In this document: in pieces, positions 1-64,000 of the stretch
How positions within the stretch are numbered: the first letter of the stretch is position 1
How the letters are laid out: each line of letters begins with the position of its first letter
Assembly: GCF_037076455.1 (NCBI RefSeq)
Contig: NZ_AP028679.1
Coordinates: forward strand, 1,255,501-1,319,500
DNA: 64,000 nt
Reading direction: 5' to 3'
Source of the DNA: Desulfoferula mesophila
GTDB lineage: Bacteria > Desulfobacterota > Desulfarculia > Desulfarculales > Desulfarculaceae
Notes under the pieces: generated by a model
The model's database searches: none
Told to the model about the DNA's origin: nothing
Seen by the model: the letters and a program-made list of their open reading frames with translations, nothing else
Made by a program: the position numbers and the translations under genes

Positions 1-678
1 CTGTTTGAGCACCTTGGCGCATTCGTTCACCGTGGCCCCGGTGGTGTACACGTCGTCCACCAGCAGCACCCAGGCTCCCGGCACCTTTTCCCGCCAGGCC
101 GGGGACAGAGCGAAAGCTCCCTCCACGTTGCGCTGCCGGGCCTTGGGGTCCAGGCCCACCTGGGGTCTAGTATAACGCTTTCGCCGCAACAGGCGGGGGG
201 CCAACTCCAGCCCCTGGCCGCCGGGCAGGCCTTGGGCCAAGACCAGGGCCTGGTTGAAGCCGCGGCTAATCAGGCGGCGGGGATGCAGGGGCACCGGGGC
301 GATGAGGTCGGCGGTGGCCCACCAGGAACGGGGGGCGGCCCCCAGCAGGCGGGCCAGGCCCTGGCCCAGCCAAAAGCGGCGCTGATACTTGAAACCGCGC
401 ACCGCCTCGGCCAGGGGCCCCTGGTGCAGGGCCAGGGCGCGGGCGGCGTCAAAGGCCGGGGGCGCGGCGGCGCAGGCCGGGCAGTGCCAGGCGTGGCCGG
501 GCCGCCCGCAGATGCGGCAGGCGGGGGCGGGGGGGGCCTGCACCTGCTCGGCGCAGGCGGGGCAGAGAAAGGCCTCGGGCTCCACCGGGCCGCCGCAGGC
601 GGGGCAGGCGGGCGGGAAGATCAGGTCGCGCAGGCCTTGGGCCAGGTTGGCCAGCGACCACGCCCCCGCTTCGGCCAT
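1..678 (-). CDS. comF: ComF family phosphoribosyltransferase-like protein (partial, C-terminus off the window)
   Basis: Reading leftward from ATG at 678 the frame stays open to the window edge (226 codons). The start is backed by AGGAGAG three bases upstream. The N-terminal 75 residues hold several CxxC pairs (CPACGG, CPAC, CRICG, CPAC), the zinc-ribbon part of ComF. The visible C-terminal part contains the PRPP-binding pattern VLLVDDVYTTGAT. ComF proteins are linked to DNA uptake in competent bacteria but are found widely in bacteria not known to be competent, so the role here is open. It follows icd by 15 bases and is probably the last gene of the acuC-ykgJ-icd-comF group. The family assignment is solid; the last residues are not visible. 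Confidence 0.85.
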   Translation of the reverse strand, partial: MAEAGAWSLANLAQGLRDLIFPPACPACGGPVEPEAFLCPACAEQVQAPPAPACRICGRPGHAWHCPACAAAPPAFDAARALALHQGPLAEAVRGFKYQRRFWLGQGLARLLGAAPRSWWATADLIAPVPLHPRRLISRGFNQALVLAQGLPGGQGLELAPRLLRRKRYTRPQVGLDPKARQRNVEGAFALSPAWREKVPGAWVLLVDDVYTTGATVNECAKVLKQ

Positions 679-693
679 AGTCTCTCCTAAAGC

Positions 694-1920
<1,227 letters not shown>

Positions 1921-2337
1921 CTAGGATTTTTCCTCGCTGTAGCCCTGCGTGCGGGCATAGGCCACGAACTCTTCGTGGGAGATATCGGGGTCTATGCCGG
2001 GGCAGGCTTGGCGGGCGTCCTCAAAGGCGCTGGGATTGGCCAGGATGCCCGGAAAAAAGGGCCAGCGGCGGCAGATGGCCGGCTTGGCCTGGTGGATGCG
2101 GCAACCTTGGGGGCCCATGAGGCCGCAGGCCCCGTCGGCTCCCACCAAAACCTCGTAGCGCCCATCGCGCTCCCGGCAGTGGCGGGCTATGAACTGATCG
2201 GGGCTCAGGTCGACGAGCGCGGCGGCGGCGGCGATTTCCCCGGCCTCCAGGAAGATGCCTCCCCGCCCCTGGCAACAATCGTTGCAGCGCTGGCACTCGA
2301 AGGGAGCCCGGTGTTTTTTGGGTTTCATTTGGGTCAT
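1921..2337 (-). CDS. YkgJ-family CxxCxxCC cluster protein
   Basis: 138 residues with the N-terminal cysteine signature FECQRCNDCCQGRGG and a later CRIH...CRRWPFF region, the pattern of the YkgJ/UPF0153 family of putative metal- or Fe-S-binding proteins. No biochemical role is settled for this family. It lies 40 bases after acuC and its stop codon touches the icd start, so it is part of a short minus-strand transcript. An alternative ATG three codons downstream would change little. Confidence 0.85.
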   Translation of the reverse strand: MTQMKPKKHRAPFECQRCNDCCQGRGGIFLEAGEIAAAAALVDLSPDQFIARHCRERDGRYEVLVGADGACGLMGPQGCRIHQAKPAICRRWPFFPGILANPSAFEDARQACPGIDPDISHEEFVAYARTQGYSEEKS

Positions 2338-2377
2338 GGTTCCGTGAGATTACAACGGCGGGCCCGCCAAGGCAAGC

Positions 2378-3520
2378 TCAGGCGCCTATGATGGGGAAGT
2401 GGTTCTTTTTGATGAACTCCACCGCCTCGGCGGCGTCGCGCTGGGCCCGGTACCAGTGGCGCCCCCTGAGCTGCACGTCGCCGTCGAGCAGGCGGCGATC
2501 GTCGGGGTGCACCCGGTGGCGCTCCACGAATTCTCCGGGCAGCTCGTCGGGCACCAGGCCCTCTTGGCCGCTGATGATGGCCCAGGCCAGGGTCCAGGCC
2601 CGGGCCACGTTGACCAGGTTGTATCCCCCCCCGCCCAGCACGATCCAGCGGCCCCAGGCCAGGTCCTTGAAGCGGCGCACCGCGTAGCCGAAGCCCTTGG
2701 TGGTAAGGTTCAGGTTGGCCAGGGGGTCGGTCATGAAGGTGTCCACCCCCAGCTGGGTCACCACGTAATCCGGGGCGAAGGCGGTGAGCAGGGGAGGCAC
2801 CACCTCCTCGAAGCTCTCGATGAACACGTCGTCGTCGGTGTCGATCCACAGGGGCAGGTTCACCGAAAAGCCCTTGCCCGCGCCCCGGCCCATCTCCTCC
2901 TGATAGCCGGTGCCGGGGAACAAGGTGGCCGGATGCTGGTGCAGGCTGATGGTGAGCACCTGGTCGGTCTCGAAAAAGGCCCACTGCACCCCGTCGCCGT
3001 GGTGGGCGTCGATGTCCACGTAGGCCACCCGCTTGCCCTCCCGGGCCAGGCGGCGGATGGCCAGCACCGGGTCGTTGACATAGCAGAACCCGGCGGCCCG
3101 GGCGGTGATGGCGTGGTGCATGCCTCCCGAGATGTTGAAGGCCGCCGGAAAGCCCTCGCGGCTCACCAGGCGCGCGGCGGCCAGGCTGCCTCCGGCGATG
3201 AGGGCGGACAGCTCGTACATGCCCTCAAAGATGGGGTTGTCCGCCGGCCCCAGGCCGAAGGCCACGTAACCGCTGGCCAGGGAGCTGGCCGAGAGCTCCC
3301 GCAGGGTCTCCAGATAGCGGCGGTCGTGGTAGATCATCAGCTCTTCGAAGCTGGCGGGCTCGAAGGAAGTGGGGGGCGCCTCCAGACGGCACAGGCCGAT
3401 CAGCTCGTTGGTCAGGGCCAAGCGCCGCATGCGCATGGGATGTTGCGGCCCATAATCAAAGCGCTGAAATTCATCGGTGTAGAGATAGGCCGGCTCGGAC
3501 AACGCTTTGTTGGGAGCCAT
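2378..3520 (-). CDS. acuC: Histone deacetylase-family protein, AcuC-like
   Basis: 380 residues with the zinc-dependent arginase/deacetylase fold: YVDIDAHHGDGVQ (active-site His pair and Asp), SLHQHPATLFPGTG, and a later GGGGYNLVNVARAW loop. Such bacterial proteins deacetylate lysines, in AcuC the acetyl-CoA synthetase, or act on small acetylated amines. No acetyl-CoA synthetase or acetyltransferase partner sits next to it here, so the substrate is unknown. It is the first gene of the leftward group; the 89 bases to the divergent yqeY promoter hold a TATATT -10-like box around 3550 on the minus strand but no convincing -35. Confidence 0.88.
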   Translation of the reverse strand: MAPNKALSEPAYLYTDEFQRFDYGPQHPMRMRRLALTNELIGLCRLEAPPTSFEPASFEELMIYHDRRYLETLRELSASSLASGYVAFGLGPADNPIFEGMYELSALIAGGSLAAARLVSREGFPAAFNISGGMHHAITARAAGFCYVNDPVLAIRRLAREGKRVAYVDIDAHHGDGVQWAFFETDQVLTISLHQHPATLFPGTGYQEEMGRGAGKGFSVNLPLWIDTDDDVFIESFEEVVPPLLTAFAPDYVVTQLGVDTFMTDPLANLNLTTKGFGYAVRRFKDLAWGRWIVLGGGGYNLVNVARAWTLAWAIISGQEGLVPDELPGEFVERHRVHPDDRRLLDGDVQLRGRHWYRAQRDAAEAVEFIKKNHFPIIGA

Positions 3521-3609
3521 GTTGCTTACCGCCTAAGGATAGTTACAATATAGTCGAGACAGGATAGCACCACCGGCGGCGGGGGGCAAGCATTGCGGAG
3601 GCCCCTTGG

Positions 3610-3638
3610 TTGACACCCTCCCGTGCGGCTGGTAAACT
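3610..3638 (+). promoter_or_regulatory. Sigma70 promoter of the yqeY-mutS2-dnaG-rpoD operon
   Basis: Perfect -35 TTGACA (3610-3615), 17 base spacer, -10 TAAACT (3633-3638, 4 of 6). It lies 55 bases ahead of the yqeY GTG codon and is the best sigma70 match seen in this part of the window. Confidence 0.72.
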
Positions 3639-3693
3639 CGCATTTTACCGTTTTATCAGCCTGTTGGAGCCCTTGGGCTGGGAGGAATTCGCC

Positions 3694-4143
3694 GTGAGCT
3701 TGGCCCAGACGGTCGAGGCGGACCTTAAGAACGCCCTTAAGTCCAGGGATGAGTTGACCACCAGTTGCCTGCGATTGGTGCGCGCCGCCTTCAAAAACCA
3801 GGAAAAAGAGCAGAGGCGCCCCCTGAATGGCGAAGAGGAGATCAAAATTCTCTCCACGTTGGCCAAACAGCGCCGCGATTCCATAGAACAGTTCACCAAG
3901 GGCGGGCGCCAGGACCTGGCCGACAAGGAGCAGGCCGAGCTCAACATCATCGAGGCCTATCTGCCCACCCAGTTGGACCCCCAGGCGGTGGCCCAGGTGG
4001 TGGACGAGGTGTTCGCGGAGCTCAACCCCCAGGGCATGAAGGACATGGGGGCGGTGATGAAAGAGGCCATGGCCCGCATGGCCGGGCAGGCCGACGGCAA
4101 GCTGGTGAACCAGCTGGTGCGCCAGAAGCTGCAAAACTCCTAG
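3694..4143 (+). CDS. yqeY: GatB/YqeY domain protein
   Basis: 149 residues from GTG at 3694, preceded by GGAGG at 3681-3685 with an 8-base gap. A longer reading from 3610 would place the start on top of the -35 box and adds residues not typical of the family, so it is rejected. YqeY resembles the C-terminal tRNA-binding part of GatB and contains the usual helical segments (AEVEADLKNALKSRD-like start, AYLPTQL in the middle, GKLVNQLV at the end). It may assist aminoacyl-tRNA or ribosome functions, but no role is proven. In many bacteria it lies beside rpsU and dnaG; here rpsU is absent and mutS2 follows directly. Confidence 0.9.
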   Translation: MSLAQTVEADLKNALKSRDELTTSCLRLVRAAFKNQEKEQRRPLNGEEEIKILSTLAKQRRDSIEQFTKGGRQDLADKEQAELNIIEAYLPTQLDPQAVAQVVDEVFAELNPQGMKDMGAVMKEAMARMAGQADGKLVNQLVRQKLQNS

Positions 4144-4182
4144 GTGGGGGACCTGATTACGGGTCGTCATTTCCAATCTGCT

Positions 4183-6660
4183 ATGCCTGAGATTCGCCCA
4201 AGTTCCGCGGAGCCCGCCCCGGAGCGGACCCACCTCTGCGCCGACGCCCAGACCCTGGCGGCGTTGGAACTGGGTCCCCTTTTGGAGCGGGTGGCCTCCC
4301 TGGCCATCAGCCCCCTGGGGGCCGAGCGGGCCCGGGCGCTGCGGCCCTGTTCCGACCTGGCCGTGGTGGGCCGCCGCCAGCGCCGGCTGAGCCAGCTGCG
4401 CCAACTGATGCAGGAGCAGGGCCGCCCCACCCTGGACGGCATGGACGACATGCGGCCCCTGTTGGACCGTTTGGGTCCGGTGGGGGCCTTTTTGGTGCCC
4501 GAGGAGCTGGAGGTCATGGCCGACTTCCTCTCCGCCGCGGCGCGGGCCTACTCCTTCCTGGCCCCCTCCGAGGGGCGCATGGACGAGCTGTTCCGCCTGG
4601 CCAACCAGATCACCGCCCTGCCCGAGCTGGCCAAGGAGCTGCGGCGGGTGATCGGTCCGGGCCATTCAGTCAGCTCCCAGGCCTCGCCCGAACTGGCCCG
4701 GGTGCGCCGGGAGTCCAACCGGGCCCGCGAGCGCCTGCGCGGCGAGTTGATGGGCCTGGTGCACGACGAGTCCCTGGCCCCGGCCTTTTCCGACCAGGTG
4801 GTCACCCAGCGGGGCGGCCGCTTCGTGGTGCCGGTCAAGGCCGACGCCAAGGGCCGGGTTACCGGCATCATCCACGACACCTCGGGCTCCGGGGCCACCT
4901 GCTTCGTGGAGCCCTTGAGCGCGGTGGAGGGCAACAACCAGTTGGCCCTGCTCAGCCGCCGGGAGCGCGAGGAAGAGATCAAGGTGCTGGTCGAGGTGGC
5001 CCAGCGCCTGGCCGAGCAGTCCCAGGCCCTCCGGGAAAACATCGCCGCCCTGGCCAAGCTGGACTGCCTGTTGGCCCAGGCCCGCCTGGCCGAGCGCCTG
5101 CAGTGCGCCGAGCCGGTGCTCACCTCCGCCGGGGAAGTGGACCTGATCAAGGCCCGCCACCCCCTGCTGGCCTGGCGGGCGGCGGGGCAAAAGGGCCAGT
5201 GCGTGCCCATCAATCTGCGGATTTCCCCGGAGCAGCGCCTGCTGGTGATCAGCGGGGCCAACGCCGGGGGCAAGACCGCCACCTTGAAGACCCTGGGCCT
5301 CATCACCCTCATGGTCATGTGCGGCCTGCCCGCCCCCCTGGAGCGGGGCAGCCGGGTGGCGGTGTTTGACACCGTGGCCGCCGAGATCGGCGACGAGCAG
5401 GACCTGGAAGGCGACCTGAGCACCTTCACCGCCCACGCCGGGCGCCTGGCCCAGATGGTGAGCCAGGCCGGGCCCTCGGCCCTGTTCCTCATCGACGAGA
5501 TCGGCGGGGGCACCGACCCCAGCGAGGGCTCGGCCCTGGCCACGGCGGTCTTGGACTGGCTGGGCAGCAAAGGGGCCATGGTCCTGGCCACCACCCACTT
5601 CCACCGCCTCAAGGCCTACGCCACCCTGCACGAGGGCGCCGAGAACGTGTCGGTTTCCTTTGACCGGGCCACCGGCCAGGCCACCTATCAGCTCCACTAC
5701 GGCGCGCCGGGCTTCAGCGACGCTCTGGCCGTGGCCGCCCGCCTGGGCTTCCCGTCCCGGATACTTCAGGCGGCCGAGACGGAACTGGACCAGGCCGAGC
5801 GCCAGACCGTGGCTTTGTTGCGCGAGGCCGAAGATGCCCGGCAACAGGCCCGCCAGGAGCGCTCCGCCGCCGCCGCCGACCGCCTGGCGGCCAAGGGGGA
5901 GCGGGAAAAGGCCCGCCAACTGAAGCGCCAGGCGGCCCAGGAGCGGGCCGGGGCTCTGGCCGAGGGCAAGCGCCGGGTGCGCGAGGTGGCCAAGCGTTTC
6001 GAGGGCGAGCTGTCCCGGCTGCTGGGCCAGACCGCCGAGAGGCAGAAGGAGCCGGGGCGGGTGAGGGAAGGCGCGGTGCGCCAGGAGCTCTACGAGGCCC
6101 GGCGCCAGGCCCTGGCCCAGGTGGAGGCCACCGCCGCCGAACCCCAGGCCGAGGCGGCCCCCGAGGCGGGCGCCGGCGCGGCCGGGCTCAAGGAAGGCGA
6201 CGCGGTGGAGCTGGTAAAGTTGGGCCAGACCGGCACGCTTTTGGAGGCCCCCAGTCCGGGGCGCGACACCGTGCCGGTGTCGGTGGGGGTGGCCGGGGTG
6301 CGGGTCATGGTGCCCCTGGCCGAGCTCAACCCCCTGCCCGCCGGGGCCCACACCCAACCCAAGGGCAAGGCCGCGGGCCGGGGCAAGGGCATCTCGGTGC
6401 AGGCCGGGTCGGGCGAGGGCCTGGATCTGAACCTCATCGGCAAACGGGTGGACGAGGCCCTGCCCCTGGTGGACAAGGCCTTGGACCAGGCGCTTTTGGC
6501 CGGGCGGGGCGAGCTCCGGGTGGTGCACGGCATGGGCACCGGCCGCCTGAGGGCGGCGATACGCGAATATTTGGCCGAACATCCCGCGGTGGCCTCTTTC
6601 CGGGCCGGGGAGCGCGGCGAGGGCGGGGCAGGGGTGACCGTGGCCCAGGTGAGGCAATAG
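4183..6660 (+). CDS. mutS2: Endonuclease MutS2 with Smr domain
   Basis: 825 residues from ATG 4183; a GTG at 4144 in the same frame is possible, but neither start has a good ribosome site and the first 13 residues of the longer form look unlike the family. Order: MutS core and lever, ATPase with Walker A GANAGGKT and Walker B ALFLIDEIGGG, then a long charged helical coil, then a C-terminal Smr nuclease domain (LDLNLIGKRVDEA and the HGMGTG loop). MutS2 suppresses homologous recombination and acts on branched DNA; in Bacillus it also has a ribosome-rescue role. Here it is embedded between yqeY and dnaG with no gaps, so it is co-expressed with primase and the main sigma factor. Confidence 0.93.
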   Translation: MPEIRPSSAEPAPERTHLCADAQTLAALELGPLLERVASLAISPLGAERARALRPCSDLAVVGRRQRRLSQLRQLMQEQGRPTLDGMDDMRPLLDRLGPVGAFLVPEELEVMADFLSAAARAYSFLAPSEGRMDELFRLANQITALPELAKELRRVIGPGHSVSSQASPELARVRRESNRARERLRGELMGLVHDESLAPAFSDQVVTQRGGRFVVPVKADAKGRVTGIIHDTSGSGATCFVEPLSAVEGNNQLALLSRREREEEIKVLVEVAQRLAEQSQALRENIAALAKLDCLLAQARLAERLQCAEPVLTSAGEVDLIKARHPLLAWRAAGQKGQCVPINLRISPEQRLLVISGANAGGKTATLKTLGLITLMVMCGLPAPLERGSRVAVFDTVAAEIGDEQDLEGDLSTFTAHAGRLAQMVSQAGPSALFLIDEIGGGTDPSEGSALATAVLDWLGSKGAMVLATTHFHRLKAYATLHEGAENVSVSFDRATGQATYQLHYGAPGFSDALAVAARLGFPSRILQAAETELDQAERQTVALLREAEDARQQARQERSAAAADRLAAKGEREKARQLKRQAAQERAGALAEGKRRVREVAKRFEGELSRLLGQTAERQKEPGRVREGAVRQELYEARRQALAQVEATAAEPQAEAAPEAGAGAAGLKEGDAVELVKLGQTGTLLEAPSPGRDTVPVSVGVAGVRVMVPLAELNPLPAGAHTQPKGKAAGRGKGISVQAGSGEGLDLNLIGKRVDEALPLVDKALDQALLAGRGELRVVHGMGTGRLRAAIREYLAEHPAVASFRAGERGEGGAGVTVAQVRQ

Positions 6661-8478
6661 TTGGACGGCGGCGGACGCATACCCGAGCACAAGATAGACG
6701 AGGTGCGCAACGCGGTCAACATCGCCGAGGTGATCGGCCGCCGGGTGAAGCTCACCGCCGCCGGACGCACCCTCAAGGGCCTGTGCCCCTTTCACGGCGA
6801 CACCGATCCCAGCTTCATCGTCAACCGCGAGCGGGGCACCTGGCACTGCTTCGGCTGCGGCGAGGGGGGCAACGTATTCACCTTCCTCATGAAAGACGAG
6901 GGCCTCAGCTTTCCGGAGGCGGTGAAGCAGTTGGCCGCCCAATACGGGGTTAGCCTGCCCACCCCGGAGCGCACCCCCGAGCAGAAGCGCCAGGACCAAC
7001 ATAGGCAGCGCCTATTGCGCGTTATGGAGTTAGCCGGTAACTTTTTTATTCAGCAGTTGGCGGCCCCGGGCGGAGAACCGGCCCGGCGCTACCTGACCGA
7101 CCAACGGGGCCTCAGGCCCCAGGTGATCCGGGACTTCGGATTGGGTTGGGCCCCTGACGCTTGGGAAGGCCTGAGACGCTTCCTGGGCTCCCAAGGGGTT
7201 CCCGAAGCCCTGGGAATAGAGGCCGGGGTGCTGGTGGCCCGGGACAAGGGCGACGGCTGCTACGACCGCTTTCGGGGAAGGGTGATGTTTCCCATCGCCG
7301 ACCTCTCCGGCCGGGTGGTCAGCTTCGGGGGCCGGGTAATGGGCGGGGGCGAGCCCAAATACCTTAACGGCCCCGAAACCTTGCTTTTCAAAAAGTCGGC
7401 CACGCTTTACAACCTGGAACGGGCCCGTCCCTTCATGCGTAAGAAGGACCGGGCCCTGGTGGTGGAGGGCTACTTCGACGTGATCACCCTGGCGGCTATG
7501 GGTTTTGGCGAAACGGTGGCTCCCATGGGCACCGCGCTGACCCCGCAACAGGTGCGCCGCCTCAAGGGCCAGGCCTCGCGCCTGGTCTTGGTGTTCGACG
7601 GCGACCAGGCCGGGGTGCGCGCCGCCCGCCGCTCCCTGCCCCTGTGCCTGGCCGAGGGGGTGCAGCCCCAGGTGCTCTTGCTGCCCACCGGCGAAGACCC
7701 CGACAGCTTTGCCCGGGCCCAGGGCCCCGAGGGTATGGAAGCGGCCATCGCCGCCGCGGGTTCGCTCATCGAGGCGGTGCTGGACCAGATAATCGCCGAG
7801 GGCGACCTGTCCACCCCCGAGGGCAAGAGCGCCATCGTGGCCGAGGCCGGGGGGGTGATCAAGGCAATCGGCGACCCGGTCAGCTCCTGGGGCCATCTGA
7901 GCCGCCTGGCCGCCCGCCTGAACCTTCCCGCCGAAGTGGCCGCCGCCCGCCTGGGGATGCCCATGCCCGGCGGCCGCCGCCCCAGCGCCCCGCCCGCCCC
8001 GGTGCGGGCCCCCCGCCAAGCCAACGGCGCGGGCCGCCAGTGGCAGGAGGCGGTGTTGCAGCTGGCCCTGTGCGAAGGCCGGGCCGCCTGCGTGCTGGCC
8101 CGGGAGGGCGCCCTGGCCGCCCTGGAAGACCCGGACCTCCGGGCCGTGGCCCAGGCGGTGGAGCATATCGTGGACGCGGGGGGCGAACCCGATCCCGCAT
8201 CGGTGATCAGCCGCCTGGACGATCCCGATCTGCCCCGCCTGGTCAGCCGCCTGACCCAAGACGGCCTTAGCCTAAGTCCGGACCAGGCCGCGGCCCAGGC
8301 CGAGGCCTTGTGCGTCAAGATCCGTAGCTGGCAGCTTCGTCAACGCCGCCGCGAACTCACCAGCCAGATCGCCGAGGCCCAGAGCCGGGGCGACCACGAG
8401 CTGGTGGGCAAGCTGCAAGACCAGCGTCAGCGGGAAATAGATACCGTCTCCTCCCTTGAAACCAGCCGAAAGGACTAA
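6661..8478 (+). CDS. dnaG: DNA primase
   Basis: 605 residues, starting at TTG immediately after the mutS2 stop codon, so translation is probably coupled. The N-terminus has the CHC2-type zinc finger (CPFH, then CFGCG) at about residues 42-65. The TOPRIM catalytic domain follows ([11 protein letters not shown] near residue 265, VFDGDQAG near residue 310). The C-terminus should bind the replicative helicase. It makes RNA primers for replication. The dnaG-rpoD pair is the classic macromolecular synthesis operon. Confidence 0.96.
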
Positions 8479-8480
8479 GC

Positions 8481-10247
<1,767 letters not shown>

Positions 10248-10261
10248 ACGGCCTTATCACC

Positions 10262-10299
10262 CCTCGAGGCCTCGCGGCGCGTAGCCCGAGGCCTCGAGG
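10262..10299 (+). terminator. Perfect 13-bp hairpin after rpoD
   Basis: Two perfect 13-base arms (CCTCGAGGCCTCG and its complement, 10262-10274 and 10287-10299) with a 12-base loop, 15 bases behind the rpoD stop codon. No clear T-run follows, so it could be a factor-dependent terminator, an mRNA-end stabiliser or attenuator before the tautomerase gene. Each arm is itself made of nested palindromes (CCTCGAGG and GAGGCCTC). Confidence 0.6.
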
Positions 10300-10316
10300 C
10301 GTTTGAGAGAGAGCAT

Positions 10317-10694
10317 ATGCCGGTGGTGATACTGCATCTGAGCGACGACCTGGAGCCCGACGGCTGCGCGGCTCTGGCCGAGGATGCCCGCCACGCCCTG
10401 GTTCAGAGCCTGGGCATACCCCCTGAGTTCGGTAAAGTGATTCTCTACCCCAGCTCCACCGCTTGGCGCAGCGTGCACCCCAGCCGCGACCCCCGCTTCG
10501 TATTGGCCGAGGTGCGCCTGTTCACTGGGCGGGACGCGGCCACCAAGGCCCGCCTCATGGCGTCCCTGGAAGCGGTGGTCCGGCGCCACACCGGCCTGAG
10601 TCCGTTGAACGTGTTCGTGCAGCTGGTGGAGAGCCCCAAAAGCGATTGGGGCCTCAGGGGCGGGCGCCCCGCGGACCAGGTTGACTTGCCTTAG
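10317..10694 (+). CDS. Tautomerase-superfamily protein
   Basis: 125 residues beginning MPVVILHL, which would leave Pro as the catalytic N-terminal residue after Met removal, as in 4-oxalocrotonate tautomerase relatives. The segment FVLAEVRLFTGRDAATKARL matches the usual strand-helix unit (a start like VEVFxGR..exk). The length, about twice that of a 62-residue monomer, suits a fused or cis-CaaD/MIF-like member. Substrate unknown. It starts 17 bases behind the rpoD hairpin with GAGAGAG as a possible ribosome site. It could be read through from the rpoD operon. Confidence 0.72.
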   Translation: MPVVILHLSDDLEPDGCAALAEDARHALVQSLGIPPEFGKVILYPSSTAWRSVHPSRDPRFVLAEVRLFTGRDAATKARLMASLEAVVRRHTGLSPLNVFVQLVESPKSDWGLRGGRPADQVDLP

Positions 10695-10817
10695 CGACCC
10701 CGCGGCGCCGCAAATTACCGCGCATCCGGCCAAGTCCGGTCACAATAGCCTGGAAATCCCCGCCCCGCTTAGGTACAAAAAGTCATCCTGAACAACTCAT
10801 CAGTAAGGAGAAGCATC

Positions 10818-11294
10818 GTGACCAGGCTCTTCGTCTTCTGCACCGCCCTGCTTATCTTTGCGCTTACCGCCGCCATTGCCCTGGCCCGCCCCGACAACCC
10901 CCTGCGGCCCGCTCCGGCGGACACGCCCACCCCGGTGACCAAGCCCTCCGGCCCGGTGAAGCCGGACCAGACCCTGGAGTCCGCCTATTGGACCAGCCAG
11001 GACGGCAAGACCAGGCTGTTCCTGGTGCGCACCGATTACAAAACCTACAGCTTGTTCGTGGCCGGCGGCCAGGGGATCGAGGTGACCTACCGCACCACGA
11101 TCAACAGCAGCCAGCCGGTGGCGGCCCAGCTCAAGCCGGTGCGGGGCGGGGAGGGCTGCCTTAGCGAATACCGCTTCACCCACACCTTCAGCCGCACCAC
11201 CATCTGGATGGCCCTGGAGTTCGCCAGGGACGGCAAGCCGCTGCCCGAGCTTAAGCGCGACTTCATGAACGGCATCAAGCCGGGCCTGCGCTAA
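10818..11294 (+). CDS. Secreted protein of unknown function
   Basis: 158 residues from GTG 10818, with AAGGAG seven bases upstream. The first 23 residues form a standard Sec signal peptide (positive start, long hydrophobic run, cleavage near ALA-RP). A Pro/Thr-rich linker follows (about residues 25-48), then a compact domain rich in beta-type sequence with a single cysteine. No family recognised. It stands alone between the tautomerase gene and the convergent terC. Confidence 0.6.
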   Translation: MTRLFVFCTALLIFALTAAIALARPDNPLRPAPADTPTPVTKPSGPVKPDQTLESAYWTSQDGKTRLFLVRTDYKTYSLFVAGGQGIEVTYRTTINSSQPVAAQLKPVRGGEGCLSEYRFTHTFSRTTIWMALEFARDGKPLPELKRDFMNGIKPGLR

Positions 11295-11303
11295 GGGCGG
11301 CTT

Positions 11304-12041
11304 TCAGCCGGCCTTGACCGCCACCTTGGCCGCGCGGGCCCGCTTGGCCTGAATCTTGAGGTTCAAGAGCTCCACGGCCAGCGAAAAGGCCATGGCGAAG
11401 TAGATGTAGCCGCGGTCGATGTGCTGCCCCATGCCCTCGGCGGTGAGCATCACCCCCACCAGCAGCAAAAAGGCCAGGGCCAGCACCCGGAAAGAGGGGT
11501 GGCGCTCGATGAAGCGGCTGACCACCCCGGCGAAGATAAGCATGATGACCACGGCCAGCACGATGGCCACCACCATCACCCAGATATGACGGGTCATGCC
11601 CACGGCGGTTATCACCGAGTCCAGGGAAAAGATCATGTCCAGCAGGGTGATCTGGGTGATGACCCCCCAAAAGGATACCGCCTTGGCCTTGGGCTGGTGC
11701 GGGTCCTGGGTCTCCATCTGGGCGAAGATCTCGTGGGTGGCCTTGACGATGAGGAACAGCCCCCCGCCCAGGAGGATGAGGTCGCGCCAGGACACGGCAC
11801 GGCTGAACATCTCAAAAAGCGGCGTGGTGAGCGACAGGGTCCAGGAGATGGCGAACAACAGGGCGATGCGGGTGAACATGGCCAGGCTAAGGCCCAGGCG
11901 GCGGGCCGCGGCCTGACGGGCGGCGGGCAGGCGCCCGGCCAGCACCGCGATGAACACCACGTTGTCAATGCCCAGAACCACTTCCAGGCTGGTCAAGGCG
12001 GCCAGGGCCGCCAGGGCTTCCAGGGTGAAAAACTCGCCCAC
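11304..12041 (-). CDS. TerC-family integral membrane protein
   Basis: 245 residues with seven or eight hydrophobic segments and the typical TerC pattern ALTSLEVVLGIDNVVFIAVL at the start and LLDMIFSLDSVITAVGM near residue 125; the paired acidic residues in these helices are thought to bind metal. TerC proteins are linked to tellurite resistance and, more recently, to manganese export during protein secretion. The gene ends nine bases from the end of the convergent secreted-protein gene. No terA/terD genes are nearby, so a metal-export role is more likely than tellurite resistance. Confidence 0.9.
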   Translation of the reverse strand: MGEFFTLEALAALAALTSLEVVLGIDNVVFIAVLAGRLPAARQAAARRLGLSLAMFTRIALLFAISWTLSLTTPLFEMFSRAVSWRDLILLGGGLFLIVKATHEIFAQMETQDPHQPKAKAVSFWGVITQITLLDMIFSLDSVITAVGMTRHIWVMVVAIVLAVVIMLIFAGVVSRFIERHPSFRVLALAFLLLVGVMLTAEGMGQHIDRGYIYFAMAFSLAVELLNLKIQAKRARAAKVAVKAG

Positions 12042-12108
12042 GCTCGACTCCCTTGGCTGGGGTTGGGGATTGGTTCATTGTCCCAGGCCCGCCGGGCCCA
12101 GGCAAGGG

Positions 12109-13824
12109 TTAGGGCAGGAGCATCTGGTGCTGGCGGCGGCGGGCGCCGTCGCCCTTGGCCACCTGGATGGGCCGGCCCTGGGGGTCCACCCCGGCGTAGT
12201 ACATGGCCGTGGCCACGCTGCCCGGCGTGGGCACGAAACACTGCACCTGTTGGGGCCGCCAGCCCTTGGCCCGCAGCCAGGCGGACAACCCGGCCATGTC
12301 CTCATCGGTGCATCCGGGAAAGGCACTCAACAAATAGGGCACCACGTACTGCTTTTTGCCCTCGGCCTGGGAGATATTTTGGAACTCGCCCAAAAAGCGC
12401 TCGAACACCTCGGGCGGCGGCTTGCGCATTAGTTTGAGCACCGGGGGGCTGACGTGCTCCGGGGCGATCTTGAGCTGGCCGCCCACGTAGCGGCGCACCA
12501 GGGCCTGGGTGTAGGCGGGCGAGGCCAGGGCCAGATCGAAGCGCACTCCGCTGGCCACCCGCAGGTGCTTGACCCCCGGCAGGTCTGCGACCTCGTCCAA
12601 TAGGTCGACGATGGCCTCCTGGTCCACCTCGAAATAGCGGCAGGGCTGGGGGGTGAGGCAACTGGCGCGGGCGCACTTGTCCCGCTCGCCAATGCAGCGG
12701 CCGCCCCACATGTTGGCGCTGGGCCCGCCGATGTCGCTGATGGAGCCGCGCCAATCGCTCGACTGGGTGAGGCGGGCCGCTTCGTCCAATATGGAGCGCC
12801 GCGAGCGCGAGGCGATGGTGCGGCTCTGGTGCAGGGCCAGCGAGCAGAAGCTGCAACCGCCGCCGCAGCCCCGGTGGCTGGTGATGGAGGTGGCCACCGT
12901 GGCCAGGCCGGGCACCGGCTGTTTATAAGCTGGATGGGCCCGGCGGGTGTAAGGCAGGCTGTAGAGCAGGTCCATCTCTTGGGTGCTCAGGGGCGGGGCG
13001 GGCGGGGCCAGCATGAGCAGGCGGCCGTTCACCTCCTGGGCCGCCCAGGCCTTGCCCTGGTGCACCTGGGGCTCCAGGGCCAGGGTGGCGCGCATGAGCT
13101 GGGCCGGGTCGTCCGCGATGGCCTGGTGGGAGGGCAGCTCCACCACCTCGGCCTCAAGGGGCAGATCCTCGCGCTTGCCCATCACCGCCGTGCCGGGGAT
13201 GCCCCGCAAAACCTGGGCCGCGGGCTCCCCGGGCCGGGAGGCCAGGCGGCGCGCCGCCTCTAACAGCGGCCTCTCGCCCATGCCGTAGATCAGGGCGTCG
13301 GCCTTGGCGTCCAAGAGGATGGAGCGCCTGAGCTTGTCGCTCCAAAAATCGTAGTGGGTGACGCGCCGCAGAGAGGCTTCGATGCCCCCCAGCAGCACCG
13401 GCAGGCCGGGAAAGGCCTGCTTGACCAGGTTGGTGTAGACGATTGAGGCCCGGTCCGGCCGGGCCCCGGCCTGGCCGCCGGGGGTGTAGGCGTCGTCGGA
13501 GCGGCGGCGGCGAAAGGCGGTGTAGTGGGCCAGCATGGAGTCCAGGGCCCCGGCGGTGACTCCGGCCAACAGGCGGGGGCGGCCCATGGCCGTCAGGCTG
13601 GCCGGGTCGTGCCAGTCGGGCTGGGCAGCGATGCCCACCTTAAAGCCGTGGGCCACCAGCCAGCGCCCCAACAGGGCCGCGCCAAAGGTGGGGTGGTCCA
13701 CGTAGGCGTCGCCGGTGACCAGCAGCACGTCCAGCTCGTCCCAGCCCAGGGCATCCATCTCGGCCCGGCTCAGGGGCAGGAACTCGGGCTGGGGCAGGGG
13801 GGATATGTCCGAAGCTTGGCTCAC
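12109..13824 (-). CDS. YgiQ-family radical SAM protein
   Basis: 571 residues. The N-terminal domain (LLVTGDAYVDHPTFGAALLG) is typical of the YgiQ/UPF0313 family. The radical SAM cluster motif is CGGGCSFC near residue 310, the CxxxCxxC form. It is shorter than the usual 600-700 residues because the C-terminal DUF3362 tail is reduced to about 45 residues. The reaction of YgiQ is not known. The gene appears to be transcribed alone. Confidence 0.88.
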   Translation of the reverse strand: MSQASDISPLPQPEFLPLSRAEMDALGWDELDVLLVTGDAYVDHPTFGAALLGRWLVAHGFKVGIAAQPDWHDPASLTAMGRPRLLAGVTAGALDSMLAHYTAFRRRRSDDAYTPGGQAGARPDRASIVYTNLVKQAFPGLPVLLGGIEASLRRVTHYDFWSDKLRRSILLDAKADALIYGMGERPLLEAARRLASRPGEPAAQVLRGIPGTAVMGKREDLPLEAEVVELPSHQAIADDPAQLMRATLALEPQVHQGKAWAAQEVNGRLLMLAPPAPPLSTQEMDLLYSLPYTRRAHPAYKQPVPGLATVATSITSHRGCGGGCSFCSLALHQSRTIASRSRRSILDEAARLTQSSDWRGSISDIGGPSANMWGGRCIGERDKCARASCLTPQPCRYFEVDQEAIVDLLDEVADLPGVKHLRVASGVRFDLALASPAYTQALVRRYVGGQLKIAPEHVSPPVLKLMRKPPPEVFERFLGEFQNISQAEGKKQYVVPYLLSAFPGCTDEDMAGLSAWLRAKGWRPQQVQCFVPTPGSVATAMYYAGVDPQGRPIQVAKGDGARRRQHQMLLP

Positions 13825-13963
13825 GCGGGCTCCTCGCGGAAAAAAGCGATCTCAGGCCACGCCCAAAGATATCAGGAGGCGGGACGGCCCGCATGCCTTG
13901 GCGCGGGCCGCACCGGTAAGGCTCTATAGCGCGGGGAAAGCTGGACCAGGGGCCGATGGGGCG

Positions 13964-14413
13964 CTAGGAAGGCAGCCGCACTCCCAATATCTCCCCCACC
14001 GCCGTCACTTTGCCCTCGGCGCTGAGCTCGCAGGATATCAGCATCTTGCGGGGGAACTCCCGCTTGACCCGGGCCTCCAGCAGCAACTCCGGGCCCAGGG
14101 GGGTGGGCAGCTTGTAGGTCACGCTCAGGTTGCCGGTGACCATGTTGATGGCCGGGTCGCTACCCACGGGCCGCCCCTCGGCCTGGTAGGCGGCGGCGAT
14201 GGCCGTGCCGATGCCGTGGCAGTCCATTAGGCAGGCGATGAGTCCGCCGTAGACCACGCCGGGATAGGCCATGTGGGCCGCGCTGGGGGTGTAGCGGCAG
14301 GTTCCGGTTTCGCCGTCCCAATGGGTCTGCACGTGCAGGCCCGCCGGGTTGGCCGGGCCGCAGCCGTAACAGTGGGTGTGCTCGGGCGGATAAAGGGACT
14401 GGATGTAGCTCAT
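13964..14413 (-). CDS. PaaI-family hotdog thioesterase
   Basis: 149 residues with the hotdog pattern AHMAYPGVVYGGLIACLMDCHGIGTA, where the GG and following Asp mark the acyl-CoA thioesterase active site. The N-terminal HCYGCGPANPAGLHV is usual in this subgroup. It probably hydrolyses an acyl-CoA; substrate unknown. It is one of two PaaI-type thioesterases in the window (see 53219-53653), which fits the many CoA-ester enzymes nearby. Confidence 0.82.
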   Translation of the reverse strand: MSYIQSLYPPEHTHCYGCGPANPAGLHVQTHWDGETGTCRYTPSAAHMAYPGVVYGGLIACLMDCHGIGTAIAAAYQAEGRPVGSDPAINMVTGNLSVTYKLPTPLGPELLLEARVKREFPRKMLISCELSAEGKVTAVGEILGVRLPS

Positions 14414-14522
14414 GGTCGGGTCCTTGGCTGGTGGCGCGTGGATTAAAACAACAGCGCCATAGTGCCAGGGCCCAAGCGATGTGGCAAGGCGTTTGGCCCG
14501 TGTTGGGGCGGAACAGGCCCCC

Positions 14523-15680
14523 CTAGCCCTCGGTTTCCCTCTTTACCCCCAAGGCCACCTTGTACAGCACGGTGACGATCAGCGCGCCCAGGGAGTATAT
14601 GCCCAAGCTGATCAGGATCTCCACCCAGGTGGGGATGTACTCGGTGACCTCGTGCAGCGGGTTGGGGGTGAAGCCGCCGGCCATCATGCCCAACCCCTTG
14701 TCGATCCAGGTGCAGCCGAAGACCATGACGCAGGCAAAGGCCAGCAGGGGATAGCGGCCCCGCCAGCGCGGGTTGAGCAGCAGTACCACCGCGCCCACGC
14801 CCATGACCAGGGCGGCCCACATCCAGCCCACCAGGGCGCCGTGGCCGTGCAGGCCCAGGTAAAGGTAGGTGAGATGGGCCTTGTGGCTGGGGATGTCGCT
14901 GTACAGGACCGTGAACACCTCCAGCAGGAAAAAGAACAGGTGCAGGATGATGGCGTAGGTCACGATCTTGGCCAGGGTATCGATGGCCCGGCGGCCGGCG
15001 TCGAAACCGGCGACCCGGCGGATGACCAGGGCCAGGATGATGAGCACCGCCGGCCCGGCGGCAAAGGCCGAGGCCAAAAAGCGCGGGGCCAGGATGGCGG
15101 TGAGCCAGTAGCCTCGGCCGGGCAGGCCGGCATAGAGAAAGGCGGTGACGGTGTGGATGGAGACCGCCCAGGGGATGGAGAGATAGATCAGTGGCTTGAC
15201 CCAGCCCGGCGGGGCCACCTGCTTGCGTTCGGCCTCCAGGCTGACCCAGCCGATGACCAGGTTGAGCAGCAAATATCCCTGGAGCACGTTCACGTCCCAG
15301 AACATCACCGAGCCGGGGGTGGGATGCAGAAAGATGTTGAGCAAACGGCTGGGCTTGCCAAGGTCCACGGTGACAAAGAGCATGCACATGATCACCGCGG
15401 CTATGGCCAGAAACTCGCCCAGGATGGTGATGCGGCCGAAGTCCTTGAAGTGGTGCAGATAGTAGGGCAGCACCAGCATGACCGCCGAGGCGGCCACCCC
15501 CACCAGGAAGGTGAGCTGGGCGATGTACAGGCCCCAGGACACGTCCCGGCTCATGCCGGTGACCATCAGGCCCTGGTTGTATTGGTAGAGATAGGTGATG
15601 AAACCGGTCAGCAACAGGGCGCCGAGCAGGCCCAGCCACCCCCAATAAAGTCGATTCCCCCGCAGGGCTAGCTCCAGCAT
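14523..15680 (-). CDS. dsrP: DsrP-like NrfD-family membrane protein, stand-alone
   Basis: 385 residues, about ten transmembrane segments, of the NrfD/PsrC quinone-reactive family. The stretch LVGVAASAVMLVLPYYLH with RITILGEFLAIAAVIMC, and FVTVDLGKPSRLLNIF, closely resemble DsrP, the quinol-interacting membrane subunit of DsrMKJOP. DsrP passes electrons between menaquinol and a periplasmic Fe-S/haem unit. Here no dsrM, K, J or O is adjacent; the only neighbour is the TetR gene 37 bases upstream on the same strand. It may be an extra DsrP with another partner, or simply separated from the rest. Ribosome site GAGAGGGA upstream of ATG 15680. Confidence 0.82.
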   Translation of the reverse strand: MLELALRGNRLYWGWLGLLGALLLTGFITYLYQYNQGLMVTGMSRDVSWGLYIAQLTFLVGVAASAVMLVLPYYLHHFKDFGRITILGEFLAIAAVIMCMLFVTVDLGKPSRLLNIFLHPTPGSVMFWDVNVLQGYLLLNLVIGWVSLEAERKQVAPPGWVKPLIYLSIPWAVSIHTVTAFLYAGLPGRGYWLTAILAPRFLASAFAAGPAVLIILALVIRRVAGFDAGRRAIDTLAKIVTYAIILHLFFFLLEVFTVLYSDIPSHKAHLTYLYLGLHGHGALVGWMWAALVMGVGAVVLLLNPRWRGRYPLLAFACVMVFGCTWIDKGLGMMAGGFTPNPLHEVTEYIPTWVEILISLGIYSLGALIVTVLYKVALGVKRETEG

Positions 15681-15717
15681 GGAATCCCTCTCTGTGTAAT
15701 CCGCCGCTTGAGTCGCT

Positions 15718-16371
15718 TTAAGGTCTTTCGGGTCCGTGGCAATCGGGGCAGGGAAGCGCTCCCCGCACGATCGGGTCGGTCAGGCTCTTCAGCATGGCCA
15801 ACATCTGCTCGGGGTCCGGCTCCGGCTGGGCGAGCCCGGCTATGCAGACAAAGCAGTACTCGCCGAACAGGGCTTGATGCAGCACCTCGCAATCCACGTC
15901 CGCCCTGATCTCGCCTTTCTCTTGGGCCGCGCGCAGGGTCCCCACGCCGATTTCCCGGGCCGTATCGTCCATGGCCTTGATTTCCGGGCTCCGCACCTCG
16001 GGGCTGAACAGGGCCTCCTTGAGCAGGTTGCGCGATAGGGAAGGCCGGCGGGTGTAGTACTCGAAAAAGATTTTGGCCGAGTACAGAAGCTGATCGCGGT
16101 AGTTGGCCTCCTGGGGCATGGTGGTCATGACCAACTCCACGGTCTGCCGCCAGTCGCCGACCAAGGCGGCCGAAAGCAGCGAGGCCTTGTCCTTGAAGTG
16201 GCTCATCACCGTGCCCACCCCCACCCCGGCATACTTGGCCACCGCCCGGATGGTGGTCTTGTCGTATCCCAGGGCCTCGAACAACTCCTTGGCCGCTTCC
16301 AGGATTACCTGGCGGGTCTGTTGCTTTTGCCGCTCCCGCCAGGTGCCGCCGCCTGGTTGCTCTTTGCTCAT
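15718..16371 (-). CDS. TetR-family transcriptional regulator
   Basis: 217 residues. The N-terminal helix-turn-helix is clear (RQVILEAAKELFEALGYDKT, then IRAVAKYAGVGVGTVMSHF). The C-terminal ligand domain does not identify the inducer. The gene is upstream of the DsrP-like gene on the same strand, so it probably controls itself and that gene. Two perfect palindromes directly upstream (16398-16424) are the likely operator. Confidence 0.9.
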   Translation of the reverse strand: MSKEQPGGGTWRERQKQQTRQVILEAAKELFEALGYDKTTIRAVAKYAGVGVGTVMSHFKDKASLLSAALVGDWRQTVELVMTTMPQEANYRDQLLYSAKIFFEYYTRRPSLSRNLLKEALFSPEVRSPEIKAMDDTAREIGVGTLRAAQEKGEIRADVDCEVLHQALFGEYCFVCIAGLAQPEPDPEQMLAMLKSLTDPIVRGALPCPDCHGPERP

Positions 16372-16397
16372 CTGATTCCTTGCCTCGGGTTGATTAT

Positions 16398-16424
16398 GAA
16401 CATGTTCTATAATTGAACGCGTTC
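16398..16424. promoter_or_regulatory. Tandem palindromic operator of the TetR gene
   Basis: Two perfect 10-base palindromes, GAACATGTTC (16398-16407) and GAACGCGTTC (16415-16424), share GAAC..GTTC ends and have centres 17 bases apart. They lie 27 bases upstream of the TetR start codon, the usual location for autoregulation. A TATAAT hexamer (16408-16413, plus strand) lies between them, but no plus-strand gene follows it. Confidence 0.65.
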
Positions 16425-16516
16425 ATCTTGTGGGCAGAGCATAGCCGTTTCGGGGTGGGGAGGCAAGCGATAAATTTGGTGGTGGATGGGCCGGGGGTCA
16501 GGGAAGCGCGGGCCGG

Positions 16517-16993
16517 CTAGGTCGGTTCCTCGCCCAGGCCCTCGATGTATTTGTCGGCTTGTTGTACCAAGACTTGAAAATGCTGGGCCAGGAAAGCGAA
16601 CTCATCTTCGCTCATGCGCTCCAGCATCATCGCCATGTTGGAGTCAAAGCCCTCGCGGAGGCTATTATAGCCGGCTTTGGCGGTTTTGCCTTTGGGGGTG
16701 AGTTTGAGCAGGACTTCCTTGTCGTTGTCCGGGGCCTTGTATTTGGTCACATAGCCCCGCTCTTCCAGCCGCTTCACGCTCTGGGAGGCCGCGCCTTTGG
16801 TGACCACCAACAGACGGGCCAGACCGGTGATGTTGATGCCCCGGTTGCGCCCGATGGCATCGATGGGCTGGATCTCCGCCGCGCTGAGCATCTCGCCGGT
16901 GCCGTAATCATGGGGAAAGGAGCGCAGGTAAACGATCTTGTTTACCAACTGTTCCAAAAGATTGCTAAGCAGGGTGTAGCGGAGTTTGGTCAT
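16517..16993 (-). CDS. MarR-family transcriptional regulator
   Basis: 158 residues from ATG 16993; a longer frame to 17224 has no sensible start and runs into copA, so it is rejected. The winged-helix segment is visible (GINITGLARLLVVTKGAASQ, RLEERGYVTKY, LTPKGK). The ligand is unknown. The gene stands alone between TetR and the copA terminator. The start codon overlaps a perfect 14-base palindrome and a strong promoter, so the mRNA may have almost no leader. Confidence 0.85.
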   Translation of the reverse strand: MTKLRYTLLSNLLEQLVNKIVYLRSFPHDYGTGEMLSAAEIQPIDAIGRNRGINITGLARLLVVTKGAASQSVKRLEERGYVTKYKAPDNDKEVLLKLTPKGKTAKAGYNSLREGFDSNMAMMLERMSEDEFAFLAQHFQVLVQQADKYIEGLGEEPT

Positions 16994-17005
16994 ACAATAT
17001 TGTAT
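16992..17005. promoter_or_regulatory. Operator palindrome over the marR start codon
   Basis: Perfect 14-base palindrome ATACAATATTGTAT. It covers the -10 box (TACAAT) and the first bases of the start codon, so a bound MarR dimer would block RNA polymerase. A shorter palindrome ACTATAGT lies at 17015-17022. Confidence 0.65.
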
Positions 17006-17034
17006 TTCGCCTAAACTATAGTAGTCAAGCGCCG
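16999..17034 (-). promoter_or_regulatory. Promoter of the marR gene
   Basis: On the minus strand: TTGACT (about 17029-17034), 18 base spacer, TACAAT (about 16999-17004). The start codon begins five bases behind the -10 box, which predicts transcription start at or next to the ATG. Confidence 0.6.
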
Positions 17035-17059
17035 ACCCGGCGTAAATTGCGCATTTGCC

Positions 17060-17088
17060 AAAAAAAGCCGCCCGCAAAGGCGGGCGGC
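17060..17088 (-). terminator. Rho-independent terminator of copZ-copA
   Basis: Nine-base perfect GC stem (GCCGCCCGC and complement, 17067-17088) with a four-base loop, followed on the minus strand by seven T (17060-17066). It sits 21 bases behind the copA stop codon. Confidence 0.88.
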
Positions 17089-17109
17089 CGGGTTTTGCCA
17101 AAAGCGGGC

Positions 17110-19557
17110 CTAAAGCTTCTTGCGGCCCAGGCGCAGGCTGTTGGTGACCACGGTCACCGAGGAGAAGGCCATGGCTCCGGCGGCCAGCACCGGGTGCAGG
17201 TCGCGGATGAACACGGGCAGCCACAACACCTGGTGCAGCACTCCGGCGGCCACGGGCACCAGGGCGGCGTTGTAGAAAAAGGCCCAGAACAGGTTCTGCT
17301 TGATGGTGGCCATGGTGGCCTTGCTTAGCTTGATGGCCCGGCTCACGCCGGTCAGCTCGCCGCCCACCAGGGTCACGTCGCTGGCCTCCATGGCCACGTC
17401 GGTGCCGGTGCCGATGGCGATGCCCACGTCGGCTCGGGCCAGGGCCGGGGCGTCGTTGATGCCGTCGCCCACCATGGCCACCACCGCCCCGCCTTCCTGG
17501 GCGGCGCGCACCTCGGCCTCCTTGTTTTCGGGCAGCACCTCGGCCACCACCTGGTCGATGCCCACCCGGGCGGCCACCGCCTCCGCGGCCAAGCGGTTGT
17601 CGCCGGTGATCATCACCGGGGTGATGCCCAGCTCTTTTAGCTCCTCCACCGCCTCGCGGGCGTGGGGCTTCTCCTGGTCGGCCACGGCCAGGATGCCGGC
17701 CACCTGATCCTCCAGGGCCACCAGCATCACCGTCTTGCCCTCGCCGGCCAGGCGCTGCACCTGTTGGGAGGCCTCCTCGCCGCAGGCGGGGAACCAGGAG
17801 GGCTTGCCCACCTTGACCGAGCGTCCCTCCACCGTGGCCTGAACCCCGTGGCCGCTCACCGCCTGGAAGGCTTGGGGCTCGCTCAGGGCTGCGCCCCGCT
17901 CGCGGGCCCCGGCCACCACCGCCTGGGCAATGGGGTGCTCGCTGCCGCTTTCCACCGAGGCGGCCAGGGCCAGGGCGTCCTCGCCTTGGGGCCCCAGGGG
18001 CAGCCAGTCGGTGAGCTGGGGCTCGCCCTTAGTGATGGTGCCGGTCTTGTCCAGCATCACCATGGTCAGCTTGTGGGCCGTCTCCAGGGACTCGGAGTTC
18101 TTGAACAGGATGCCCAGGCCCGCGCCCTTGCCGGTTCCCACCATGATGGCGGTGGGCGTGGCCAGTCCCAGGGCGCAGGGGCAGGCGATGACCAGCACCG
18201 CCACCATGCGGATCATGGCGGTGACGAAATCGCCGCTCATGATCCACCACACGGCCAGGGTGATGAGGGCCAGCCCGATGATGGTGGGCACGAACACCGC
18301 CGACACCTGGTCGGCCAGGCGCTGGATGGCGGGCTTGGAGCCCTGGGCCTGGCGCACCAGGCGGATGATCTGGGCCAGAGCGGTCTCGCTGCCCACGCCC
18401 GTGGCGCTGATTTTGAGCAGGCCGTGTTGGTTGACCGTGGCCCCGAAAACCTGATCGCCGGGGTGCTTGTCCACGGGGATGGATTCGCCGGTCATGGCCG
18501 ACTCGTTCACCGCCGAGTCGCCGCTCAAGACCACTCCATCCACCGGAATGGCCTCGCCGGGCTTGACCAGCACGGTCTGGCCCTTTTGCACCGATCCGGC
18601 CGGGACTTCCTTTTCGTTGCCCTCGGCGTCGAGGACGCGGGCCATCTTGGGGGCCAGGTCCATGAGCTTGCGGATGGCCGCCGAGGCCTGGCCTTTGGCC
18701 TTGGCCTCCAAGAGCTTGCCCAGCTTGATCAGGGTAATGATCACCGCCGAGGTCTCGAAATACACGTGATGGCCCAGGCCGGGGACCAGGAGCACGGCCA
18801 CGGAATAGAAATAGGCGGCCGAGGAGCCCAGGGCCACCAGCACGTCCATGTTGGCCGCGCCGCCCTTGATGCTCTTGTAGCCGCCCACGTAGAAGCCGCC
18901 GCCGGTGTAGAACTGCACCGGGGTGGCCAGGGCGAAAAAGAACCAGTTGACCCAGGCGGCCATGGCCCAGTCGCCCAGCAGGCCGAAGTCCCGCGACATG
19001 GAGATGACGAACAGAGGCAGGGTGAAGGCCACGCCCACCCAGAAGAAGCGGCGCTGGGCGGCCAGCTCGGCGGCGCGGGCCTGGGCCTCGGCGTCCTCGG
19101 CCACCGTCTCGCCCTCGGCGGGCAGGATCAACTCGTAGCCCGCGTTTTTCACCGCCAGGGCCATGTCCTCGAGGCTGGTCTGGGTGGGGTCGTAGTCCAG
19201 GCTCAGGGTCTCGGTGCCGAAGTTCACCGAGGCCTGGGCCACGCCGGGCACTTTCTTGTTCAGGGTGCGTTCCACGTTGGCCGCGCAGCGGGCGCAGGTC
19301 ATGCCCACCACCGGCAGCTCCACGTGCCGCTTGGTCTCGGGCAGGATCAGTTGGTACCCGGCGTCCTTCACCGCCTGGGCCATGTCCTCGAGGCTGGTTT
19401 GCTCGGGGTCATAGTCCACGCTGGCGGTCTCGGTGCCAAAGTTCACCGAGGCCTGGATCACGCCGGGCACCTTTTTGTTCAGGGTGCGCTCTACGTTGGC
19501 CGAACAGCGGGTGCAGGTCATGCCCACCACCGGCAGCTCCACGTGCTGCTGTGCCAC
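17110..19557 (-). CDS. copA: Copper-exporting P1B-type ATPase with two HMA domains
   Basis: 815 residues from GTG 19557, chosen because GGAGAG lies five bases upstream; the open frame continues to 19650 but would overlap copZ. Two N-terminal metal-binding domains (residues 5-77 and 78-150) carry GMTCTRC and GMTCARC. The transport core has [21 protein letters not shown] (metal site in the membrane), DKTGT (phosphorylated Asp) and [12 protein letters not shown]. It exports Cu(I) from the cytoplasm. The two HMA domains are nearly identical, see findings. It is co-transcribed with copZ, 23 bases upstream. Confidence 0.95.
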
Positions 19558-19580
19558 TGGCTCTCTCCAGTTGCCCAGTA

Positions 19581-19784
19581 CTACTTGGGCGGGTAGCCGG
19601 CGTCCTTGAGGGCGGCTTCGATCTGCTCCCAGGTGGCCGGGGCATCCCAAGCGATGGTCACGTCTTTGCCGGCCACATCGCCTTCCACGGAAGTCACGCC
19701 CTTGACCTCACCGGCCTCGCGCTTTACCGTGGCCAGACAATGTCCGCAGGAAATATCGGGGATGTTGACGGTCTTGGTTTCCAT
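19581..19784 (-). CDS. copZ: Copper chaperone, CopZ-like HMA protein
   Basis: 67 residues, a single heavy-metal-associated domain with the metal site ISCGHC near residue 11. It probably delivers Cu(I) to the following CopA. Its sequence is clearly different from the two HMA domains of CopA, so it is not the source of their duplication. Ribosome site GGAGAG precedes ATG 19784. Confidence 0.9.
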
Positions 19785-20084
19785 TTTTCTCTCCTGGGTG
19801 GTGATGGCCTCGGCCGGGCCTTGGGCGGGCCGCCGGCCTATTTAGCGATAAGAGTTACGCCTCTAGTAAATATATCATGGTTAACTAAATTAGCCACGCC
19901 TACAAAGCCGCGGCCTACAACGGGTTCCGCCACGTTGGGCCGGACCCTTTTACTACTTGTTTAATAAGTTAATCCCCTGGGGCGCTTTCGCAAGGGGCCG
20001 CCCGCCGGGCACATAAAACACCCCCCGGGGCCGGGCCCCGGAGGGTGTTCAATTCGCGCTTGGTTCAGCGGTTTAGCCGAGGCG
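19785..20084. other. Intergenic region between copZ and dch
   Basis: 300 bases with no gene. It holds the dch terminator (20017-20049) and an AT-rich stretch (about 19838-19895) that must contain the copZ promoter, although no clean -35/-10 pair or CueR/CopY-type operator could be identified. Confidence 0.6.
20017..20049 (-). terminator. Terminator of the benzoyl-CoA cluster
   Basis: 15-base stem with one mismatch (AACACCC..GGGGC and complement) and a three-base loop. On the minus strand it runs into GTTTTATG. It lies 36 bases behind the dch stop codon. Confidence 0.82.
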
Positions 20085-20849
20085 CTACTTTTCTGTCCAC
20101 TGGGGCTTGCGCTTGTCCAAAAAGGCCCTGAGCCCCTCCTCGGCGTCGGCCGTGGGCATCAACTCGTCCAGGTAAATCTTTTCAATGAGTTGCAGACCCT
20201 GTTCCTTCTCGTCCATGAGGCCCCTGACCACCGCCTTCTTGGTGAGGCTCAGCACCAGGCCCGACAGGCCCACCAGCTTGCCCACCAGGGTCTGGGTGGC
20301 CTCGGCCAGCTCCTCGGGCGCCACCACCTGGTTGACTAGGCCGATGGCCTTGGCCTCCTCGGCCCCGATGACGTCGCCGGTGACGATCAGCTCCAGGGCC
20401 TTTTTGTAGCCCATCTGCCGGGGGAAGACCAGGGCGGCCACCGGCGGGAACACCCCCACCAGGATCTCGGGCTGGCCGAACTTGGCCTTGGCGCTGGCCA
20501 CCACCAGGTCGCAATAGGCGGCCAGCTCGCAGCCGCCGCCCAGGGCCGCGCCCTGCACCGAGGCCACGGTTACCACCCCCAGCTTTTCCATGCGCCTAAA
20601 GATGCCGTGGAACACCTCGATCATATCGTGCACCTGGTCGCCCAGGTGCTCGCCCACGTCCACCCCGGCGCTGAAGGCCTTGCCCTCGGCCTGGATCAAA
20701 AGCACCTTGAGCCCGGCCGGGGACAGGGTGTCCAGGGCCTGGTTCATCTCTTTCATCATGGCGATGTTCAACACGTTCAGGGGCTCGCGGCAAAGGGTCA
20801 GGGTGGCCACCCCGTCCGCCACCGCCAGCTTGATGTGTTCGTAGGCCAT
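20085..20849 (-). CDS. dch: Cyclohexa-1,5-diene-1-carbonyl-CoA hydratase (crotonase family)
   Basis: 254 residues from ATG 20849 (GGGAGA upstream); a longer open frame to 21065 overlaps the next gene and is ignored. Crotonase signatures: SAGVDVGEHL oxyanion loop, GAALGGGCELAAYCD and FGQPEILVGVFPP, with both glutamates expected of hydratases. The enzyme adds water to cyclohexa-1,5-diene-1-carbonyl-CoA, the product of benzoyl-CoA reductase. The precise substrate is assigned by context: it is followed upstream by BamA- and Had-type genes in the same direction, the standard set of the benzoyl-CoA pathway. It is the last gene of this group. Confidence 0.85.
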   Translation of the reverse strand: MAYEHIKLAVADGVATLTLCREPLNVLNIAMMKEMNQALDTLSPAGLKVLLIQAEGKAFSAGVDVGEHLGDQVHDMIEVFHGIFRRMEKLGVVTVASVQGAALGGGCELAAYCDLVVASAKAKFGQPEILVGVFPPVAALVFPRQMGYKKALELIVTGDVIGAEEAKAIGLVNQVVAPEELAEATQTLVGKLVGLSGLVLSLTKKAVVRGLMDEKEQGLQLIEKIYLDELMPTADAEEGLRAFLDKRKPQWTEK

Positions 20850-20934
20850 GGTCGTATCTCCCGTGTTTGGTTCCAAGAAAAAGGGCCGGGCGCAGCGGCC
20901 CGGCCCTGTGGCGTCGTTTGCTCGCGGGGGCCGC

Positions 20935-22092
20935 TTAGCCTTGGGGCTTGCCCATGACCTCGGCGAAGGTCTTGTCGTCGGCCTCGGCTCCGCTTGCGAT
21001 GAGCTGGCGGAACTTAATGAAGTCGATGACGTCGGTGCCGGTGATCTTCTTGGTGTTGAAGGCACCGAAGCCCAGGAAGGCCTCGTAGTTCATGTTGGCC
21101 ATCAGCCAGTGGCGGTTGGGAAGCTTGGCCTGGTCCCAGAAGAACTTCTTCTTGGCCCTGATGCCGTCGATGGACTTCATCACGCAGCCGGGGAACAGGT
21201 TGGCGAAGGTCCAGATGATCTTGTTGACTTCGGCGTCGAGCATGGCGGCGTCGCGGGGCAGCTCCTTGAGCTTGGCCTTGGCCTCGCCCAGGGCGGCCTT
21301 GTCGCGTATGTACTCGCCGTAGACGATCTCGCCGCCGTCCACGTAGCGGTCGGTGATGATCATGGGGTTGCGGATGAACTTGTCGCCGTCCTTGAGCACC
21401 GGAACCACCTTGGAGACGAGGTTCTTGGCCCGCATCTTGTAGGCGCTCCACATCTCGCAGGACACGCAGTTCCACATGGCGTCTTCCATGTTGAGCATCC
21501 AGGGCAGGAAGTCGGTGGAGCCGCCGTCCGGGGCCGAGCCGTGGCGGGCGCCCGCCTGGCCGAAGATGGCCAGGTCGCTGGTCACCGCCAGGTCGCAGGC
21601 CATGCCGATCTCCTGGCCGCCGGCCACGCGCATGCCGTTGACCCGGCAGACGGTGGGCTTTTTGCACATCAGGATGCTGTCCACCATCTCGTTGAAAAGG
21701 TCCATGTACTCGCCGTACTCGTTGGGCCGCTTGGAGTAGTACTCGCTGTACTCCTTGGTGTTGCCGCCGGTGCAGAAGGCGTCAAAGCCGGTACCGGTGA
21801 ACACCGTGGCCACCACCGAGCGGTCGCCGGAGGAGGCGCGGAAGCCCGCGATCACGCCCTTGACCATGGTGGTGGTGTAGGAGTTGTACTGGCGCGGGTT
21901 GTTCAGGCGCACCTCGGCCACGTACAGGCCGGGCACTTCCTCGCCGGTCTTGGGGTTGACCAGGGGTTTTTTGGTGTAGACCACGCAGGGGGCGTCTTCA
22001 TCGTTGCCCCAATAGCGGCCGCGTACCATGTCCTCCTCGAAAAGGAGATGGTTTTTTAGTTCGTGCTCTCTGGGCATCCACTCCAGTGGCAT
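20935..22092 (-). CDS. bamA: 6-oxocyclohex-1-ene-1-carbonyl-CoA hydrolase
   Basis: 385 residues from ATG 22092, preceded by GGAGGGA; an ATG 12 bases upstream overlaps that ribosome site and is rejected. It is a long crotonase with FTGTGFDAFCTGGNTKEY and VNGMRVAGGQEIGMACDLAV, then GQAGARHGSAPDGGSTDFLP, features of the ring-opening hydrolase BamA/Oah. The enzyme hydrates and hydrolytically cleaves the alicyclic ring to 3-hydroxypimelyl-CoA. BamA is used as a marker for anaerobic degradation of aromatic compounds, so this is strong evidence that the organism degrades aromatics via benzoyl-CoA. Benzoyl-CoA reductase itself is not in the window. Confidence 0.94.
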   Translation of the reverse strand: MPLEWMPREHELKNHLLFEEDMVRGRYWGNDEDAPCVVYTKKPLVNPKTGEEVPGLYVAEVRLNNPRQYNSYTTTMVKGVIAGFRASSGDRSVVATVFTGTGFDAFCTGGNTKEYSEYYSKRPNEYGEYMDLFNEMVDSILMCKKPTVCRVNGMRVAGGQEIGMACDLAVTSDLAIFGQAGARHGSAPDGGSTDFLPWMLNMEDAMWNCVSCEMWSAYKMRAKNLVSKVVPVLKDGDKFIRNPMIITDRYVDGGEIVYGEYIRDKAALGEAKAKLKELPRDAAMLDAEVNKIIWTFANLFPGCVMKSIDGIRAKKKFFWDQAKLPNRHWLMANMNYEAFLGFGAFNTKKITGTDVIDFIKFRQLIASGAEADDKTFAEVMGKPQG

Positions 22093-22153
22093 GTTTCCCT
22101 CCAAAAGTCCTCAAAAGGTGTTAATAGACAAACCGTATACGCGGCGCCGAATC

Positions 22154-23242
22154 CTAGAAGTCGGGCTCCAGAACCTGGCGCTTGTCGAACAAGCCGGCGT
22201 GCTGCTGCTCGAAGACCTGCTCGATTTGGCTCATGGGCTTGGTCTCCAGGAAGGGCTCTATCTGAACCCGGCCGTCCTGGACCATGGCCAGCACCTTGGG
22301 GTAGTACTCGGGGAGGCAGCCCCAGGTGCCGATGATCTCGGCGTCGAAGGCCATCAGTTTGCTGAGCATGTACTTGTTGGCCTGCAGGCCGAAGCCCACC
22401 ACCACCAACTTGCCCAGGAAGGACAACAGGGCCAGGGCGATCTCCTGGCCGCCGCCGGTGCCGGTGCACTCGAATATCTTCCAGCCCACGTTCTTGGGCA
22501 CCCCGGCCTGCTTGCAGATGTCGCCGAACTCGCCCTTGATCTGCTTGATGTCCTTGTCCTTGGAGTTGATCACGTAGTCCACGCCGAAGTCCAGGGCGCG
22601 GTCCAGCTTGGCCTGGTTGCGGGCGATGCCCAGCACCACCTTGGCCCCCAAGGCCTTGGCGATCTGGCCCATGTAAACCCCCACCCCGCCGGTGATGCCG
22701 GTGACGATGACCAGGTCGCCCTCCTTGAGGTCGGCGCGCATGGCCGCCTGGTAGGGGGTGGTGCCCGCGTCGGCCACCACCGCGTAGTGGCTCAAGGGGA
22801 ACTTGGGGTCGTCGACGACGCACAGGTCGCCGGCGGGCACCGGGATGTGGCTGGAGAAGCCGCCGTAGACGCCCAGGGAGTTGCCGGGCATCTTCTGGGC
22901 CAGGCAGCGGTTGCCCCGGCCCTCGTCGCAGATGGGGCAGTTGCCGCAGGGCATCACCGCCGGCACGATCACCTGCTTGCCCACCAGGGCGTCGGGGCCG
23001 GCCAGCACCGTGCCCGCGATCTCGTGGCCCAGGGTCAGGGGCGGCTTGCTCACGGTGGGCACGCCGTCGTAGAAATAGCCCAGGTCGGTGTGGCACACGC
23101 CGCAACCGGCCACCTCCACCAGGGCGTCGCCTTCGGCCAGCTCGGGCATGGGCAGGGTGGTTTTCTGCAACACGCCGGGTTTGCCTTCCTTGCCCGGCTC
23201 CACCATCTGCCAGGTTTGAATCTTGTCGGGTATGGCCGCCAT
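22154..23242 (-). CDS. had: 6-hydroxycyclohex-1-ene-1-carbonyl-CoA dehydrogenase
   Basis: 362 residues, zinc-type medium-chain alcohol dehydrogenase. Catalytic zinc region GCGVCHTDLGYFYDG with GHEIAGTV; structural zinc cysteines in CGNCPICDEGRGNRC; NAD-binding TGITGGVGVYMGQIAKALG. The closest remembered relatives are Had/BamQ enzymes, which oxidise the hydroxyl made by Dch with NAD and feed BamA. Its position, 61 bases upstream of bamA, supports this. Confidence 0.9.
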   Translation of the reverse strand: MAAIPDKIQTWQMVEPGKEGKPGVLQKTTLPMPELAEGDALVEVAGCGVCHTDLGYFYDGVPTVSKPPLTLGHEIAGTVLAGPDALVGKQVIVPAVMPCGNCPICDEGRGNRCLAQKMPGNSLGVYGGFSSHIPVPAGDLCVVDDPKFPLSHYAVVADAGTTPYQAAMRADLKEGDLVIVTGITGGVGVYMGQIAKALGAKVVLGIARNQAKLDRALDFGVDYVINSKDKDIKQIKGEFGDICKQAGVPKNVGWKIFECTGTGGGQEIALALLSFLGKLVVVGFGLQANKYMLSKLMAFDAEIIGTWGCLPEYYPKVLAMVQDGRVQIEPFLETKPMSQIEQVFEQQHAGLFDKRQVLEPDF

Positions 23243-23304
23243 TTTCGCCTCCTCGATTTTTTTGCTTTAGCGGGCCCGCCCAAGGCGGCCCGTCCCCAGG
23301 GGAG

Positions 23305-24057
23305 TTAGATCATTCCGTAGCCGCCGTCCACGCAGATGAGCTGGCCGGTGATGTAGTTGGCCTCGTCGCTGGCCAAGAACACGAAGGCGGGGGTGATATC
23401 ATCGGCCTCGGCAAAGCGTTTGAGCAAAATGCGGTTCATGTAGATGTCCCGCAGCTTTTCGTCCGAGCGGATCTTTTCGGTCATGTCCGTGGCCACGATG
23501 CCCAGGGAGATCACGTTGGCGCAGACGTTGAAGCCGGCCATCTCCCGGGCGATGGACTTGGTCAGGCTGATGACCCCGCCCTTGGCCGCCGAGTAGTTGA
23601 CCTGGCCCACGGTGCCCACCACCCCGGCCACGCTGGTCACGTTGATGACCCGGCCGCCTTTTTGGGCCTTGAAGATGGGTTGGGCCGCCTTGCTCATCAT
23701 CCACACCGCCTTGAGGTGGATGTTCAGCACCTGGTCCCACTGCTCGCCGCTCATCTTGTGCAGCATGGCCGGCCGGGTGAACCCGGCGTTGTTGACGATG
23801 ATGTCCAACCCGCCCAGGTCGTTCATGGCCGCGTCCACCAGGGCCTGGCAGTCTTCCTCTCGGGCCACGTCGCCCTTGATCGCCACGGCTTGTCGGCCCA
23901 TGTCCTTAAATTGTTTGACCAAATCCTTGGCGGGCCCCTCGGAGGAGCTGTAGTTGACCACTACGTCGGCTCCCTCGCGGGCAAAGGCCTGGGCCACTGC
24001 GGCCCCCACGCCGCGGGAAGACCCGGTGACTATGGCTTTTTTTCCGGCTAGACGCAT
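23305..24057 (-). CDS. Short-chain dehydrogenase/reductase, FabG-like
   Basis: 250 residues from ATG 24057 with GGAGGG upstream; the frame upstream of it covers the promoter and is non-coding. TGSSRGVGAAVA is the cofactor loop, NNAGF the structural motif, and YSAAKGG the catalytic Tyr/Lys. It is the first gene of the benzoyl-CoA group, 62 bases before had. The likely substrate is a hydroxyacyl-CoA produced after ring opening or a related alicyclic hydroxy-CoA, but FabG-like sequences do not allow a firm choice. Confidence 0.8.
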   Translation of the reverse strand: MRLAGKKAIVTGSSRGVGAAVAQAFAREGADVVVNYSSSEGPAKDLVKQFKDMGRQAVAIKGDVAREEDCQALVDAAMNDLGGLDIIVNNAGFTRPAMLHKMSGEQWDQVLNIHLKAVWMMSKAAQPIFKAQKGGRVINVTSVAGVVGTVGQVNYSAAKGGVISLTKSIAREMAGFNVCANVISLGIVATDMTEKIRSDEKLRDIYMNRILLKRFAEADDITPAFVFLASDEANYITGQLICVDGGYGMI

Positions 24058-24153
24058 ACACCCTCCAGTTGTTGCGTTCCGGGCTGGGCGCAGAACTCCT
24101 GCCGCACCCTTGAACACCCCGATGCCCGGGCGGATAGTGTTAGGATGTAACTT

Positions 24154-24182
24154 CAATATAGCTATGTTGTAACTATTGGCAA
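24154..24182 (-). promoter_or_regulatory. Promoter and operator of the benzoyl-CoA group
   Basis: On the minus strand: TTGCCA (24177-24182), 16 base spacer, TATATT (24155-24160). A 16-base near-palindrome (CAATATAG/CTATGTTG, 24154-24169) lies over the -10 box. Flanking TGTAAC/TTGTAAC repeats may extend the site. No regulator gene is adjacent. Confidence 0.6.
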
Positions 24183-24235
24183 AAGCGGGGCGGAGTGTCA
24201 AGAAAAAAGGATGCACTGAGCGGCAAAACGACGCT

Positions 24236-24264
24236 TTGACACCCCGGCGGGGCTGGGCTAGCCT
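24236..24264 (+). promoter_or_regulatory. Candidate promoter of the divergent crotonase gene
   Basis: TTGACA (24236-24241), 17 bases, TAGCCT (24259-24264, weak). It is 31 bases ahead of the ATG at 24295. Confidence 0.45.
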
Positions 24265-24294
24265 GTAGGCCGCCCGCGCACTTTGGAGGTACTA

Positions 24295-25074
24295 ATGAGC
24301 CAGCCCGTGTTGTTAGTGGAAGACCATGGCCCGGTGCGTCTGTTTACCCTGAACCGCCCTGAAAGCCTCAACGCCTTGGACCAGGAAATGATGGCCGCCA
24401 TGAGCCAGGCCTTGGGGGAGGCCAGGGCCGACGACCAAGTGGGCGCGGTGGTGCTCACCGGAGCGGGGCGGGCCTTCAGCGCCGGGGCCGACCTGGCTTT
24501 TTTCGCCAAAATGGCGGCCGAGGGCGACCAGGCCAGCCGCGCCCGCTTCACCGGGCTGGAGGGCCCCCGGGCCCTGGCCAACTTCCCCAAGCCCCTGATC
24601 GCGGCGGTCAACGGCCCGGCGGTGGGCTGGGGCCTCACCGTGAGCCTGATGTGCGACCTGCGTCTGGCCAGCCAAGAGGCCTATTTTTCGGCCGGTTTCG
24701 TCAAGGTGGGGGTCACCCCGGAGTTCGGCTCCTCCTTCCTGCTGCCGGCCATCGTGGGCCTGGGCCGGGCCATGGACATGGTGCTCACCGCCCGCCGGGT
24801 GCCCGCCGCCGAGGCCCTGGACATGGGCTTGCTGAACCGCGTCGCTCCGGCCGAAGAGCTTTTGCCCCAGGCCCTGGAGCTGGCCGGGCACATCGCCGCC
24901 ATGCCCCGCCCGGCCGTGGACATGGCCAAGGCCCTGCTGCGTCATGGGGCCGAGTCGGGCCTGGAGCAGGTGTTGGACTACGAGATGCGCTGCTTCCGCA
25001 CGGCCATGGCCTCGCCCGAGCACAAGGCGGCCGTGGAGGCCATGTTGGAGGCCATCAGGGCCCGCAAAGGCTAA
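24295..25074 (+). CDS. Crotonase-family protein, probably an enoyl-CoA isomerase
   Basis: 259 residues from ATG 24295, with GGAGG five bases upstream. The oxyanion-hole loop is present (SAGADLAFF and GPAVGWGLTVSL). The glutamate expected in the first hydratase position (GGGCE) is missing, while the second region reads TPEFGSSFLLP; a PExxSS pattern is seen in delta3,delta2-enoyl-CoA isomerases. So isomerase activity is more likely than hydration. It is transcribed away from the benzoyl-CoA group and could help process its unsaturated acyl-CoA products. Repeat copy A follows two bases behind its stop codon. Confidence 0.75.
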   Translation: MSQPVLLVEDHGPVRLFTLNRPESLNALDQEMMAAMSQALGEARADDQVGAVVLTGAGRAFSAGADLAFFAKMAAEGDQASRARFTGLEGPRALANFPKPLIAAVNGPAVGWGLTVSLMCDLRLASQEAYFSAGFVKVGVTPEFGSSFLLPAIVGLGRAMDMVLTARRVPAAEALDMGLLNRVAPAEELLPQALELAGHIAAMPRPAVDMAKALLRHGAESGLEQVLDYEMRCFRTAMASPEHKAAVEAMLEAIRARKG

Positions 25075-25076
25075 GC

Positions 25077-25192
25077 GGCTTCGCCAGGCGGCGCTATGCG
25101 GCGTTGGCGGCGTCGCTTAGACCTCGGCGTATTTGCAATACGCCTGCGGTCTGCGCTTGCCGCCGCCTTGCCTAGCACCACCTGACTGTGCC
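25077..25192 (+). repeat. 116-bp palindromic repeat, copy A
   Basis: Begins GGCTTCGCCAGGCGG two bases behind the crotonase stop codon and ends CTGACTGTGCC. Outer arms are imperfectly complementary; an inner stem CGTATT/AATACG surrounds TGC. It matches copies B (46166-46283) and C (46758-46875, inverted) along the whole length. Confidence 0.8.
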
Positions 25193-25253
25193 GCGAGTAG
25201 GGCGGCTGGGCCGCAAAGAAGGTGCCGTTTAGGTGAAAATCTGAGCAATAGCG

Positions 25254-25287
25254 TAGGTTGGGTAGAGGGCGTAGCCCGAAACCCAAC
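25254..25287. repeat. Short extragenic inverted repeat GTTGGGT/ACCCAAC
   Basis: Arms GTTGGGT (25257-25263) and ACCCAAC (25281-25287) with a 17-base centre. It resembles a widespread extragenic element with GTTGGGTTTCG-type ends known from many proteobacteria. Only one copy is seen in the window. Confidence 0.45.
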
Positions 25288-25355
25288 AATCCCCTGCCGC
25301 CACCCGGAAAGGCCCGCCATGCCAACCTTCATCATCATTCTTGGGAGCTGATTCG

Positions 25356-26210
25356 GTGCGTTTCGGTATCCATCTGTCCGTGGCCGGGGGGCCCATGCGG
25401 GCCGCGGTGGAGGCCAAGGCCCTGGGCCTGGAGTGTTTGCAGATCTTCTCGGGCACTCCGCGCACCTGGAAACAGAAGCCGCTCAAAAAGGCCGACGCCC
25501 AGGCCTTTGCCCGGGCGACGGACCAGGCGGGCCTGGACCCGGTGGCGGTGCACGCCCCCTATCTGATCAACCTGGCCGCCGGGGACCACGCCCTGTGGCG
25601 GCGCTCCTACCAGGCCCTGGCCGCCCAGCTCAAGCGGGCCGCCGCCCTGGGGGCCACAGCGGTGGTGGTGCATCCGGGCAGCCGGGGCCGGCGCGAGCTG
25701 GCCTGGGGCCTGGACCGGGCGGCCGAGGGAGCCCGCCGGGCCCTGGAGGCGGCCGGGCCCGGTGCGGCCCTGTGGCTGGAAAATACCGCCGGCGGGGGAG
25801 GGCACCTGGGCGGCGACCTGGGTCAGTTGGCCGGGCTGCTGGAGCGCCTGGAGGGCCTGGCCGTGGGGGCGGTGATCGACACGGCCCACGCCTTTGCCGC
25901 CGGCTACGCCCTGGACGGCTATGAGAGGGCGCGGGCCTTTGTGGACCTCCTGGACGCAGAGCTGGGCCTAGAGCGGGTCCGGATGTGGCACCTCAACGAT
26001 TCCGATTTCCCCCAGGGCGGCTTGCGGGACCGCCACACCCATCTGGGCCGGGGCCTGTTGGGGGAGGGCTGCTTCGCCGCCCTGGTGGAAGACAAGCGCC
26101 TGGTTGGCATGGGCGGGGTGATGGAAACCCCCAAGGACACCCGCTGGGCCGACCGGCGCAACCTGGCCTTTTTGCGCCGCCTGCGCCGCCGCGCGGGGAC
26201 CAGGCCCTAG
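25356..26210 (+). CDS. nfo: Endonuclease IV (AP endonuclease)
   Basis: 284 residues from GTG 25356 with GGGAG upstream. The three-zinc site of the family is complete: HAPYLIN, VVHPGS, ENTAG, IDTAHAF, WHLNDSD, DRHTHLG and METP all occur in order. It cuts DNA at abasic sites in base-excision repair. It stands alone; the upstream 280 bases carry repeat A and the small inverted repeat. Confidence 0.95.
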   Translation: MRFGIHLSVAGGPMRAAVEAKALGLECLQIFSGTPRTWKQKPLKKADAQAFARATDQAGLDPVAVHAPYLINLAAGDHALWRRSYQALAAQLKRAAALGATAVVVHPGSRGRRELAWGLDRAAEGARRALEAAGPGAALWLENTAGGGGHLGGDLGQLAGLLERLEGLAVGAVIDTAHAFAAGYALDGYERARAFVDLLDAELGLERVRMWHLNDSDFPQGGLRDRHTHLGRGLLGEGCFAALVEDKRLVGMGGVMETPKDTRWADRRNLAFLRRLRRRAGTRP

Positions 26211-26300
26211 GCCGGGCCTCGGGCGGGCCCAGCTTGCCTGGCCCCTGATAATGTGTTAGTTTTCGGACAGGTCGCTGGCCCCGTAACCCGGAGCTATTGT

Positions 26301-26915
26301 TTGGACAAGCCGCAAACACCGCCGCCCGGCACCCCGGTCATCGAGCTCACCGAAGTGGTGGACTCCGATGAGCAGGCCACCCGGCCCGCTCCCCGGCCCG
26401 CCAGCCGGCAGGATTTGGGCGAGTTGGACCGCATTTTGGCCGAGTTGAGCAGCCAGGAGCCGCCCCCCGCCCAGGAGGGCGACATGGCCCGGCTCATGGC
26501 CGAGATGGGCCTGCCGCCCCAGCCCCGGGAGCAGCCGGCCGACCCGGTGGAGACCGAGCTGCAAGGGCTGTTGCGCGAGTTGGGCAGCCAGGGGCAGGCC
26601 TTGGAGGCCTTCGAGGCCCGGACCAAGGCGGCGGCGCCACCGAGGGGCGAGGCCCCTTTGCCGGCCGAGCCCGAAGAGTTGGCCGATCTGGTGCGCCAGG
26701 CGGTGCAGGGTATTTTGCAAGAGGAAGCCCCGGACCTGGTCAGCCGCCTGGTGGACCAGGCGCTTCGGGAACGGCTGGAGAGCCTGGTGAGCCAAGAAAT
26801 CGACCGGCAGATTGAGGCCAAGGTGGCCCGAGAGGTGCAAGAGCTTCTGCGCCGGGTCATGCACGAGGCCGGAGAAACCTCCGGCCGGCGCGACGACGGG
26901 GTAGTAGTAGACTAG
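26301..26915 (+). CDS. Acidic helical protein of unknown function upstream of valS
   Basis: 204 residues from TTG 26301 (CGGAG seven bases upstream); the frame is open from 26253. An N-terminal short motif VIELTEVVD is followed by a low-complexity Pro/Glu/Ala-rich region, and the last 70 residues form an amphipathic helix (LVRQAVQGILQEEAPDLVSR onward to ELLRRVM). The layout of a short N-terminal motif, a disordered linker and a C-terminal helical bundle recalls PopZ-type polar organisers, but the similarity is in layout only. No family recognised. It ends 77 bases before valS. Confidence 0.6.
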   Translation: MDKPQTPPPGTPVIELTEVVDSDEQATRPAPRPASRQDLGELDRILAELSSQEPPPAQEGDMARLMAEMGLPPQPREQPADPVETELQGLLRELGSQGQALEAFEARTKAAAPPRGEAPLPAEPEELADLVRQAVQGILQEEAPDLVSRLVDQALRERLESLVSQEIDRQIEAKVAREVQELLRRVMHEAGETSGRRDDGVVVD

Positions 26916-26992
26916 ACCACCGGCCGGGGGCCGGTGGCGAGGCTGGGAGAGAACTCCCTGCCTTTTCTTTTTGTCTTAGCGAGGAGCCCGCA

Positions 26993-29638
26993 ATGGCCCA
27001 GGAAACCCTACCCAAATCTTACGAGCCGTCCCAGGTGGAAGAGCGTTGGTACGCCTATTGGGAACGCGAGGGGTTGTTCACCGCCGATCCGGCCGGCAAG
27101 GGCCCGGCCTATTCCATCGTGATCCCGCCGCCCAACGTAACCGGGCAGCTGCACATGGGCCACGCGCTCAACAACACCATGCAGGACATCATGTGCCGCT
27201 ACAAGCGCATGCTGGGCTACGAGGTGCTGTGGATGCCGGGCACCGACCACGCGGGCATCGCCACCCAGAACGTGGTGGAGCGCCAGCTGGCCGCCGAGGG
27301 CAAGACCCGCCACGACCTGGGGCGGGAGGCCTTCATCGAGCGGGTGTGGGAATGGCGGGCCGAGTACGGCGGCAAGATCATCAACCAGCTCAAGCGCCTG
27401 GGCGCCTCCTGCGACTGGAGCCGGGAGCGCTTCACCATGGACGAGGGCCTGTCCCGGGCGGTGCGCGAGGTTTTCGTGCGCCTGTACGAGGAAGGGCTCA
27501 TCTACCGGGGCGACTACATCATCAACTGGTGCCCCCGCTGCCACACCGCCTTGAGCGACCTGGAGAGCGAGCACGAGGAGGTCAAGGGCGGGCTGTACCA
27601 CATCCGCTATCCCTTCAAGAACGGCAAGGGCTACCTGGTGGTGGCCACCACCAGGCCGGAGACCCTGTTGGGCGACACCGCGGTGGCGGTGAACCCCGAC
27701 GACCCCCGCTATCAGAACCTGGGCGACGACACGGTGCTCCTGCCGCTCATCGGCCGGGAGCTGCCCATCATCCGGGATTCCTACGTGTCCACCGACTTCG
27801 GCACCGGGGCCCTGAAGGTGACCCCGGCCCACGACCCCAACGACTTCCTCCTGGGCCAGCAGCACGGCCTGGCCGCCATCCGGGTCATGGACGACGACGG
27901 GGTAATCAACGCCGAGGGCGGCCCCTACGCCGGGATGGAGCGCTTCGAGGCCCGCAAGGCCATGCTGGCCGACCTGGACGCCCAGGGCCTTTTGGAAAAG
28001 CAGGAAGACTACATGCACTCGGTGGGCCACTGCTACCGCTGCAAGACCATGGTGGAGCCCATTCTCTCCAAGCAGTGGTTCGTCAAGGTGGGCCCCCTGG
28101 CCGAGGAGGCCCTGAAGGCGGTGCAGACCGGGCGCACCAAGATCGTGCCCACCCAGTGGGAAAAGACCTATTACGAGTGGATGACCAACATCCGCGACTG
28201 GTGCGTGAGCCGCCAGATCTGGTGGGGCCACCGCATCCCGGCCTGGTACTGCGAATGCGGCGAGGTCATCGTCAGCCGCACCGCGCCGGAAAAGTGCCCG
28301 GCCTGCGGCTCCGGCGAGCTGCGCCAGGAGACCGACGTCCTGGACACCTGGTTCTCTAGCGCCCTGTGGCCCTTCTCCACCATGGGCTGGCCCGACCAGA
28401 CCCCGGAGCTCAGCAAGTTCTACCCCACCTCCTGCCTGGTCACCGGTTTCGACATCCTGTTCTTCTGGGTGGCCCGCATGATGATGATGGGTATCAAGTT
28501 CATGGGCGAGGTGCCCTTCACCGACGTGTACATTCACGCCCTGGTGCGCGATGCCTCGGGCCAGAAGATGTCCAAGTCCAAGGGCAACGTCATCGATCCC
28601 CTGATCGTCATGGACGAGTTCGGCACCGACGCCTTCCGCTTCACCCTGGCCGCCTTCGCGGCCCAGGGCCGCGACATCAAGATGAGCGAGGAGCGCATCG
28701 CCGGTTACCGCAACTTCGTCAACAAGATATGGAACGCGGCCCGCTTCACGCTTATGAACCTGGGCGAGGGCGAACCGGGCGAGCTGCCCACCGAGCCGAC
28801 CCTGGAGGACCGCTGGATCCTCTCGCGGGTGAGCCGGGTGGCCCAGGAGGTGGGCCGGGCCATAGAGGAGTACCGCTTCAACGAGGCGGCCAGCGCGGCC
28901 TACCAGTTCGTGTGGCACGAGTTCTGCGACTGGTATCTAGAGCTGGCCAAGGGCCCGCTCTACGACGAGAGCGACCCCGAGCGCCAGGTGGCCACCCGGG
29001 CGGTGCTGGCCGAGGTGTACTCGCGCCTGCTCAGGATACTGCATCCCTTCATGCCCTTTGTCACCGAGGAGCTGTGGCAGCGCCTGCCCGGGGCCCAGGG
29101 CAGCATCATGCAGGCCCCCTGGCCCGGCGAGCACGACGACCAGATCGACCCCCAGGCCGAGCACGACATGGGCCTGGTCATGGAAGTGATCGGCGCGGTG
29201 CGCAATATTCGCGGAGAGATGGGAATTAGTCCCGGCCGGGAAGTTCCTGTGGTACTATTGCCCTACTCCGATCAGGTCTTTTCGGTCCTCCAGGCCCAAT
29301 CCGCCCGCATCCAGAGCCTGGCCAAGACCACAGAGCCGGGCTGGGCCAGCGAGGGTGAGCAGCCGGCCAAGTCGGCCGGGGCGGCCCTGGCCGAGGTGAC
29401 GGTGTTCGTGCCCCTGGAGGGGCTGGTGGATTTCAGCGCCGAGGAGGCCCGCCTGGACAAGGAGTTGGCCAAGCTGGAGAAGGAAATCACCCCCAGCCGC
29501 AAGAAGCTCACCAACCAGGGTTTCTTGGCCAAGGCACCCGAAGAGGTGGTGGCCAAGGAAAAGGCCAAGGTGGCGGAGGCTGAGGACAAAATCGCCAGGA
29601 TCAAGCAAAGTCTGGTCCGGGTGAAGAGTTTCCGTTAG
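26993..29638 (+). CDS. valS: Valyl-tRNA synthetase
   Basis: 881 residues, class I synthetase. The HIGH-type motif is in PPPNVTGQLHMGHALN near residue 50, and KMSKSKGNV near residue 525. The editing domain lies between (TTRPETLLGDTAVAV, PAHDPND). The C-terminal arm is a coiled coil (about residues 815-881), typical of ValRS. ATG 26993 is weakly supported by GAGGAG upstream. It charges tRNA-Val. Confidence 0.97.
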   Translation: MAQETLPKSYEPSQVEERWYAYWEREGLFTADPAGKGPAYSIVIPPPNVTGQLHMGHALNNTMQDIMCRYKRMLGYEVLWMPGTDHAGIATQNVVERQLAAEGKTRHDLGREAFIERVWEWRAEYGGKIINQLKRLGASCDWSRERFTMDEGLSRAVREVFVRLYEEGLIYRGDYIINWCPRCHTALSDLESEHEEVKGGLYHIRYPFKNGKGYLVVATTRPETLLGDTAVAVNPDDPRYQNLGDDTVLLPLIGRELPIIRDSYVSTDFGTGALKVTPAHDPNDFLLGQQHGLAAIRVMDDDGVINAEGGPYAGMERFEARKAMLADLDAQGLLEKQEDYMHSVGHCYRCKTMVEPILSKQWFVKVGPLAEEALKAVQTGRTKIVPTQWEKTYYEWMTNIRDWCVSRQIWWGHRIPAWYCECGEVIVSRTAPEKCPACGSGELRQETDVLDTWFSSALWPFSTMGWPDQTPELSKFYPTSCLVTGFDILFFWVARMMMMGIKFMGEVPFTDVYIHALVRDASGQKMSKSKGNVIDPLIVMDEFGTDAFRFTLAAFAAQGRDIKMSEERIAGYRNFVNKIWNAARFTLMNLGEGEPGELPTEPTLEDRWILSRVSRVAQEVGRAIEEYRFNEAASAAYQFVWHEFCDWYLELAKGPLYDESDPERQVATRAVLAEVYSRLLRILHPFMPFVTEELWQRLPGAQGSIMQAPWPGEHDDQIDPQAEHDMGLVMEVIGAVRNIRGEMGISPGREVPVVLLPYSDQVFSVLQAQSARIQSLAKTTEPGWASEGEQPAKSAGAALAEVTVFVPLEGLVDFSAEEARLDKELAKLEKEITPSRKKLTNQGFLAKAPEEVVAKEKAKVAEAEDKIARIKQSLVRVKSFR

Positions 29639-29713
29639 GACGGGGGCAAGGCTCCGGCCTTTTCGTTGGGCCGGGCCACCCGGTACAAGCTGTGGGAAAA
29701 AGGCAGTTTGTGC

Positions 29714-29742
29714 TTGACAGTACTATGGCAAGTTGATAGACA
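29714..29742 (+). promoter_or_regulatory. Candidate promoter of dsrC
   Basis: Perfect TTGACA (29714-29719), 17 bases, TAGACA (29737-29742, weak). It lies 85 bases ahead of the first codon of dsrC; a TATAAA at 29798-29803 without a -35 is an alternative. Confidence 0.45.
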
Positions 29743-29826
29743 GTTCATTGTGCTTTCGAGGCCCCCTTTGAGGAAAAAATGGCCTGTCAGGCCGATTTAT
29801 AAATGTCGTAAAGGAGGAAACCCACG

Positions 29827-30144
29827 ATGCCGACCGTGAGCTTTAAGGGCAAAGATTTTGAAGTGGACGAGGACGGCTTCCTGCAAGATCCCGAGACTTG
29901 GGACGTTGACTTCGCTCACTACGTGAAGGAGCAAGAGGGCATCTCCGAGTTGACCGACGAACACTGGAAGGTTATCCACTACCTCCAGGACTACTACAAG
30001 AAGAACGGCATCGCCCCCATGGTCCGGATCATGACCAAGGTCACCGGCTACAAGCTGAAGCAGATCTACGAGCTGTTCCCCAGCGGCCCCGGCAAGGGCG
30101 CCTGCAAGATGGCCGGTTTGGCCAAGCCCACCGGCTGCGTCTAG
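29827..30144 (+). CDS. dsrC: Sulfur carrier protein DsrC
   Basis: 105 residues. The C-terminal arm has the two essential cysteines, Cys93 and Cys104, ten residues apart (GACKMAGLAKPTGCV), the mark of a true DsrC rather than TusE. DsrC is the substrate of dissimilatory sulfite reductase; it leaves as a trisulfide reduced through DsrMKJOP. It is a single-gene transcript with its own strong ribosome site (AAGGAGGAAAC) and a terminator, as expected for a very highly expressed protein. DsrAB is not in the window. The YcaO-TPR gene follows directly. Confidence 0.97.
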   Translation: MPTVSFKGKDFEVDEDGFLQDPETWDVDFAHYVKEQEGISELTDEHWKVIHYLQDYYKKNGIAPMVRIMTKVTGYKLKQIYELFPSGPGKGACKMAGLAKPTGCV

Positions 30145-30166
30145 TACTCAGCGGCCCGATTCATAC

Positions 30167-30202
30167 GGTGTCCCGCCGAGCTTTCGGCGGGCACCGTCTT
30201 TT
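30167..30202 (+). terminator. Rho-independent terminator of dsrC
   Basis: Stem GGTG-T-CCCGCCGA with TCGGCGGGCACC, one bulged T, short loop, then GTCTTTTA. It starts 23 bases behind the dsrC stop codon. Confidence 0.85.
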
Positions 30203-30268
30203 AGGGCTACACCTGTACAATATTTCGGCTATACGTTTCAAGGTATAGGCATTCGGAGCAAATGGGAC

Positions 30269-32008
30269 ATGGGCGAGAACGCATCGCGCCTGAAGCTTGA
30301 GGCGGCCCCCAAGGCATACGAGGGCGAACAGGACAAGGCCAGGGCCCCGGAAGAGACCGTGGCCTGGGTGCGCGAGCGTTTCGCGTCCATGGGCCACGAC
30401 GTTTTGCGCCAGGTGATGCGCATCGACACGGGACGTCTGGGCATCCCCGTGTACATCAGCATCTGCGGCGACGAGGCCAAGGGGGTGATCGGCACCCAAA
30501 AGCAGATGGGCAAGGGCGCCGCTCCGGCCCAGGCCGAGGCCAGCGCCCTCATGGAGTTGGCCGAGCGCTTCTCCTTTTTCAGCTTCATCAAAAGCGATGG
30601 CTTCCCCTGGCTCACCGCCCCCGAGGCCGGCCCCCAGGCCATGGATTTCGCCCAAGCGGCCAAGGCGGTGCACCATCCCCCCGAGGACCTGGCGCGGGCC
30701 AAGGCGGTCTTTGACCTGCTGCCCCAGAGGTGGGCCTGGGCCCGCAACCTGGGCGCGGGGCGCGACGAGCGCCTGCCCCTGAGCTGGTTCTACGCCATCA
30801 ACGAGTACAACGGCCCGGCGGCGGGCAACTGCCTGGAAGAGGCGGTGTTGCAGAGCCTGTGCGAAGTGGTGGAGCGCCACGTTTCGGCGGTGGTCACCCT
30901 GGAAAAGCGGCCCACCCCGGCCATCGACCCGGACAGTGTGACCGATCCCGTGGCCGCCGGGCTCATCGCCAAGTTCATGGGGGCGGGCATCAAGGTCTAT
31001 CTCAAGGACTTCACCTGCGACATGGGCATCCCCTCGGTGGCGGCCCTGTGCTACGACCCCAGCACCTTCCCCGCCTCCAGCGAGATCGTCTACGCGGCGG
31101 GCACCGCCACCAGCCCGGCCATGGCCTTGGTGCGCGCCCTCACCGAGGTGGCCCAACTGGCGGGCGAGTTCAACACCCACACCTCCTACAAGGTCAGCGC
31201 CCTGCCCAAGTTCGCCCAGCTGGAGGACGCCAGCTACGTTACCGAGGCGGCGGGCACGGTGGCCCTGGACTCTCTGCCCAACCTGAGCGCCCCGGACTTC
31301 CGCGACGAGGTGATGAACTGCGTGGGCGCCCTGGAGGATCGCGGCTATTCGGTGTATTGCCTCAACGCGACCCACCCGGAGCTGCAAGTGCCCGCGGTTT
31401 ATACCATTGTGCCCGGAGCCCACTTCGCCTACCGCACCACCGGCACCGACGTGGTGTTCCACGCGGCCAAGGCGGCCAGCCAGCTTCCAGACCCCCTGCA
31501 GGCCCTGGCGGTGTTAAACCAAATGCTCGAAGAGGCCGGGCAGACCTATTACCTGGAGTTTTTCCGGGGCCTGGCCTTGATGGCCCTGGAGCGGCCCGGC
31601 GAGGCCCTGGCCTCCTTGGACGCGGCCCTGGGCCTGAACCCGCCATCCAGCGACGAGGCCTCCATCCACACCCACCGGGGCGCGGCCCTCAAGGATCTGG
31701 GGCGCTACGACGAGGCCAAAACGGCCCTGGGCCGGGCGGCCTCCTTCCGCGACCCCCACTCGGAAGTGTTCAATCTGCTTGGCTTTTGCCACTACATGCT
31801 CAAGGAGCACGAGATGGCCATCGAGGCCTTTGGCCGGGCTATAGAGCTGGAGCCGGGCCTGGCCATCAACTACGCCAACATCGGCAGCAACTTGAGGGAG
31901 CTGGGTCAGTTCAAGGAGGCCTGCCAGATGTACGAGCACGCCTTGGAGCTGGACCCCGGCCTGGGGTTTGCCCGGGATAATCTGGAAAAGTTAAGGCAAA
32001 AGCTTTAA
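30269..32008 (+). CDS. YcaO-domain protein with C-terminal TPR repeats
   Basis: 579 residues. All three ATP/Mg-binding regions of YcaO are kept: SALMELAERF (residues 93-101), NCLEEAVLQSLCEVVER (187-203) and GTATSPAMALVRALTEV (278-295). Residues about 420-579 form TPR units (EASIHTHRGAALKDLGRYDE, MAIEAFGRAIELEPGL, ACQMYEHALELDPGL). YcaO enzymes phosphorylate peptide-backbone amides to make azolines or thioamides; E. coli YcaO supports RimO-dependent methylthiolation of ribosomal protein S12. No precursor peptide or TfuA partner is seen. The gene is 124 bases behind dsrC on the same strand, which suggests a link to sulfur metabolism. The target is unknown. Confidence 0.88.
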   Translation: MGENASRLKLEAAPKAYEGEQDKARAPEETVAWVRERFASMGHDVLRQVMRIDTGRLGIPVYISICGDEAKGVIGTQKQMGKGAAPAQAEASALMELAERFSFFSFIKSDGFPWLTAPEAGPQAMDFAQAAKAVHHPPEDLARAKAVFDLLPQRWAWARNLGAGRDERLPLSWFYAINEYNGPAAGNCLEEAVLQSLCEVVERHVSAVVTLEKRPTPAIDPDSVTDPVAAGLIAKFMGAGIKVYLKDFTCDMGIPSVAALCYDPSTFPASSEIVYAAGTATSPAMALVRALTEVAQLAGEFNTHTSYKVSALPKFAQLEDASYVTEAAGTVALDSLPNLSAPDFRDEVMNCVGALEDRGYSVYCLNATHPELQVPAVYTIVPGAHFAYRTTGTDVVFHAAKAASQLPDPLQALAVLNQMLEEAGQTYYLEFFRGLALMALERPGEALASLDAALGLNPPSSDEASIHTHRGAALKDLGRYDEAKTALGRAASFRDPHSEVFNLLGFCHYMLKEHEMAIEAFGRAIELEPGLAINYANIGSNLRELGQFKEACQMYEHALELDPGLGFARDNLEKLRQKL

Positions 32009-32127
32009 GCCTAGTCAAGCCGTGGAAAAGCCCCGCCGGGCGGTTAGCTCGCGCCAGCGGCCGGCCCCTTGCCGGGGGCGGCCCAATATGGCTAAAATTT
32101 AGAGGCTGTCATGATCTGGGGGGATCG

Positions 32128-33309
32128 ATGAGGCGAAAAACCAAAAATGCTTGGTTGCTTTTGGCCATGCTGTGCTTGGTGGCGCTCCCGCGTGCCAGCG
32201 CCGGCATGAGCAGTTTTGAGTTTTGGGACCAAAAATGCGCCGAGCCGCAGATCAGGGAAACGGTCGGATGCCTGGTGCATCGGGCGCAATCGTTGGTTTT
32301 CACGCCTCCCGCTGACCAAGAAAAAATCCAACAGGCGGTCATCCTTTATAAAAAGGCCCTTGCCCAGGACTCATGGAACGTTTCCGCCGCGAGCGGTCTG
32401 GTTACCGCCTATTTGCGCCTAAAGGACTACCCCGGCGCCTTAAGGGTCTTGAATTGCACTATTTTCCGGCAGCCGTGGTTCTTGGAAATGCGCCTTTTTC
32501 GCTGCCAACTCTTGGAGGGAATGGGCTTGCCCCTGGAGGAGGCCAAGCGCTGCTTCGCGGACGTGGCCAGGCGCTACCGGGAAAACGAGCGCTTTGACGC
32601 GGATTATGTGCTGGCCGCCCTGCTGGCGGATAGCCCCGAGGGCGCGGAGGTCAAGCGAGAGTTCCATGAACGAGCCAAGCCCGGGACGCCGGAAGAATAT
32701 TTATGGCAGAGCGTGTTCAAAGATTTTGACCGGGATGATTACCTGAAAAAGACGAAGTTGGTGGAAGAGGGTTACCGGGCGTCGCCTCTTAACCAAGAAA
32801 TTACCCTGGCCGACTGCGTGGGGGTTATGCCGGGGGCGACGCGGGGCCATGCCGCGAGCCCCTCTGAGCGAGCCGCGGCGCAACGAAAAGAGGCCGAATA
32901 CCACACCAAGGTCAGAAGGCAGCAGGCGGTGAGCCAGGCCCAGTCCTACCTGGCGCAAAAGGACTATGGCGCGGCGCTGGAGATTATCGAGGCCGAACCG
33001 GCCACGGAGTCGGCGGGCGATCATTTGCAACTGCTGGGGTGCCTGTTGCGGGAAAAAACCGGCCGCCCGCCGGAAGAGTACCAGGCCTGTTACCGTCAAT
33101 ACCTGGCGGCCCTGGAGCGAGGCGATTTTTACGTCACCAACCCCAACTATGTCAGGGTGGGGATACTGGCCTACTGGCCCGACAAAAAAAGCATCCGGGA
33201 AAAGGTGCTGGCCAACTTCATGCCCGGCACCCAAGACCAAAAGAACTGGGAACAATACCTGGACGTTTTACGCAGACAAGACGTGTTTGAGGTGATGTTC
33301 AAGTGGTAG
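32128..33309 (+). CDS. Exported TPR-like protein of unknown function
   Basis: 393 residues. Residues 1-25 are a Sec signal peptide ending in ASA before GMSS. The rest is helical with TPR-like stretches (KIQQAVILYKKALAQDSWNV, YPGALRVLNCTI, DYGAALEIIEAEP) and scattered cysteines (six in the mature part). No family recognised. Base composition and codon use are less GC-biased than its neighbours, with many TTT, AAA and GAA codons, a possible sign of later acquisition. It is flanked by small gene-free gaps and has no obvious partner. Confidence 0.65.
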   Translation: MRRKTKNAWLLLAMLCLVALPRASAGMSSFEFWDQKCAEPQIRETVGCLVHRAQSLVFTPPADQEKIQQAVILYKKALAQDSWNVSAASGLVTAYLRLKDYPGALRVLNCTIFRQPWFLEMRLFRCQLLEGMGLPLEEAKRCFADVARRYRENERFDADYVLAALLADSPEGAEVKREFHERAKPGTPEEYLWQSVFKDFDRDDYLKKTKLVEEGYRASPLNQEITLADCVGVMPGATRGHAASPSERAAAQRKEAEYHTKVRRQQAVSQAQSYLAQKDYGAALEIIEAEPATESAGDHLQLLGCLLREKTGRPPEEYQACYRQYLAALERGDFYVTNPNYVRVGILAYWPDKKSIREKVLANFMPGTQDQKNWEQYLDVLRRQDVFEVMFKW

Positions 33310-33368
33310 GGGCGCGCTGACCGCGCCGGCCCGCCGGGGTATTCGCGCAGGCTCTTGCCGCCCCCCGT

Positions 33369-33707
33369 CTAATCCCCCACCGGCTTGCGGCGCAGGGATT
33401 TGATCTGACCCCGCTGCTTTTTGGCTTCCAGGCGGCGGCGTTTGGCGGCCCGGGAGGGCTTGGTGGGCCGCCGGGGCTTGGGCGGGGGCTTGGCCTTTTC
33501 GGCCAAGGCATGGGCCAAGCGCTCCAGAGCCACCTCCCGGTTCTGGTGCTGGGAGCGGCGCTCGGTGGCGCTCACGGTGATGCCGCTGGGCAGGTGGGTC
33601 AGGCGCACCCCGGTTTCGGTCTTGTTGCGGTGTTGGCCGCCCGGCCCGGAGGCCCGAAAAAACTCCCAGAGCAGGTCTTTTTCTTCTATTTCCGGCGGCA
33701 GGTCCAC
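33369..33707 (-). CDS. GGQ-domain release-factor-like protein
   Basis: 112 residues, GTG start four bases behind the folE2 stop. The GGQ loop (ASGPGGQHRNKTETGV) that triggers peptidyl-tRNA hydrolysis is intact, and the basic C-terminal tail (PRRPTKPSRAAKRRRLEAKK) suits insertion in the ribosomal mRNA channel. This fits a ribosome-rescue hydrolase of the ArfB/C12orf65 type. It is too small to be a normal RF1 or RF2. Likely co-transcribed with folE2. Confidence 0.83.
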   Translation of the reverse strand: MDLPPEIEEKDLLWEFFRASGPGGQHRNKTETGVRLTHLPSGITVSATERRSQHQNREVALERLAHALAEKAKPPPKPRRPTKPSRAAKRRRLEAKKQRGQIKSLRRKPVGD

Positions 33708-33710
33708 GGG

Positions 33711-34496
33711 CTAGGCCCTGGGGGCCCGCTTGTCGCACTCGATATAGGCGTAGGCCGAGTGGTTGTGGATGGACTCGAAGTTCTCGCTGTCCACGGTGAA
33801 CCAGACGATGTTGCGGTCGTCGCTGAGCTTGCTGGCCACCTCGCGCACCACGTCCTCCACGAACATGGGGTTGTCGTAGGCGTGCTCGGTGACGAATTTT
33901 TCGTCGTCGCGCTTGAGCAGGGAAAACACCTCGCTGGAGGCGCTGCTTTCCACCATGTGGATGAGGTCCTCGATCCAGATGAAGCGCTTGAACCTCACGG
34001 CCAGGCGCACGATGCCCCGCTGGTTGTGGGCCCCGGTGACGCTTATCTCCTTGGAGCAGGGGCACAGGGTGGTCACCGGCACCGCGATCTCCACCACCAG
34101 ATCCATGCCCGCGCCGTTGAGGCTACCCCGAAAGGCCACGCCGTATTCCATGAGCCCCTGGGCCTGGCTCACCGGGGCGGCCTTTTCCAGGAAATAGGGG
34201 AACTCCACCTCGATGTGGGCGCTCTCGGCGTCCAGGCGGTGCTTCATCTCCTCCAGGATGTCGGGGATGTTCTTGATGTTGATGCTGCCGCTGTACTCGC
34301 TGAGTAGCTCGATGAAGCGGCTCATGTGGGTGCCCTTGTACTGGTGGGGCAGGTTCACGTACATGTTGATGGAGGCCACGGTCTGCTGGCTGCCGTTGGC
34401 CCGGTCCAACACGGTGATGGGGTAACGGATATTCTTCACCCCCACCTTGTCGATGGCGATGTTGCGGTGGTCGGGCTGGTTTTGTACGTCGAGCAT
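33711..34496 (-). CDS. folE2: GTP cyclohydrolase FolE2 (type IB)
   Basis: 261 residues. The signature PVTTLCPCSKEIS (metal-binding Cys) and GAHNQRG identify FolE2, the zinc-independent alternative to FolE. It makes 7,8-dihydroneopterin triphosphate for tetrahydrofolate. Folate supply is relevant because the organism appears to use the folate-dependent Wood-Ljungdahl pathway encoded further right. Confidence 0.94.
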   Translation of the reverse strand: MLDVQNQPDHRNIAIDKVGVKNIRYPITVLDRANGSQQTVASINMYVNLPHQYKGTHMSRFIELLSEYSGSINIKNIPDILEEMKHRLDAESAHIEVEFPYFLEKAAPVSQAQGLMEYGVAFRGSLNGAGMDLVVEIAVPVTTLCPCSKEISVTGAHNQRGIVRLAVRFKRFIWIEDLIHMVESSASSEVFSLLKRDDEKFVTEHAYDNPMFVEDVVREVASKLSDDRNIVWFTVDSENFESIHNHSAYAYIECDKRAPRA

Positions 34497-34659
34497 GATA
34501 ACTTGGCTGCTTTTACCATGGCCGCGCCCGGGGCGGGCCGGGGGCGTTGCTTGGGTCGTCCCCTGCCGCGGAGCGGCGTGAGTTTGGTTGTGGTTGCTAC
34601 TCTTTATATGCCGGATTATTTACCACGGCGCTAACAATTTCGACATACCGTTCAACAAT

Positions 34660-34700
34660 AATTGGGGGCGCACCGCCCAGTCGGCGATGCGCCCCCAATT
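34660..34700 (-). terminator. Hairpin terminator of the nfnA-nfnB pair
   Basis: Perfect 13-base arms (AATTGGGGGCGCA and complement, 34660-34672 and 34688-34700), 15-base loop, ATTATTGTTG after it on the minus strand. It lies 24 bases behind the nfnB stop codon. The U tract is weak. Confidence 0.75.
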
Positions 34701-34724
34701 ACTTCGGTTCGGCTCGCCCGGGGC

Positions 34725-36134
34725 CTACCAGCCCCAGGTCAGGTACTCGTGCATGCTGTTGGCGGCCAGGCGGCCCGCCCCGGCGGCCTTGATGACCGTG
34801 GCCGCGCCGGTGACGATGTCGCCGCCGGCCCACACGCCGGGCTTCTTGGTCTTGCCCGCCTCGTCGGCCTCGATGTAGCCCCACTTGTTCACGGCCAGGC
34901 CGGGGGTGGTCCGGGTGATCAGGGGGTTGGCCCCGGAGCCGATGGCGATGATGGCCAGGTCGCATTCCAGGGTCTTGGTGGAGCCGGGGATGGGCTCGGG
35001 GCGGCGGCGGCCGCTTTCATCGGGCTCGCCCAGCTTCATCTCTTGCAACTCCACCGCCTTGAGGCGGTTGTCCTCGTCGCCGATGAAGCGGATGGGGTTG
35101 TGCAACACGAAGAACTGGATGCCCTCGTCCTTGGCGTGGTGGATCTCCTCGCCGCGGGCGGGCAGCTCCTGCTCGGAGCGGCGGTACACGCATTTCACGT
35201 CGTCGCAGCCCATGCGCATGGCGGTGCGCAGGCTGTCCATGGCCACGTTGCCGCCGCCAAAGACACACACGTGCTCGCCGCCCACCAGGGGGGTGTCGTA
35301 CTCGGGGAAGAGATAGCCCTTCATCAGGTTGGCCCGGGTCAGGTATTCGTTGGCGCTGTAGACCCCGATGAGGTTCTCGCCGGGTACGCCCACGAAGCGC
35401 GGCAGGCCGGCGCCCACGCCCAGGTACACGGCGTCAAAGCCTTCCTCGGTCAAGAGCTCGTCCACGGTGATGGTGGAGCCCACCACCATGTTGCACTCCA
35501 CCTTGACCCCCAGGCGCTCCAGGAAGTTGACCTCCGCGGCCACGATCTCCTTGGGCAGGCGGAACTCGGGAATGCCGTAGACCAACACGCCGCCGGCCTT
35601 GTGGAAGGCCTCGAACACGGTGACCTCGTGACCCTTGCGGATCAGGTCGCCGGCCACGGTCAGGCTGCCGGGGCCCGAACCCACCACCGCCACCTTCTTG
35701 CCGGTGGGGGCGTCCTTGGGGGGCATGGGCAGGTCCTTTTCGGCCCGGGCCCAGTCGGCGGCGAAGCGCTCCAGGTTGCCGATGGCCACGGGCTTGTCCT
35801 TCTTGCCCACGATGCACATGCCCTCGCACTGGTTCTCCTGGGGGCACACCCGGCCGCAGACGGCGGGCAGGGAGTTCTTCTGCCACAGCTGCATGATGGC
35901 CCCGGCGTAGTTGCCCTGGGCGATCTCGGCGATGAACTGGGGGATGTCCACGTTAACCGGGCAACCCTCCTTGCAGGAGGGCTTTTTGCACTGCAAACAG
36001 CGCTGAGCCTCGGCCTGGGCCATCTCGGCGGTGTAGCCCATGGGAACTTCTTCAAAATTGCGTCGCCGCACCTCGGGCTTCTGTTCGGGCATCGGGGTGC
36101 GCGGAGCTTTTTCCTTTTTCGCTTTTTCGGCCAT
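34725..36134 (-). CDS. nfnB: NADH-dependent ferredoxin:NADP+ oxidoreductase, large subunit (NfnB)
   Basis: 469 residues from ATG 36134 (GGAG upstream). N-terminal Cys-rich Fe-S domain (CLQCKKPSCKEGCPVN, CGRVCPQENQCEGMC), then two dinucleotide folds (VAVVGSGPGSLTVAGDLIRKG and HVCVFGGGNVAMDSLR), the build of GltD/NfnB. Next to NfnA it is the flavin-bifurcating subunit that couples NADPH oxidation to NAD and ferredoxin reduction, or the reverse. An old name is glutamate synthase (NADPH) homotetrameric; no GOGAT large subunit is present here. It starts 13 bases after the nfnA stop. Confidence 0.9.
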   Translation of the reverse strand: MAEKAKKEKAPRTPMPEQKPEVRRRNFEEVPMGYTAEMAQAEAQRCLQCKKPSCKEGCPVNVDIPQFIAEIAQGNYAGAIMQLWQKNSLPAVCGRVCPQENQCEGMCIVGKKDKPVAIGNLERFAADWARAEKDLPMPPKDAPTGKKVAVVGSGPGSLTVAGDLIRKGHEVTVFEAFHKAGGVLVYGIPEFRLPKEIVAAEVNFLERLGVKVECNMVVGSTITVDELLTEEGFDAVYLGVGAGLPRFVGVPGENLIGVYSANEYLTRANLMKGYLFPEYDTPLVGGEHVCVFGGGNVAMDSLRTAMRMGCDDVKCVYRRSEQELPARGEEIHHAKDEGIQFFVLHNPIRFIGDEDNRLKAVELQEMKLGEPDESGRRRPEPIPGSTKTLECDLAIIAIGSGANPLITRTTPGLAVNKWGYIEADEAGKTKKPGVWAGGDIVTGAATVIKAAGAGRLAANSMHEYLTWGW

Positions 36135-36147
36135 GCTCACCCTCTCC

Positions 36148-37002
36148 TTATTTGCCCTTGGTCTCGCAGGCGCATTTTTGCTCGTAACGGTCCATGGCTT
36201 GCCGCTCCTGGGGCACATAGGCGGTCAGGCGCTTGGACAGGCCTTCGAAGTCCACCTTGTGGGCGTCGAACTCCGGGCCGTCCACGCAGGCGAACTTGGT
36301 CTCGCCGCCCACCTGCACCCGGCAGCAGCCGCACATGCCCGTGCCGTCGACCATGATGGCGTTGAGGCTGACCATGGTGGGCACGCCGTACTCCTCGGTG
36401 ACCTTGGAGCAGAACTTCATCATGGGCACCGGCCCGATGCACACCGCTTCCTTGACTTCGGAGCCCAGCTTGGTGAGCTGCTCGCGCAGCACGTCGGTGA
36501 CAAAGCCGTGATGGCCGTAGGAGCCGTCGTCGGTGCACACGTAGAACTCATCGGAGGCCTTTTTCATCTTGTCCTCCATGATGAGCAGATCCTTGGTGCG
36601 CGCCCCGATGATGCTGATGACCTTGTTGCCCGCCTGGTGGAAGCCCCGGGTGATGGGGTGCAGCACGGCCACGCCGGTGCCGCCGCCCACGCAAATGACG
36701 GTGCCTTTTTTCTCGATGGGGGTGGGGGTGCCCAGGGGACCGGCGATGTCCATGATGGCGTCCATCACCTCCAGGCTCTTGAGCAGGGCGGTGGTCTTGC
36801 CCACCACCTGGTAGATGATGGTGATGGTGCCCCGGTTGGGGTCGGTGTCGGCCATGGTCAGCGGGATGCGTTCTCCGGTCTCGTTGACGCGCAGAATGAC
36901 GAACTGGCCCGGTTTGGCCTTGGCGGCGATGCGTGGAGCCTCGATCTCGTTCTCCACCACCGTGCCCTGGGCCAACACCCTCTTGGCTAGGATCTTGTAC
37001 AT
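36148..37002 (-). CDS. nfnA: NADH-dependent ferredoxin:NADP+ oxidoreductase, small subunit (NfnA)
   Basis: 284 residues of the dihydroorotate dehydrogenase electron-transfer/sulfide dehydrogenase family. FAD-binding PGQFVILRVNETGERIPLTM, NAD-binding GGGTGVAVLHPITRG, and a C-terminal [2Fe-2S] site (DGTGMCGCCRVQVG with the later FACVDGPEF). First gene of the nfnAB pair. The pair balances NADH, NADPH and ferredoxin, which suits the neighbouring C1 genes. Confidence 0.92.
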   Translation of the reverse strand: MYKILAKRVLAQGTVVENEIEAPRIAAKAKPGQFVILRVNETGERIPLTMADTDPNRGTITIIYQVVGKTTALLKSLEVMDAIMDIAGPLGTPTPIEKKGTVICVGGGTGVAVLHPITRGFHQAGNKVISIIGARTKDLLIMEDKMKKASDEFYVCTDDGSYGHHGFVTDVLREQLTKLGSEVKEAVCIGPVPMMKFCSKVTEEYGVPTMVSLNAIMVDGTGMCGCCRVQVGGETKFACVDGPEFDAHKVDFEGLSKRLTAYVPQERQAMDRYEQKCACETKGK

Positions 37003-37096
37003 GGACTCTCCTCGACGTTTCGTAATATGAGACCCGCTGAACTCCGGGGCGGCGCCCCAAGGAGGCAGGTGCTAAAGCGGGAACCCCGGCAGCTAT

Positions 37097-37125
37097 AATA
37101 TAGCCTTCATTACCACCGGGGTTAA
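37097..37125 (-). promoter_or_regulatory. Promoter of nfnA-nfnB
   Basis: On the minus strand: TTAACC (37120-37125), 17 bases, TATATT (37097-37102). The -10 region is inside an odd palindrome GCTATAATATAGC (37092-37104) that may be an operator. Confidence 0.6.
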
Positions 37126-37210
37126 CTTTAGTCAAAACAAAATCGCCCCTTGCGCATACATCGCCGGAGGACGAAACTCAGTTCGTTGGGGGACTTGTGA
37201 GTTTATTCTC

Positions 37211-37239
37211 TTGACCTGGGATATAGAACATGCTATTCG
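37211..37239 (+). promoter_or_regulatory. Candidate promoter of fhs
   Basis: TTGACC (37211-37216), 17 bases, TATTCG (37234-37239). It would give an mRNA leader of roughly 175 bases before ATG 37422. Confidence 0.42.
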
Positions 37240-37421
37240 CCGACATAGCCGTTTCAATCCGCCCAGTTGCAGGGGAGGGGGGACGGCCCTAGATCACCAA
37301 CAAGCACCTTTAGGCAAAAGGTCTTGCCGTTTGGCCCGCGCGGGCTGCCGGAAACCCCGGAGGTCGCACGGACCTTATTAAGCACTGCCGCGCTTATTTA
37401 TAGTTTAAGGAGGAAGTAACT

Positions 37422-39194
37422 ATGCCCAAGCTGCCAGATCCCAGAGAAAACGCTGATTACATAATCGCGGAGGCAGCCGAAGAGTACATGAAGCCCATCA
37501 AGGATATCGCCAGCGAGCTGGGGATAACCGATGAAGAGCTTCTGCTGCACGGTCACTACGTGGCCAAGGTGGACTTCAAAAAGCTGCTCGAGCGGCTCAA
37601 GGACAAGCCGGACGGCAAGTACATCGACGTGACCGCCATTACCCCCACCCCTCTGGGCGAGGGCAAATCCACTTCCTCCATGGGCCTGGTCGAGGGTCTG
37701 GGCCAGCGCAAGGTCAACGTGACCGCGGCCATTCGCCAGCCCTCCGGCGGCCCCACCATGAACATCAAGGGTTCGGCGGCCGGCGGCGGCTTGGCCCAGT
37801 GCATCCCCTTGACCCCCTTCAGCCTGGGTCTGACCGGCGACATCAACGCCATCATGAACTCCCACAACCTGGCCATGGTGGCTCTGAACTCCCGCATGCA
37901 GCACGAGCGCAACTACACCGACGAGCAGCTCATGCGCCTGAGCAACATGGAGCGCCTGGACATCGATCCCACCAACATCGAGATGGGCTGGATCATCGAC
38001 TTCTGCTGCCAGGGCCTCAGGAACATCGTGATGGGCCTGGGCGGCCGCACCGACGGTTTCACCATGCAGTCCAAGTTCGGCATCGCGGTGAGCTCCGAAG
38101 TCATGGCCATCCTGGCCGTGGCCAAGGACCTGGCCGACATGCGTGAGCGCATGGGCAAGATCGTGGTGGCCTACAACAAGAAGGGCGTGCCCATCACCAC
38201 CAAGGACCTGCAGGTGGACGGCGCCATGACCGCCTGGATGGTCGAGGCGCTCAACCCCAACCTGCTGCAGTCCCTGGAAGGCCAGCCGGTGTTCGTGCAC
38301 GCCGGTCCCTTCGCCAACATCGCCATCGGCCAGAGCTCCATTATCGCCGACCGCGTGGCCCTGAAGCTGGGCGACTACCACGTGACCGAGTCCGGCTTCG
38401 GCGCGGACATCGGCTTTGAGAAGTTCTGGAACCTCAAGTGCCGCTTCAGCGGCCTGAAGCCCAACTGCGCGGTGGTGGTGGCCACCATCCGGGCCCTGAA
38501 GTGCCACGGCGGCGCCCCCATCCCGGTGCCCGGCAAGCCCATGCCCGAAGAGTACAAGGGCGAGAACGTGGGCTGGGTCGAGAAGGGCTGCGAGAACCTG
38601 GTGCACCACATCAACACCGTGCGCAAGGCCGGCATCAACCCGGTGGTGTGCATCAACGCCTTCTACACCGACACCGACGCCGAGATCGCCAAGGTGCGCG
38701 AGCTGGGTGAGGCGGCCGGCGCCCGCGTGGCCCTGTCGCGCCACTGGGAGCACGGCGGCGAAGGCGCCCTGGAGTTCGCCGACGCGGTCATCGACGCCTG
38801 CAACGAGCCCAACGACTTCAAGCTGCTCTACGAGCTGGAGACCCCGCTGCGCGAGCGCATCAACCTGATCGCCAAGGAAGTCTACGGCGCCGACGGCGTG
38901 GACTACTCCGACGTGGCCCTGGGCAAGGCCAAGAAGATCGAGGCCGATCCCGAGCTGTCCAAGCTGGGCACCTGCATGGTCAAGACCCACCTGTCGCTTA
39001 GCGACAACCCGGCCCTCAAGGGCGTGCCCAAGGGCTGGCGCCTGTTCGTGCGCGACATCCTCACCTACGGCGGCGCCGGATTCGTGGTGCCCGTGGCCGG
39101 CAACATCTCCCTGATGCCCGGCACCGGCTCCAACCCCGCCTACCGTCGGGTGGACGTGGACGTCGAGTCCGGCAAGGTCAAGGGCGTGTTCTAG
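37422..39194 (+). CDS. fhs: Formate-tetrahydrofolate ligase
   Basis: 590 residues. The ATP-binding loop [15 protein letters not shown] and the folate-pocket segment [19 protein letters not shown] are intact; length is close to the usual 555-590. It joins formate to THF with ATP, or makes ATP in the reverse direction, in the methyl branch of the Wood-Ljungdahl pathway. Strong ribosome site AAGGAGGAAG. Codon use is highly biased, consistent with high expression. It is followed by its own terminator, so it is separate from the hdrA operon. Confidence 0.97.
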
Positions 39195-39220
39195 TAACTA
39201 CGTCAAATACCTGCTATCTC

Positions 39221-39252
39221 AAGCCCGGGCCCTTGCGGCCCGGGCTTTTTTT
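39221..39252 (+). terminator. Rho-independent terminator of fhs
   Basis: Perfect 11-base stem (AAGCCCGGGCC and complement), loop CTTGC, then seven T (39246-39252). It begins 26 bases behind the stop codon. Confidence 0.95.
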
Positions 39253-39393
39253 GTTCACAGCCGGGCCTTAAGGCAAGCGAAGGGCTTGGTTTTACATGGG
39301 CGAATAGGCTAACATGACCTTTAATGGGGTGCATGGTAATAATCAATAAAACTGATGGATTAACTAGGGTTCCCGTGATCGGGGAATCAAAAC

Positions 39394-39422
39394 TTGCCAA
39401 GGTGTGGCTTTTTGTCTATAGT
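39394..39422 (+). promoter_or_regulatory. Promoter of the hdrA-mvhD-metV-metF operon
   Basis: TTGCCA (39394-39399), 17 bases, TATAGT (39417-39422), each 5 of 6 to consensus. Confidence 0.68.
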
Positions 39423-39563
39423 GCCGATCGTTGATTAATGTTACTATTCCGAGGTATTTAATGACAATTTTCACAAGGGGGCAGGCGACCTGTACCCAGT
39501 GAGCAGTCCCTGATCCGCCGGGCGTCTGGCCCGGTGGAAAACCGCTTGCAAGGACGAATTGGA

Positions 39564-42500
39564 ATGGCACAAAGCAAGAAAGTCGGGGCGGTGATGGTAG
39601 TGGGCGCCGGTATCGCCGGCGTGCAGGCCTCGTTGGACCTGGCCAACGCGGGCTACTACGTCTACCTGGTGGAGAAAACCACGGCCATCGGCGGCCGCAT
39701 GGCCCAACTGGACAAGACCTTCCCCACCAACGACTGCGCCATGTGCATTATCTCGCCCAAACTGGTGGAGTGCGGACGCCACCTGAACATCGAGATCCTC
39801 ACCCAGGCCGAGGTGGCCGCCATCTCCGGCGAGCCCGGCGACTTCCAAGTGGAGGTGCACCAGGAGCCCCGCTTCGTGGACATGGAGGCCTGCACCGCCT
39901 GCGGCGACTGCATCGAGTCCTGTCCGGTGTCCTTGCCCAACGAGTTCGACCAGGGCCTGAGCCAGCGCAAGGCCACCTTCAAGCGCTACGCCCAGGCCTT
40001 CCCCAATGCCTACGGCATCACCAAGCTGGACCAAGCCCCCTGCTCGGTCACCTGCCCGGCCAACCTCAACGTGCAGGGCTACGTGCAGATGGCCAAGGTG
40101 GGCAAGTTCGCCGAGAGCCTGGGCATCATCATGAAGGACCTGCCCCTGCCCGGCACCATCGGGCGCATCTGCCCCCATCCTTGCGAGGACGCCTGCCGCC
40201 GCCTGAGCGTGGACGAGGCCATCGCCATCCGCGACATCAAGCGCCTGGTGGCCGACGAGGTGGGGGTGGCCAACGTGCCCCAGCCCGAGGTTGAGCCCCG
40301 GAGCGAAAAGGTGGCCATCGTGGGCGCCGGCCCGGCCGGCCTGTCCTGCGCCTACCACCTGGCCAGGGGCGGCATCAAGTCGGTGATCTACGAGGCCCTG
40401 CCCGTGGCCGGCGGCGCCCTGGCCACCGGCGTGCCCGCCTACCGCCTGCCCCGCCAGGCCCTGGCCCAGGAAGTGGCCATGATCGAGGGCATGGGGGTGG
40501 AGATCAAGCTCAACACCCCCATTGGGGGGGACATCAGCTTCGCGGACCTGCAAAACGACTACGACGCGGTGTTTTTGGGCGTGGGCGCCCCGGCCAGCTT
40601 CAAGCTGAACGTGGCCGGCGAGGACAGCGCCAACGTGGCCACCGCCCTGGGTTACCTGCAGGATCTCAGCCTGGGCAACGCGGTGCCCAAGGGCGACAAC
40701 GTGGTGGTGGTGGGCGGCGGCAACGTGGCCATCGACGCCGCGCGCAGCGCCCTGCGCGAGGGCGCGGCCAACGTTACCATGGTCATGCTGGAGTCGGAAC
40801 AAGAGTGCCCGGCCAGCCCCTGGGAGGTGGAAGAGGCCCTGGAAGAGGGCATCACCATGTTCCACCGCCGGGGCGTGTTGGCCATCAACACCAGCGGCAA
40901 CCAGGCCACCGCCCTGGTGCTCAAGAAGTGCACCCGGGTCTTTGACGAGAACAAGCGCTTCGCGCCCGAGTTCGACGAGAGCGACACCATCGAGCTCGAG
41001 GCCGACCTGATCATCACCGCCATCGGCCAGCGCACCGACCTCTCCTTCCTGGGCGAGGACTCGGGGCTGGAACTGACCCCCCGAGGCACCATCGCCGCCG
41101 ACCCCTTGACCCGGGCCACCAACCTGGACAAGGTCTTCGCCGGCGGCGACGCGGTCACCGGGCCCTGGATCGCCATCGGGGCGGTGGCCGCCGGACGCGA
41201 CGCGGCCATCAGCATGCTGCGCAAGTTCGACGGCCTGGACCTGGCCGAAGGCCGGGCCAAGCCCGAGCTCAAGCCCGAGGACGAGCAGTGCTTCAACCCC
41301 ATCCCACTGGATATCACCATCGCGCCCCGGGCCCATATGGAGATCCGCGAGGCCGACAGCCGCAAGGGCGACTTCGAGCAGTTCGAGCTGGGGCTCACCG
41401 CCGAGCAGGGACAGCAGGAGGGCGAGCGCTGCCTCAACTGCGCCGTGTGCTGCGAGTGCTTCCAGTGCGTGGAGGCCTGCAAGGCCCACGCCCCGGCCCA
41501 CGAGCAGACGGCCCGCGAGCTGACCCTCAACGTGGGCAGCGTGATCCTGGCGCCGGGCTTCGAGCCCTTTGACCCGGCCATCTTCGACACCTACTCCTAC
41601 GCCAAGCACCCCAACGTGCTCTCGGCCATGGAGTTCGAGCGGGTGCTAAGCGCCTCCGGCCCCTACCAGGGCCACCTCCAGCGGCCCAGCGACGGGGCCG
41701 AGCCCAAGAAGATCGCCTGGCTGCAGTGCGTGGGCAGCCGCGACATCAACCACTGCGACAACGGCTACTGCTCGGCGGTGTGCTGCATGTACGCCATCAA
41801 GGAGGCGGTGATCGCCAAGGAGCACGCCTCCGAGGAGCTGGACGCCACCATCTTCTTCATGGACATGCGCACCTACGGCAAGGACTTCGAGAAGTACTAC
41901 AACCGGGCCGAGAACGAGAAGGGGGTGCGCTTCGTGCGCTCCCGCGTGCACTCGGTGGACCCGGCCGAGGACGACCGCCTGCGCATCGAATACGTCACCG
42001 AGGACGGCGAACCCAAGGAAGAAGAGTTCGACATGGTGGTGCTGTCGGTGGGCCTGCAGACCGGCCCCGAGGCCATCGAGACGGCGCACCGCCTGGGCAT
42101 CGACCTCACCGGCTACAACTTCAGCGAGACCAGTTCCTTCGCCCCGGTGGGCACCAGCCGGGAAGGCATCTTCGCCTGCGGCGCCTTTGCCGGTCCCAAG
42201 GACATCCCCCAGGCGGTGATGGAGGCCTCCGCCGCCGCCTGCGTGGCCAGCCTGGATCTGGCCGAGGCCCGGGGCAGCCTGAGCAAGGAAGTCTCCTACC
42301 CCATGGAAAAGGACGTGAGCGACGAGCAGCCCCGGGTGGGGGTGTTCGTGTGCAACTGCGGCATCAACATCGGGGGCATCGTGGACGTGCCCGCGGTGCG
42401 CGAGTACGCCGCCACCTTGCCCTACGTGGCCTTTGTGGACGACAACCTGTTCACCTGCTCCCAGGACACCCAGAACAAGATCAAGGAAAAGATCGAGGAG

Positions 42501-43988
42501 AACAACCTCAACCGGGTGGTGGTGGCCTCTTGCAGCCCCCGCACCCACGAGCCCATGTTCCAGGAGACGATCCGCGAGGCGGGCCTGAACAAGTACCTGT
42601 TCGAGATGGCCAACATCCGCGACCAGGACTCCTGGGTGCACCAGGGCGAGCCGGAAAAGGCCACCGCCAAGGCCAAGGACCTAGTGCGCATGGCCGTGGC
42701 CAAGGCCACCCTCATCGAGCCGCTGCACCAGGTGGAGCTGCCCCTGGAAAAGAGCGCCATCGTGGTGGGCGGCGGCGTGGCCGGCATGAGCGCGGCGCTC
42801 AACCTGGCCGGCGCGGGCTATCCGGTGCACCTGGTGGAAAAGAGCGGCGAGCTGGGCGGCAACGCCCGCTACCTGCTCAACTCCTGGAAGGGCGAGGCCG
42901 TGGCCCCCTACCTGGAGGAGTTGGTGGGCAAGGTCAACGCCCAGCCCAACATCACCGTGCACCTGAACAGCGAACTCACCGCCTTCAAGGGCTTCGTGGG
43001 CAACTACGTGAGCAGCATAACCGCCGAGGGCGGCAAGGAGACCACCGTGGAGCACGGGGTCATCGTGCTGGCCACCGGCGGCCACGAGCTGAGGCCCAGC
43101 GAGTACCTCTACGGCCAGAGCGACGCGGTGATCACCTCTCTCGAGATGGACATGGAGCTCAAGGGCAACCCCGACGCGCCCAAGGCCTGGGACTCGGTGG
43201 CCTTCATCCAGTGCGTGGGCTCCCGCGAGCCCGAGCGGCCCTATTGCAGCCGTTTGTGCTGCACCCACTCGGTGGAGAGCGCCATCAAGGTCAAGGAGGC
43301 CAACCCCGAGGCCAACGTGTACATCCTCTACCGCGACATCCGCACCTACGGGGTGCGCGAGGATCTGTACAAGAAGGCCCGCGAGGCCGGGGTGCTGTTC
43401 ATCCGCTACAACCTGGACGACAAGCCCCAGGTGAGCGAGGAGGGCGGCAAGCTGACGGTTACCGCCACCGACCACGTGCTGGGCCGCCCGGTCAGCTTCG
43501 ACGTGGACCGGCTGGTGCTGGCCGCGGCCATCGTGCCCAACGAGGTGCACAAGCTGGCCGAGGCCATGAAGACCCCGCTCAACGCCGAGGGCTTCTACCT
43601 GGAGGCCCACGCCAAGCTCCGGCCGGTGGACTTCGCCACCGAGGGCCTGTACCAGGCGGGCCTGGCCCACTATCCCAAGCCCATCGATGAGGCCATCGCC
43701 CAGGCCAACGCCGCGGCAGGACGGGCCATGACCGTGCTGGCCAAGAGCGTCATCCGCGTGGGCGGCGTGGTAGCCACGGTGGACCCCAAGAAGTGCTCGG
43801 TGTGCCTCACCTGCGTGCGCACCTGCCCCTACGGGGTGCCCAAGATCGTGGACGGCGCGGCCCACATCGAGGTGGCCCAGTGCTACGGCTGCGGAGCCTG
43901 CGCCGCCGAGTGTCCGGGCAAGGCCATTACCCTGCAACACTTCACCGACGCCCAGATCCTGGCCAAGGAACGGGCTGCGATGAACTGA
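39564..43988 (+). CDS. hdrA: Giant HdrA-like electron-transfer protein with inserted GltD-like module
   Basis: 1474 residues from ATG 39564, about twice a normal HdrA. Order: an HdrA FAD fold (VMVVGAGIAGVQASLDLANAG, residues 10-30; NDCAMCIISPKLVECG, 56-71), an Fe-S site (CTACGDCIESCP, 110-121), then an inserted GltD/NfnB-like part (CPHPCEDACRR, 203-213; VAIVGAGPAGLS, 250-261; VVVVGGGNVAID, about 385) to near residue 555. The rest of the first HdrA follows (CLNCAVCCECFQC near 628). A second, complete HdrA starts near 924 (VGVFVCNCGINIGG; FAD fold near 1065) and ends with two ferredoxin sites (CSVCLTCVRTCP, CYGCGACAAECP). It probably bifurcates or confurcates electrons between NAD(P)H, ferredoxin and the downstream MetVF via MvhD. 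Confidence 0.92.
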   Translation: MAQSKKVGAVMVVGAGIAGVQASLDLANAGYYVYLVEKTTAIGGRMAQLDKTFPTNDCAMCIISPKLVECGRHLNIEILTQAEVAAISGEPGDFQVEVHQEPRFVDMEACTACGDCIESCPVSLPNEFDQGLSQRKATFKRYAQAFPNAYGITKLDQAPCSVTCPANLNVQGYVQMAKVGKFAESLGIIMKDLPLPGTIGRICPHPCEDACRRLSVDEAIAIRDIKRLVADEVGVANVPQPEVEPRSEKVAIVGAGPAGLSCAYHLARGGIKSVIYEALPVAGGALATGVPAYRLPRQALAQEVAMIEGMGVEIKLNTPIGGDISFADLQNDYDAVFLGVGAPASFKLNVAGEDSANVATALGYLQDLSLGNAVPKGDNVVVVGGGNVAIDAARSALREGAANVTMVMLESEQECPASPWEVEEALEEGITMFHRRGVLAINTSGNQATALVLKKCTRVFDENKRFAPEFDESDTIELEADLIITAIGQRTDLSFLGEDSGLELTPRGTIAADPLTRATNLDKVFAGGDAVTGPWIAIGAVAAGRDAAISMLRKFDGLDLAEGRAKPELKPEDEQCFNPIPLDITIAPRAHMEIREADSRKGDFEQFELGLTAEQGQQEGERCLNCAVCCECFQCVEACKAHAPAHEQTARELTLNVGSVILAPGFEPFDPAIFDTYSYAKHPNVLSAMEFERVLSASGPYQGHLQRPSDGAEPKKIAWLQCVGSRDINHCDNGYCSAVCCMYAIKEAVIAKEHASEELDATIFFMDMRTYGKDFEKYYNRAENEKGVRFVRSRVHSVDPAEDDRLRIEYVTEDGEPKEEEFDMVVLSVGLQTGPEAIETAHRLGIDLTGYNFSETSSFAPVGTSREGIFACGAFAGPKDIPQAVMEASAAACVASLDLAEARGSLSKEVSYPMEKDVSDEQPRVGVFVCNCGINIGGIVDVPAVREYAATLPYVAFVDDNLFTCSQDTQNKIKEKIEENNLNRVVVASCSPRTHEPMFQETIREAGLNKYLFEMANIRDQDSWVHQGEPEKATAKAKDLVRMAVAKATLIEPLHQVELPLEKSAIVVGGGVAGMSAALNLAGAGYPVHLVEKSGELGGNARYLLNSWKGEAVAPYLEELVGKVNAQPNITVHLNSELTAFKGFVGNYVSSITAEGGKETTVEHGVIVLATGGHELRPSEYLYGQSDAVITSLEMDMELKGNPDAPKAWDSVAFIQCVGSREPERPYCSRLCCTHSVESAIKVKEANPEANVYILYRDIRTYGVREDLYKKAREAGVLFIRYNLDDKPQVSEEGGKLTVTATDHVLGRPVSFDVDRLVLAAAIVPNEVHKLAEAMKTPLNAEGFYLEAHAKLRPVDFATEGLYQAGLAHYPKPIDEAIAQANAAAGRAMTVLAKSVIRVGGVVATVDPKKCSVCLTCVRTCPYGVPKIVDGAAHIEVAQCYGCGACAAECPGKAITLQHFTDAQILAKERAAMN

Positions 43989-44076
43989 GATAATTTGGCG
44001 GCGGCGGCCCCCGGGCCGCCGCCATCACCTGCCGCTGACCCGCCCCCAGGGGCGGAAGGGGACCAGGAGGACGAAC

Positions 44077-44502
44077 TTGAACGCTGAGTTTGAACCGAAG
44101 ATAGTGGCCTTCTGCTGCCAGTACTGAGCGTACTCCGCCGCGGACCTGGCAGGTTCGATGAGATTGCAGTACCCCACCAACGTGCGAGTCATCCAGTTGC
44201 CCTGCTCCGGGCGGGTGGACATCTTGCACCTGCTGCGCTCCTTTGAAGACGGCGTGGACGGCGTGTACGTGGCCGGTTGCATGGAAGGCGATTGCCACTT
44301 CCTCACCGGCAACCTCAAGGCGCGGCGCAAGGTGGAATACGTCAAAAAGGTTTTGGAGTCGCTGGGCATCGAGCCCGAACGCATCGAGATGTACAACATG
44401 AGCTCGGCCCAGGGACCCCGCTTCGCGGAAGTGGCCAACGAGTTCACCCAGCGCATCAAGGAGCTGGGACCCAGCCCGGTGCGATCGGCCAAGGCGGCCT
44501 AG
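44077..44502 (+). CDS. mvhD: MvhD-type iron-sulfur subunit, selenocysteine-containing
   Basis: 141 residues if the TGA at 44125-44127 is read as selenocysteine (residue 17). Start TTG 44077, with AGGAGG (44065-44070) six bases upstream. The 27 codons before the later ATG 44158 translate to FEPKIVAFCCQY-U-AYSAADLAGS, matching the N-terminus of MvhD, where a cysteine-rich segment normally holds a [2Fe-2S] cluster. From 44158 on the frame is normal MvhD (CSGRVD, VAGCMEGDCHFLTGN). Starting at 44158 would delete this cluster site. MvhD links HdrA to hydrogenase or, as in acetogens, to MetF. The gene is 88 bases behind hdrA and 56 before metV. Confidence 0.9.
44141..44157 (+). promoter_or_regulatory. 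Bacterial SECIS-like hairpin in mvhD
   Basis: Seven-pair stem (CGGACCT with AGGTTCG, one G-U pair) and a GGC loop. The loop begins 21 bases behind the TGA, inside the usual 16-37 base window, and carries G in the first two positions, as bacterial SECIS elements do. Confidence 0.75.
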
Positions 44503-44558
44503 AGACCGGCGGGAGCGAGACGGATCCAGCTATCGGTTGACGAGGAAGGACAGTTGCC

Positions 44559-45227
44559 ATGATCGTAGGTGACAGCAAGCCCTTGGAGGAGATCCTGTCC
44601 ATGATCGAGGGGCGGGAAAAGGTCCTGGTGTTGGGCTGCCGGGGGTGCGTGACCGTCTGCAACGTGGGCGGCGAAAAGGAAGTGGGCATCCTGGCCAGCG
44701 CCCTGCGCATAGCCCGCAAAAAGGCGGGCCTGCCCCCCACCGTGGAAGAGATGACCCTGGAGCGCCAGTGCGATCCCGAGTACGTCGAAGAACTGGCCGA
44801 CGTGGCCGATAAATACGACGCCATCGTCTCCATCGCCTGCGGGGTGGGGCCCCAGTTCGTGGCCGAGCGCTTCCAGAAGGTGCCGGTGTTTCCGGGCATC
44901 AACACCACCTTCATCGGCGGGGCCTTGGAGCACGGGGTCTGGGCCGAGCGCTGCCAGAGCTGCGGCAACTGCCTGGTGCACAACTTCGGCGGCCTCTGCC
45001 CCATCGCCCGCTGCTCCAAAAGCCTGATGAACGGCCCTTGTGGCGGCTCGGCCTCGGGCAACTGCGAGATCAGCCCGGAGGTGCCCTGCGTGTGGGACCA
45101 GATTGTCCAGAAAATGAGCGCCATGGGCAGGCTGGAGGAGTTGGAGCAGGTGTGGCCCAACAAGAACTGGTTGACCGCCCGCGACGGCGGCCCCCGCAAG
45201 CGGGTTAGGGAGGACCTCAAGCAATGA
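44559..45227 (+). CDS. metV: Methylene-THF reductase zinc/Fe-S subunit MetV
   Basis: 222 residues. Cysteine motifs CRGCVTVC (near residue 27), CQSCGNCLVHNFGGLCPIARC (near 131-151) and GPCGG identify MetV, the partner of MetF in acetogens and other anaerobes. MetV carries zinc and Fe-S sites and is needed for MetF activity. Its stop overlaps the metF start by four bases (ATGA), so translation is coupled. Confidence 0.92.
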   Translation: MIVGDSKPLEEILSMIEGREKVLVLGCRGCVTVCNVGGEKEVGILASALRIARKKAGLPPTVEEMTLERQCDPEYVEELADVADKYDAIVSIACGVGPQFVAERFQKVPVFPGINTTFIGGALEHGVWAERCQSCGNCLVHNFGGLCPIARCSKSLMNGPCGGSASGNCEISPEVPCVWDQIVQKMSAMGRLEELEQVWPNKNWLTARDGGPRKRVREDLKQ

Positions 45228-46150
45228 AAGCCGGCAGCAATCTGGAAAAGGTGCTCTCCGCTGGCCACTTTGCGGTTACCGGCGAGCTTGGTCCGCCCCA
45301 GGGCAACAACGCGGAGGAGGTGCGCCACAAGGCCGGCTTCCTCAAGGGCATCGTGGAGTCGGTTAACATCACCGACAACCAGACCGCGGTGGTGCGCATG
45401 GCCTCTTGGGCCGCCTGCAAGATCCTCATCGACGAGGGCCTGGAGCCCAACTATCAGATGGTCTGCCGCGACCGCAACCGCCTGGCCCTGATGGCCGACA
45501 TCCTGGGGGCCACCGCCCTGGGCATCAAGAACGTGCTGTGCCTCTCCGGCGACCACCAGCGCTTCGGCAGCCATCCCGAGTCCAAGAACGTCTACGACCT
45601 GGACTCGGTGCAGCTCCTGGCCGCCTTCAAGAAGATGCGCGACGAAAAGAAGTTTTTGAACGACAAGGATCTGGACGGCTCGCCCGACCTCTTCTTGGGC
45701 GCGGCCTCCAACCCCTTTGCCGATCCCTTCGAGTTCCGGGTTTCCCGCCTGGCCAAGAAGATCGCCGCCGGGGCCGACTTCGTGCAGACCCAGTGCATCT
45801 ACAACATGGACAAGTTCCGCCTGTTCATGAAGCAGGCGGTGGACCGGGGCCTGCACGAGAAGTGCTACATCCTGGCCGGGGTCACCCCCATGAAGTCGGT
45901 GGGTATGGCCAAGTACATGGCCAAGTTCGTGCCGGGCATGGACGTGCCCGAGTCGGTGGTCAAGCGCCTGCAAGGGGTGGACAAGAAGCAGCAGGCCGCC
46001 GAGGGCATCAAGATGGCCATCGAGCAGATCGAGGAGTTCAAGGAGATGGAGGGCGTGGCCGGGGTGCACGTCATGGCCATCGAGTGGGAGCATCGGGCCA
46101 AGGAGATTATTGAGGGCGCGGGGCTGCTGCCCCGGCCGGTGGTCGATTAA
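45224..46150 (+). CDS. metF: 5,10-methylenetetrahydrofolate reductase MetF
   Basis: 308 residues. A TIM-barrel flavoprotein with VTGELGPPQGNN at the start, CLSGDHQRFGSHPESKNVYD and FVQTQCIYNMDKFRLF further on. It interconverts methylene-THF and methyl-THF. With MetV, MvhD and the double HdrA it forms an operon like the MetF-HdrABC-MvhD set of Moorella, but without HdrB and HdrC. Repeat copy B and a terminator follow. Confidence 0.95.
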   Translation: MKAGSNLEKVLSAGHFAVTGELGPPQGNNAEEVRHKAGFLKGIVESVNITDNQTAVVRMASWAACKILIDEGLEPNYQMVCRDRNRLALMADILGATALGIKNVLCLSGDHQRFGSHPESKNVYDLDSVQLLAAFKKMRDEKKFLNDKDLDGSPDLFLGAASNPFADPFEFRVSRLAKKIAAGADFVQTQCIYNMDKFRLFMKQAVDRGLHEKCYILAGVTPMKSVGMAKYMAKFVPGMDVPESVVKRLQGVDKKQQAAEGIKMAIEQIEEFKEMEGVAGVHVMAIEWEHRAKEIIEGAGLLPRPVVD

Positions 46151-46165
46151 CTCTGACCGGGGCCC

Positions 46166-46283
46166 GGCTGCGCCAGCCGCCGGCATACTGCGTTGCTGGC
46201 TGCGCGCTGACCTCGACGTAGCTTGAGCTACGCCTCCGGTCCGCGCTGGCCAGACGCCTTGTCTGCCTGCGGCTGGCTGTGCC
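46166..46283 (+). repeat. 118-bp palindromic repeat, copy B
   Basis: Begins GGCTGCGCCAGCCGC 15 bases behind the metF stop and ends GGCTGGCTGTGCC. Outer arms GCCAGCCGC/GCGGCTGGC pair perfectly. The inner stem is CGTAGCT/AGCTACG around TG, different bases from copy A but still paired. Confidence 0.82.
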
Positions 46284-46323
46284 GGCCCGTTCACGACACG
46301 TTCATTAAATGCGTGCATTCTGG

Positions 46324-46349
46324 AGAAGCCCTGCGGGGCTTCTTTTTTT
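46324..46349 (+). terminator. Terminator of the hdrA-mvhD-metV-metF operon
   Basis: Perfect eight-base stem (AGAAGCCC/GGGCTTCT), TGCG loop, then six T (46344-46349). It lies behind repeat B, so B is transcribed as part of the 3' end of the operon mRNA. Confidence 0.92.
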
Positions 46350-46393
46350 GGGGGGGCAAAAAAGGGAGTCTGAAAAAAGAATCAGTAATAGCG

Positions 46394-46709
46394 GTCATTG
46401 CGAGCCCCGCCGGTAAAACCGCTGCTTCGCTAGGAAGGCCTTCTCCCGACGGGGCGCGGCAATCTTCGATTTCCTCGAGGCTTGGCTGGGGAAAGAGATA
46501 CCTCCCCGTCGGGTTCAGAGGGGAGACAAGGGAAACGGAAGATGGCCGCGTCGCGGCGGGAGCAGGGCGGTCATTCCACCACCCGCCGAGGCCGCCGCTC
46601 CTCGCCATGACGGCTATGGGCTGGAAGCGAAGGCACGAGCGCTGTCGACTTTGCGTGGGGGCTTGCTGGCGCACCGAGATTGCTACGCCGCTGGGCGGCT
46701 CGCAACGAC
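46394..46709. repeat. Composite extragenic element with GTCATTGCGAG ends
   Basis: Starts GTCATTGCGAGCCCCGC and has GCGGCAATCT at 46457-46466; the far end carries the inverted form (AGATTGCTACGCC to GGCTCGCAACGAC, 46678-46709). A degenerate inner unit (CTCGCCATGACGG near 46601) is also inverted. Similar GTCATTGCGAG...GCAATCT repeats occur between genes in many bacteria; no transposase is encoded. Confidence 0.65.
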
Positions 46710-46757
46710 AACGGTCTTTGTAAACTCGAAGGCCCCCCGACTCCCGCCCCCGTCAGC

Positions 46758-46875
46758 AGCACAGCCAGGCGGTCACGGGCCAGGCGTCCGCCGAGCGACA
46801 GCCGCAGGCGTAACCGATGCTACGTCGAGGCTGAAGCGATGCCGCCAACGCAGCCCCCGGCCGTCTGGCGCAGCC
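46758..46875 (-). repeat. 118-bp palindromic repeat, copy C (inverted)
   Basis: Read on the minus strand it begins GGCTGCGCCAGACGGCC two bases behind the mntP stop codon and ends CGCCTGGCTGTGCT. The inner CGTA/TACG stem is kept. Orientation relative to the gene is the same as for copies A and B. Confidence 0.8.
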
Positions 46876-46877
46876 GT

Positions 46878-47423
46878 CTAAAATGCTACCAGTTTGATCG
46901 CTATGGCGATCAGAATCGCGCCCCCCACTATGCCCATGCGATGCCCCAACTTGGCGCTCATCAGCCCGGCCAGCTTCATGGCAATGAGGGTCATGCCCGC
47001 GGCCACGATGCCGATGACCACCGCCGAGCCGAAGACGTTTTGCCCCACCATGCCCAGGGACAGGCCCACCCCCAGGGCGTCGATGCTGGTGGCCAAGGAA
47101 AGGGCCACCAGGCTCCAGCCCTTGGTGGGGTCCAGGCCCTGGCTGCGGTCCTCCGGAGGCTGCAAGGCCTCCCAGGCCATCTTGCCGCCGATGAACAAAA
47201 GCACCGCCGCGGCGATCCAGGGGGCCCAGCGGGTGGCCACGGTGGCCAGGCCCGCGCCCAGGCCCCAGCCGATCAGGGGCATGAGGAACTGGAACAGGCC
47301 AAAATGAAAAGACAGGCGGAATATTTGACGGGGGGCGCCGAAGCGCCCCCCCACGGCCAGGCCCACCGCGAAAGCATCGCAACCCAGGGCCACGGCCAAA
47401 GCCAGGGTTTCAACCAGGTTCAC
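46878..47423 (-). CDS. mntP: Manganese efflux pump MntP
   Basis: 181 residues, six transmembrane segments with the two conserved acidic loops CDAFAVGLAVGG and TSIDALGVGLSLG. The GTG start overlaps the last base of the upstream acyl-CoA dehydrogenase stop codon (TAGTG), so it is translationally coupled to a fatty-acid gene, an unusual partner. It probably exports Mn(II). Repeat C follows its stop directly. Confidence 0.9.
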   Translation of the reverse strand: MNLVETLALAVALGCDAFAVGLAVGGRFGAPRQIFRLSFHFGLFQFLMPLIGWGLGAGLATVATRWAPWIAAAVLLFIGGKMAWEALQPPEDRSQGLDPTKGWSLVALSLATSIDALGVGLSLGMVGQNVFGSAVVIGIVAAGMTLIAMKLAGLMSAKLGHRMGIVGGAILIAIAIKLVAF

Positions 47424-48667
47424 TACTCGTAGATCTTTTCTCCGGACTCGGCCTCAAGGGCGTCGGCCTCGAAATCCCGGGGAGCCGAGGTCTTGGCCTG
47501 GTGATAGGCGCGGTACCACTCGTGGGCCACGATCATGCTCATCACCTCGTTGGTGCCGGTCCAGATGGAGGCCAAGCGCAAGTCGCGCACGATGCGCTCC
47601 ACCGGGAACACGTTAGTATACCCGATGCCCCCCATCACCTGCATGGCGTGATGGGCCGCCTGCTGGCAGGATTCGGTGACGAACTTCTTGGTCTGGCTGA
47701 TGAGCCGGCGGGTGTGGTTCTGATCCTCGCCCGCATCCACCGCCCGGGCGGTGGCGTAGATCATGGCCCGGCTGGCGTCCAGCAGGGTCACGGCCTGGGC
47801 CACCTGGAAGCTCACGCCCTGGAACTGGTTGATGGGCTGGCCGAAGGCCTTGCGCCGGGTGCTGTAGCCGGTGGCCACGTCCACCGCGGGCTGGGCCGCA
47901 CCGATGGTCATGGCCGCGGTGCCCAGGCGCTCGGGGATCATCATGGTGTTGAACACCTTGTAGGCCCCGCCCACGCTGCCCACCACGTTGGCCTTGGGCA
48001 CCTTCACGTCCTTGAACACCAGACGGCCCGCGCCGCCGCCCCGGCAGCCCATGAGGCCGTAGAGGTAGGCCACCTCCACTCCGGGGCCCCGGTTCACGAT
48101 GAAGCAGGTCAGGGCCTGGCGCGGATCGGCCTTGGGGTCGGGGTCGGTGCGGGCGTAGACCAGGAAGTAATCGGCCCCCTCGGCCCCCACGATGAAGCGT
48201 TTCTGGCCGTTGAGCAAAAAGTGGTCGCCCTGGTCCTCGGCCACGCTGGTGGTGCCGAAGAAGTCGGAGCCGCCTCGGGGCTCGGTGAGGCACTCGGCCG
48301 CGAAGATCTCCCCGGCCAGCAGCGGCTTGACGTAGCGTTCCTTTTGTTCATCGTTGCCGTGCTGGATGATGGCGTCGCACACCAGCTCGGCCCCCACCCC
48401 GAAGACGCAGGCGAAGATGTAGCCCAGCACGCCCACCTCTTCCATGACCATGCAGGTGCTCACCCAGTCCAGGCCTCGGCCGCCCCACTTACGGGGGTAA
48501 CGGCAACCCATGAGGTTGCGCCGTCCGGCCTCGGCCAAAAACTCCTTGGGAAAGGTGACCTTGTCCTGGTCCATGTCCAGGATGAGCTGCCGGGGCACCC
48601 AGGCCACCAACTCGCGCACCTCGTCACGCAGCTTGCGCTGTTCTTCGTTAAGCAAAAACTCAAACAT
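47423..48667 (-). CDS. Acyl-CoA dehydrogenase family protein lacking the usual catalytic glutamate
   Basis: 414 residues with the three-domain fold (CLTEPRGGSDFFGTTSVAE and FIVGAEGADYFLVYA for FAD/substrate, VMGGIGYTNVFPVERIVRD near the end). In place of the common YEGT-type catalytic Glu it reads IWTGTNEVM, so the base at that position is Thr. Either another residue serves, as in isovaleryl-CoA dehydrogenase, or the reaction differs. It lies 15 bases behind the ligase and is the third gene of the MerR operon. Electron acceptor would be ETF, not seen here. Confidence 0.86.
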   Translation of the reverse strand: MFEFLLNEEQRKLRDEVRELVAWVPRQLILDMDQDKVTFPKEFLAEAGRRNLMGCRYPRKWGGRGLDWVSTCMVMEEVGVLGYIFACVFGVGAELVCDAIIQHGNDEQKERYVKPLLAGEIFAAECLTEPRGGSDFFGTTSVAEDQGDHFLLNGQKRFIVGAEGADYFLVYARTDPDPKADPRQALTCFIVNRGPGVEVAYLYGLMGCRGGGAGRLVFKDVKVPKANVVGSVGGAYKVFNTMMIPERLGTAAMTIGAAQPAVDVATGYSTRRKAFGQPINQFQGVSFQVAQAVTLLDASRAMIYATARAVDAGEDQNHTRRLISQTKKFVTESCQQAAHHAMQVMGGIGYTNVFPVERIVRDLRLASIWTGTNEVMSMIVAHEWYRAYHQAKTSAPRDFEADALEAESGEKIYE

Positions 48668-48682
48668 GTCGTTCTCCCGGCG

Positions 48683-50188
48683 CTAGGCGCTTTCCTCGCG
48701 CAGCCTGTATTTCATGATCTTGCCGGTGGGGGTGTGGGGCAGCTCGTCCACGAACAAAAAGTCGCGAGGTATTTTGTAGCGGGCCAGCTTGTCGGCCAAA
48801 AAGCCCTCCAGATCCTTGGCGTCGGCCGACTCGCCCTGCTTGAGCACCACGTAGGCCACCACCGTTTCGCCCCACTCGTTATGCGGCCGCCCCAGCACCG
48901 CCACCTCCATTACCGCCGGGTTGGCGGCGATGGCGTCCTCCACCTCCTTGGAGTAGACGTTTTCCCCGCCGGTGACGATCATGTCCTTGGAGCGGTCCAC
49001 GATGAACATGTAGCCGTCCTCGTCCACCCGGGCCACGTCGCCGGTCTTGTACCAGCCGTCCTCAAAGGCCTCGGCCGTGGCCTGGGGATCGTCCAGATAG
49101 CCCTTCATCATGGAGGGGGCCTTGAGCCAAATCTCGCCGGTCTCGCCCGCGCCCGCCGGGGTGCCGTCGAACTTCATCACCTTGACGTCGGCGCCGGGCA
49201 GGCCCTGGCCGCCGATGGAGCCGGCCTTGTCCACCTGCTCCCAGGGGAACAGGGTGGTGCCGGTGGGGCCGGCCTCGGTCATGCCGTAGACCTGGTAGAA
49301 GTTCTCGCTCTGGTAGCGCTTCATGAGGTCCAGGGCCACGTCGCCGGAGATGGGCCCGCCGCCGTAGATCCAGCAGCGCATGGAGCTCAGGTCAAAGGTG
49401 TCGAAGTGGGGCACCATCTGCAGGGGCAGAATGTAGCTGATGGGCGCGCCGAAGTAGACAGTGCACTTTTCCTGCTGCACCGCCTCCAGGAAGTGCAGGG
49501 GGTGGTATTCGCGCAAGAGCACAGTGCAGCCGCCCACGAACTGGATGCCCATGAACCAGTTGTTGAGCGGCGAGGAGTGCCAGATGGGCATGGCCATGAG
49601 CAGCCGGTCGCGGAAGTCCATCTTGACCACCAGGGCCCCGGTGATGCCCGCGAACAGCACCGTCTGGTGGGTGTGCTGGCAGCCCTTGGGCTTGCCGGTG
49701 GTGCCGGAGGTGTAGAGGATCTGGGCCGGGTCATCGTCGGCGACGGCCACCGGTTGGGCCGGGGGCGCGCCTTCCAAGAGGGCCTCGAAGCGGTCCAGAC
49801 CCTCCACGTCGCTGTCCAGGGCGGCCCGGCGCACCGGGGAGCCCAGCTTGGCCAACACCGGGGCCAGGGCGCCATCGGCCAACAGCAGCTTGGCCCGGCT
49901 GTGGGCCAATATGTAGTCCACCTCCGGGGCCTGCAGCTTGTGGTTGATGGGCACCACCACTCCGCCAGCCCGAAGGATGCCGTAATAGGCGATGACATAG
50001 GCCGGGGTGTTGAAGCTCATCAGGCCCACCCGGTCGCCCTTGGCGATGCCCCAGGATTGCAGCAGCCCGGCGGCCTGGGAGGCCTTGTCGTTCAACTCGC
50101 CGAAGGTCAGGCCCGCGCCGTTGTAGCGCAGGCAATCCTTTTGCCCGAACTTGCGGGCGTTAAGTTCAAGAATCTCCACCAGGTTCAT
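48683..50188 (-). CDS. AMP-forming acyl-CoA synthetase
   Basis: 501 residues, adenylate-forming family: P-loop-like ILYTSGTTGKPKGCQHTH (A3), YGMTEAGPTGT (A5), YKTGDVARVDEDGYMFIVDR (A7/A8) and the C-terminal Lys in PTGKIMKYRL (A10). It activates a carboxylic acid to its CoA ester. Substrate is not evident; the operon partners suggest a branched or cyclic fatty acid. The start overlaps the end of merR by 23 bases. Confidence 0.92.
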   Translation of the reverse strand: MNLVEILELNARKFGQKDCLRYNGAGLTFGELNDKASQAAGLLQSWGIAKGDRVGLMSFNTPAYVIAYYGILRAGGVVVPINHKLQAPEVDYILAHSRAKLLLADGALAPVLAKLGSPVRRAALDSDVEGLDRFEALLEGAPPAQPVAVADDDPAQILYTSGTTGKPKGCQHTHQTVLFAGITGALVVKMDFRDRLLMAMPIWHSSPLNNWFMGIQFVGGCTVLLREYHPLHFLEAVQQEKCTVYFGAPISYILPLQMVPHFDTFDLSSMRCWIYGGGPISGDVALDLMKRYQSENFYQVYGMTEAGPTGTTLFPWEQVDKAGSIGGQGLPGADVKVMKFDGTPAGAGETGEIWLKAPSMMKGYLDDPQATAEAFEDGWYKTGDVARVDEDGYMFIVDRSKDMIVTGGENVYSKEVEDAIAANPAVMEVAVLGRPHNEWGETVVAYVVLKQGESADAKDLEGFLADKLARYKIPRDFLFVDELPHTPTGKIMKYRLREESA

Positions 50189-50609
50189 GGCTCAAGCTCC
50201 CTCCTTGCCGTTCCAGTTCCCTCAGTTTGGCCAGCAGTTTGGCCCGCATGGTTTCGATATCCCCGGCCAGCATTCGCAATTCTTCGATGCGCTGGCGGAT
50301 TTCCCCCAGTTTTTTGTCCCCATAAGCCAGGCTGCGGCGAATCTGCTCCGCTTCGGCCAGATCCACCGCGCCCATGCCGATCATTTCCCCGATCTCCTCC
50401 AGGGAGTATCCGAAGCGCTTGCCCCTGAGGATAAGCTTCAGCCGCGCCCGGTCCCGCTTGGAATAGACGCGCCGGTTACCCGAAGTGCGCTCCGGGGTGA
50501 TGAGCCCCTTTTCCTCGTAAAAGCGAATGGTGCGGGTGCTGATTTCCAATTCCCGGGCCAGTTCGGCGATGGTCCAGGTCCGGGTGGGCGGTGCGGCTTC
50601 TTTTCTCAT
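50166..50609 (-). CDS. MerR-family regulator of the acyl-CoA operon
   Basis: 147 residues from ATG 50609; a further upstream start at 50669 would cover the operator and is rejected. The N-terminal DNA-binding part (TWTIAELARELEISTRTIRF, GLITPERTSGNRRVY) is clear, followed by a dimerisation coil. No cysteines, so a metal sensor is unlikely. The palindrome upstream resembles sites of LiuR-like MerR regulators of branched-chain acyl-CoA breakdown. It leads its operon and overlaps the ligase gene. Confidence 0.88.
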   Translation of the reverse strand: MRKEAAPPTRTWTIAELARELEISTRTIRFYEEKGLITPERTSGNRRVYSKRDRARLKLILRGKRFGYSLEEIGEMIGMGAVDLAEAEQIRRSLAYGDKKLGEIRQRIEELRMLAGDIETMRAKLLAKLRELERQGGSLSHEPGGDS

Positions 50610-50626
50610 TGTCACAATACCTAACG

Positions 50627-50642
50627 TTGACGTTAACGTAAA
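50627..50642. promoter_or_regulatory. Palindromic MerR operator
   Basis: TTGACGTTAACGTAAA, a 16-base palindrome with one mismatch pair, 18 bases upstream of merR. The ACGTTAACGT core matches the type of site recalled for LiuR-family regulators. Confidence 0.68.
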
Positions 50643-50691
50643 GTAACTCGGCCCAGGAATTCCTGTCAAGCCGTTTGCGGCGGCGAGGGGA

Positions 50692-51798
50692 TTACTTGGC
50701 CCCGGAGCGCCGGGTCAGTTGGATTATGGTGACTTCGGGCGGGGAGAACAGGCGCATGGGCGGTCCCCAGGTGCCGGTGCCCCGGCTGGTGTAGAGCGCT
50801 GTTTTGGGGGCCGGGTGATAGAGCCCGGCGAAAAATGGGAAGATGCGGCTGGTGATGAGATGGGCCGGCCACACCTGGCCGCCGTGAGTGTGGCCGGAAA
50901 GCTGCAAGTCCACCTGGCCGGCCGTCGTCTGGTTGAACAGGGGGCGGTGGCGCAAGAAGATGGTGAAGCGCCCCGGCTGGGCGCCGGCCAGGGCCGCCGC
51001 GTCCCACTCGGGGTGGATGGCGCGAGCGTCGTATACCCCGGCCAGGTACAACGGCCCCACCGCCTGACCCAGGTTCTCCAGCACCGAAAAACCCGCTTCC
51101 CGGCTGAGCTCGAAGGCGGTAGCCAAACCCACGTAAAACTCATGGTTGCCCGCGATCATGAACTTGCCCAGGGGCGGCTTCACCTGGCGCAGCAGGTCCA
51201 TCTCCTGCCGCACGTCCAGCAAAGGGCGGTCCCACATGTCGCCGGTGTCGATCCACAAATCGGGCTTGGCCTGCTTCACCATCTTGATGACCTTGCGCAG
51301 GCGCGTCTTGCCCTCGGGCTGGCCCAGGTGCAGGTCCGAGGTCTGCACTATGGTCAGGCGCTCCACTCCGGCGGGCAGCTTGTCGGTGGTGAGGTTCAGG
51401 CGCTTCAGGCGGATGTCGGTGGCCGCGAAGACGCCGTAGGTGGTGATGATGAAGGCCACGCCCAGGGCCAGGGCCACGGGCGCCCGCCAGTTCCAGGCCT
51501 GGGGTGAAAAAGGCAGGGCCAGCAGGCGCAATAGGGAAAGGGCCAGCAGGCACAGCAGGGCGATGATCAGAAATCCCATCCACCAGTAGCCCACCGTGCC
51601 CACCAAACGGGCCAGGCCGAAGTGTCCCTGGCTGCCGGTCATCACGGTGATGATGGGGGCCAGGATCATGAGCAGCAGGAACAGGCCCAGGAGCGCCCGG
51701 GCGCCGAAGCCTCCGGGCAGCAGGCAGCGCACCGCGCGGTAAAAAAGCAGGTGCAGCAGGGTGTAGAGGCTCAGGAATACGGTGAGGAACCAGCTCAC
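50692..51798 (-). CDS. Membrane-anchored metallophosphoesterase
   Basis: 368 residues. Four hydrophobic segments in the first 125 residues, then a calcineurin-type phosphoesterase: TSDLHLGQ, DTGDMWDR, GNHEFYVG and SGHTHGGQ, with all metal ligands present. Similar to YkuE/YaeI-type enzymes thought to act on membrane lipids or peptidoglycan precursors. Its ATG overlaps the stop of the BASS transporter gene by four bases. Confidence 0.9.
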   Translation of the reverse strand: MSWFLTVFLSLYTLLHLLFYRAVRCLLPGGFGARALLGLFLLLMILAPIITVMTGSQGHFGLARLVGTVGYWWMGFLIIALLCLLALSLLRLLALPFSPQAWNWRAPVALALGVAFIITTYGVFAATDIRLKRLNLTTDKLPAGVERLTIVQTSDLHLGQPEGKTRLRKVIKMVKQAKPDLWIDTGDMWDRPLLDVRQEMDLLRQVKPPLGKFMIAGNHEFYVGLATAFELSREAGFSVLENLGQAVGPLYLAGVYDARAIHPEWDAAALAGAQPGRFTIFLRHRPLFNQTTAGQVDLQLSGHTHGGQVWPAHLITSRIFPFFAGLYHPAPKTALYTSRGTGTWGPPMRLFSPPEVTIIQLTRRSGAK

Positions 51799-52727
51799 GG
51801 CTTATCTCCGGCCGGGGCGCGGCGCTCCTGCTGGCCGGCCAGGGCCCGCAGGGGCAGGAGCATCAAGTACACCGGCAGCAAATACAGCGCCGACAACAGG
51901 GGATTGCGCGGGCCGAAAAACTTGGCCGCGAACACCACCACCAGCACGTTGTTGATGAAGATCAGGCCCGAGCCGCAGGAGACCAGATCCATGCGCCAAC
52001 CGGACAGGGGGCCCATGACCCACACCACCCCCAGGTACAGAGCGGCCAGGCCGAAGGCGATTCCCACCGCGGCCAGCACCTGGCTAGCCTGGGAAAAGAA
52101 GAAGGTGGCAAAAGGCGCGAACACCCCCATGTTGATGAAAAAGAACAGGGCCAGGATCAGGGGGAACTGGATGCGCCCCAGGCCCTCGGCCAGGGCGGGC
52201 AGCAGGCGCAGGGTGAGCCAGGCCAGCACCAGGGGCACGAAGATCACCTGGGCCAGCATGCGGGCCATGTGGGTGAAGGGGATGTCTATCTCCGCTCCGG
52301 CCAACAGCTTGACCAGGGCGGGCAGGGTGAGCGGCACCACCACCGAGGTGAGCACGGTGAGCTGCAGGGTGCGGTGGGCGTTGCCCCCCAGCATCTGGGT
52401 GAAAAATGGTGCGGTTACCCCGACGGATACGGCCGAGAGCAACAGCACCGGCAGGGCCCAGCCGGGGGCCAGCCAGCGGAAGAGGTACCACAGGCCCACG
52501 GGCAGGACAAACAGCTTGATGGAGCTCCACCAGAGCATCTCGCCCAGGTCGGCCCGGTTAAGGCGCACCAGGGCCCGGAAGTCGATGCGCAAGAAAGCCA
52601 GGTACAGGATGGTCATCATCATGTACACGGTGAGCGGGCTGAAAAGGCCCGCCATGTCCGGCAGAAACACCCCCCCGGCTATTCCCAGGAAGGCCACGAT
52701 GATGAGCGCCAGGTCGCGAGATCGCAT
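51795..52727 (-). CDS. BASS-family (bile acid:sodium symporter-like) transporter
   Basis: 310 residues, nine or ten transmembrane helices. The fold is the BASS/ACR3 type, with a first half (LSAVSVGVTAPFFTQMLGG) and an inverted second half (GSGLIFINNVLVVVFAAKF). It may carry an organic anion with sodium. It lacks clear ACR3 arsenite motifs. Co-transcribed with the phosphoesterase gene, which overlaps it. Confidence 0.8.
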   Translation of the reverse strand: MRSRDLALIIVAFLGIAGGVFLPDMAGLFSPLTVYMMMTILYLAFLRIDFRALVRLNRADLGEMLWWSSIKLFVLPVGLWYLFRWLAPGWALPVLLLSAVSVGVTAPFFTQMLGGNAHRTLQLTVLTSVVVPLTLPALVKLLAGAEIDIPFTHMARMLAQVIFVPLVLAWLTLRLLPALAEGLGRIQFPLILALFFFINMGVFAPFATFFFSQASQVLAAVGIAFGLAALYLGVVWVMGPLSGWRMDLVSCGSGLIFINNVLVVVFAAKFFGPRNPLLSALYLLPVYLMLLPLRALAGQQERRAPAGDKP

Positions 52728-52837
52728 GTTACCAAACCTCGGCCGCCGCTCCGGGCCGGGCGGCGGCCTGCCAAGGGGTGATGCAAAGACCAGTGGCCTA
52801 CTAAAAATTTAACACAGGGCGGCGGCGCGGCAAGGGC

Positions 52838-53215
52838 TCAGCGCGCCTCCAGCCTACCCTCTGCCTGGGGACCCAGGGCGGCCAGGGCCTCCCAGTCGCC
52901 TTCGAGCTTGCCCACCGGGAGCACCGGAAAGGCGGCCCGGGGCTCGTCGCCGCGACTCATGGGGGTGGGGCCGAAAAACAGGCACAGCAGGCCGCTCTCG
53001 GGGTGATAGGCCAGCTCGCCCACCGCCATCTCCTGCCTGCCCTCTCCCGCGGGCTCTCCCACCGGCTGGTCCAGGGGGCCGTAATACTCGCGGCCCCAGC
53101 GCTGGGCGCTCCAGGCCAGGGGCAGGCGCACGGCCAGGGCGCGGCCCGCCGGGCTCTCGTCCAGGTGGCCGAGTAACTCCAGGCCCTCGATGACCAGGCG
53201 CACGGGAGTGGGCAC
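52838..53215 (-). CDS. Cyclophilin-like fold protein (TM1367 type)
   Basis: 125 residues. The pattern of an early ...HLDESPAGRALAVRLPL..., then WGREYYGPL, GELAYHPESGLLCLFFGPTP, is that of small cyclophilin-like proteins of unknown role. It starts four bases behind the thioesterase stop codon, so it is the last gene of the MFS-thioesterase group. Confidence 0.7.
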   Translation of the reverse strand: MPTPVRLVIEGLELLGHLDESPAGRALAVRLPLAWSAQRWGREYYGPLDQPVGEPAGEGRQEMAVGELAYHPESGLLCLFFGPTPMSRGDEPRAAFPVLPVGKLEGDWEALAALGPQAEGRLEAR

Positions 53216-53218
53216 GGG

Positions 53219-53653
53219 CTAGTCCGGCTTCGCGGCCAGGGGCGCCCCGGCGCTGTGATAGCCGCGTCCGCTGGCCAGGGCCACCAGGCGGCCTTGATCG
53301 TCGCTGATCTCCACCTCCCACAGGCTCAGCTTGCGGCTGGCGTTGCGCAGGCGGGCGGCGGCCAGCAGGCGCCGCTCGGGCTCGGCCTTGCCCAAGAAAC
53401 TGATATGGCTCTCCACCACCAGGGCCGGATTTTCCAGGGTGTTGGCGGCCACGGCCATGGCCTGGTCAGCCAGGGCGTAGAGGGTGGAGCCGTGCACCCG
53501 GCCCAGGGAGTTGAGGTGGTGCGGCTGGGGCAGCAGGCTCACCGTGGCCGCGCCCTCGTCCACCGCCACCACCTGGATGCCCAACAGGGTGGCCACCGGG
53601 TCCTCGCCCACGATCCGCCGGGCATAGGCCAGGCGCTCGCTCAGGGCGCTCAC
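53219..53653 (-). CDS. PaaI-family thioesterase
   Basis: 144 residues from GTG 53653, which overlaps the MFS stop codon (GTGA). A much longer open frame to 55552 is only an accident of base composition. The hotdog helix HHLNSLGRVHGSTLYALADQ carries the active-site Asp/Gln region. It would hydrolyse an acyl- or aryl-CoA. Coupled translation with the MFS transporter suggests release and export, or salvage, of an organic acid. Confidence 0.85.
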   Translation of the reverse strand: MSALSERLAYARRIVGEDPVATLLGIQVVAVDEGAATVSLLPQPHHLNSLGRVHGSTLYALADQAMAVAANTLENPALVVESHISFLGKAEPERRLLAAARLRNASRKLSLWEVEISDDQGRLVALASGRGYHSAGAPLAAKPD

Positions 53654-54951
53654 GCCGCGCTCCGGGCGGCCTTGCGGCCGGGCAGGGTGTCCTTGGCCAG
53701 GCAGGCGCAGACCAGGGCCACCAGGGCCAGGCCCAGGTAGAACAAGAACACCTGTTGATACATGGCCGGGCTGTAGGGGCCCCGGGGCCCGCCCTGAATC
53801 TGCAGCAGCCAGCCGGTGATCGGCTGGAGCAGCGCGCCGCCCAGGAAGGGGAACAAGTTGACGAGACCTGTCGAGGTGCCGGCGATGGCCACGGGGAACA
53901 GCTCCTTGGTGGTGGTGAATCCGATGACGACTATGGCACTTGAGCATACCGAGAATAGGAAAAACCACAAGTAGAGCGAGGGGAGGCTGAAGGAGGCCGG
54001 GGCCAGGTAGAGGACGGCCAGCAGGAGGGACATGCCCGCGCCGGTGATAATCATGGTGTGCTTGCGCGAGACCAGAATCTTGTCCGAAATCCAGGTGAGC
54101 AGGGGGCTGCCCACGATCATGCCCACGGCCAGCATGCTCAACACGCCGCCCGCCTGGGTCTTGCTCAGGCCGTACACCTGCATGAGGTAGGGGCCGCCCC
54201 ACAGGCCGCCAAAGGCGAAGAAGACGCCCGGGGTGATGAAAAACCACACCGCCACCGCCCAGAAGCGGGGGTTGGCCAGCACCATTTTGATGCCCTGGCC
54301 CAGGGACAAACCGTCGCTTCCCGGCGGGTCGCCTATGGTGTCGGGCACCGGGGGCAGGCCTTTGTCCTGGGGCCGGTTGCGCACCACCACCCAGATGAGC
54401 CCGGCCAGGATCAGGGTGGCCGCGCCGATGAGGATGAAGCTGCCCCGCCAGCCCAGGATGAGGCTGAGCCAGGCCAGGGGCTGGGCCGCGGTGTAGGCCC
54501 CCACGCCGCCCAGGGCCATGAGGATGCCCATCATGCGGGCGAACTCGCCCCTGGTGAACCAATTGGTCATCACCTTGATGGTGGGCACGAAGACCATGGC
54601 CACCCCCAGCCCCACCAGGGTGCGGGCGGCGATGGCCGGAGCGATGGACCCGGCCAGGCCCAGCCAGATGGCCCCCACCCCGGCCAGGGAGAAAAACAGG
54701 GTGATGGTCTTGCGCGGTCCCCAGGTGTCGCTCAAAAGTCCGGCGGGCAGCTGCATCAGGGCGTAGGGGTAGAAGTAGGCCGAACCCAGCAGGCCCAGGG
54801 AGGTGGCCCCGGCGTTGAGGTCGCGCATGAGGTCCGCGGCCACCACCGCCGGGCAGGTGCGGTGGAAGTAGACCAGCAGGTAGGCGCAGGACAGGACCAC
54901 GAAGATCAGCCAACGGTAGGAAGATGGGCGGGAAACGTCGGCGGCGCTCAT
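53650..54951 (-). CDS. MFS transporter
   Basis: 433 residues, twelve predicted membrane segments. The MFS loop between helices 2 and 3 is present (GLLSDTWGPRKTITLF). The opening (FVVLSCAYLLVYFHRTCPAVVAADL) is like that of organic-anion or sugar-phosphate transporters such as the ACS family. Substrate not known. First gene of the MFS-thioesterase-cyclophilin-like group. Confidence 0.88.
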   Translation of the reverse strand: MSAADVSRPSSYRWLIFVVLSCAYLLVYFHRTCPAVVAADLMRDLNAGATSLGLLGSAYFYPYALMQLPAGLLSDTWGPRKTITLFFSLAGVGAIWLGLAGSIAPAIAARTLVGLGVAMVFVPTIKVMTNWFTRGEFARMMGILMALGGVGAYTAAQPLAWLSLILGWRGSFILIGAATLILAGLIWVVVRNRPQDKGLPPVPDTIGDPPGSDGLSLGQGIKMVLANPRFWAVAVWFFITPGVFFAFGGLWGGPYLMQVYGLSKTQAGGVLSMLAVGMIVGSPLLTWISDKILVSRKHTMIITGAGMSLLLAVLYLAPASFSLPSLYLWFFLFSVCSSAIVVIGFTTTKELFPVAIAGTSTGLVNLFPFLGGALLQPITGWLLQIQGGPRGPYSPAMYQQVFLFYLGLALVALVCACLAKDTLPGRKAARSAA

Positions 54952-55060
54952 GAACTCCCCCCAGGCAAACAGGGATAAGGCGGCATAGGAAAGCCGAGAT
55001 CATTCTATAGTGTTTGTCTGGGGCAAGACAAGCGGGGCCGGCCGGGGATATACTGGTCCC

Positions 55061-55516
55061 ATGCCGCGTGAACCCCAAAGCCTGAAACAGATATTGGGCG
55101 CGACCCTGCCGGGCTCCCTGGCCCAGCGGCTGCCTTCGGCCCAGCTTTTGGCCGCCTGGCGCGTGGCCGCGGGGGAAGGCCTGGCCCGCCGGGCTCTGCC
55201 GGTATCGCTGGAAAAGGGGGGAGTGCTGGTGGTGGCGGTGTCCGGGGCGGCCTGGAAGCAGGAGCTGAGCCTCATGGGGCCCGAGCTCTGCCAAAAGCTG
55301 GCCCAGGCCGGTCATCCGGTTCAGCGCCTCAAGCTGGTGAGCGCCCCCAGCCTGACCCCGCCTCCTCCTCCGCCCGCGCCCCTGCCCGAGCTCGATGCCG
55401 GGGAGCGGGATCAGGTAGAGACTGCCGTGGCCCGGGTCCGGAACCCCGAGCTGCGCGAGGCCCTGGCATCTCTGGGCCGGGCCTGCCGCCGGGCTAGCAA
55501 AGCGTCCGGTAAATAG
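55061..55516 (+). CDS. DUF721 (DciA-like) protein
   Basis: 151 residues from ATG 55061; an upstream in-frame ATG at 55010 adds residues not seen in the family. The pattern SLKQILGATLPGSLAQRLP and LLAAWRVAAGEGLARRALPV with a small KH-like domain (GVLVVAVSGAAWKQEL) matches DUF721. Members called DciA load the replicative helicase in bacteria without DnaC. The C-terminal part is Pro-rich. Its end overlaps the convergent methyltransferase gene by 23 bases. Confidence 0.78.
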   Translation: MPREPQSLKQILGATLPGSLAQRLPSAQLLAAWRVAAGEGLARRALPVSLEKGGVLVVAVSGAAWKQELSLMGPELCQKLAQAGHPVQRLKLVSAPSLTPPPPPPAPLPELDAGERDQVETAVARVRNPELREALASLGRACRRASKASGK

Positions 55517-56213
55517 CCGCCACCTCGGGGGTGTAGTCCTGCCCCTGGGCATAGACGATCAGGGGCGGCTCCACGTTCAATTCCTCGCCGCCGTCTTTCA
55601 CCGCTTCGATGAGCGCTATCTTGGCGGGCAACTCGGCCCGGCCGTGCACCAGGCGCAGCCGCCGGGGGGCCAGGCCGTTGTCCATGAGCCCAGCCAGGGC
55701 CTGGGGCAGGCGGCCGGGCGGCCAGCACAGGGCCAGGCGCGCGCCGGGCCTGAGCAGCTCCCGGGCCCGCTGCCACAGGTCGTCGGCGGTGAGCCGTAGC
55801 TCGTGCCGGGCCCGGGCCCGGGCCGGGTCGGGCGAGAGGCGGCCCCGGCCGGGTTGGCCAAAGGGCGGGTTGCTGATCACCAGGCCGCAGGAGGCGGGCC
55901 GCAGCTCGGGGTGGGGCTGGGCCAGGTCGTGGACCAGCACCTGGCCGGTGAGGCCCGCGCGGGCGAAGTTGCGCTCGCAACAGGCGGCGGCCGTGGGGTC
56001 CAGCTCCAGGGCGGTGAAGGGCCCGGCCAGACCCCGCGCGGCCAGCAGGACGCACAGCACCCCGCAGCCCGCCCCCAGATCGGCCACCGGGCCCGGGGCC
56101 GGGGTGGCGAAGGCGGCCAGCAGAACGCTGTCTATGGCGAAACGGAAGCCCTTGGCGGGCTGCTCCAAATAGTGACGCCCCAGGCGGTCGTGGGTGGTGG
56201 GGTCGGGCTCCAC
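55494..56213 (-). CDS. tRNA1(Val) adenine-N6 methyltransferase-like protein
   Basis: 239 residues, GTG start at 56213. SAM-binding motif ADLGAGCGVLCVLLAARG, then the amino-methyltransferase motif SNPPFGQPG. The opening RFAIDSVLLAAFA is typical of TrmN6/YfiC, which methylates A37 of tRNA-Val. It lies 19 bases behind the DUF1015 gene and is probably co-transcribed. Confidence 0.85.
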   Translation of the reverse strand: MEPDPTTHDRLGRHYLEQPAKGFRFAIDSVLLAAFATPAPGPVADLGAGCGVLCVLLAARGLAGPFTALELDPTAAACCERNFARAGLTGQVLVHDLAQPHPELRPASCGLVISNPPFGQPGRGRLSPDPARARARHELRLTADDLWQRARELLRPGARLALCWPPGRLPQALAGLMDNGLAPRRLRLVHGRAELPAKIALIEAVKDGGEELNVEPPLIVYAQGQDYTPEVAAIYRTLC

Positions 56214-56232
56214 GCCGCCTGGGACCGTGCCG

Positions 56233-57591
56233 CTACTTTCGGCAGTCTTGCGCCTGCTCGTCGTGGCAGAGCAGGTTGATGACCAGGCCGGTGAGCACCT
56301 TGGGGTAGAAGTAGGTGGCCTTGCGGGGCATGATCAGCCCGGCCTCGGCCACGCGCTGCACCTGCTCCACCTTGGTGGGGTTGAGTAAAAAGGCCAAACG
56401 GGAGCGCCCGCTTTTCACCTCTTGCAACACGTGGGTCATGTCGGCCAGGTAGCGGATGGTGTGGTCCTGGTCCCGGGCGTTGTTGTCAAAGCCCAGAATC
56501 TTGTCCAACACCAGATGGGTGAGCACCACCACGTCCAGGTCGGCCAGGGGGCCCTCCACGTCGGGGCCGGCCTCCTGGCTCATCACCCCCGGCTTGAGGG
56601 TGAGCAAATAGGCCTTGACGGTGTCGTGGGACACCAGGCCCATGCTGTTGCTCTTGGCGTCGGCCTGGGCCAGAGCCTCGGTGAGCTTGGCCTTGGCCGC
56701 CTCCGGGTCGCCGTCCAGATTCACCTCGCGCACGTCGAAGTAGGGCTTGGCCAGGGCCAGGAAATCCTCGGCCCCGAAACCGTCCAGGCGGGGCACCAGG
56801 CGGTGGCAGGCGAATACGGTCAGCCCTGGGTCGCTCATGGAGCACAGGTAGGTGAGGGTGTAGTTGAATAGGGCGTCGGGACCGGCCTCGGGGTGCAACT
56901 CGCGCATGTAGTTGCGGTAGTTGAGGGCGGTCTCGTAGCGGTGGTGCCCATCGGCTATGAACAGCACCTTGTCTTCCATGAGCTCCTGCACCCGGCGGCA
57001 GGCCTCCGGATCGCTGATGCGGTAGAGCTTCTGGGGCAGGCCCATGGGGTCCACGAAGTCGTTGAGGGGCTCGGGCTCCTTGCCCTGGTCCAGGGCGGCC
57101 ATCACTTCGTTGAGGTCGTCGGGGTAGAGCGCGAAGATGGGCGAGATGTTGGCCTCAACCGCCTTGGTGAGCTGGAAACGGTCTTCCTTGTGCGCGGTAA
57201 AGGTTTTCTCGTGGGGCAGCACCTTGCGCTCGTTCAGGTCGGCCACGCGCAGCATGGTGAAAAAGCCCCGGCGCACCTGCTGGTTGCCTTCCGCGTCGGT
57301 GTAGGTGGTCTCCGACAGATAAAAAGCGGGCGAGGCATCGCGCACCAGCACCTCTTGCTCGCGCCAGGCCTTGAAATGCTCGGCCGAGCGGGTGTAGCGG
57401 TTGTCCTGGGCGGTGTCGCTGTCGCGCTTCTTGTTGAGCTCCAAGCGGATAATGTTGTAAGGGTCGGTCGCGTAGAACGACTCTTGTTGTTCGTGACTGA
57501 TCACGTCGTAGGGCGGGGTCACCACGTCGGCAAGGTCGGAGACTTTTGCCGGGTTATAGCGTACGGCCCGAAAGGGAGCCACCACAGGCAT
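56233..57591 (-). CDS. DUF1015 family protein
   Basis: 452 residues. Family features: VTPPYDVISHEQQ at the start, FTMLRVADL.., FIADGHHRYETALNYR in the middle, and LLNPTKVEQVQRVAEAGLIMPRKATYFYPK at the end (in parts SDxTLY-like folds). The function is unknown; members often sit with serine or isoprenoid biosynthesis genes, not here. Leading gene of the pair with the methyltransferase. Confidence 0.88.
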   Translation of the reverse strand: MPVVAPFRAVRYNPAKVSDLADVVTPPYDVISHEQQESFYATDPYNIIRLELNKKRDSDTAQDNRYTRSAEHFKAWREQEVLVRDASPAFYLSETTYTDAEGNQQVRRGFFTMLRVADLNERKVLPHEKTFTAHKEDRFQLTKAVEANISPIFALYPDDLNEVMAALDQGKEPEPLNDFVDPMGLPQKLYRISDPEACRRVQELMEDKVLFIADGHHRYETALNYRNYMRELHPEAGPDALFNYTLTYLCSMSDPGLTVFACHRLVPRLDGFGAEDFLALAKPYFDVREVNLDGDPEAAKAKLTEALAQADAKSNSMGLVSHDTVKAYLLTLKPGVMSQEAGPDVEGPLADLDVVVLTHLVLDKILGFDNNARDQDHTIRYLADMTHVLQEVKSGRSRLAFLLNPTKVEQVQRVAEAGLIMPRKATYFYPKVLTGLVINLLCHDEQAQDCRK

Positions 57592-57828
57592 TTGGAACGT
57601 CCTCCAAAATGTTTATGGGTGCAACCACCAAAGCGTGGGTAGATCGGCTAAAGCGTATTAACTACACCTATCTTCACCCAGATGCAAGCCTTGGCTGGCC
57701 CCTGTAATGAACCCTTGACCGCAACAACCCAGCGCTGCAATATTAATGAATAACCCAATCGTTTCCGTGCAATTTGTAGGCTCGGCGCCCGGTCGCGGCG
57801 GGCCTTCACCCGGACAAAGGAGCATGCT

Positions 57829-58011
57829 GTGACCACTCCCCGTCATTGCCCTGGTTTCGAGGCCAACAAACAGTTGAAATCCTTCATTTGCAAGTGCCCC
57901 AATTGCGGCAAGGAAAAGGAAATCTTCTCGGACGAGTTCGACAAGGAGCATTACTGCACCGGTTGCTCGGAGAAGATCGACTTTACCCAATGCACCCTGG
58001 ATAACGGCTAA
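57829..58011 (+). CDS. Small zinc-ribbon-like protein
   Basis: 60 residues from GTG 57829 with AAAGGAG upstream. It has six cysteines; four of them form two CxxC pairs (CPNCGK and CTGC) of a small zinc or Fe-S site. Short proteins of this look occur in deltaproteobacteria, without known role. It ends at a shared bidirectional terminator, facing the FTR-glutaredoxin pair. Confidence 0.72.
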   Translation: MTTPRHCPGFEANKQLKSFICKCPNCGKEKEIFSDEFDKEHYCTGCSEKIDFTQCTLDNG

Positions 58012-58035
58012 ACACTATCCCAGAGCCATAAAAAA

Positions 58036-58061
58036 GGCCGGGCCCCGCTTGGGGTCCGGCC
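58036..58061. terminator. Bidirectional rho-independent terminator
   Basis: 11-base stem (GGCCGGGCCCC with GGGGTCCGGCC, one G-U pair) and GCTT loop, with ATCGTTTTT on the plus side and TTTTTTATGG on the minus side. It ends both the small zinc-ribbon gene and the FTR gene. Confidence 0.88.
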
Positions 58062-58083
58062 CATCGTTTTTCGGGGGGGCGGC

Positions 58084-58416
58084 TCAGTAAGGCATCTTTT
58101 CCGGGGGCCGCCTTTCGGGCACGTAGTCGTGGGGCACCTCGTTCTGGTTCCAGGCCCGGCTCACGTACAGGTTGCAATAGCAGGAGCCGTACTCGAGCAC
58201 GTCGGCCTCCCGGTAGGCGCAGGGGCAGATGATGTCCGCGTCCTTGTCCCGGTCTCCCGAGGCCAGGCGGCAAGGGCAGCACATGTAGCCGTAGCGCTCC
58301 TTGTTGGCCAAAAGCCCCTCCATGAGGCCCATGGTGCGCTCCATGTCGTCGCTGAAGTAGTAGCCCTTGGGCTCCTGCACCTTTTTGAGCATCTCGTAGA
58401 GTTCTTGGGCGGTCAT
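58084..58416 (-). CDS. Ferredoxin-thioredoxin reductase catalytic subunit-like
   Basis: 110 residues with the full cysteine set of the FTR beta chain: CCPCR, CPC and CYC, which hold the [4Fe-4S] cluster and the redox disulfide (YGYMCCPCRLASGD, IICPCAYREAD, YGSCYCNLYV). In plants it reduces thioredoxin with ferredoxin. Here no FTR alpha chain is present; the partner is the glutaredoxin-like gene just upstream, whose stop overlaps this start by four bases (ATGA). Confidence 0.9.
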   Translation of the reverse strand: MTAQELYEMLKKVQEPKGYYFSDDMERTMGLMEGLLANKERYGYMCCPCRLASGDRDKDADIICPCAYREADVLEYGSCYCNLYVSRAWNQNEVPHDYVPERRPPEKMPY

Positions 58417-58664
58417 AGCCCCAGGGCCTCCTTGATCTCGCCCTCGCGGTAGCCCACGATCACCTTGTCGCCGATGATCAGGGTGGGGAAGGAGGTGGCG
58501 GGGTTGTATTTGCGCACCTCGTTGATGACGTCCTCGCGCTCCTCAAGCGGGCAGAGATCCACTTCCACCACGTCGTAGGGAACCTGGTTGTCGTCCAGGA
58601 ACTTACGGGTGTTGCGGCAATGGCTGCAGGTGCTCAGGGCGAATAGTTTAACCGGGGGGGTCAT
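58413..58664 (-). CDS. Glutaredoxin-like protein
   Basis: 83 residues from ATG 58664 (AAGGAAG upstream). The redox site is STCSHCRNT (CxxC) and the cis-proline region is ATSFPTLIIGDKVIVGYREGE, as in NrdH/glutaredoxin. It probably receives electrons from the co-encoded FTR subunit and passes them to an unknown target. Confidence 0.9.
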   Translation of the reverse strand: MTPPVKLFALSTCSHCRNTRKFLDDNQVPYDVVEVDLCPLEEREDVINEVRKYNPATSFPTLIIGDKVIVGYREGEIKEALGL

Positions 58665-58758
58665 GTGAGCTTCCTTTCCAAGGGTTGCTGGGGCGTATTT
58701 TTTATATAAGCATACCATCGTCCTTGGCGCCACCCAAGGCCGGACGGCCAGGCCTTCC

Positions 58759-59274
58759 TCAGACGATCTCGGCCCCGAACAGGCTCTCCATGCGCCTCAG
58801 CGCCGCCTGGGCCAGCTCGGGGTCGAAATCGGCCACCGCATCCCGTACGACCCGTACCGCCAGGTCCCGGTTGGCCAGGCCGGCCACCGTCTCCATCACG
58901 CAGATATGGGTGCAAACCCCCACCACCGTGGCCCGGCTCACCCCCAGCTCTTTGAGAAGATCGTGCAGCTCGGTGTCGTAAAAGGGGCTGTAGCGCCGTT
59001 TGGTGACCACCAACTCTCCCTGACGGGGAGCTAGCTGACCGATGATCTCCGCCCCGGCGCTGCCGGCCACGGCGTGGGGCGGAAAACGCTCGAACTCGCG
59101 GTCGTCGGAGTCGTGGGCGTCGCAGACGTGGATGATCGTCTCCCCCGCGGCGCGGGCCCGCTCCAACTCCCGCCTCACCGCCGGCACAATCCCCACCGCG
59201 CCCGGCACGCACAGGGCCCCTTGGGGATCGATGAAATCATGCAGCATGTCTACGATGATCAGGGCATGGGACAC
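58759..59274 (-). CDS. Isochorismatase-family cysteine hydrolase
   Basis: 171 residues. Catalytic triad of the family: Asp in IIVDMLHDF, Lys in VVTKRRYSPF, Cys in VVGVCTHICV. The metal-binding DAHDSDD stretch makes a nicotinamidase-like activity the best guess. It stands between the glutaredoxin gene and the DapA-family gene. Confidence 0.85.
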   Translation of the reverse strand: MSHALIIVDMLHDFIDPQGALCVPGAVGIVPAVRRELERARAAGETIIHVCDAHDSDDREFERFPPHAVAGSAGAEIIGQLAPRQGELVVTKRRYSPFYDTELHDLLKELGVSRATVVGVCTHICVMETVAGLANRDLAVRVVRDAVADFDPELAQAALRRMESLFGAEIV

Positions 59275-59372
59275 GGGAATTCCTCCGGGTTGTGAGGGAT
59301 ATTCTAGCCCGCATCGTCACGGGGGTACAAGCCCCGGCCGAGCGAGGCCGGCCTCCGGCCCGGCAATAGTTA

Positions 59373-59396
59373 GGGCCCAGCCTGGCGGCTGGGCCC
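59373..59396 (-). terminator. Hairpin behind the DapA-family gene
   Basis: Perfect ten-base stem (GGGCCCAGCC/GGCTGGGCCC) with TGGC loop, 35 bases behind the stop codon. On the minus strand only TAACTATTG follows, so intrinsic termination would be weak. Confidence 0.55.
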
Positions 59397-59430
59397 TGGT
59401 GGGTGGCGGGACAAGCTCGGCGGGAGGTGC

Positions 59431-60378
59431 CTACTCGTCCCCGGGATCCATCGGCAAAGTGGGTTGTTCCGGCTGGGGGTGTATGTCGGGCCTGAGTTTG
59501 GCCAGCTCGGCGCTGAGGCGGCCCCGCGCCCCGTGGGGGATGATCAGGGGCGAGCGCACCCCCCCGCCTTGGAAACCCGTCATGTCCATGGCCAGTTTAA
59601 GGCCTCCAATACCGTACTCCCTGATGACCAGGTTGGCTAGGGGGTTGATGCGCCGTTGCAGGCCCAGGGCCGCGCGGTGATCGCCCTCTAGGAAAAGCCT
59701 GAACAACTCCACCAACATGTCGGGAATCACGTTGGGGGTGGCCAGCACCCCGCCAGTGGCCCCCACGCACAGCGCGGGGTAGAAAACGGTGTCGCTGCCC
59801 ACCAGCACCGCGAAATCCCGGGGCACCAGGCGGATGATCTCGGTCAGCTGGGCGATGTCGCCGGTGCTGTCCTTGATGCCCTGGATGTTGGGGTGCTGGG
59901 CCAGTTGGGCCACCACCTCGGGCGCCAGATTGAGGGCGGTGAACTGGGGCACGTTGTAGAGCAGAACCGGTATGGGCGAATCGTCGGCCACTCGGGTGAA
60001 GTGGGTCATCAGGGCCTCGGGGGTCATCTGGCCCTTGAAATAGGCCGGGGTGACCACCAGGACGAAGTCGGCCCCGTGCTTGGCCGCCAGACGGGTCAGG
60101 TGGATGGCCGCCCGGGTGGATTCCTGCCCGGTGCCCATGACCAGTTGCTTGCCCGGCGCGGCGGCCTCGCGGGCCGCGGCCAACACCAGCTCCTTTTCGT
60201 GCTCGTCCAGGTAGACGCTCTCGCCGGTGGAGCCCAGCACCACGTAGCCGCTGAGCCCGGTCCGGTTCAGGGCCCGCAGGTTGTTCTCAAAGGCCGGGAG
60301 GTCCAGCTCTTCGTTCACAAACGGGGTCACCACCGGGGGCAGCACCCCTCTTACCGGGGCCAACTTCATCCTGTCCAT
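59431..60378 (-). CDS. DapA-family (dihydrodipicolinate synthase-like) aldolase/lyase
   Basis: 315 residues from ATG 60378; ATGs at 60417 and 60369 are also possible. Schiff-base Lys in IQGIKDSTGD, the Tyr in PVLLYNVPQFT, and GSTGESVYLDEHE in the N-terminal part. DHDPS proper needs a GTTGE motif with slightly different neighbours; the GSTGES variant and the extra tail argue for a related aldolase acting on another keto acid. Lysine genes are not adjacent. Confidence 0.82.
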   Translation of the reverse strand: MDRMKLAPVRGVLPPVVTPFVNEELDLPAFENNLRALNRTGLSGYVVLGSTGESVYLDEHEKELVLAAAREAAAPGKQLVMGTGQESTRAAIHLTRLAAKHGADFVLVVTPAYFKGQMTPEALMTHFTRVADDSPIPVLLYNVPQFTALNLAPEVVAQLAQHPNIQGIKDSTGDIAQLTEIIRLVPRDFAVLVGSDTVFYPALCVGATGGVLATPNVIPDMLVELFRLFLEGDHRAALGLQRRINPLANLVIREYGIGGLKLAMDMTGFQGGGVRSPLIIPHGARGRLSAELAKLRPDIHPQPEQPTLPMDPGDE

Positions 60379-61054
60379 GTCTGGTATCGCCTTCTTTCCG
60401 GCGGCGGCCGGGGGCATTCTCTGGAAACCGTGATCCGCTAGTCATTGGAGTCGCACCCAGCCAAAAACGAGTCTTTAAATGACTAAAGCGGGTAGCGCGC
60501 AAGCCGGGTTATGGGAAAAGCATAGCTTTGGGGGCCAAACGAGTCAAGATATTTATGAACCAGTATATTCGCAATATGAATATTTAGCTGGGCGCAATAC
60601 GGCCGTCAATAAAGCGGAACGGCGCTTGGTCGTGAAGGATATTAGCTAAGGGTAGCCAAGCGCGCGCCAACTGACAACACCATGAAACAGCTAATAATGT
60701 ATGGCAACGCATGGCCCAGTAGAAACTCCTGATAATAAACATAAAATATACGTGCGCGAAAATCTTCGGGTCGCGGCGCGGTGATAAACGGGATAAGCAA
60801 GAAAAATCAAATAAAAAACAATGATATTTACATAGTAAAATAAAACCTAATTAACTACTGAAGTAAGAAGGTGCTGCCAAAAGGGTCCGCCCCTCTGCGA
60901 TCGACCCTTGAACCCCGCCATCTCGGGCCGGGCGGAGCGCGCCCGGTCAAGCATCTGGCGCCGGGCCCCCCACGCGATGGTAGAATAATCACACCAACGG
61001 CAACCCCGCAGTTACTTGCCCTAGCCCCCGCGAGGGGCGGGAGGCCTATGGATC
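60379..61054. other. AT-rich intergenic region between the DapA-family gene and the sigma54 regulator
   Basis: 676 bases without a supported gene. It holds the leftward promoter at 60519-60547, an inverted repeat ATATTC/GAATAT (60565-60570 and 60578-60583), and an AT-rich stretch (about 60780-60865) that is unusually poor in GC for this genome. No clear promoter for the rightward regulator was found. Confidence 0.55.
60519..60547 (-). promoter_or_regulatory. Promoter of the DapA-family gene
   Basis: On the minus strand: TTGACT (60542-60547), 17 bases, TATGCT (60519-60524). Confidence 0.55.
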
Positions 61055-62818
61055 GTGTCCCGCAAGGACTACAGCCTGCTGCGCGAAATTCTGGATTCCG
61101 CCCACAACGGCATCCTCTTGGTGGATGAAACCGGCGAGGTGGTGGTGTTCAACCGCGCCGCCGGCCGGGTGACCGAGCACGACCCCAGGGAGGTGCTGGG
61201 CCGCAACTACGGCGAGTTCGAGCCCGAGGTCTGGGAGGACATGCGCCAGGTTCTGGTCACCGGCGAGCCCCAGGTGGGGCGGCGCACCACCTCGCGGAGC
61301 GGGACCATGATCTTCGGCAACCGCACTCCTGTTTATCTGGACGGCGAGATCGTGGGGGTGATCAGCGTGTTCCAGGACGCCACCGAGTACGAAAGAGTCC
61401 TGAGCGAGCTGCACGCCTACCGCCAACTCAGCGAGCAGTTGGACGTGATAATCGATTCCTCCTACGACGGCCTGTGGATCAGCGACGCCGAGGGCAAGGT
61501 GGTCCGGGTGAACCCGGCCTCGGAGCGCTTCGCCGGGGTCAACGCCAAGGAGGTCATCGGCTGCAACGTCTCCGAGTTGGTGGAGGCGGGCTACTTCGAC
61601 CGCTCGGTTACCCTGGAGGTGCTCAAACAGCAGGCGGCGGTTTCGCTGATCCAGCAGTCCAAGGACGGCCGCCAGGTGCTGGTCACCGGCAACCCGGTGT
61701 TGGATGAAAACGGCGAGATCAGCCTGGTGGTCATAAACGCCCGTGACCTCACGGCCATGAAACGCCTGCAAGAGGAGCTGGAGCAGAGCCGGGCCCTCAC
61801 CGACCAATACCGCTCCGAGCTGACCCATATCCACCGCCAGGACGAGTTGAGCTCCCGCTTGGTCATGCGCTCCAAGGTGATGCGGCGCATCTTCGACATG
61901 GCCATGAAGGTGGCCCGGGTGGACTCCTGCGTGCTGCTGCAGGGTGAATCCGGGGCGGGCAAGAGCGTGCTGGCCAAGCTGATACACAGGGCCTCCTCGC
62001 GCAGCGAAGGCCCTCTGGTGCGGGTGGACTGCGGGGGCATCCCGTCTTCCCTTATAGAGGCCGAGCTGTTCGGCTACGTGGGCGGCGCCTTCACCGGAGC
62101 GCTCTCCGAGGGCAAGACCGGCTATTTCGAGCTGGCCGACGGGGGGACGCTTTTCCTGGACGAAGTGGGCGAGCTGCCCCTGCTCATGCAGGCCAAGCTG
62201 CTGCGCTTTTTGGAAGACAACGAGGTGGTGCCGGTGGGGGCCACCGCCCCGCGCAAGATCGACGTGCGGGTGCTGGCCGCCAGCAACCGCGATCTGGAAA
62301 AAATGGTGCGCGCGGGCGCCTTCCGCAAGGACCTCTACTTCCGGCTCAACGTGGTGCCCATCCACCTACCGCCCCTGCGCGAGAGGGTCGAGGACATCCC
62401 CCACCTCATCGCCCACTTCCTGGACATCTTCAACCAAAAGTGCGGCAAGCAGATGAAGCTGTCTTCGGCGGCGGTGGATCGCCTGCGGCGCTACGCCTTT
62501 CCGGGCAACGTGCGCGAGCTGGCCAACCTCATCGAGCAATTGGTGGTGCTCTCCCCGGGCGACACCATCACCCCGGACGACCTGCCCGCCGAGATACGCC
62601 AAACCCCCTTCGAGCTATCGCCCGAAGGTGAAGGCGAGGCCTGGGACCTGGCCGCCGCGGTGGCCCGCACCGAGCGCGAGGTGATCGCCAGGGCGCTGGC
62701 CGAATACGGCAGCCAGCGTTCAGCGGCCGAGGCCCTGGGGGTAAATCATTCCACTTTGTCGCGTAAGGCCAAGCGATACGGGCTTTTTGGTGCAAAAACG
62801 CAACACGTTGCAAAATAG
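61055..62818 (+). CDS. Sigma54-dependent transcriptional activator with PAS domains
   Basis: 587 residues from GTG 61055 with GGGAGG upstream. Two PAS domains (about 8-115 and 125-240) replace the usual receiver, so it senses a small molecule or redox state. The AAA+ domain has Walker A GESGAGKS (near 297), the sigma54-contact loop GAFTGA (near 345) and FLDEVGELP. The C-terminal Fis-type helix-turn-helix is SQRSAAEALGVNHSTLSRKA. A perfect sigma54 promoter 140 bases downstream is the likely target, driving the M20 peptidase operon. Confidence 0.93.
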   Translation: MSRKDYSLLREILDSAHNGILLVDETGEVVVFNRAAGRVTEHDPREVLGRNYGEFEPEVWEDMRQVLVTGEPQVGRRTTSRSGTMIFGNRTPVYLDGEIVGVISVFQDATEYERVLSELHAYRQLSEQLDVIIDSSYDGLWISDAEGKVVRVNPASERFAGVNAKEVIGCNVSELVEAGYFDRSVTLEVLKQQAAVSLIQQSKDGRQVLVTGNPVLDENGEISLVVINARDLTAMKRLQEELEQSRALTDQYRSELTHIHRQDELSSRLVMRSKVMRRIFDMAMKVARVDSCVLLQGESGAGKSVLAKLIHRASSRSEGPLVRVDCGGIPSSLIEAELFGYVGGAFTGALSEGKTGYFELADGGTLFLDEVGELPLLMQAKLLRFLEDNEVVPVGATAPRKIDVRVLAASNRDLEKMVRAGAFRKDLYFRLNVVPIHLPPLRERVEDIPHLIAHFLDIFNQKCGKQMKLSSAAVDRLRRYAFPGNVRELANLIEQLVVLSPGDTITPDDLPAEIRQTPFELSPEGEGEAWDLAAAVARTEREVIARALAEYGSQRSAAEALGVNHSTLSRKAKRYGLFGAKTQHVAK

Positions 62819-62941
62819 CACCAAAGTGCTTTAGTTATAGATTTCGGGCTTTTAAGCCTCAGCATTAAGATTCGAATCCGCATAGACGTTTCAACTCTGC
62901 ATCAACTACGCCCTTTCAGTCTTGTATTAAACGCGTTAAAT

Positions 62942-62951
62942 CAACTAGTTG
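62942..62951. promoter_or_regulatory. Palindrome just upstream of the sigma54 promoter
   Basis: CAACTAGTTG. A related pair GCAAC/GTTGC lies at 62800-62811, at the end of the regulator gene. Both share a CAAC/GTTG core, so either may be a binding site of the activator. Confidence 0.4.
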
Positions 62952-62957
62952 CATCTG

Positions 62958-62973
62958 TGGCACACATGTTGCT
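62958..62973 (+). promoter_or_regulatory. Sigma54 (-24/-12) promoter
   Basis: TGGCAC at 62958-62963, TTGCT at 62969-62973; GG and GC ten bases apart, as required. Expected transcription start is about 62984. Confidence 0.88.
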
Positions 62974-63018
62974 TTATTGGCAGCTCAACAATGGTGTGAC
63001 CCGTGGGTGAGCAAACAA

Positions 63019-63342
63019 GTGGTTTCTTTTGACGCATTGGCTTCTTCCCTGCTCAGTGACGCCAGGCGAGCCCAGGTTTTGCTGGAGGTGGGGCCTGGCC
63101 GGGATAGGCTGGACCAAGCGCGGGCCATCCTGTTGCTGGATGGAGAACAAGGCATCGACATCGAGCGCATCAACCAGGAAGAACCGGCGGTGTTCTTGGT
63201 GCGCACCAGCCCGGAGCGGGCGCGCAGGTTGGTGATCGCCCTAACGGAAAACGGCTTCACCCGGCTCAAGAGCATTTATCCCTCCCGCTCCGGCGGCAAG
63301 GCCGCCGAGCCGGCGGAAAGCCAGGAATTAGGTAGACGCTGA
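63019..63342 (+). CDS. Small protein of unknown function in the sigma54-controlled operon
   Basis: 107 residues from GTG 63019 (GGTGAG seven bases upstream) or 111 from GTG 63007; the frame is open further upstream but lies before the expected transcription start. The sequence alternates helix and strand (SSLLSDARRAQVLLEVGPG, ERARRLVIALTENGFTRL) and could be a small regulatory ACT-like domain, without proof. The stop overlaps the M20 start (TGATG), so the two proteins are made together. Confidence 0.6.
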   Translation: MVSFDALASSLLSDARRAQVLLEVGPGRDRLDQARAILLLDGEQGIDIERINQEEPAVFLVRTSPERARRLVIALTENGFTRLKSIYPSRSGGKAAEPAESQELGRR

Positions 63343-64000
63343 TGGACAACAAAGAGCTGGCCCTGACGGAGGCGGTGGAAAGCCTCCAGGAAGACATGCT
63401 GGATTTCGCCTGCCGCTTGGTGGCACAACCCTCGGTGGTGGAGCACGAGCAGGGCGCCCTGGACGTGATGGAAAACGAGATGAGCGCCATGGGCCTCAGC
63501 CCGGTGCGCGCGGCCATGGATGCCCCGGAGGTGGCCGCCCACCCCGGCTTCGCCCCCACTCCATGGAGCCAGGAGGGCCGCTACAGCCTGGCCGCCACCC
63601 GGCCCGCCGACGCGAGCGGCGGCAAGAGCGCCATCTTCAACGGCCACCTGGACGTGGTCAGCCAGGAGCCCCTGGACCGCTGGGAGCGCGACCCCTACCA
63701 GCCGGTGGTAGTTGACGGTTGGCTCCACGGCCGGGGGGCCGGCGACATGAAGGGCGGCGTGGCCGCCATGACCTGCGCCATCAAGGCGGTGGCCAAGGCC
63801 GGGCTGGGCCTGGCCGCGCCGGTGACCCTGGAGGGGGTCATCGAGGAGGAGTGCACCGGCAACGGGGCCCTGGCCTGTCTGGTGGCGGGCTTTGACGCCG
63901 ACGCGGCGCTCATCCCCGAGCCCTTCGGATCCACCATCCTCACCAGCCAGGTGGGGGTGATGTGGTTCAAGGTCTCGATCACCGGGGTGGCCAAGCACAC
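63342..64000 (+). CDS. M20-family metallopeptidase/deacylase (partial, C-terminus off the window)
   Basis: 219 residues are visible. The ArgE/DapE/carboxypeptidase G2 family metal ligands are present: FNGHLDVV (His and bridging region), GRGAGDMKGG (bridging Asp) and GVIEEECTGNG (catalytic Glu pair). Likely a cytoplasmic zinc amidohydrolase acting on an acyl-amino acid or dipeptide. Its control by a sigma54 activator suggests inducible use of a nitrogen-containing compound. Confidence 0.88.
   Translation, partial: MDNKELALTEAVESLQEDMLDFACRLVAQPSVVEHEQGALDVMENEMSAMGLSPVRAAMDAPEVAAHPGFAPTPWSQEGRYSLAATRPADASGGKSAIFNGHLDVVSQEPLDRWERDPYQPVVVDGWLHGRGAGDMKGGVAAMTCAIKAVAKAGLGLAAPVTLEGVIEEECTGNGALACLVAGFDADAALIPEPFGSTILTSQVGVMWFKVSITGVAKH

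Follow-up and report, generated by a model that had tools for sequence, protein, structure and literature searches.

A predicted selenocysteine in the second CxxC position of MvhD, encoded between HdrL and metVF in Desulfoferula mesophila

Analysis of a 64,000-nucleotide stretch of the Desulfoferula mesophila genome (the window) indicates with high confidence that its mvhD gene encodes a selenoprotein, in which selenocysteine (Sec) would be put in at the UGA at 44125 by means of a downstream hairpin and which most likely links the electron flow of HdrL and MetVF. At the sequence level, this reading combines a read-through frame, a conserved TGA, selection on the hairpin RNA, a Sec machinery in the genome and a conserved set of neighboring genes. 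Sec-containing MvhD proteins have been described before, both in methanogens and in sulfate reducers, and this gene is an added member of that family.

The in-frame TGA and the Fe-S site of MvhD

The features of the gene are as follows.

44065–44070, plus strand: AGGAGG ribosome-binding site of mvhD, read directly, 6 nt ahead of TTG 44077
44077–44502, plus strand: mvhD (FlpD family), 141 aa in read-through translation, with predicted Sec at residue 17
44125–44127, plus strand: in-frame TGA, predicted to be read as Sec, at the second position of the CxxC (CxxU) motif
44141–44157, plus strand: bacterial-type SECIS hairpin within the coding sequence, from its fold and the conservation of pairs and codons
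44278–44280, plus strand: TGC codon for Cys68, at the column that is the other Sec site in this family (TGA in one paralogue and seven homologues; X in PDB 9sfi chain K)

Read directly from the sequence, the frame opens at TTG 44077, meets the TGA in frame and ends with the stop codon at 44500–44502. The start with its good ribosome-binding site and the TGA-crossed frame, both proposed in the original prediction, are thus in place, and most close orthologues show a purine-rich run followed by TTG, GTG or ATG at the same position or one codon to either side. Translated with Sec at the TGA, the product covers the complete Pfam FlpD profile (PF02662, positions 1–123 of 123, E 2.8e-52), and its score of 176.3 bits against a curated cut-off of 22.3 places it in the FlpD family. 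This full-length match agrees with the earlier claim that the frame runs on into a normal MvhD past the TGA. The score against the NCBIfam VhuD model (NF045873) was 164 bits, which is below the curated cut-off of 215.

The Sec of MvhD aligns to the second cysteine of a conserved CxxC motif, which becomes CxxU, so that the proposed replacement of an Fe-S-site cysteine holds as a column match. The conserved cysteines of this site, one of them as Sec (C14, U17, C43, C68, and C73), are all present, and homologues contain CxxC or CxxU. MvhD/ElpC binds a [2Fe-2S] cluster (PMC12350162), and by analogy with the family Sec17 may bind or adjoin such a cluster. The best match among solved structures is chain K of PDB entry 9sfi, an F420-non-reducing hydrogenase subunit delta (4.7e-41). 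Like the MvhD described here, it has a non-standard residue (X) at the residue-17 column; unlike it, it has a second one at the residue-68 column, where our protein has Cys68. Both X residues are probably Sec.

After identical rows were dropped, the homologue set comprised 33 TGA sequences and 56 non-TGA sequences. The residue-17 column, for which a Cys or U had been anticipated, contains TGA in all 33 distinct orthologues and TGC or TGT in the 56 homologues, exactly at this position. Among 60 scanned genomes, those homologues that are closest to this gene share its TGA, in three families of the class. In a set of named genomes, carriers of the TGA form include Desulfarculaceae, Desulfobacteraceae, Desulfobacca, Syntrophobacterales, and the Olavius Delta 1 symbiont, whereas carriers of the Cys form include Candidatus Adiutrix, Actinomycetota, and Chloroflexota. 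The tree, which is based on a short alignment and has many unresolved forks, requires at least four changes of the residue-17 label on well-supported branches; the two forms have therefore been exchanged more than once.

These comparisons bear on the reading of the TGA as a true stop, with a functional protein starting at ATG 44158, which we consider very improbable. Mechanical ORF calling does yield an ORF from this ATG, as the original prediction had noted for standard gene calling, and the corresponding Met28 is conserved. However, the Cys homologues conserve Met28 just as strongly, although there it is internal; in-frame conservation extends upstream as far as the common start; and a start at 44158 would drop the conserved CxxC segment, within which the TGA lies, as had been claimed. 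The stop-like TGA almost certainly encodes Sec. Standard gene calling removes the metal-site segment of MvhD, so that annotations of this gene and of its relatives would be wrong.

The downstream hairpin and the selenocysteine machinery

The predicted seven-pair hairpin with a GGC loop, 13 nt behind the TGA, was recovered by folding at 44141–44157 (CGGACCU-GGC-AGGUUCG, seven pairs and a 3-nt loop). Its folding energy is ordinary compared with shuffled sequences (z 0.37 for 46 nt, z -1.57 for 21 nt), and the case was therefore made by comparison of homologues. A search of the window against Rfam gave no match.

Over codons 22–26 (44140–44154), synonymous entropy is zero in the 33 distinct TGA orthologues, against 0.81–1.78 bits per codon in the 56 Cys homologues. 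The TGA set uses GCG or GGG, GAC, CTG, GCA, and GGT at these codons, with only one amino-acid change, and no five-codon stretch outside the hairpin approaches this lack of variation. Zero variation was reached in none of 2000 shuffles of the TGA and Cys labels, which ignore relatedness. Furthermore, the inner six pairs are intact in all 33 TGA loci but in just one of the 56 Cys loci, and the outer position is C-G in 25 and G-C in two of the TGA loci (27/33 paired) and C-C in the remaining six. Judged by this comparison, the hairpin sequence is under selection at the RNA level. It is therefore a SECIS element, which argues against a sequencing error.

An error at the TGA, or a Cys codon mutated in a pseudogene, is extremely improbable also on other grounds. 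A single base separates TGA from TGC or TGT and Cys homologues exist, but the frame is kept, and 33 distinct orthologues, taken from many assemblies made independently, have the same TGA. This refutes a sequencing error, the outcome that the original prediction had named as its refutation.

One homologue, from Desulfobacterales bacterium C00003106, has a Cys codon at residue 17 and a near-intact hairpin that is two bases off the TGA type. It sits among the TGA sequences in the tree, as if Sec had recently given way to Cys and the SECIS element had been left behind as a relic.

The complete set of Sec genes that the original prediction called for is found in the genome (4.48 Mb, one contig). 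It contains a gene for tRNA-Sec (selC) with anticodon TCA (71.8 bits, over the Rfam cut-off), as well as selA (E 5.4e-184), selB (E 1.5e-117), and selD (E 1.2e-112), each over its curated cut-off. The selD gene (1501–2427 of its locus) is itself crossed by an in-frame TGA in the context GUAAKIG, which agrees with UxxK, the listed site of selenophosphate synthetase (PMC13188914). Among the scanned genomes with a TGA orthologue, selA is present in 16 of 18, and the other two are only 70–71% complete. In a sister family, whose examined copies have Cys, several genomes of more than 90% completeness lack selA. A decoding of the TGA as Trp or Cys, through reassignment of the stop codon or through near-cognate read-through, shares the support for read-through as such but has a negligible probability, given tRNA-Sec and the full Sec machinery in the genome, a tRNA-Trp with anticodon CCA, a column that alternates with Cys only, and a hairpin that is selected only where the TGA is present.

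We infer that Sec is inserted at residue 17 by the bacterial route. With UGA 44125 on the ribosome, SelB with Sec-tRNA-Sec would bind the hairpin just downstream, Sec would enter in place of the second cysteine of CxxC, and the remainder of MvhD would then be translated.

Neighboring genes and the putative electron path

The order of genes in the window is fhs, HdrL, mvhD, metV, metF, with the following features around mvhD.

37422–39194, plus strand: fhs, formate-tetrahydrofolate ligase, same pathway, upstream (NCBIfam PRK13507, 1117.9 bits against a cut-off of 938)
39534–43988, plus strand: HdrL, a GltD-inserted HdrA of 1484 aa and putative electron partner (HdrA and GltD-type matches)
44559–45227, plus strand: metV (Pfam PF12225, E 2.7e-35)
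45224–46150, plus strand: metF, methylenetetrahydrofolate reductase (Pfam PF02219, E 1.4e-37)

In all 33 TGA orthologues, metV lies downstream and the C-terminal part of HdrA upstream; metF is close downstream in 32 of them, and the other one runs to the contig end. The window thus contains the hdrA-mvhD-metV-metF neighborhood of Hdr-type methylenetetrahydrofolate reductases (MTHFR; HdrABC-MvhD-MetVF of Moorella and Sporomusa), with the HdrA-type gene, mvhD, metV, and metF adjacent and in the same order. It differs from these systems in its GltD-inserted HdrL, in the Sec of MvhD, and in that no hdrB or hdrC was seen between fhs and metF; the complex may accordingly be different here. Pulldown experiments in Sporomusa ovata showed an interaction of MvhD with HdrA/HdrB and MetF (PMC9430772). 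By analogy, these interactions would hold in the present system, with HdrL in the place of HdrA and no hdrBC seen in the cluster. MvhD would then most likely carry electrons between the flavoprotein HdrL, whose gene lies upstream, and MetVF, whose genes lie downstream, the latter acting as methylenetetrahydrofolate reductase in the methyl branch of the Wood-Ljungdahl pathway. The locus connects a selenoprotein with the folate branch through which sulfate reducers fix or oxidize carbon.

Related selenoproteins and the second Sec position

MvhD/VhuD with Sec in a CxxU motif is listed as a selenoprotein family (PF02662; PMC13188914), and the finding is therefore less surprising than first rated. 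Four Sec-MvhD genes, as well as Sec-HdrL genes, are reported for Desulfobacterium autotrophicum HRM2 (PMC2702500), and one Sec-MvhD for Desulfococcus multivorans (PMC5109826). The MvhD/FrhD/VhuD selenoproteins of Methanococcales (VhuD) and Deltaproteobacteria share with our protein the family, the Sec column, and the kind of redox role. In archaeal VhuD, however, the hairpin is in the 3'-UTR, whereas here a bacterial hairpin lies directly behind the UGA, and in methanogens VhuD is associated with hydrogenase or formate dehydrogenase, whereas this mvhD adjoins metVF. Of mild interest is the conserved association of MvhD with MetVF. In the part of the literature covered, we found no statement of Sec in the MvhD of Moorella or Sporomusa and none of a Sec-MvhD specifically beside metVF.

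In sulfate-reducing relatives, the MTHFR electron chain could commonly run via a selenium-containing Fe-S subunit, in which Sec moved between two Cys positions and was gained and lost several times; if true, selenium would tune this Wood-Ljungdahl step, a proposal for which we see about even chances. The exchange of Sec and Cys at two sites of the small MvhD offers a natural series for the role of selenium at an Fe-S site.

The genome encodes 12 FlpD domains, four of which contain an in-frame TGA, three at the residue-17 column and one at the residue-68 column. The latter belongs to a paralogue (3130580–3130978, minus strand; L016) with Cys at residue 17 and TGA at residue 68 (WVSG-U-HPGDC). 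Seven homologues near metV (L110, L113, L118, L123, L124, L128, and L132) likewise have Cys at residue 17 and TGA at residue 68, followed by a 7-bp hairpin with a GGA loop. The stems of this hairpin are ATTTCCT/AGGAAAT in some and ATTACCT/AGGTAAT in others, which is a paired change. Two further hdrA-mvhD-metV-metF clusters are found in the same genome (mvhD at 1903202–1903609, minus strand, and 1336404–1336820, plus strand), of which one has TGA and one Cys at residue 17. Finally, a divergent MvhD paralogue (1945501–1945872, minus strand) has TGA at residue 17, followed by a sequence unlike the hairpin that is frozen in the genes linked to metV.
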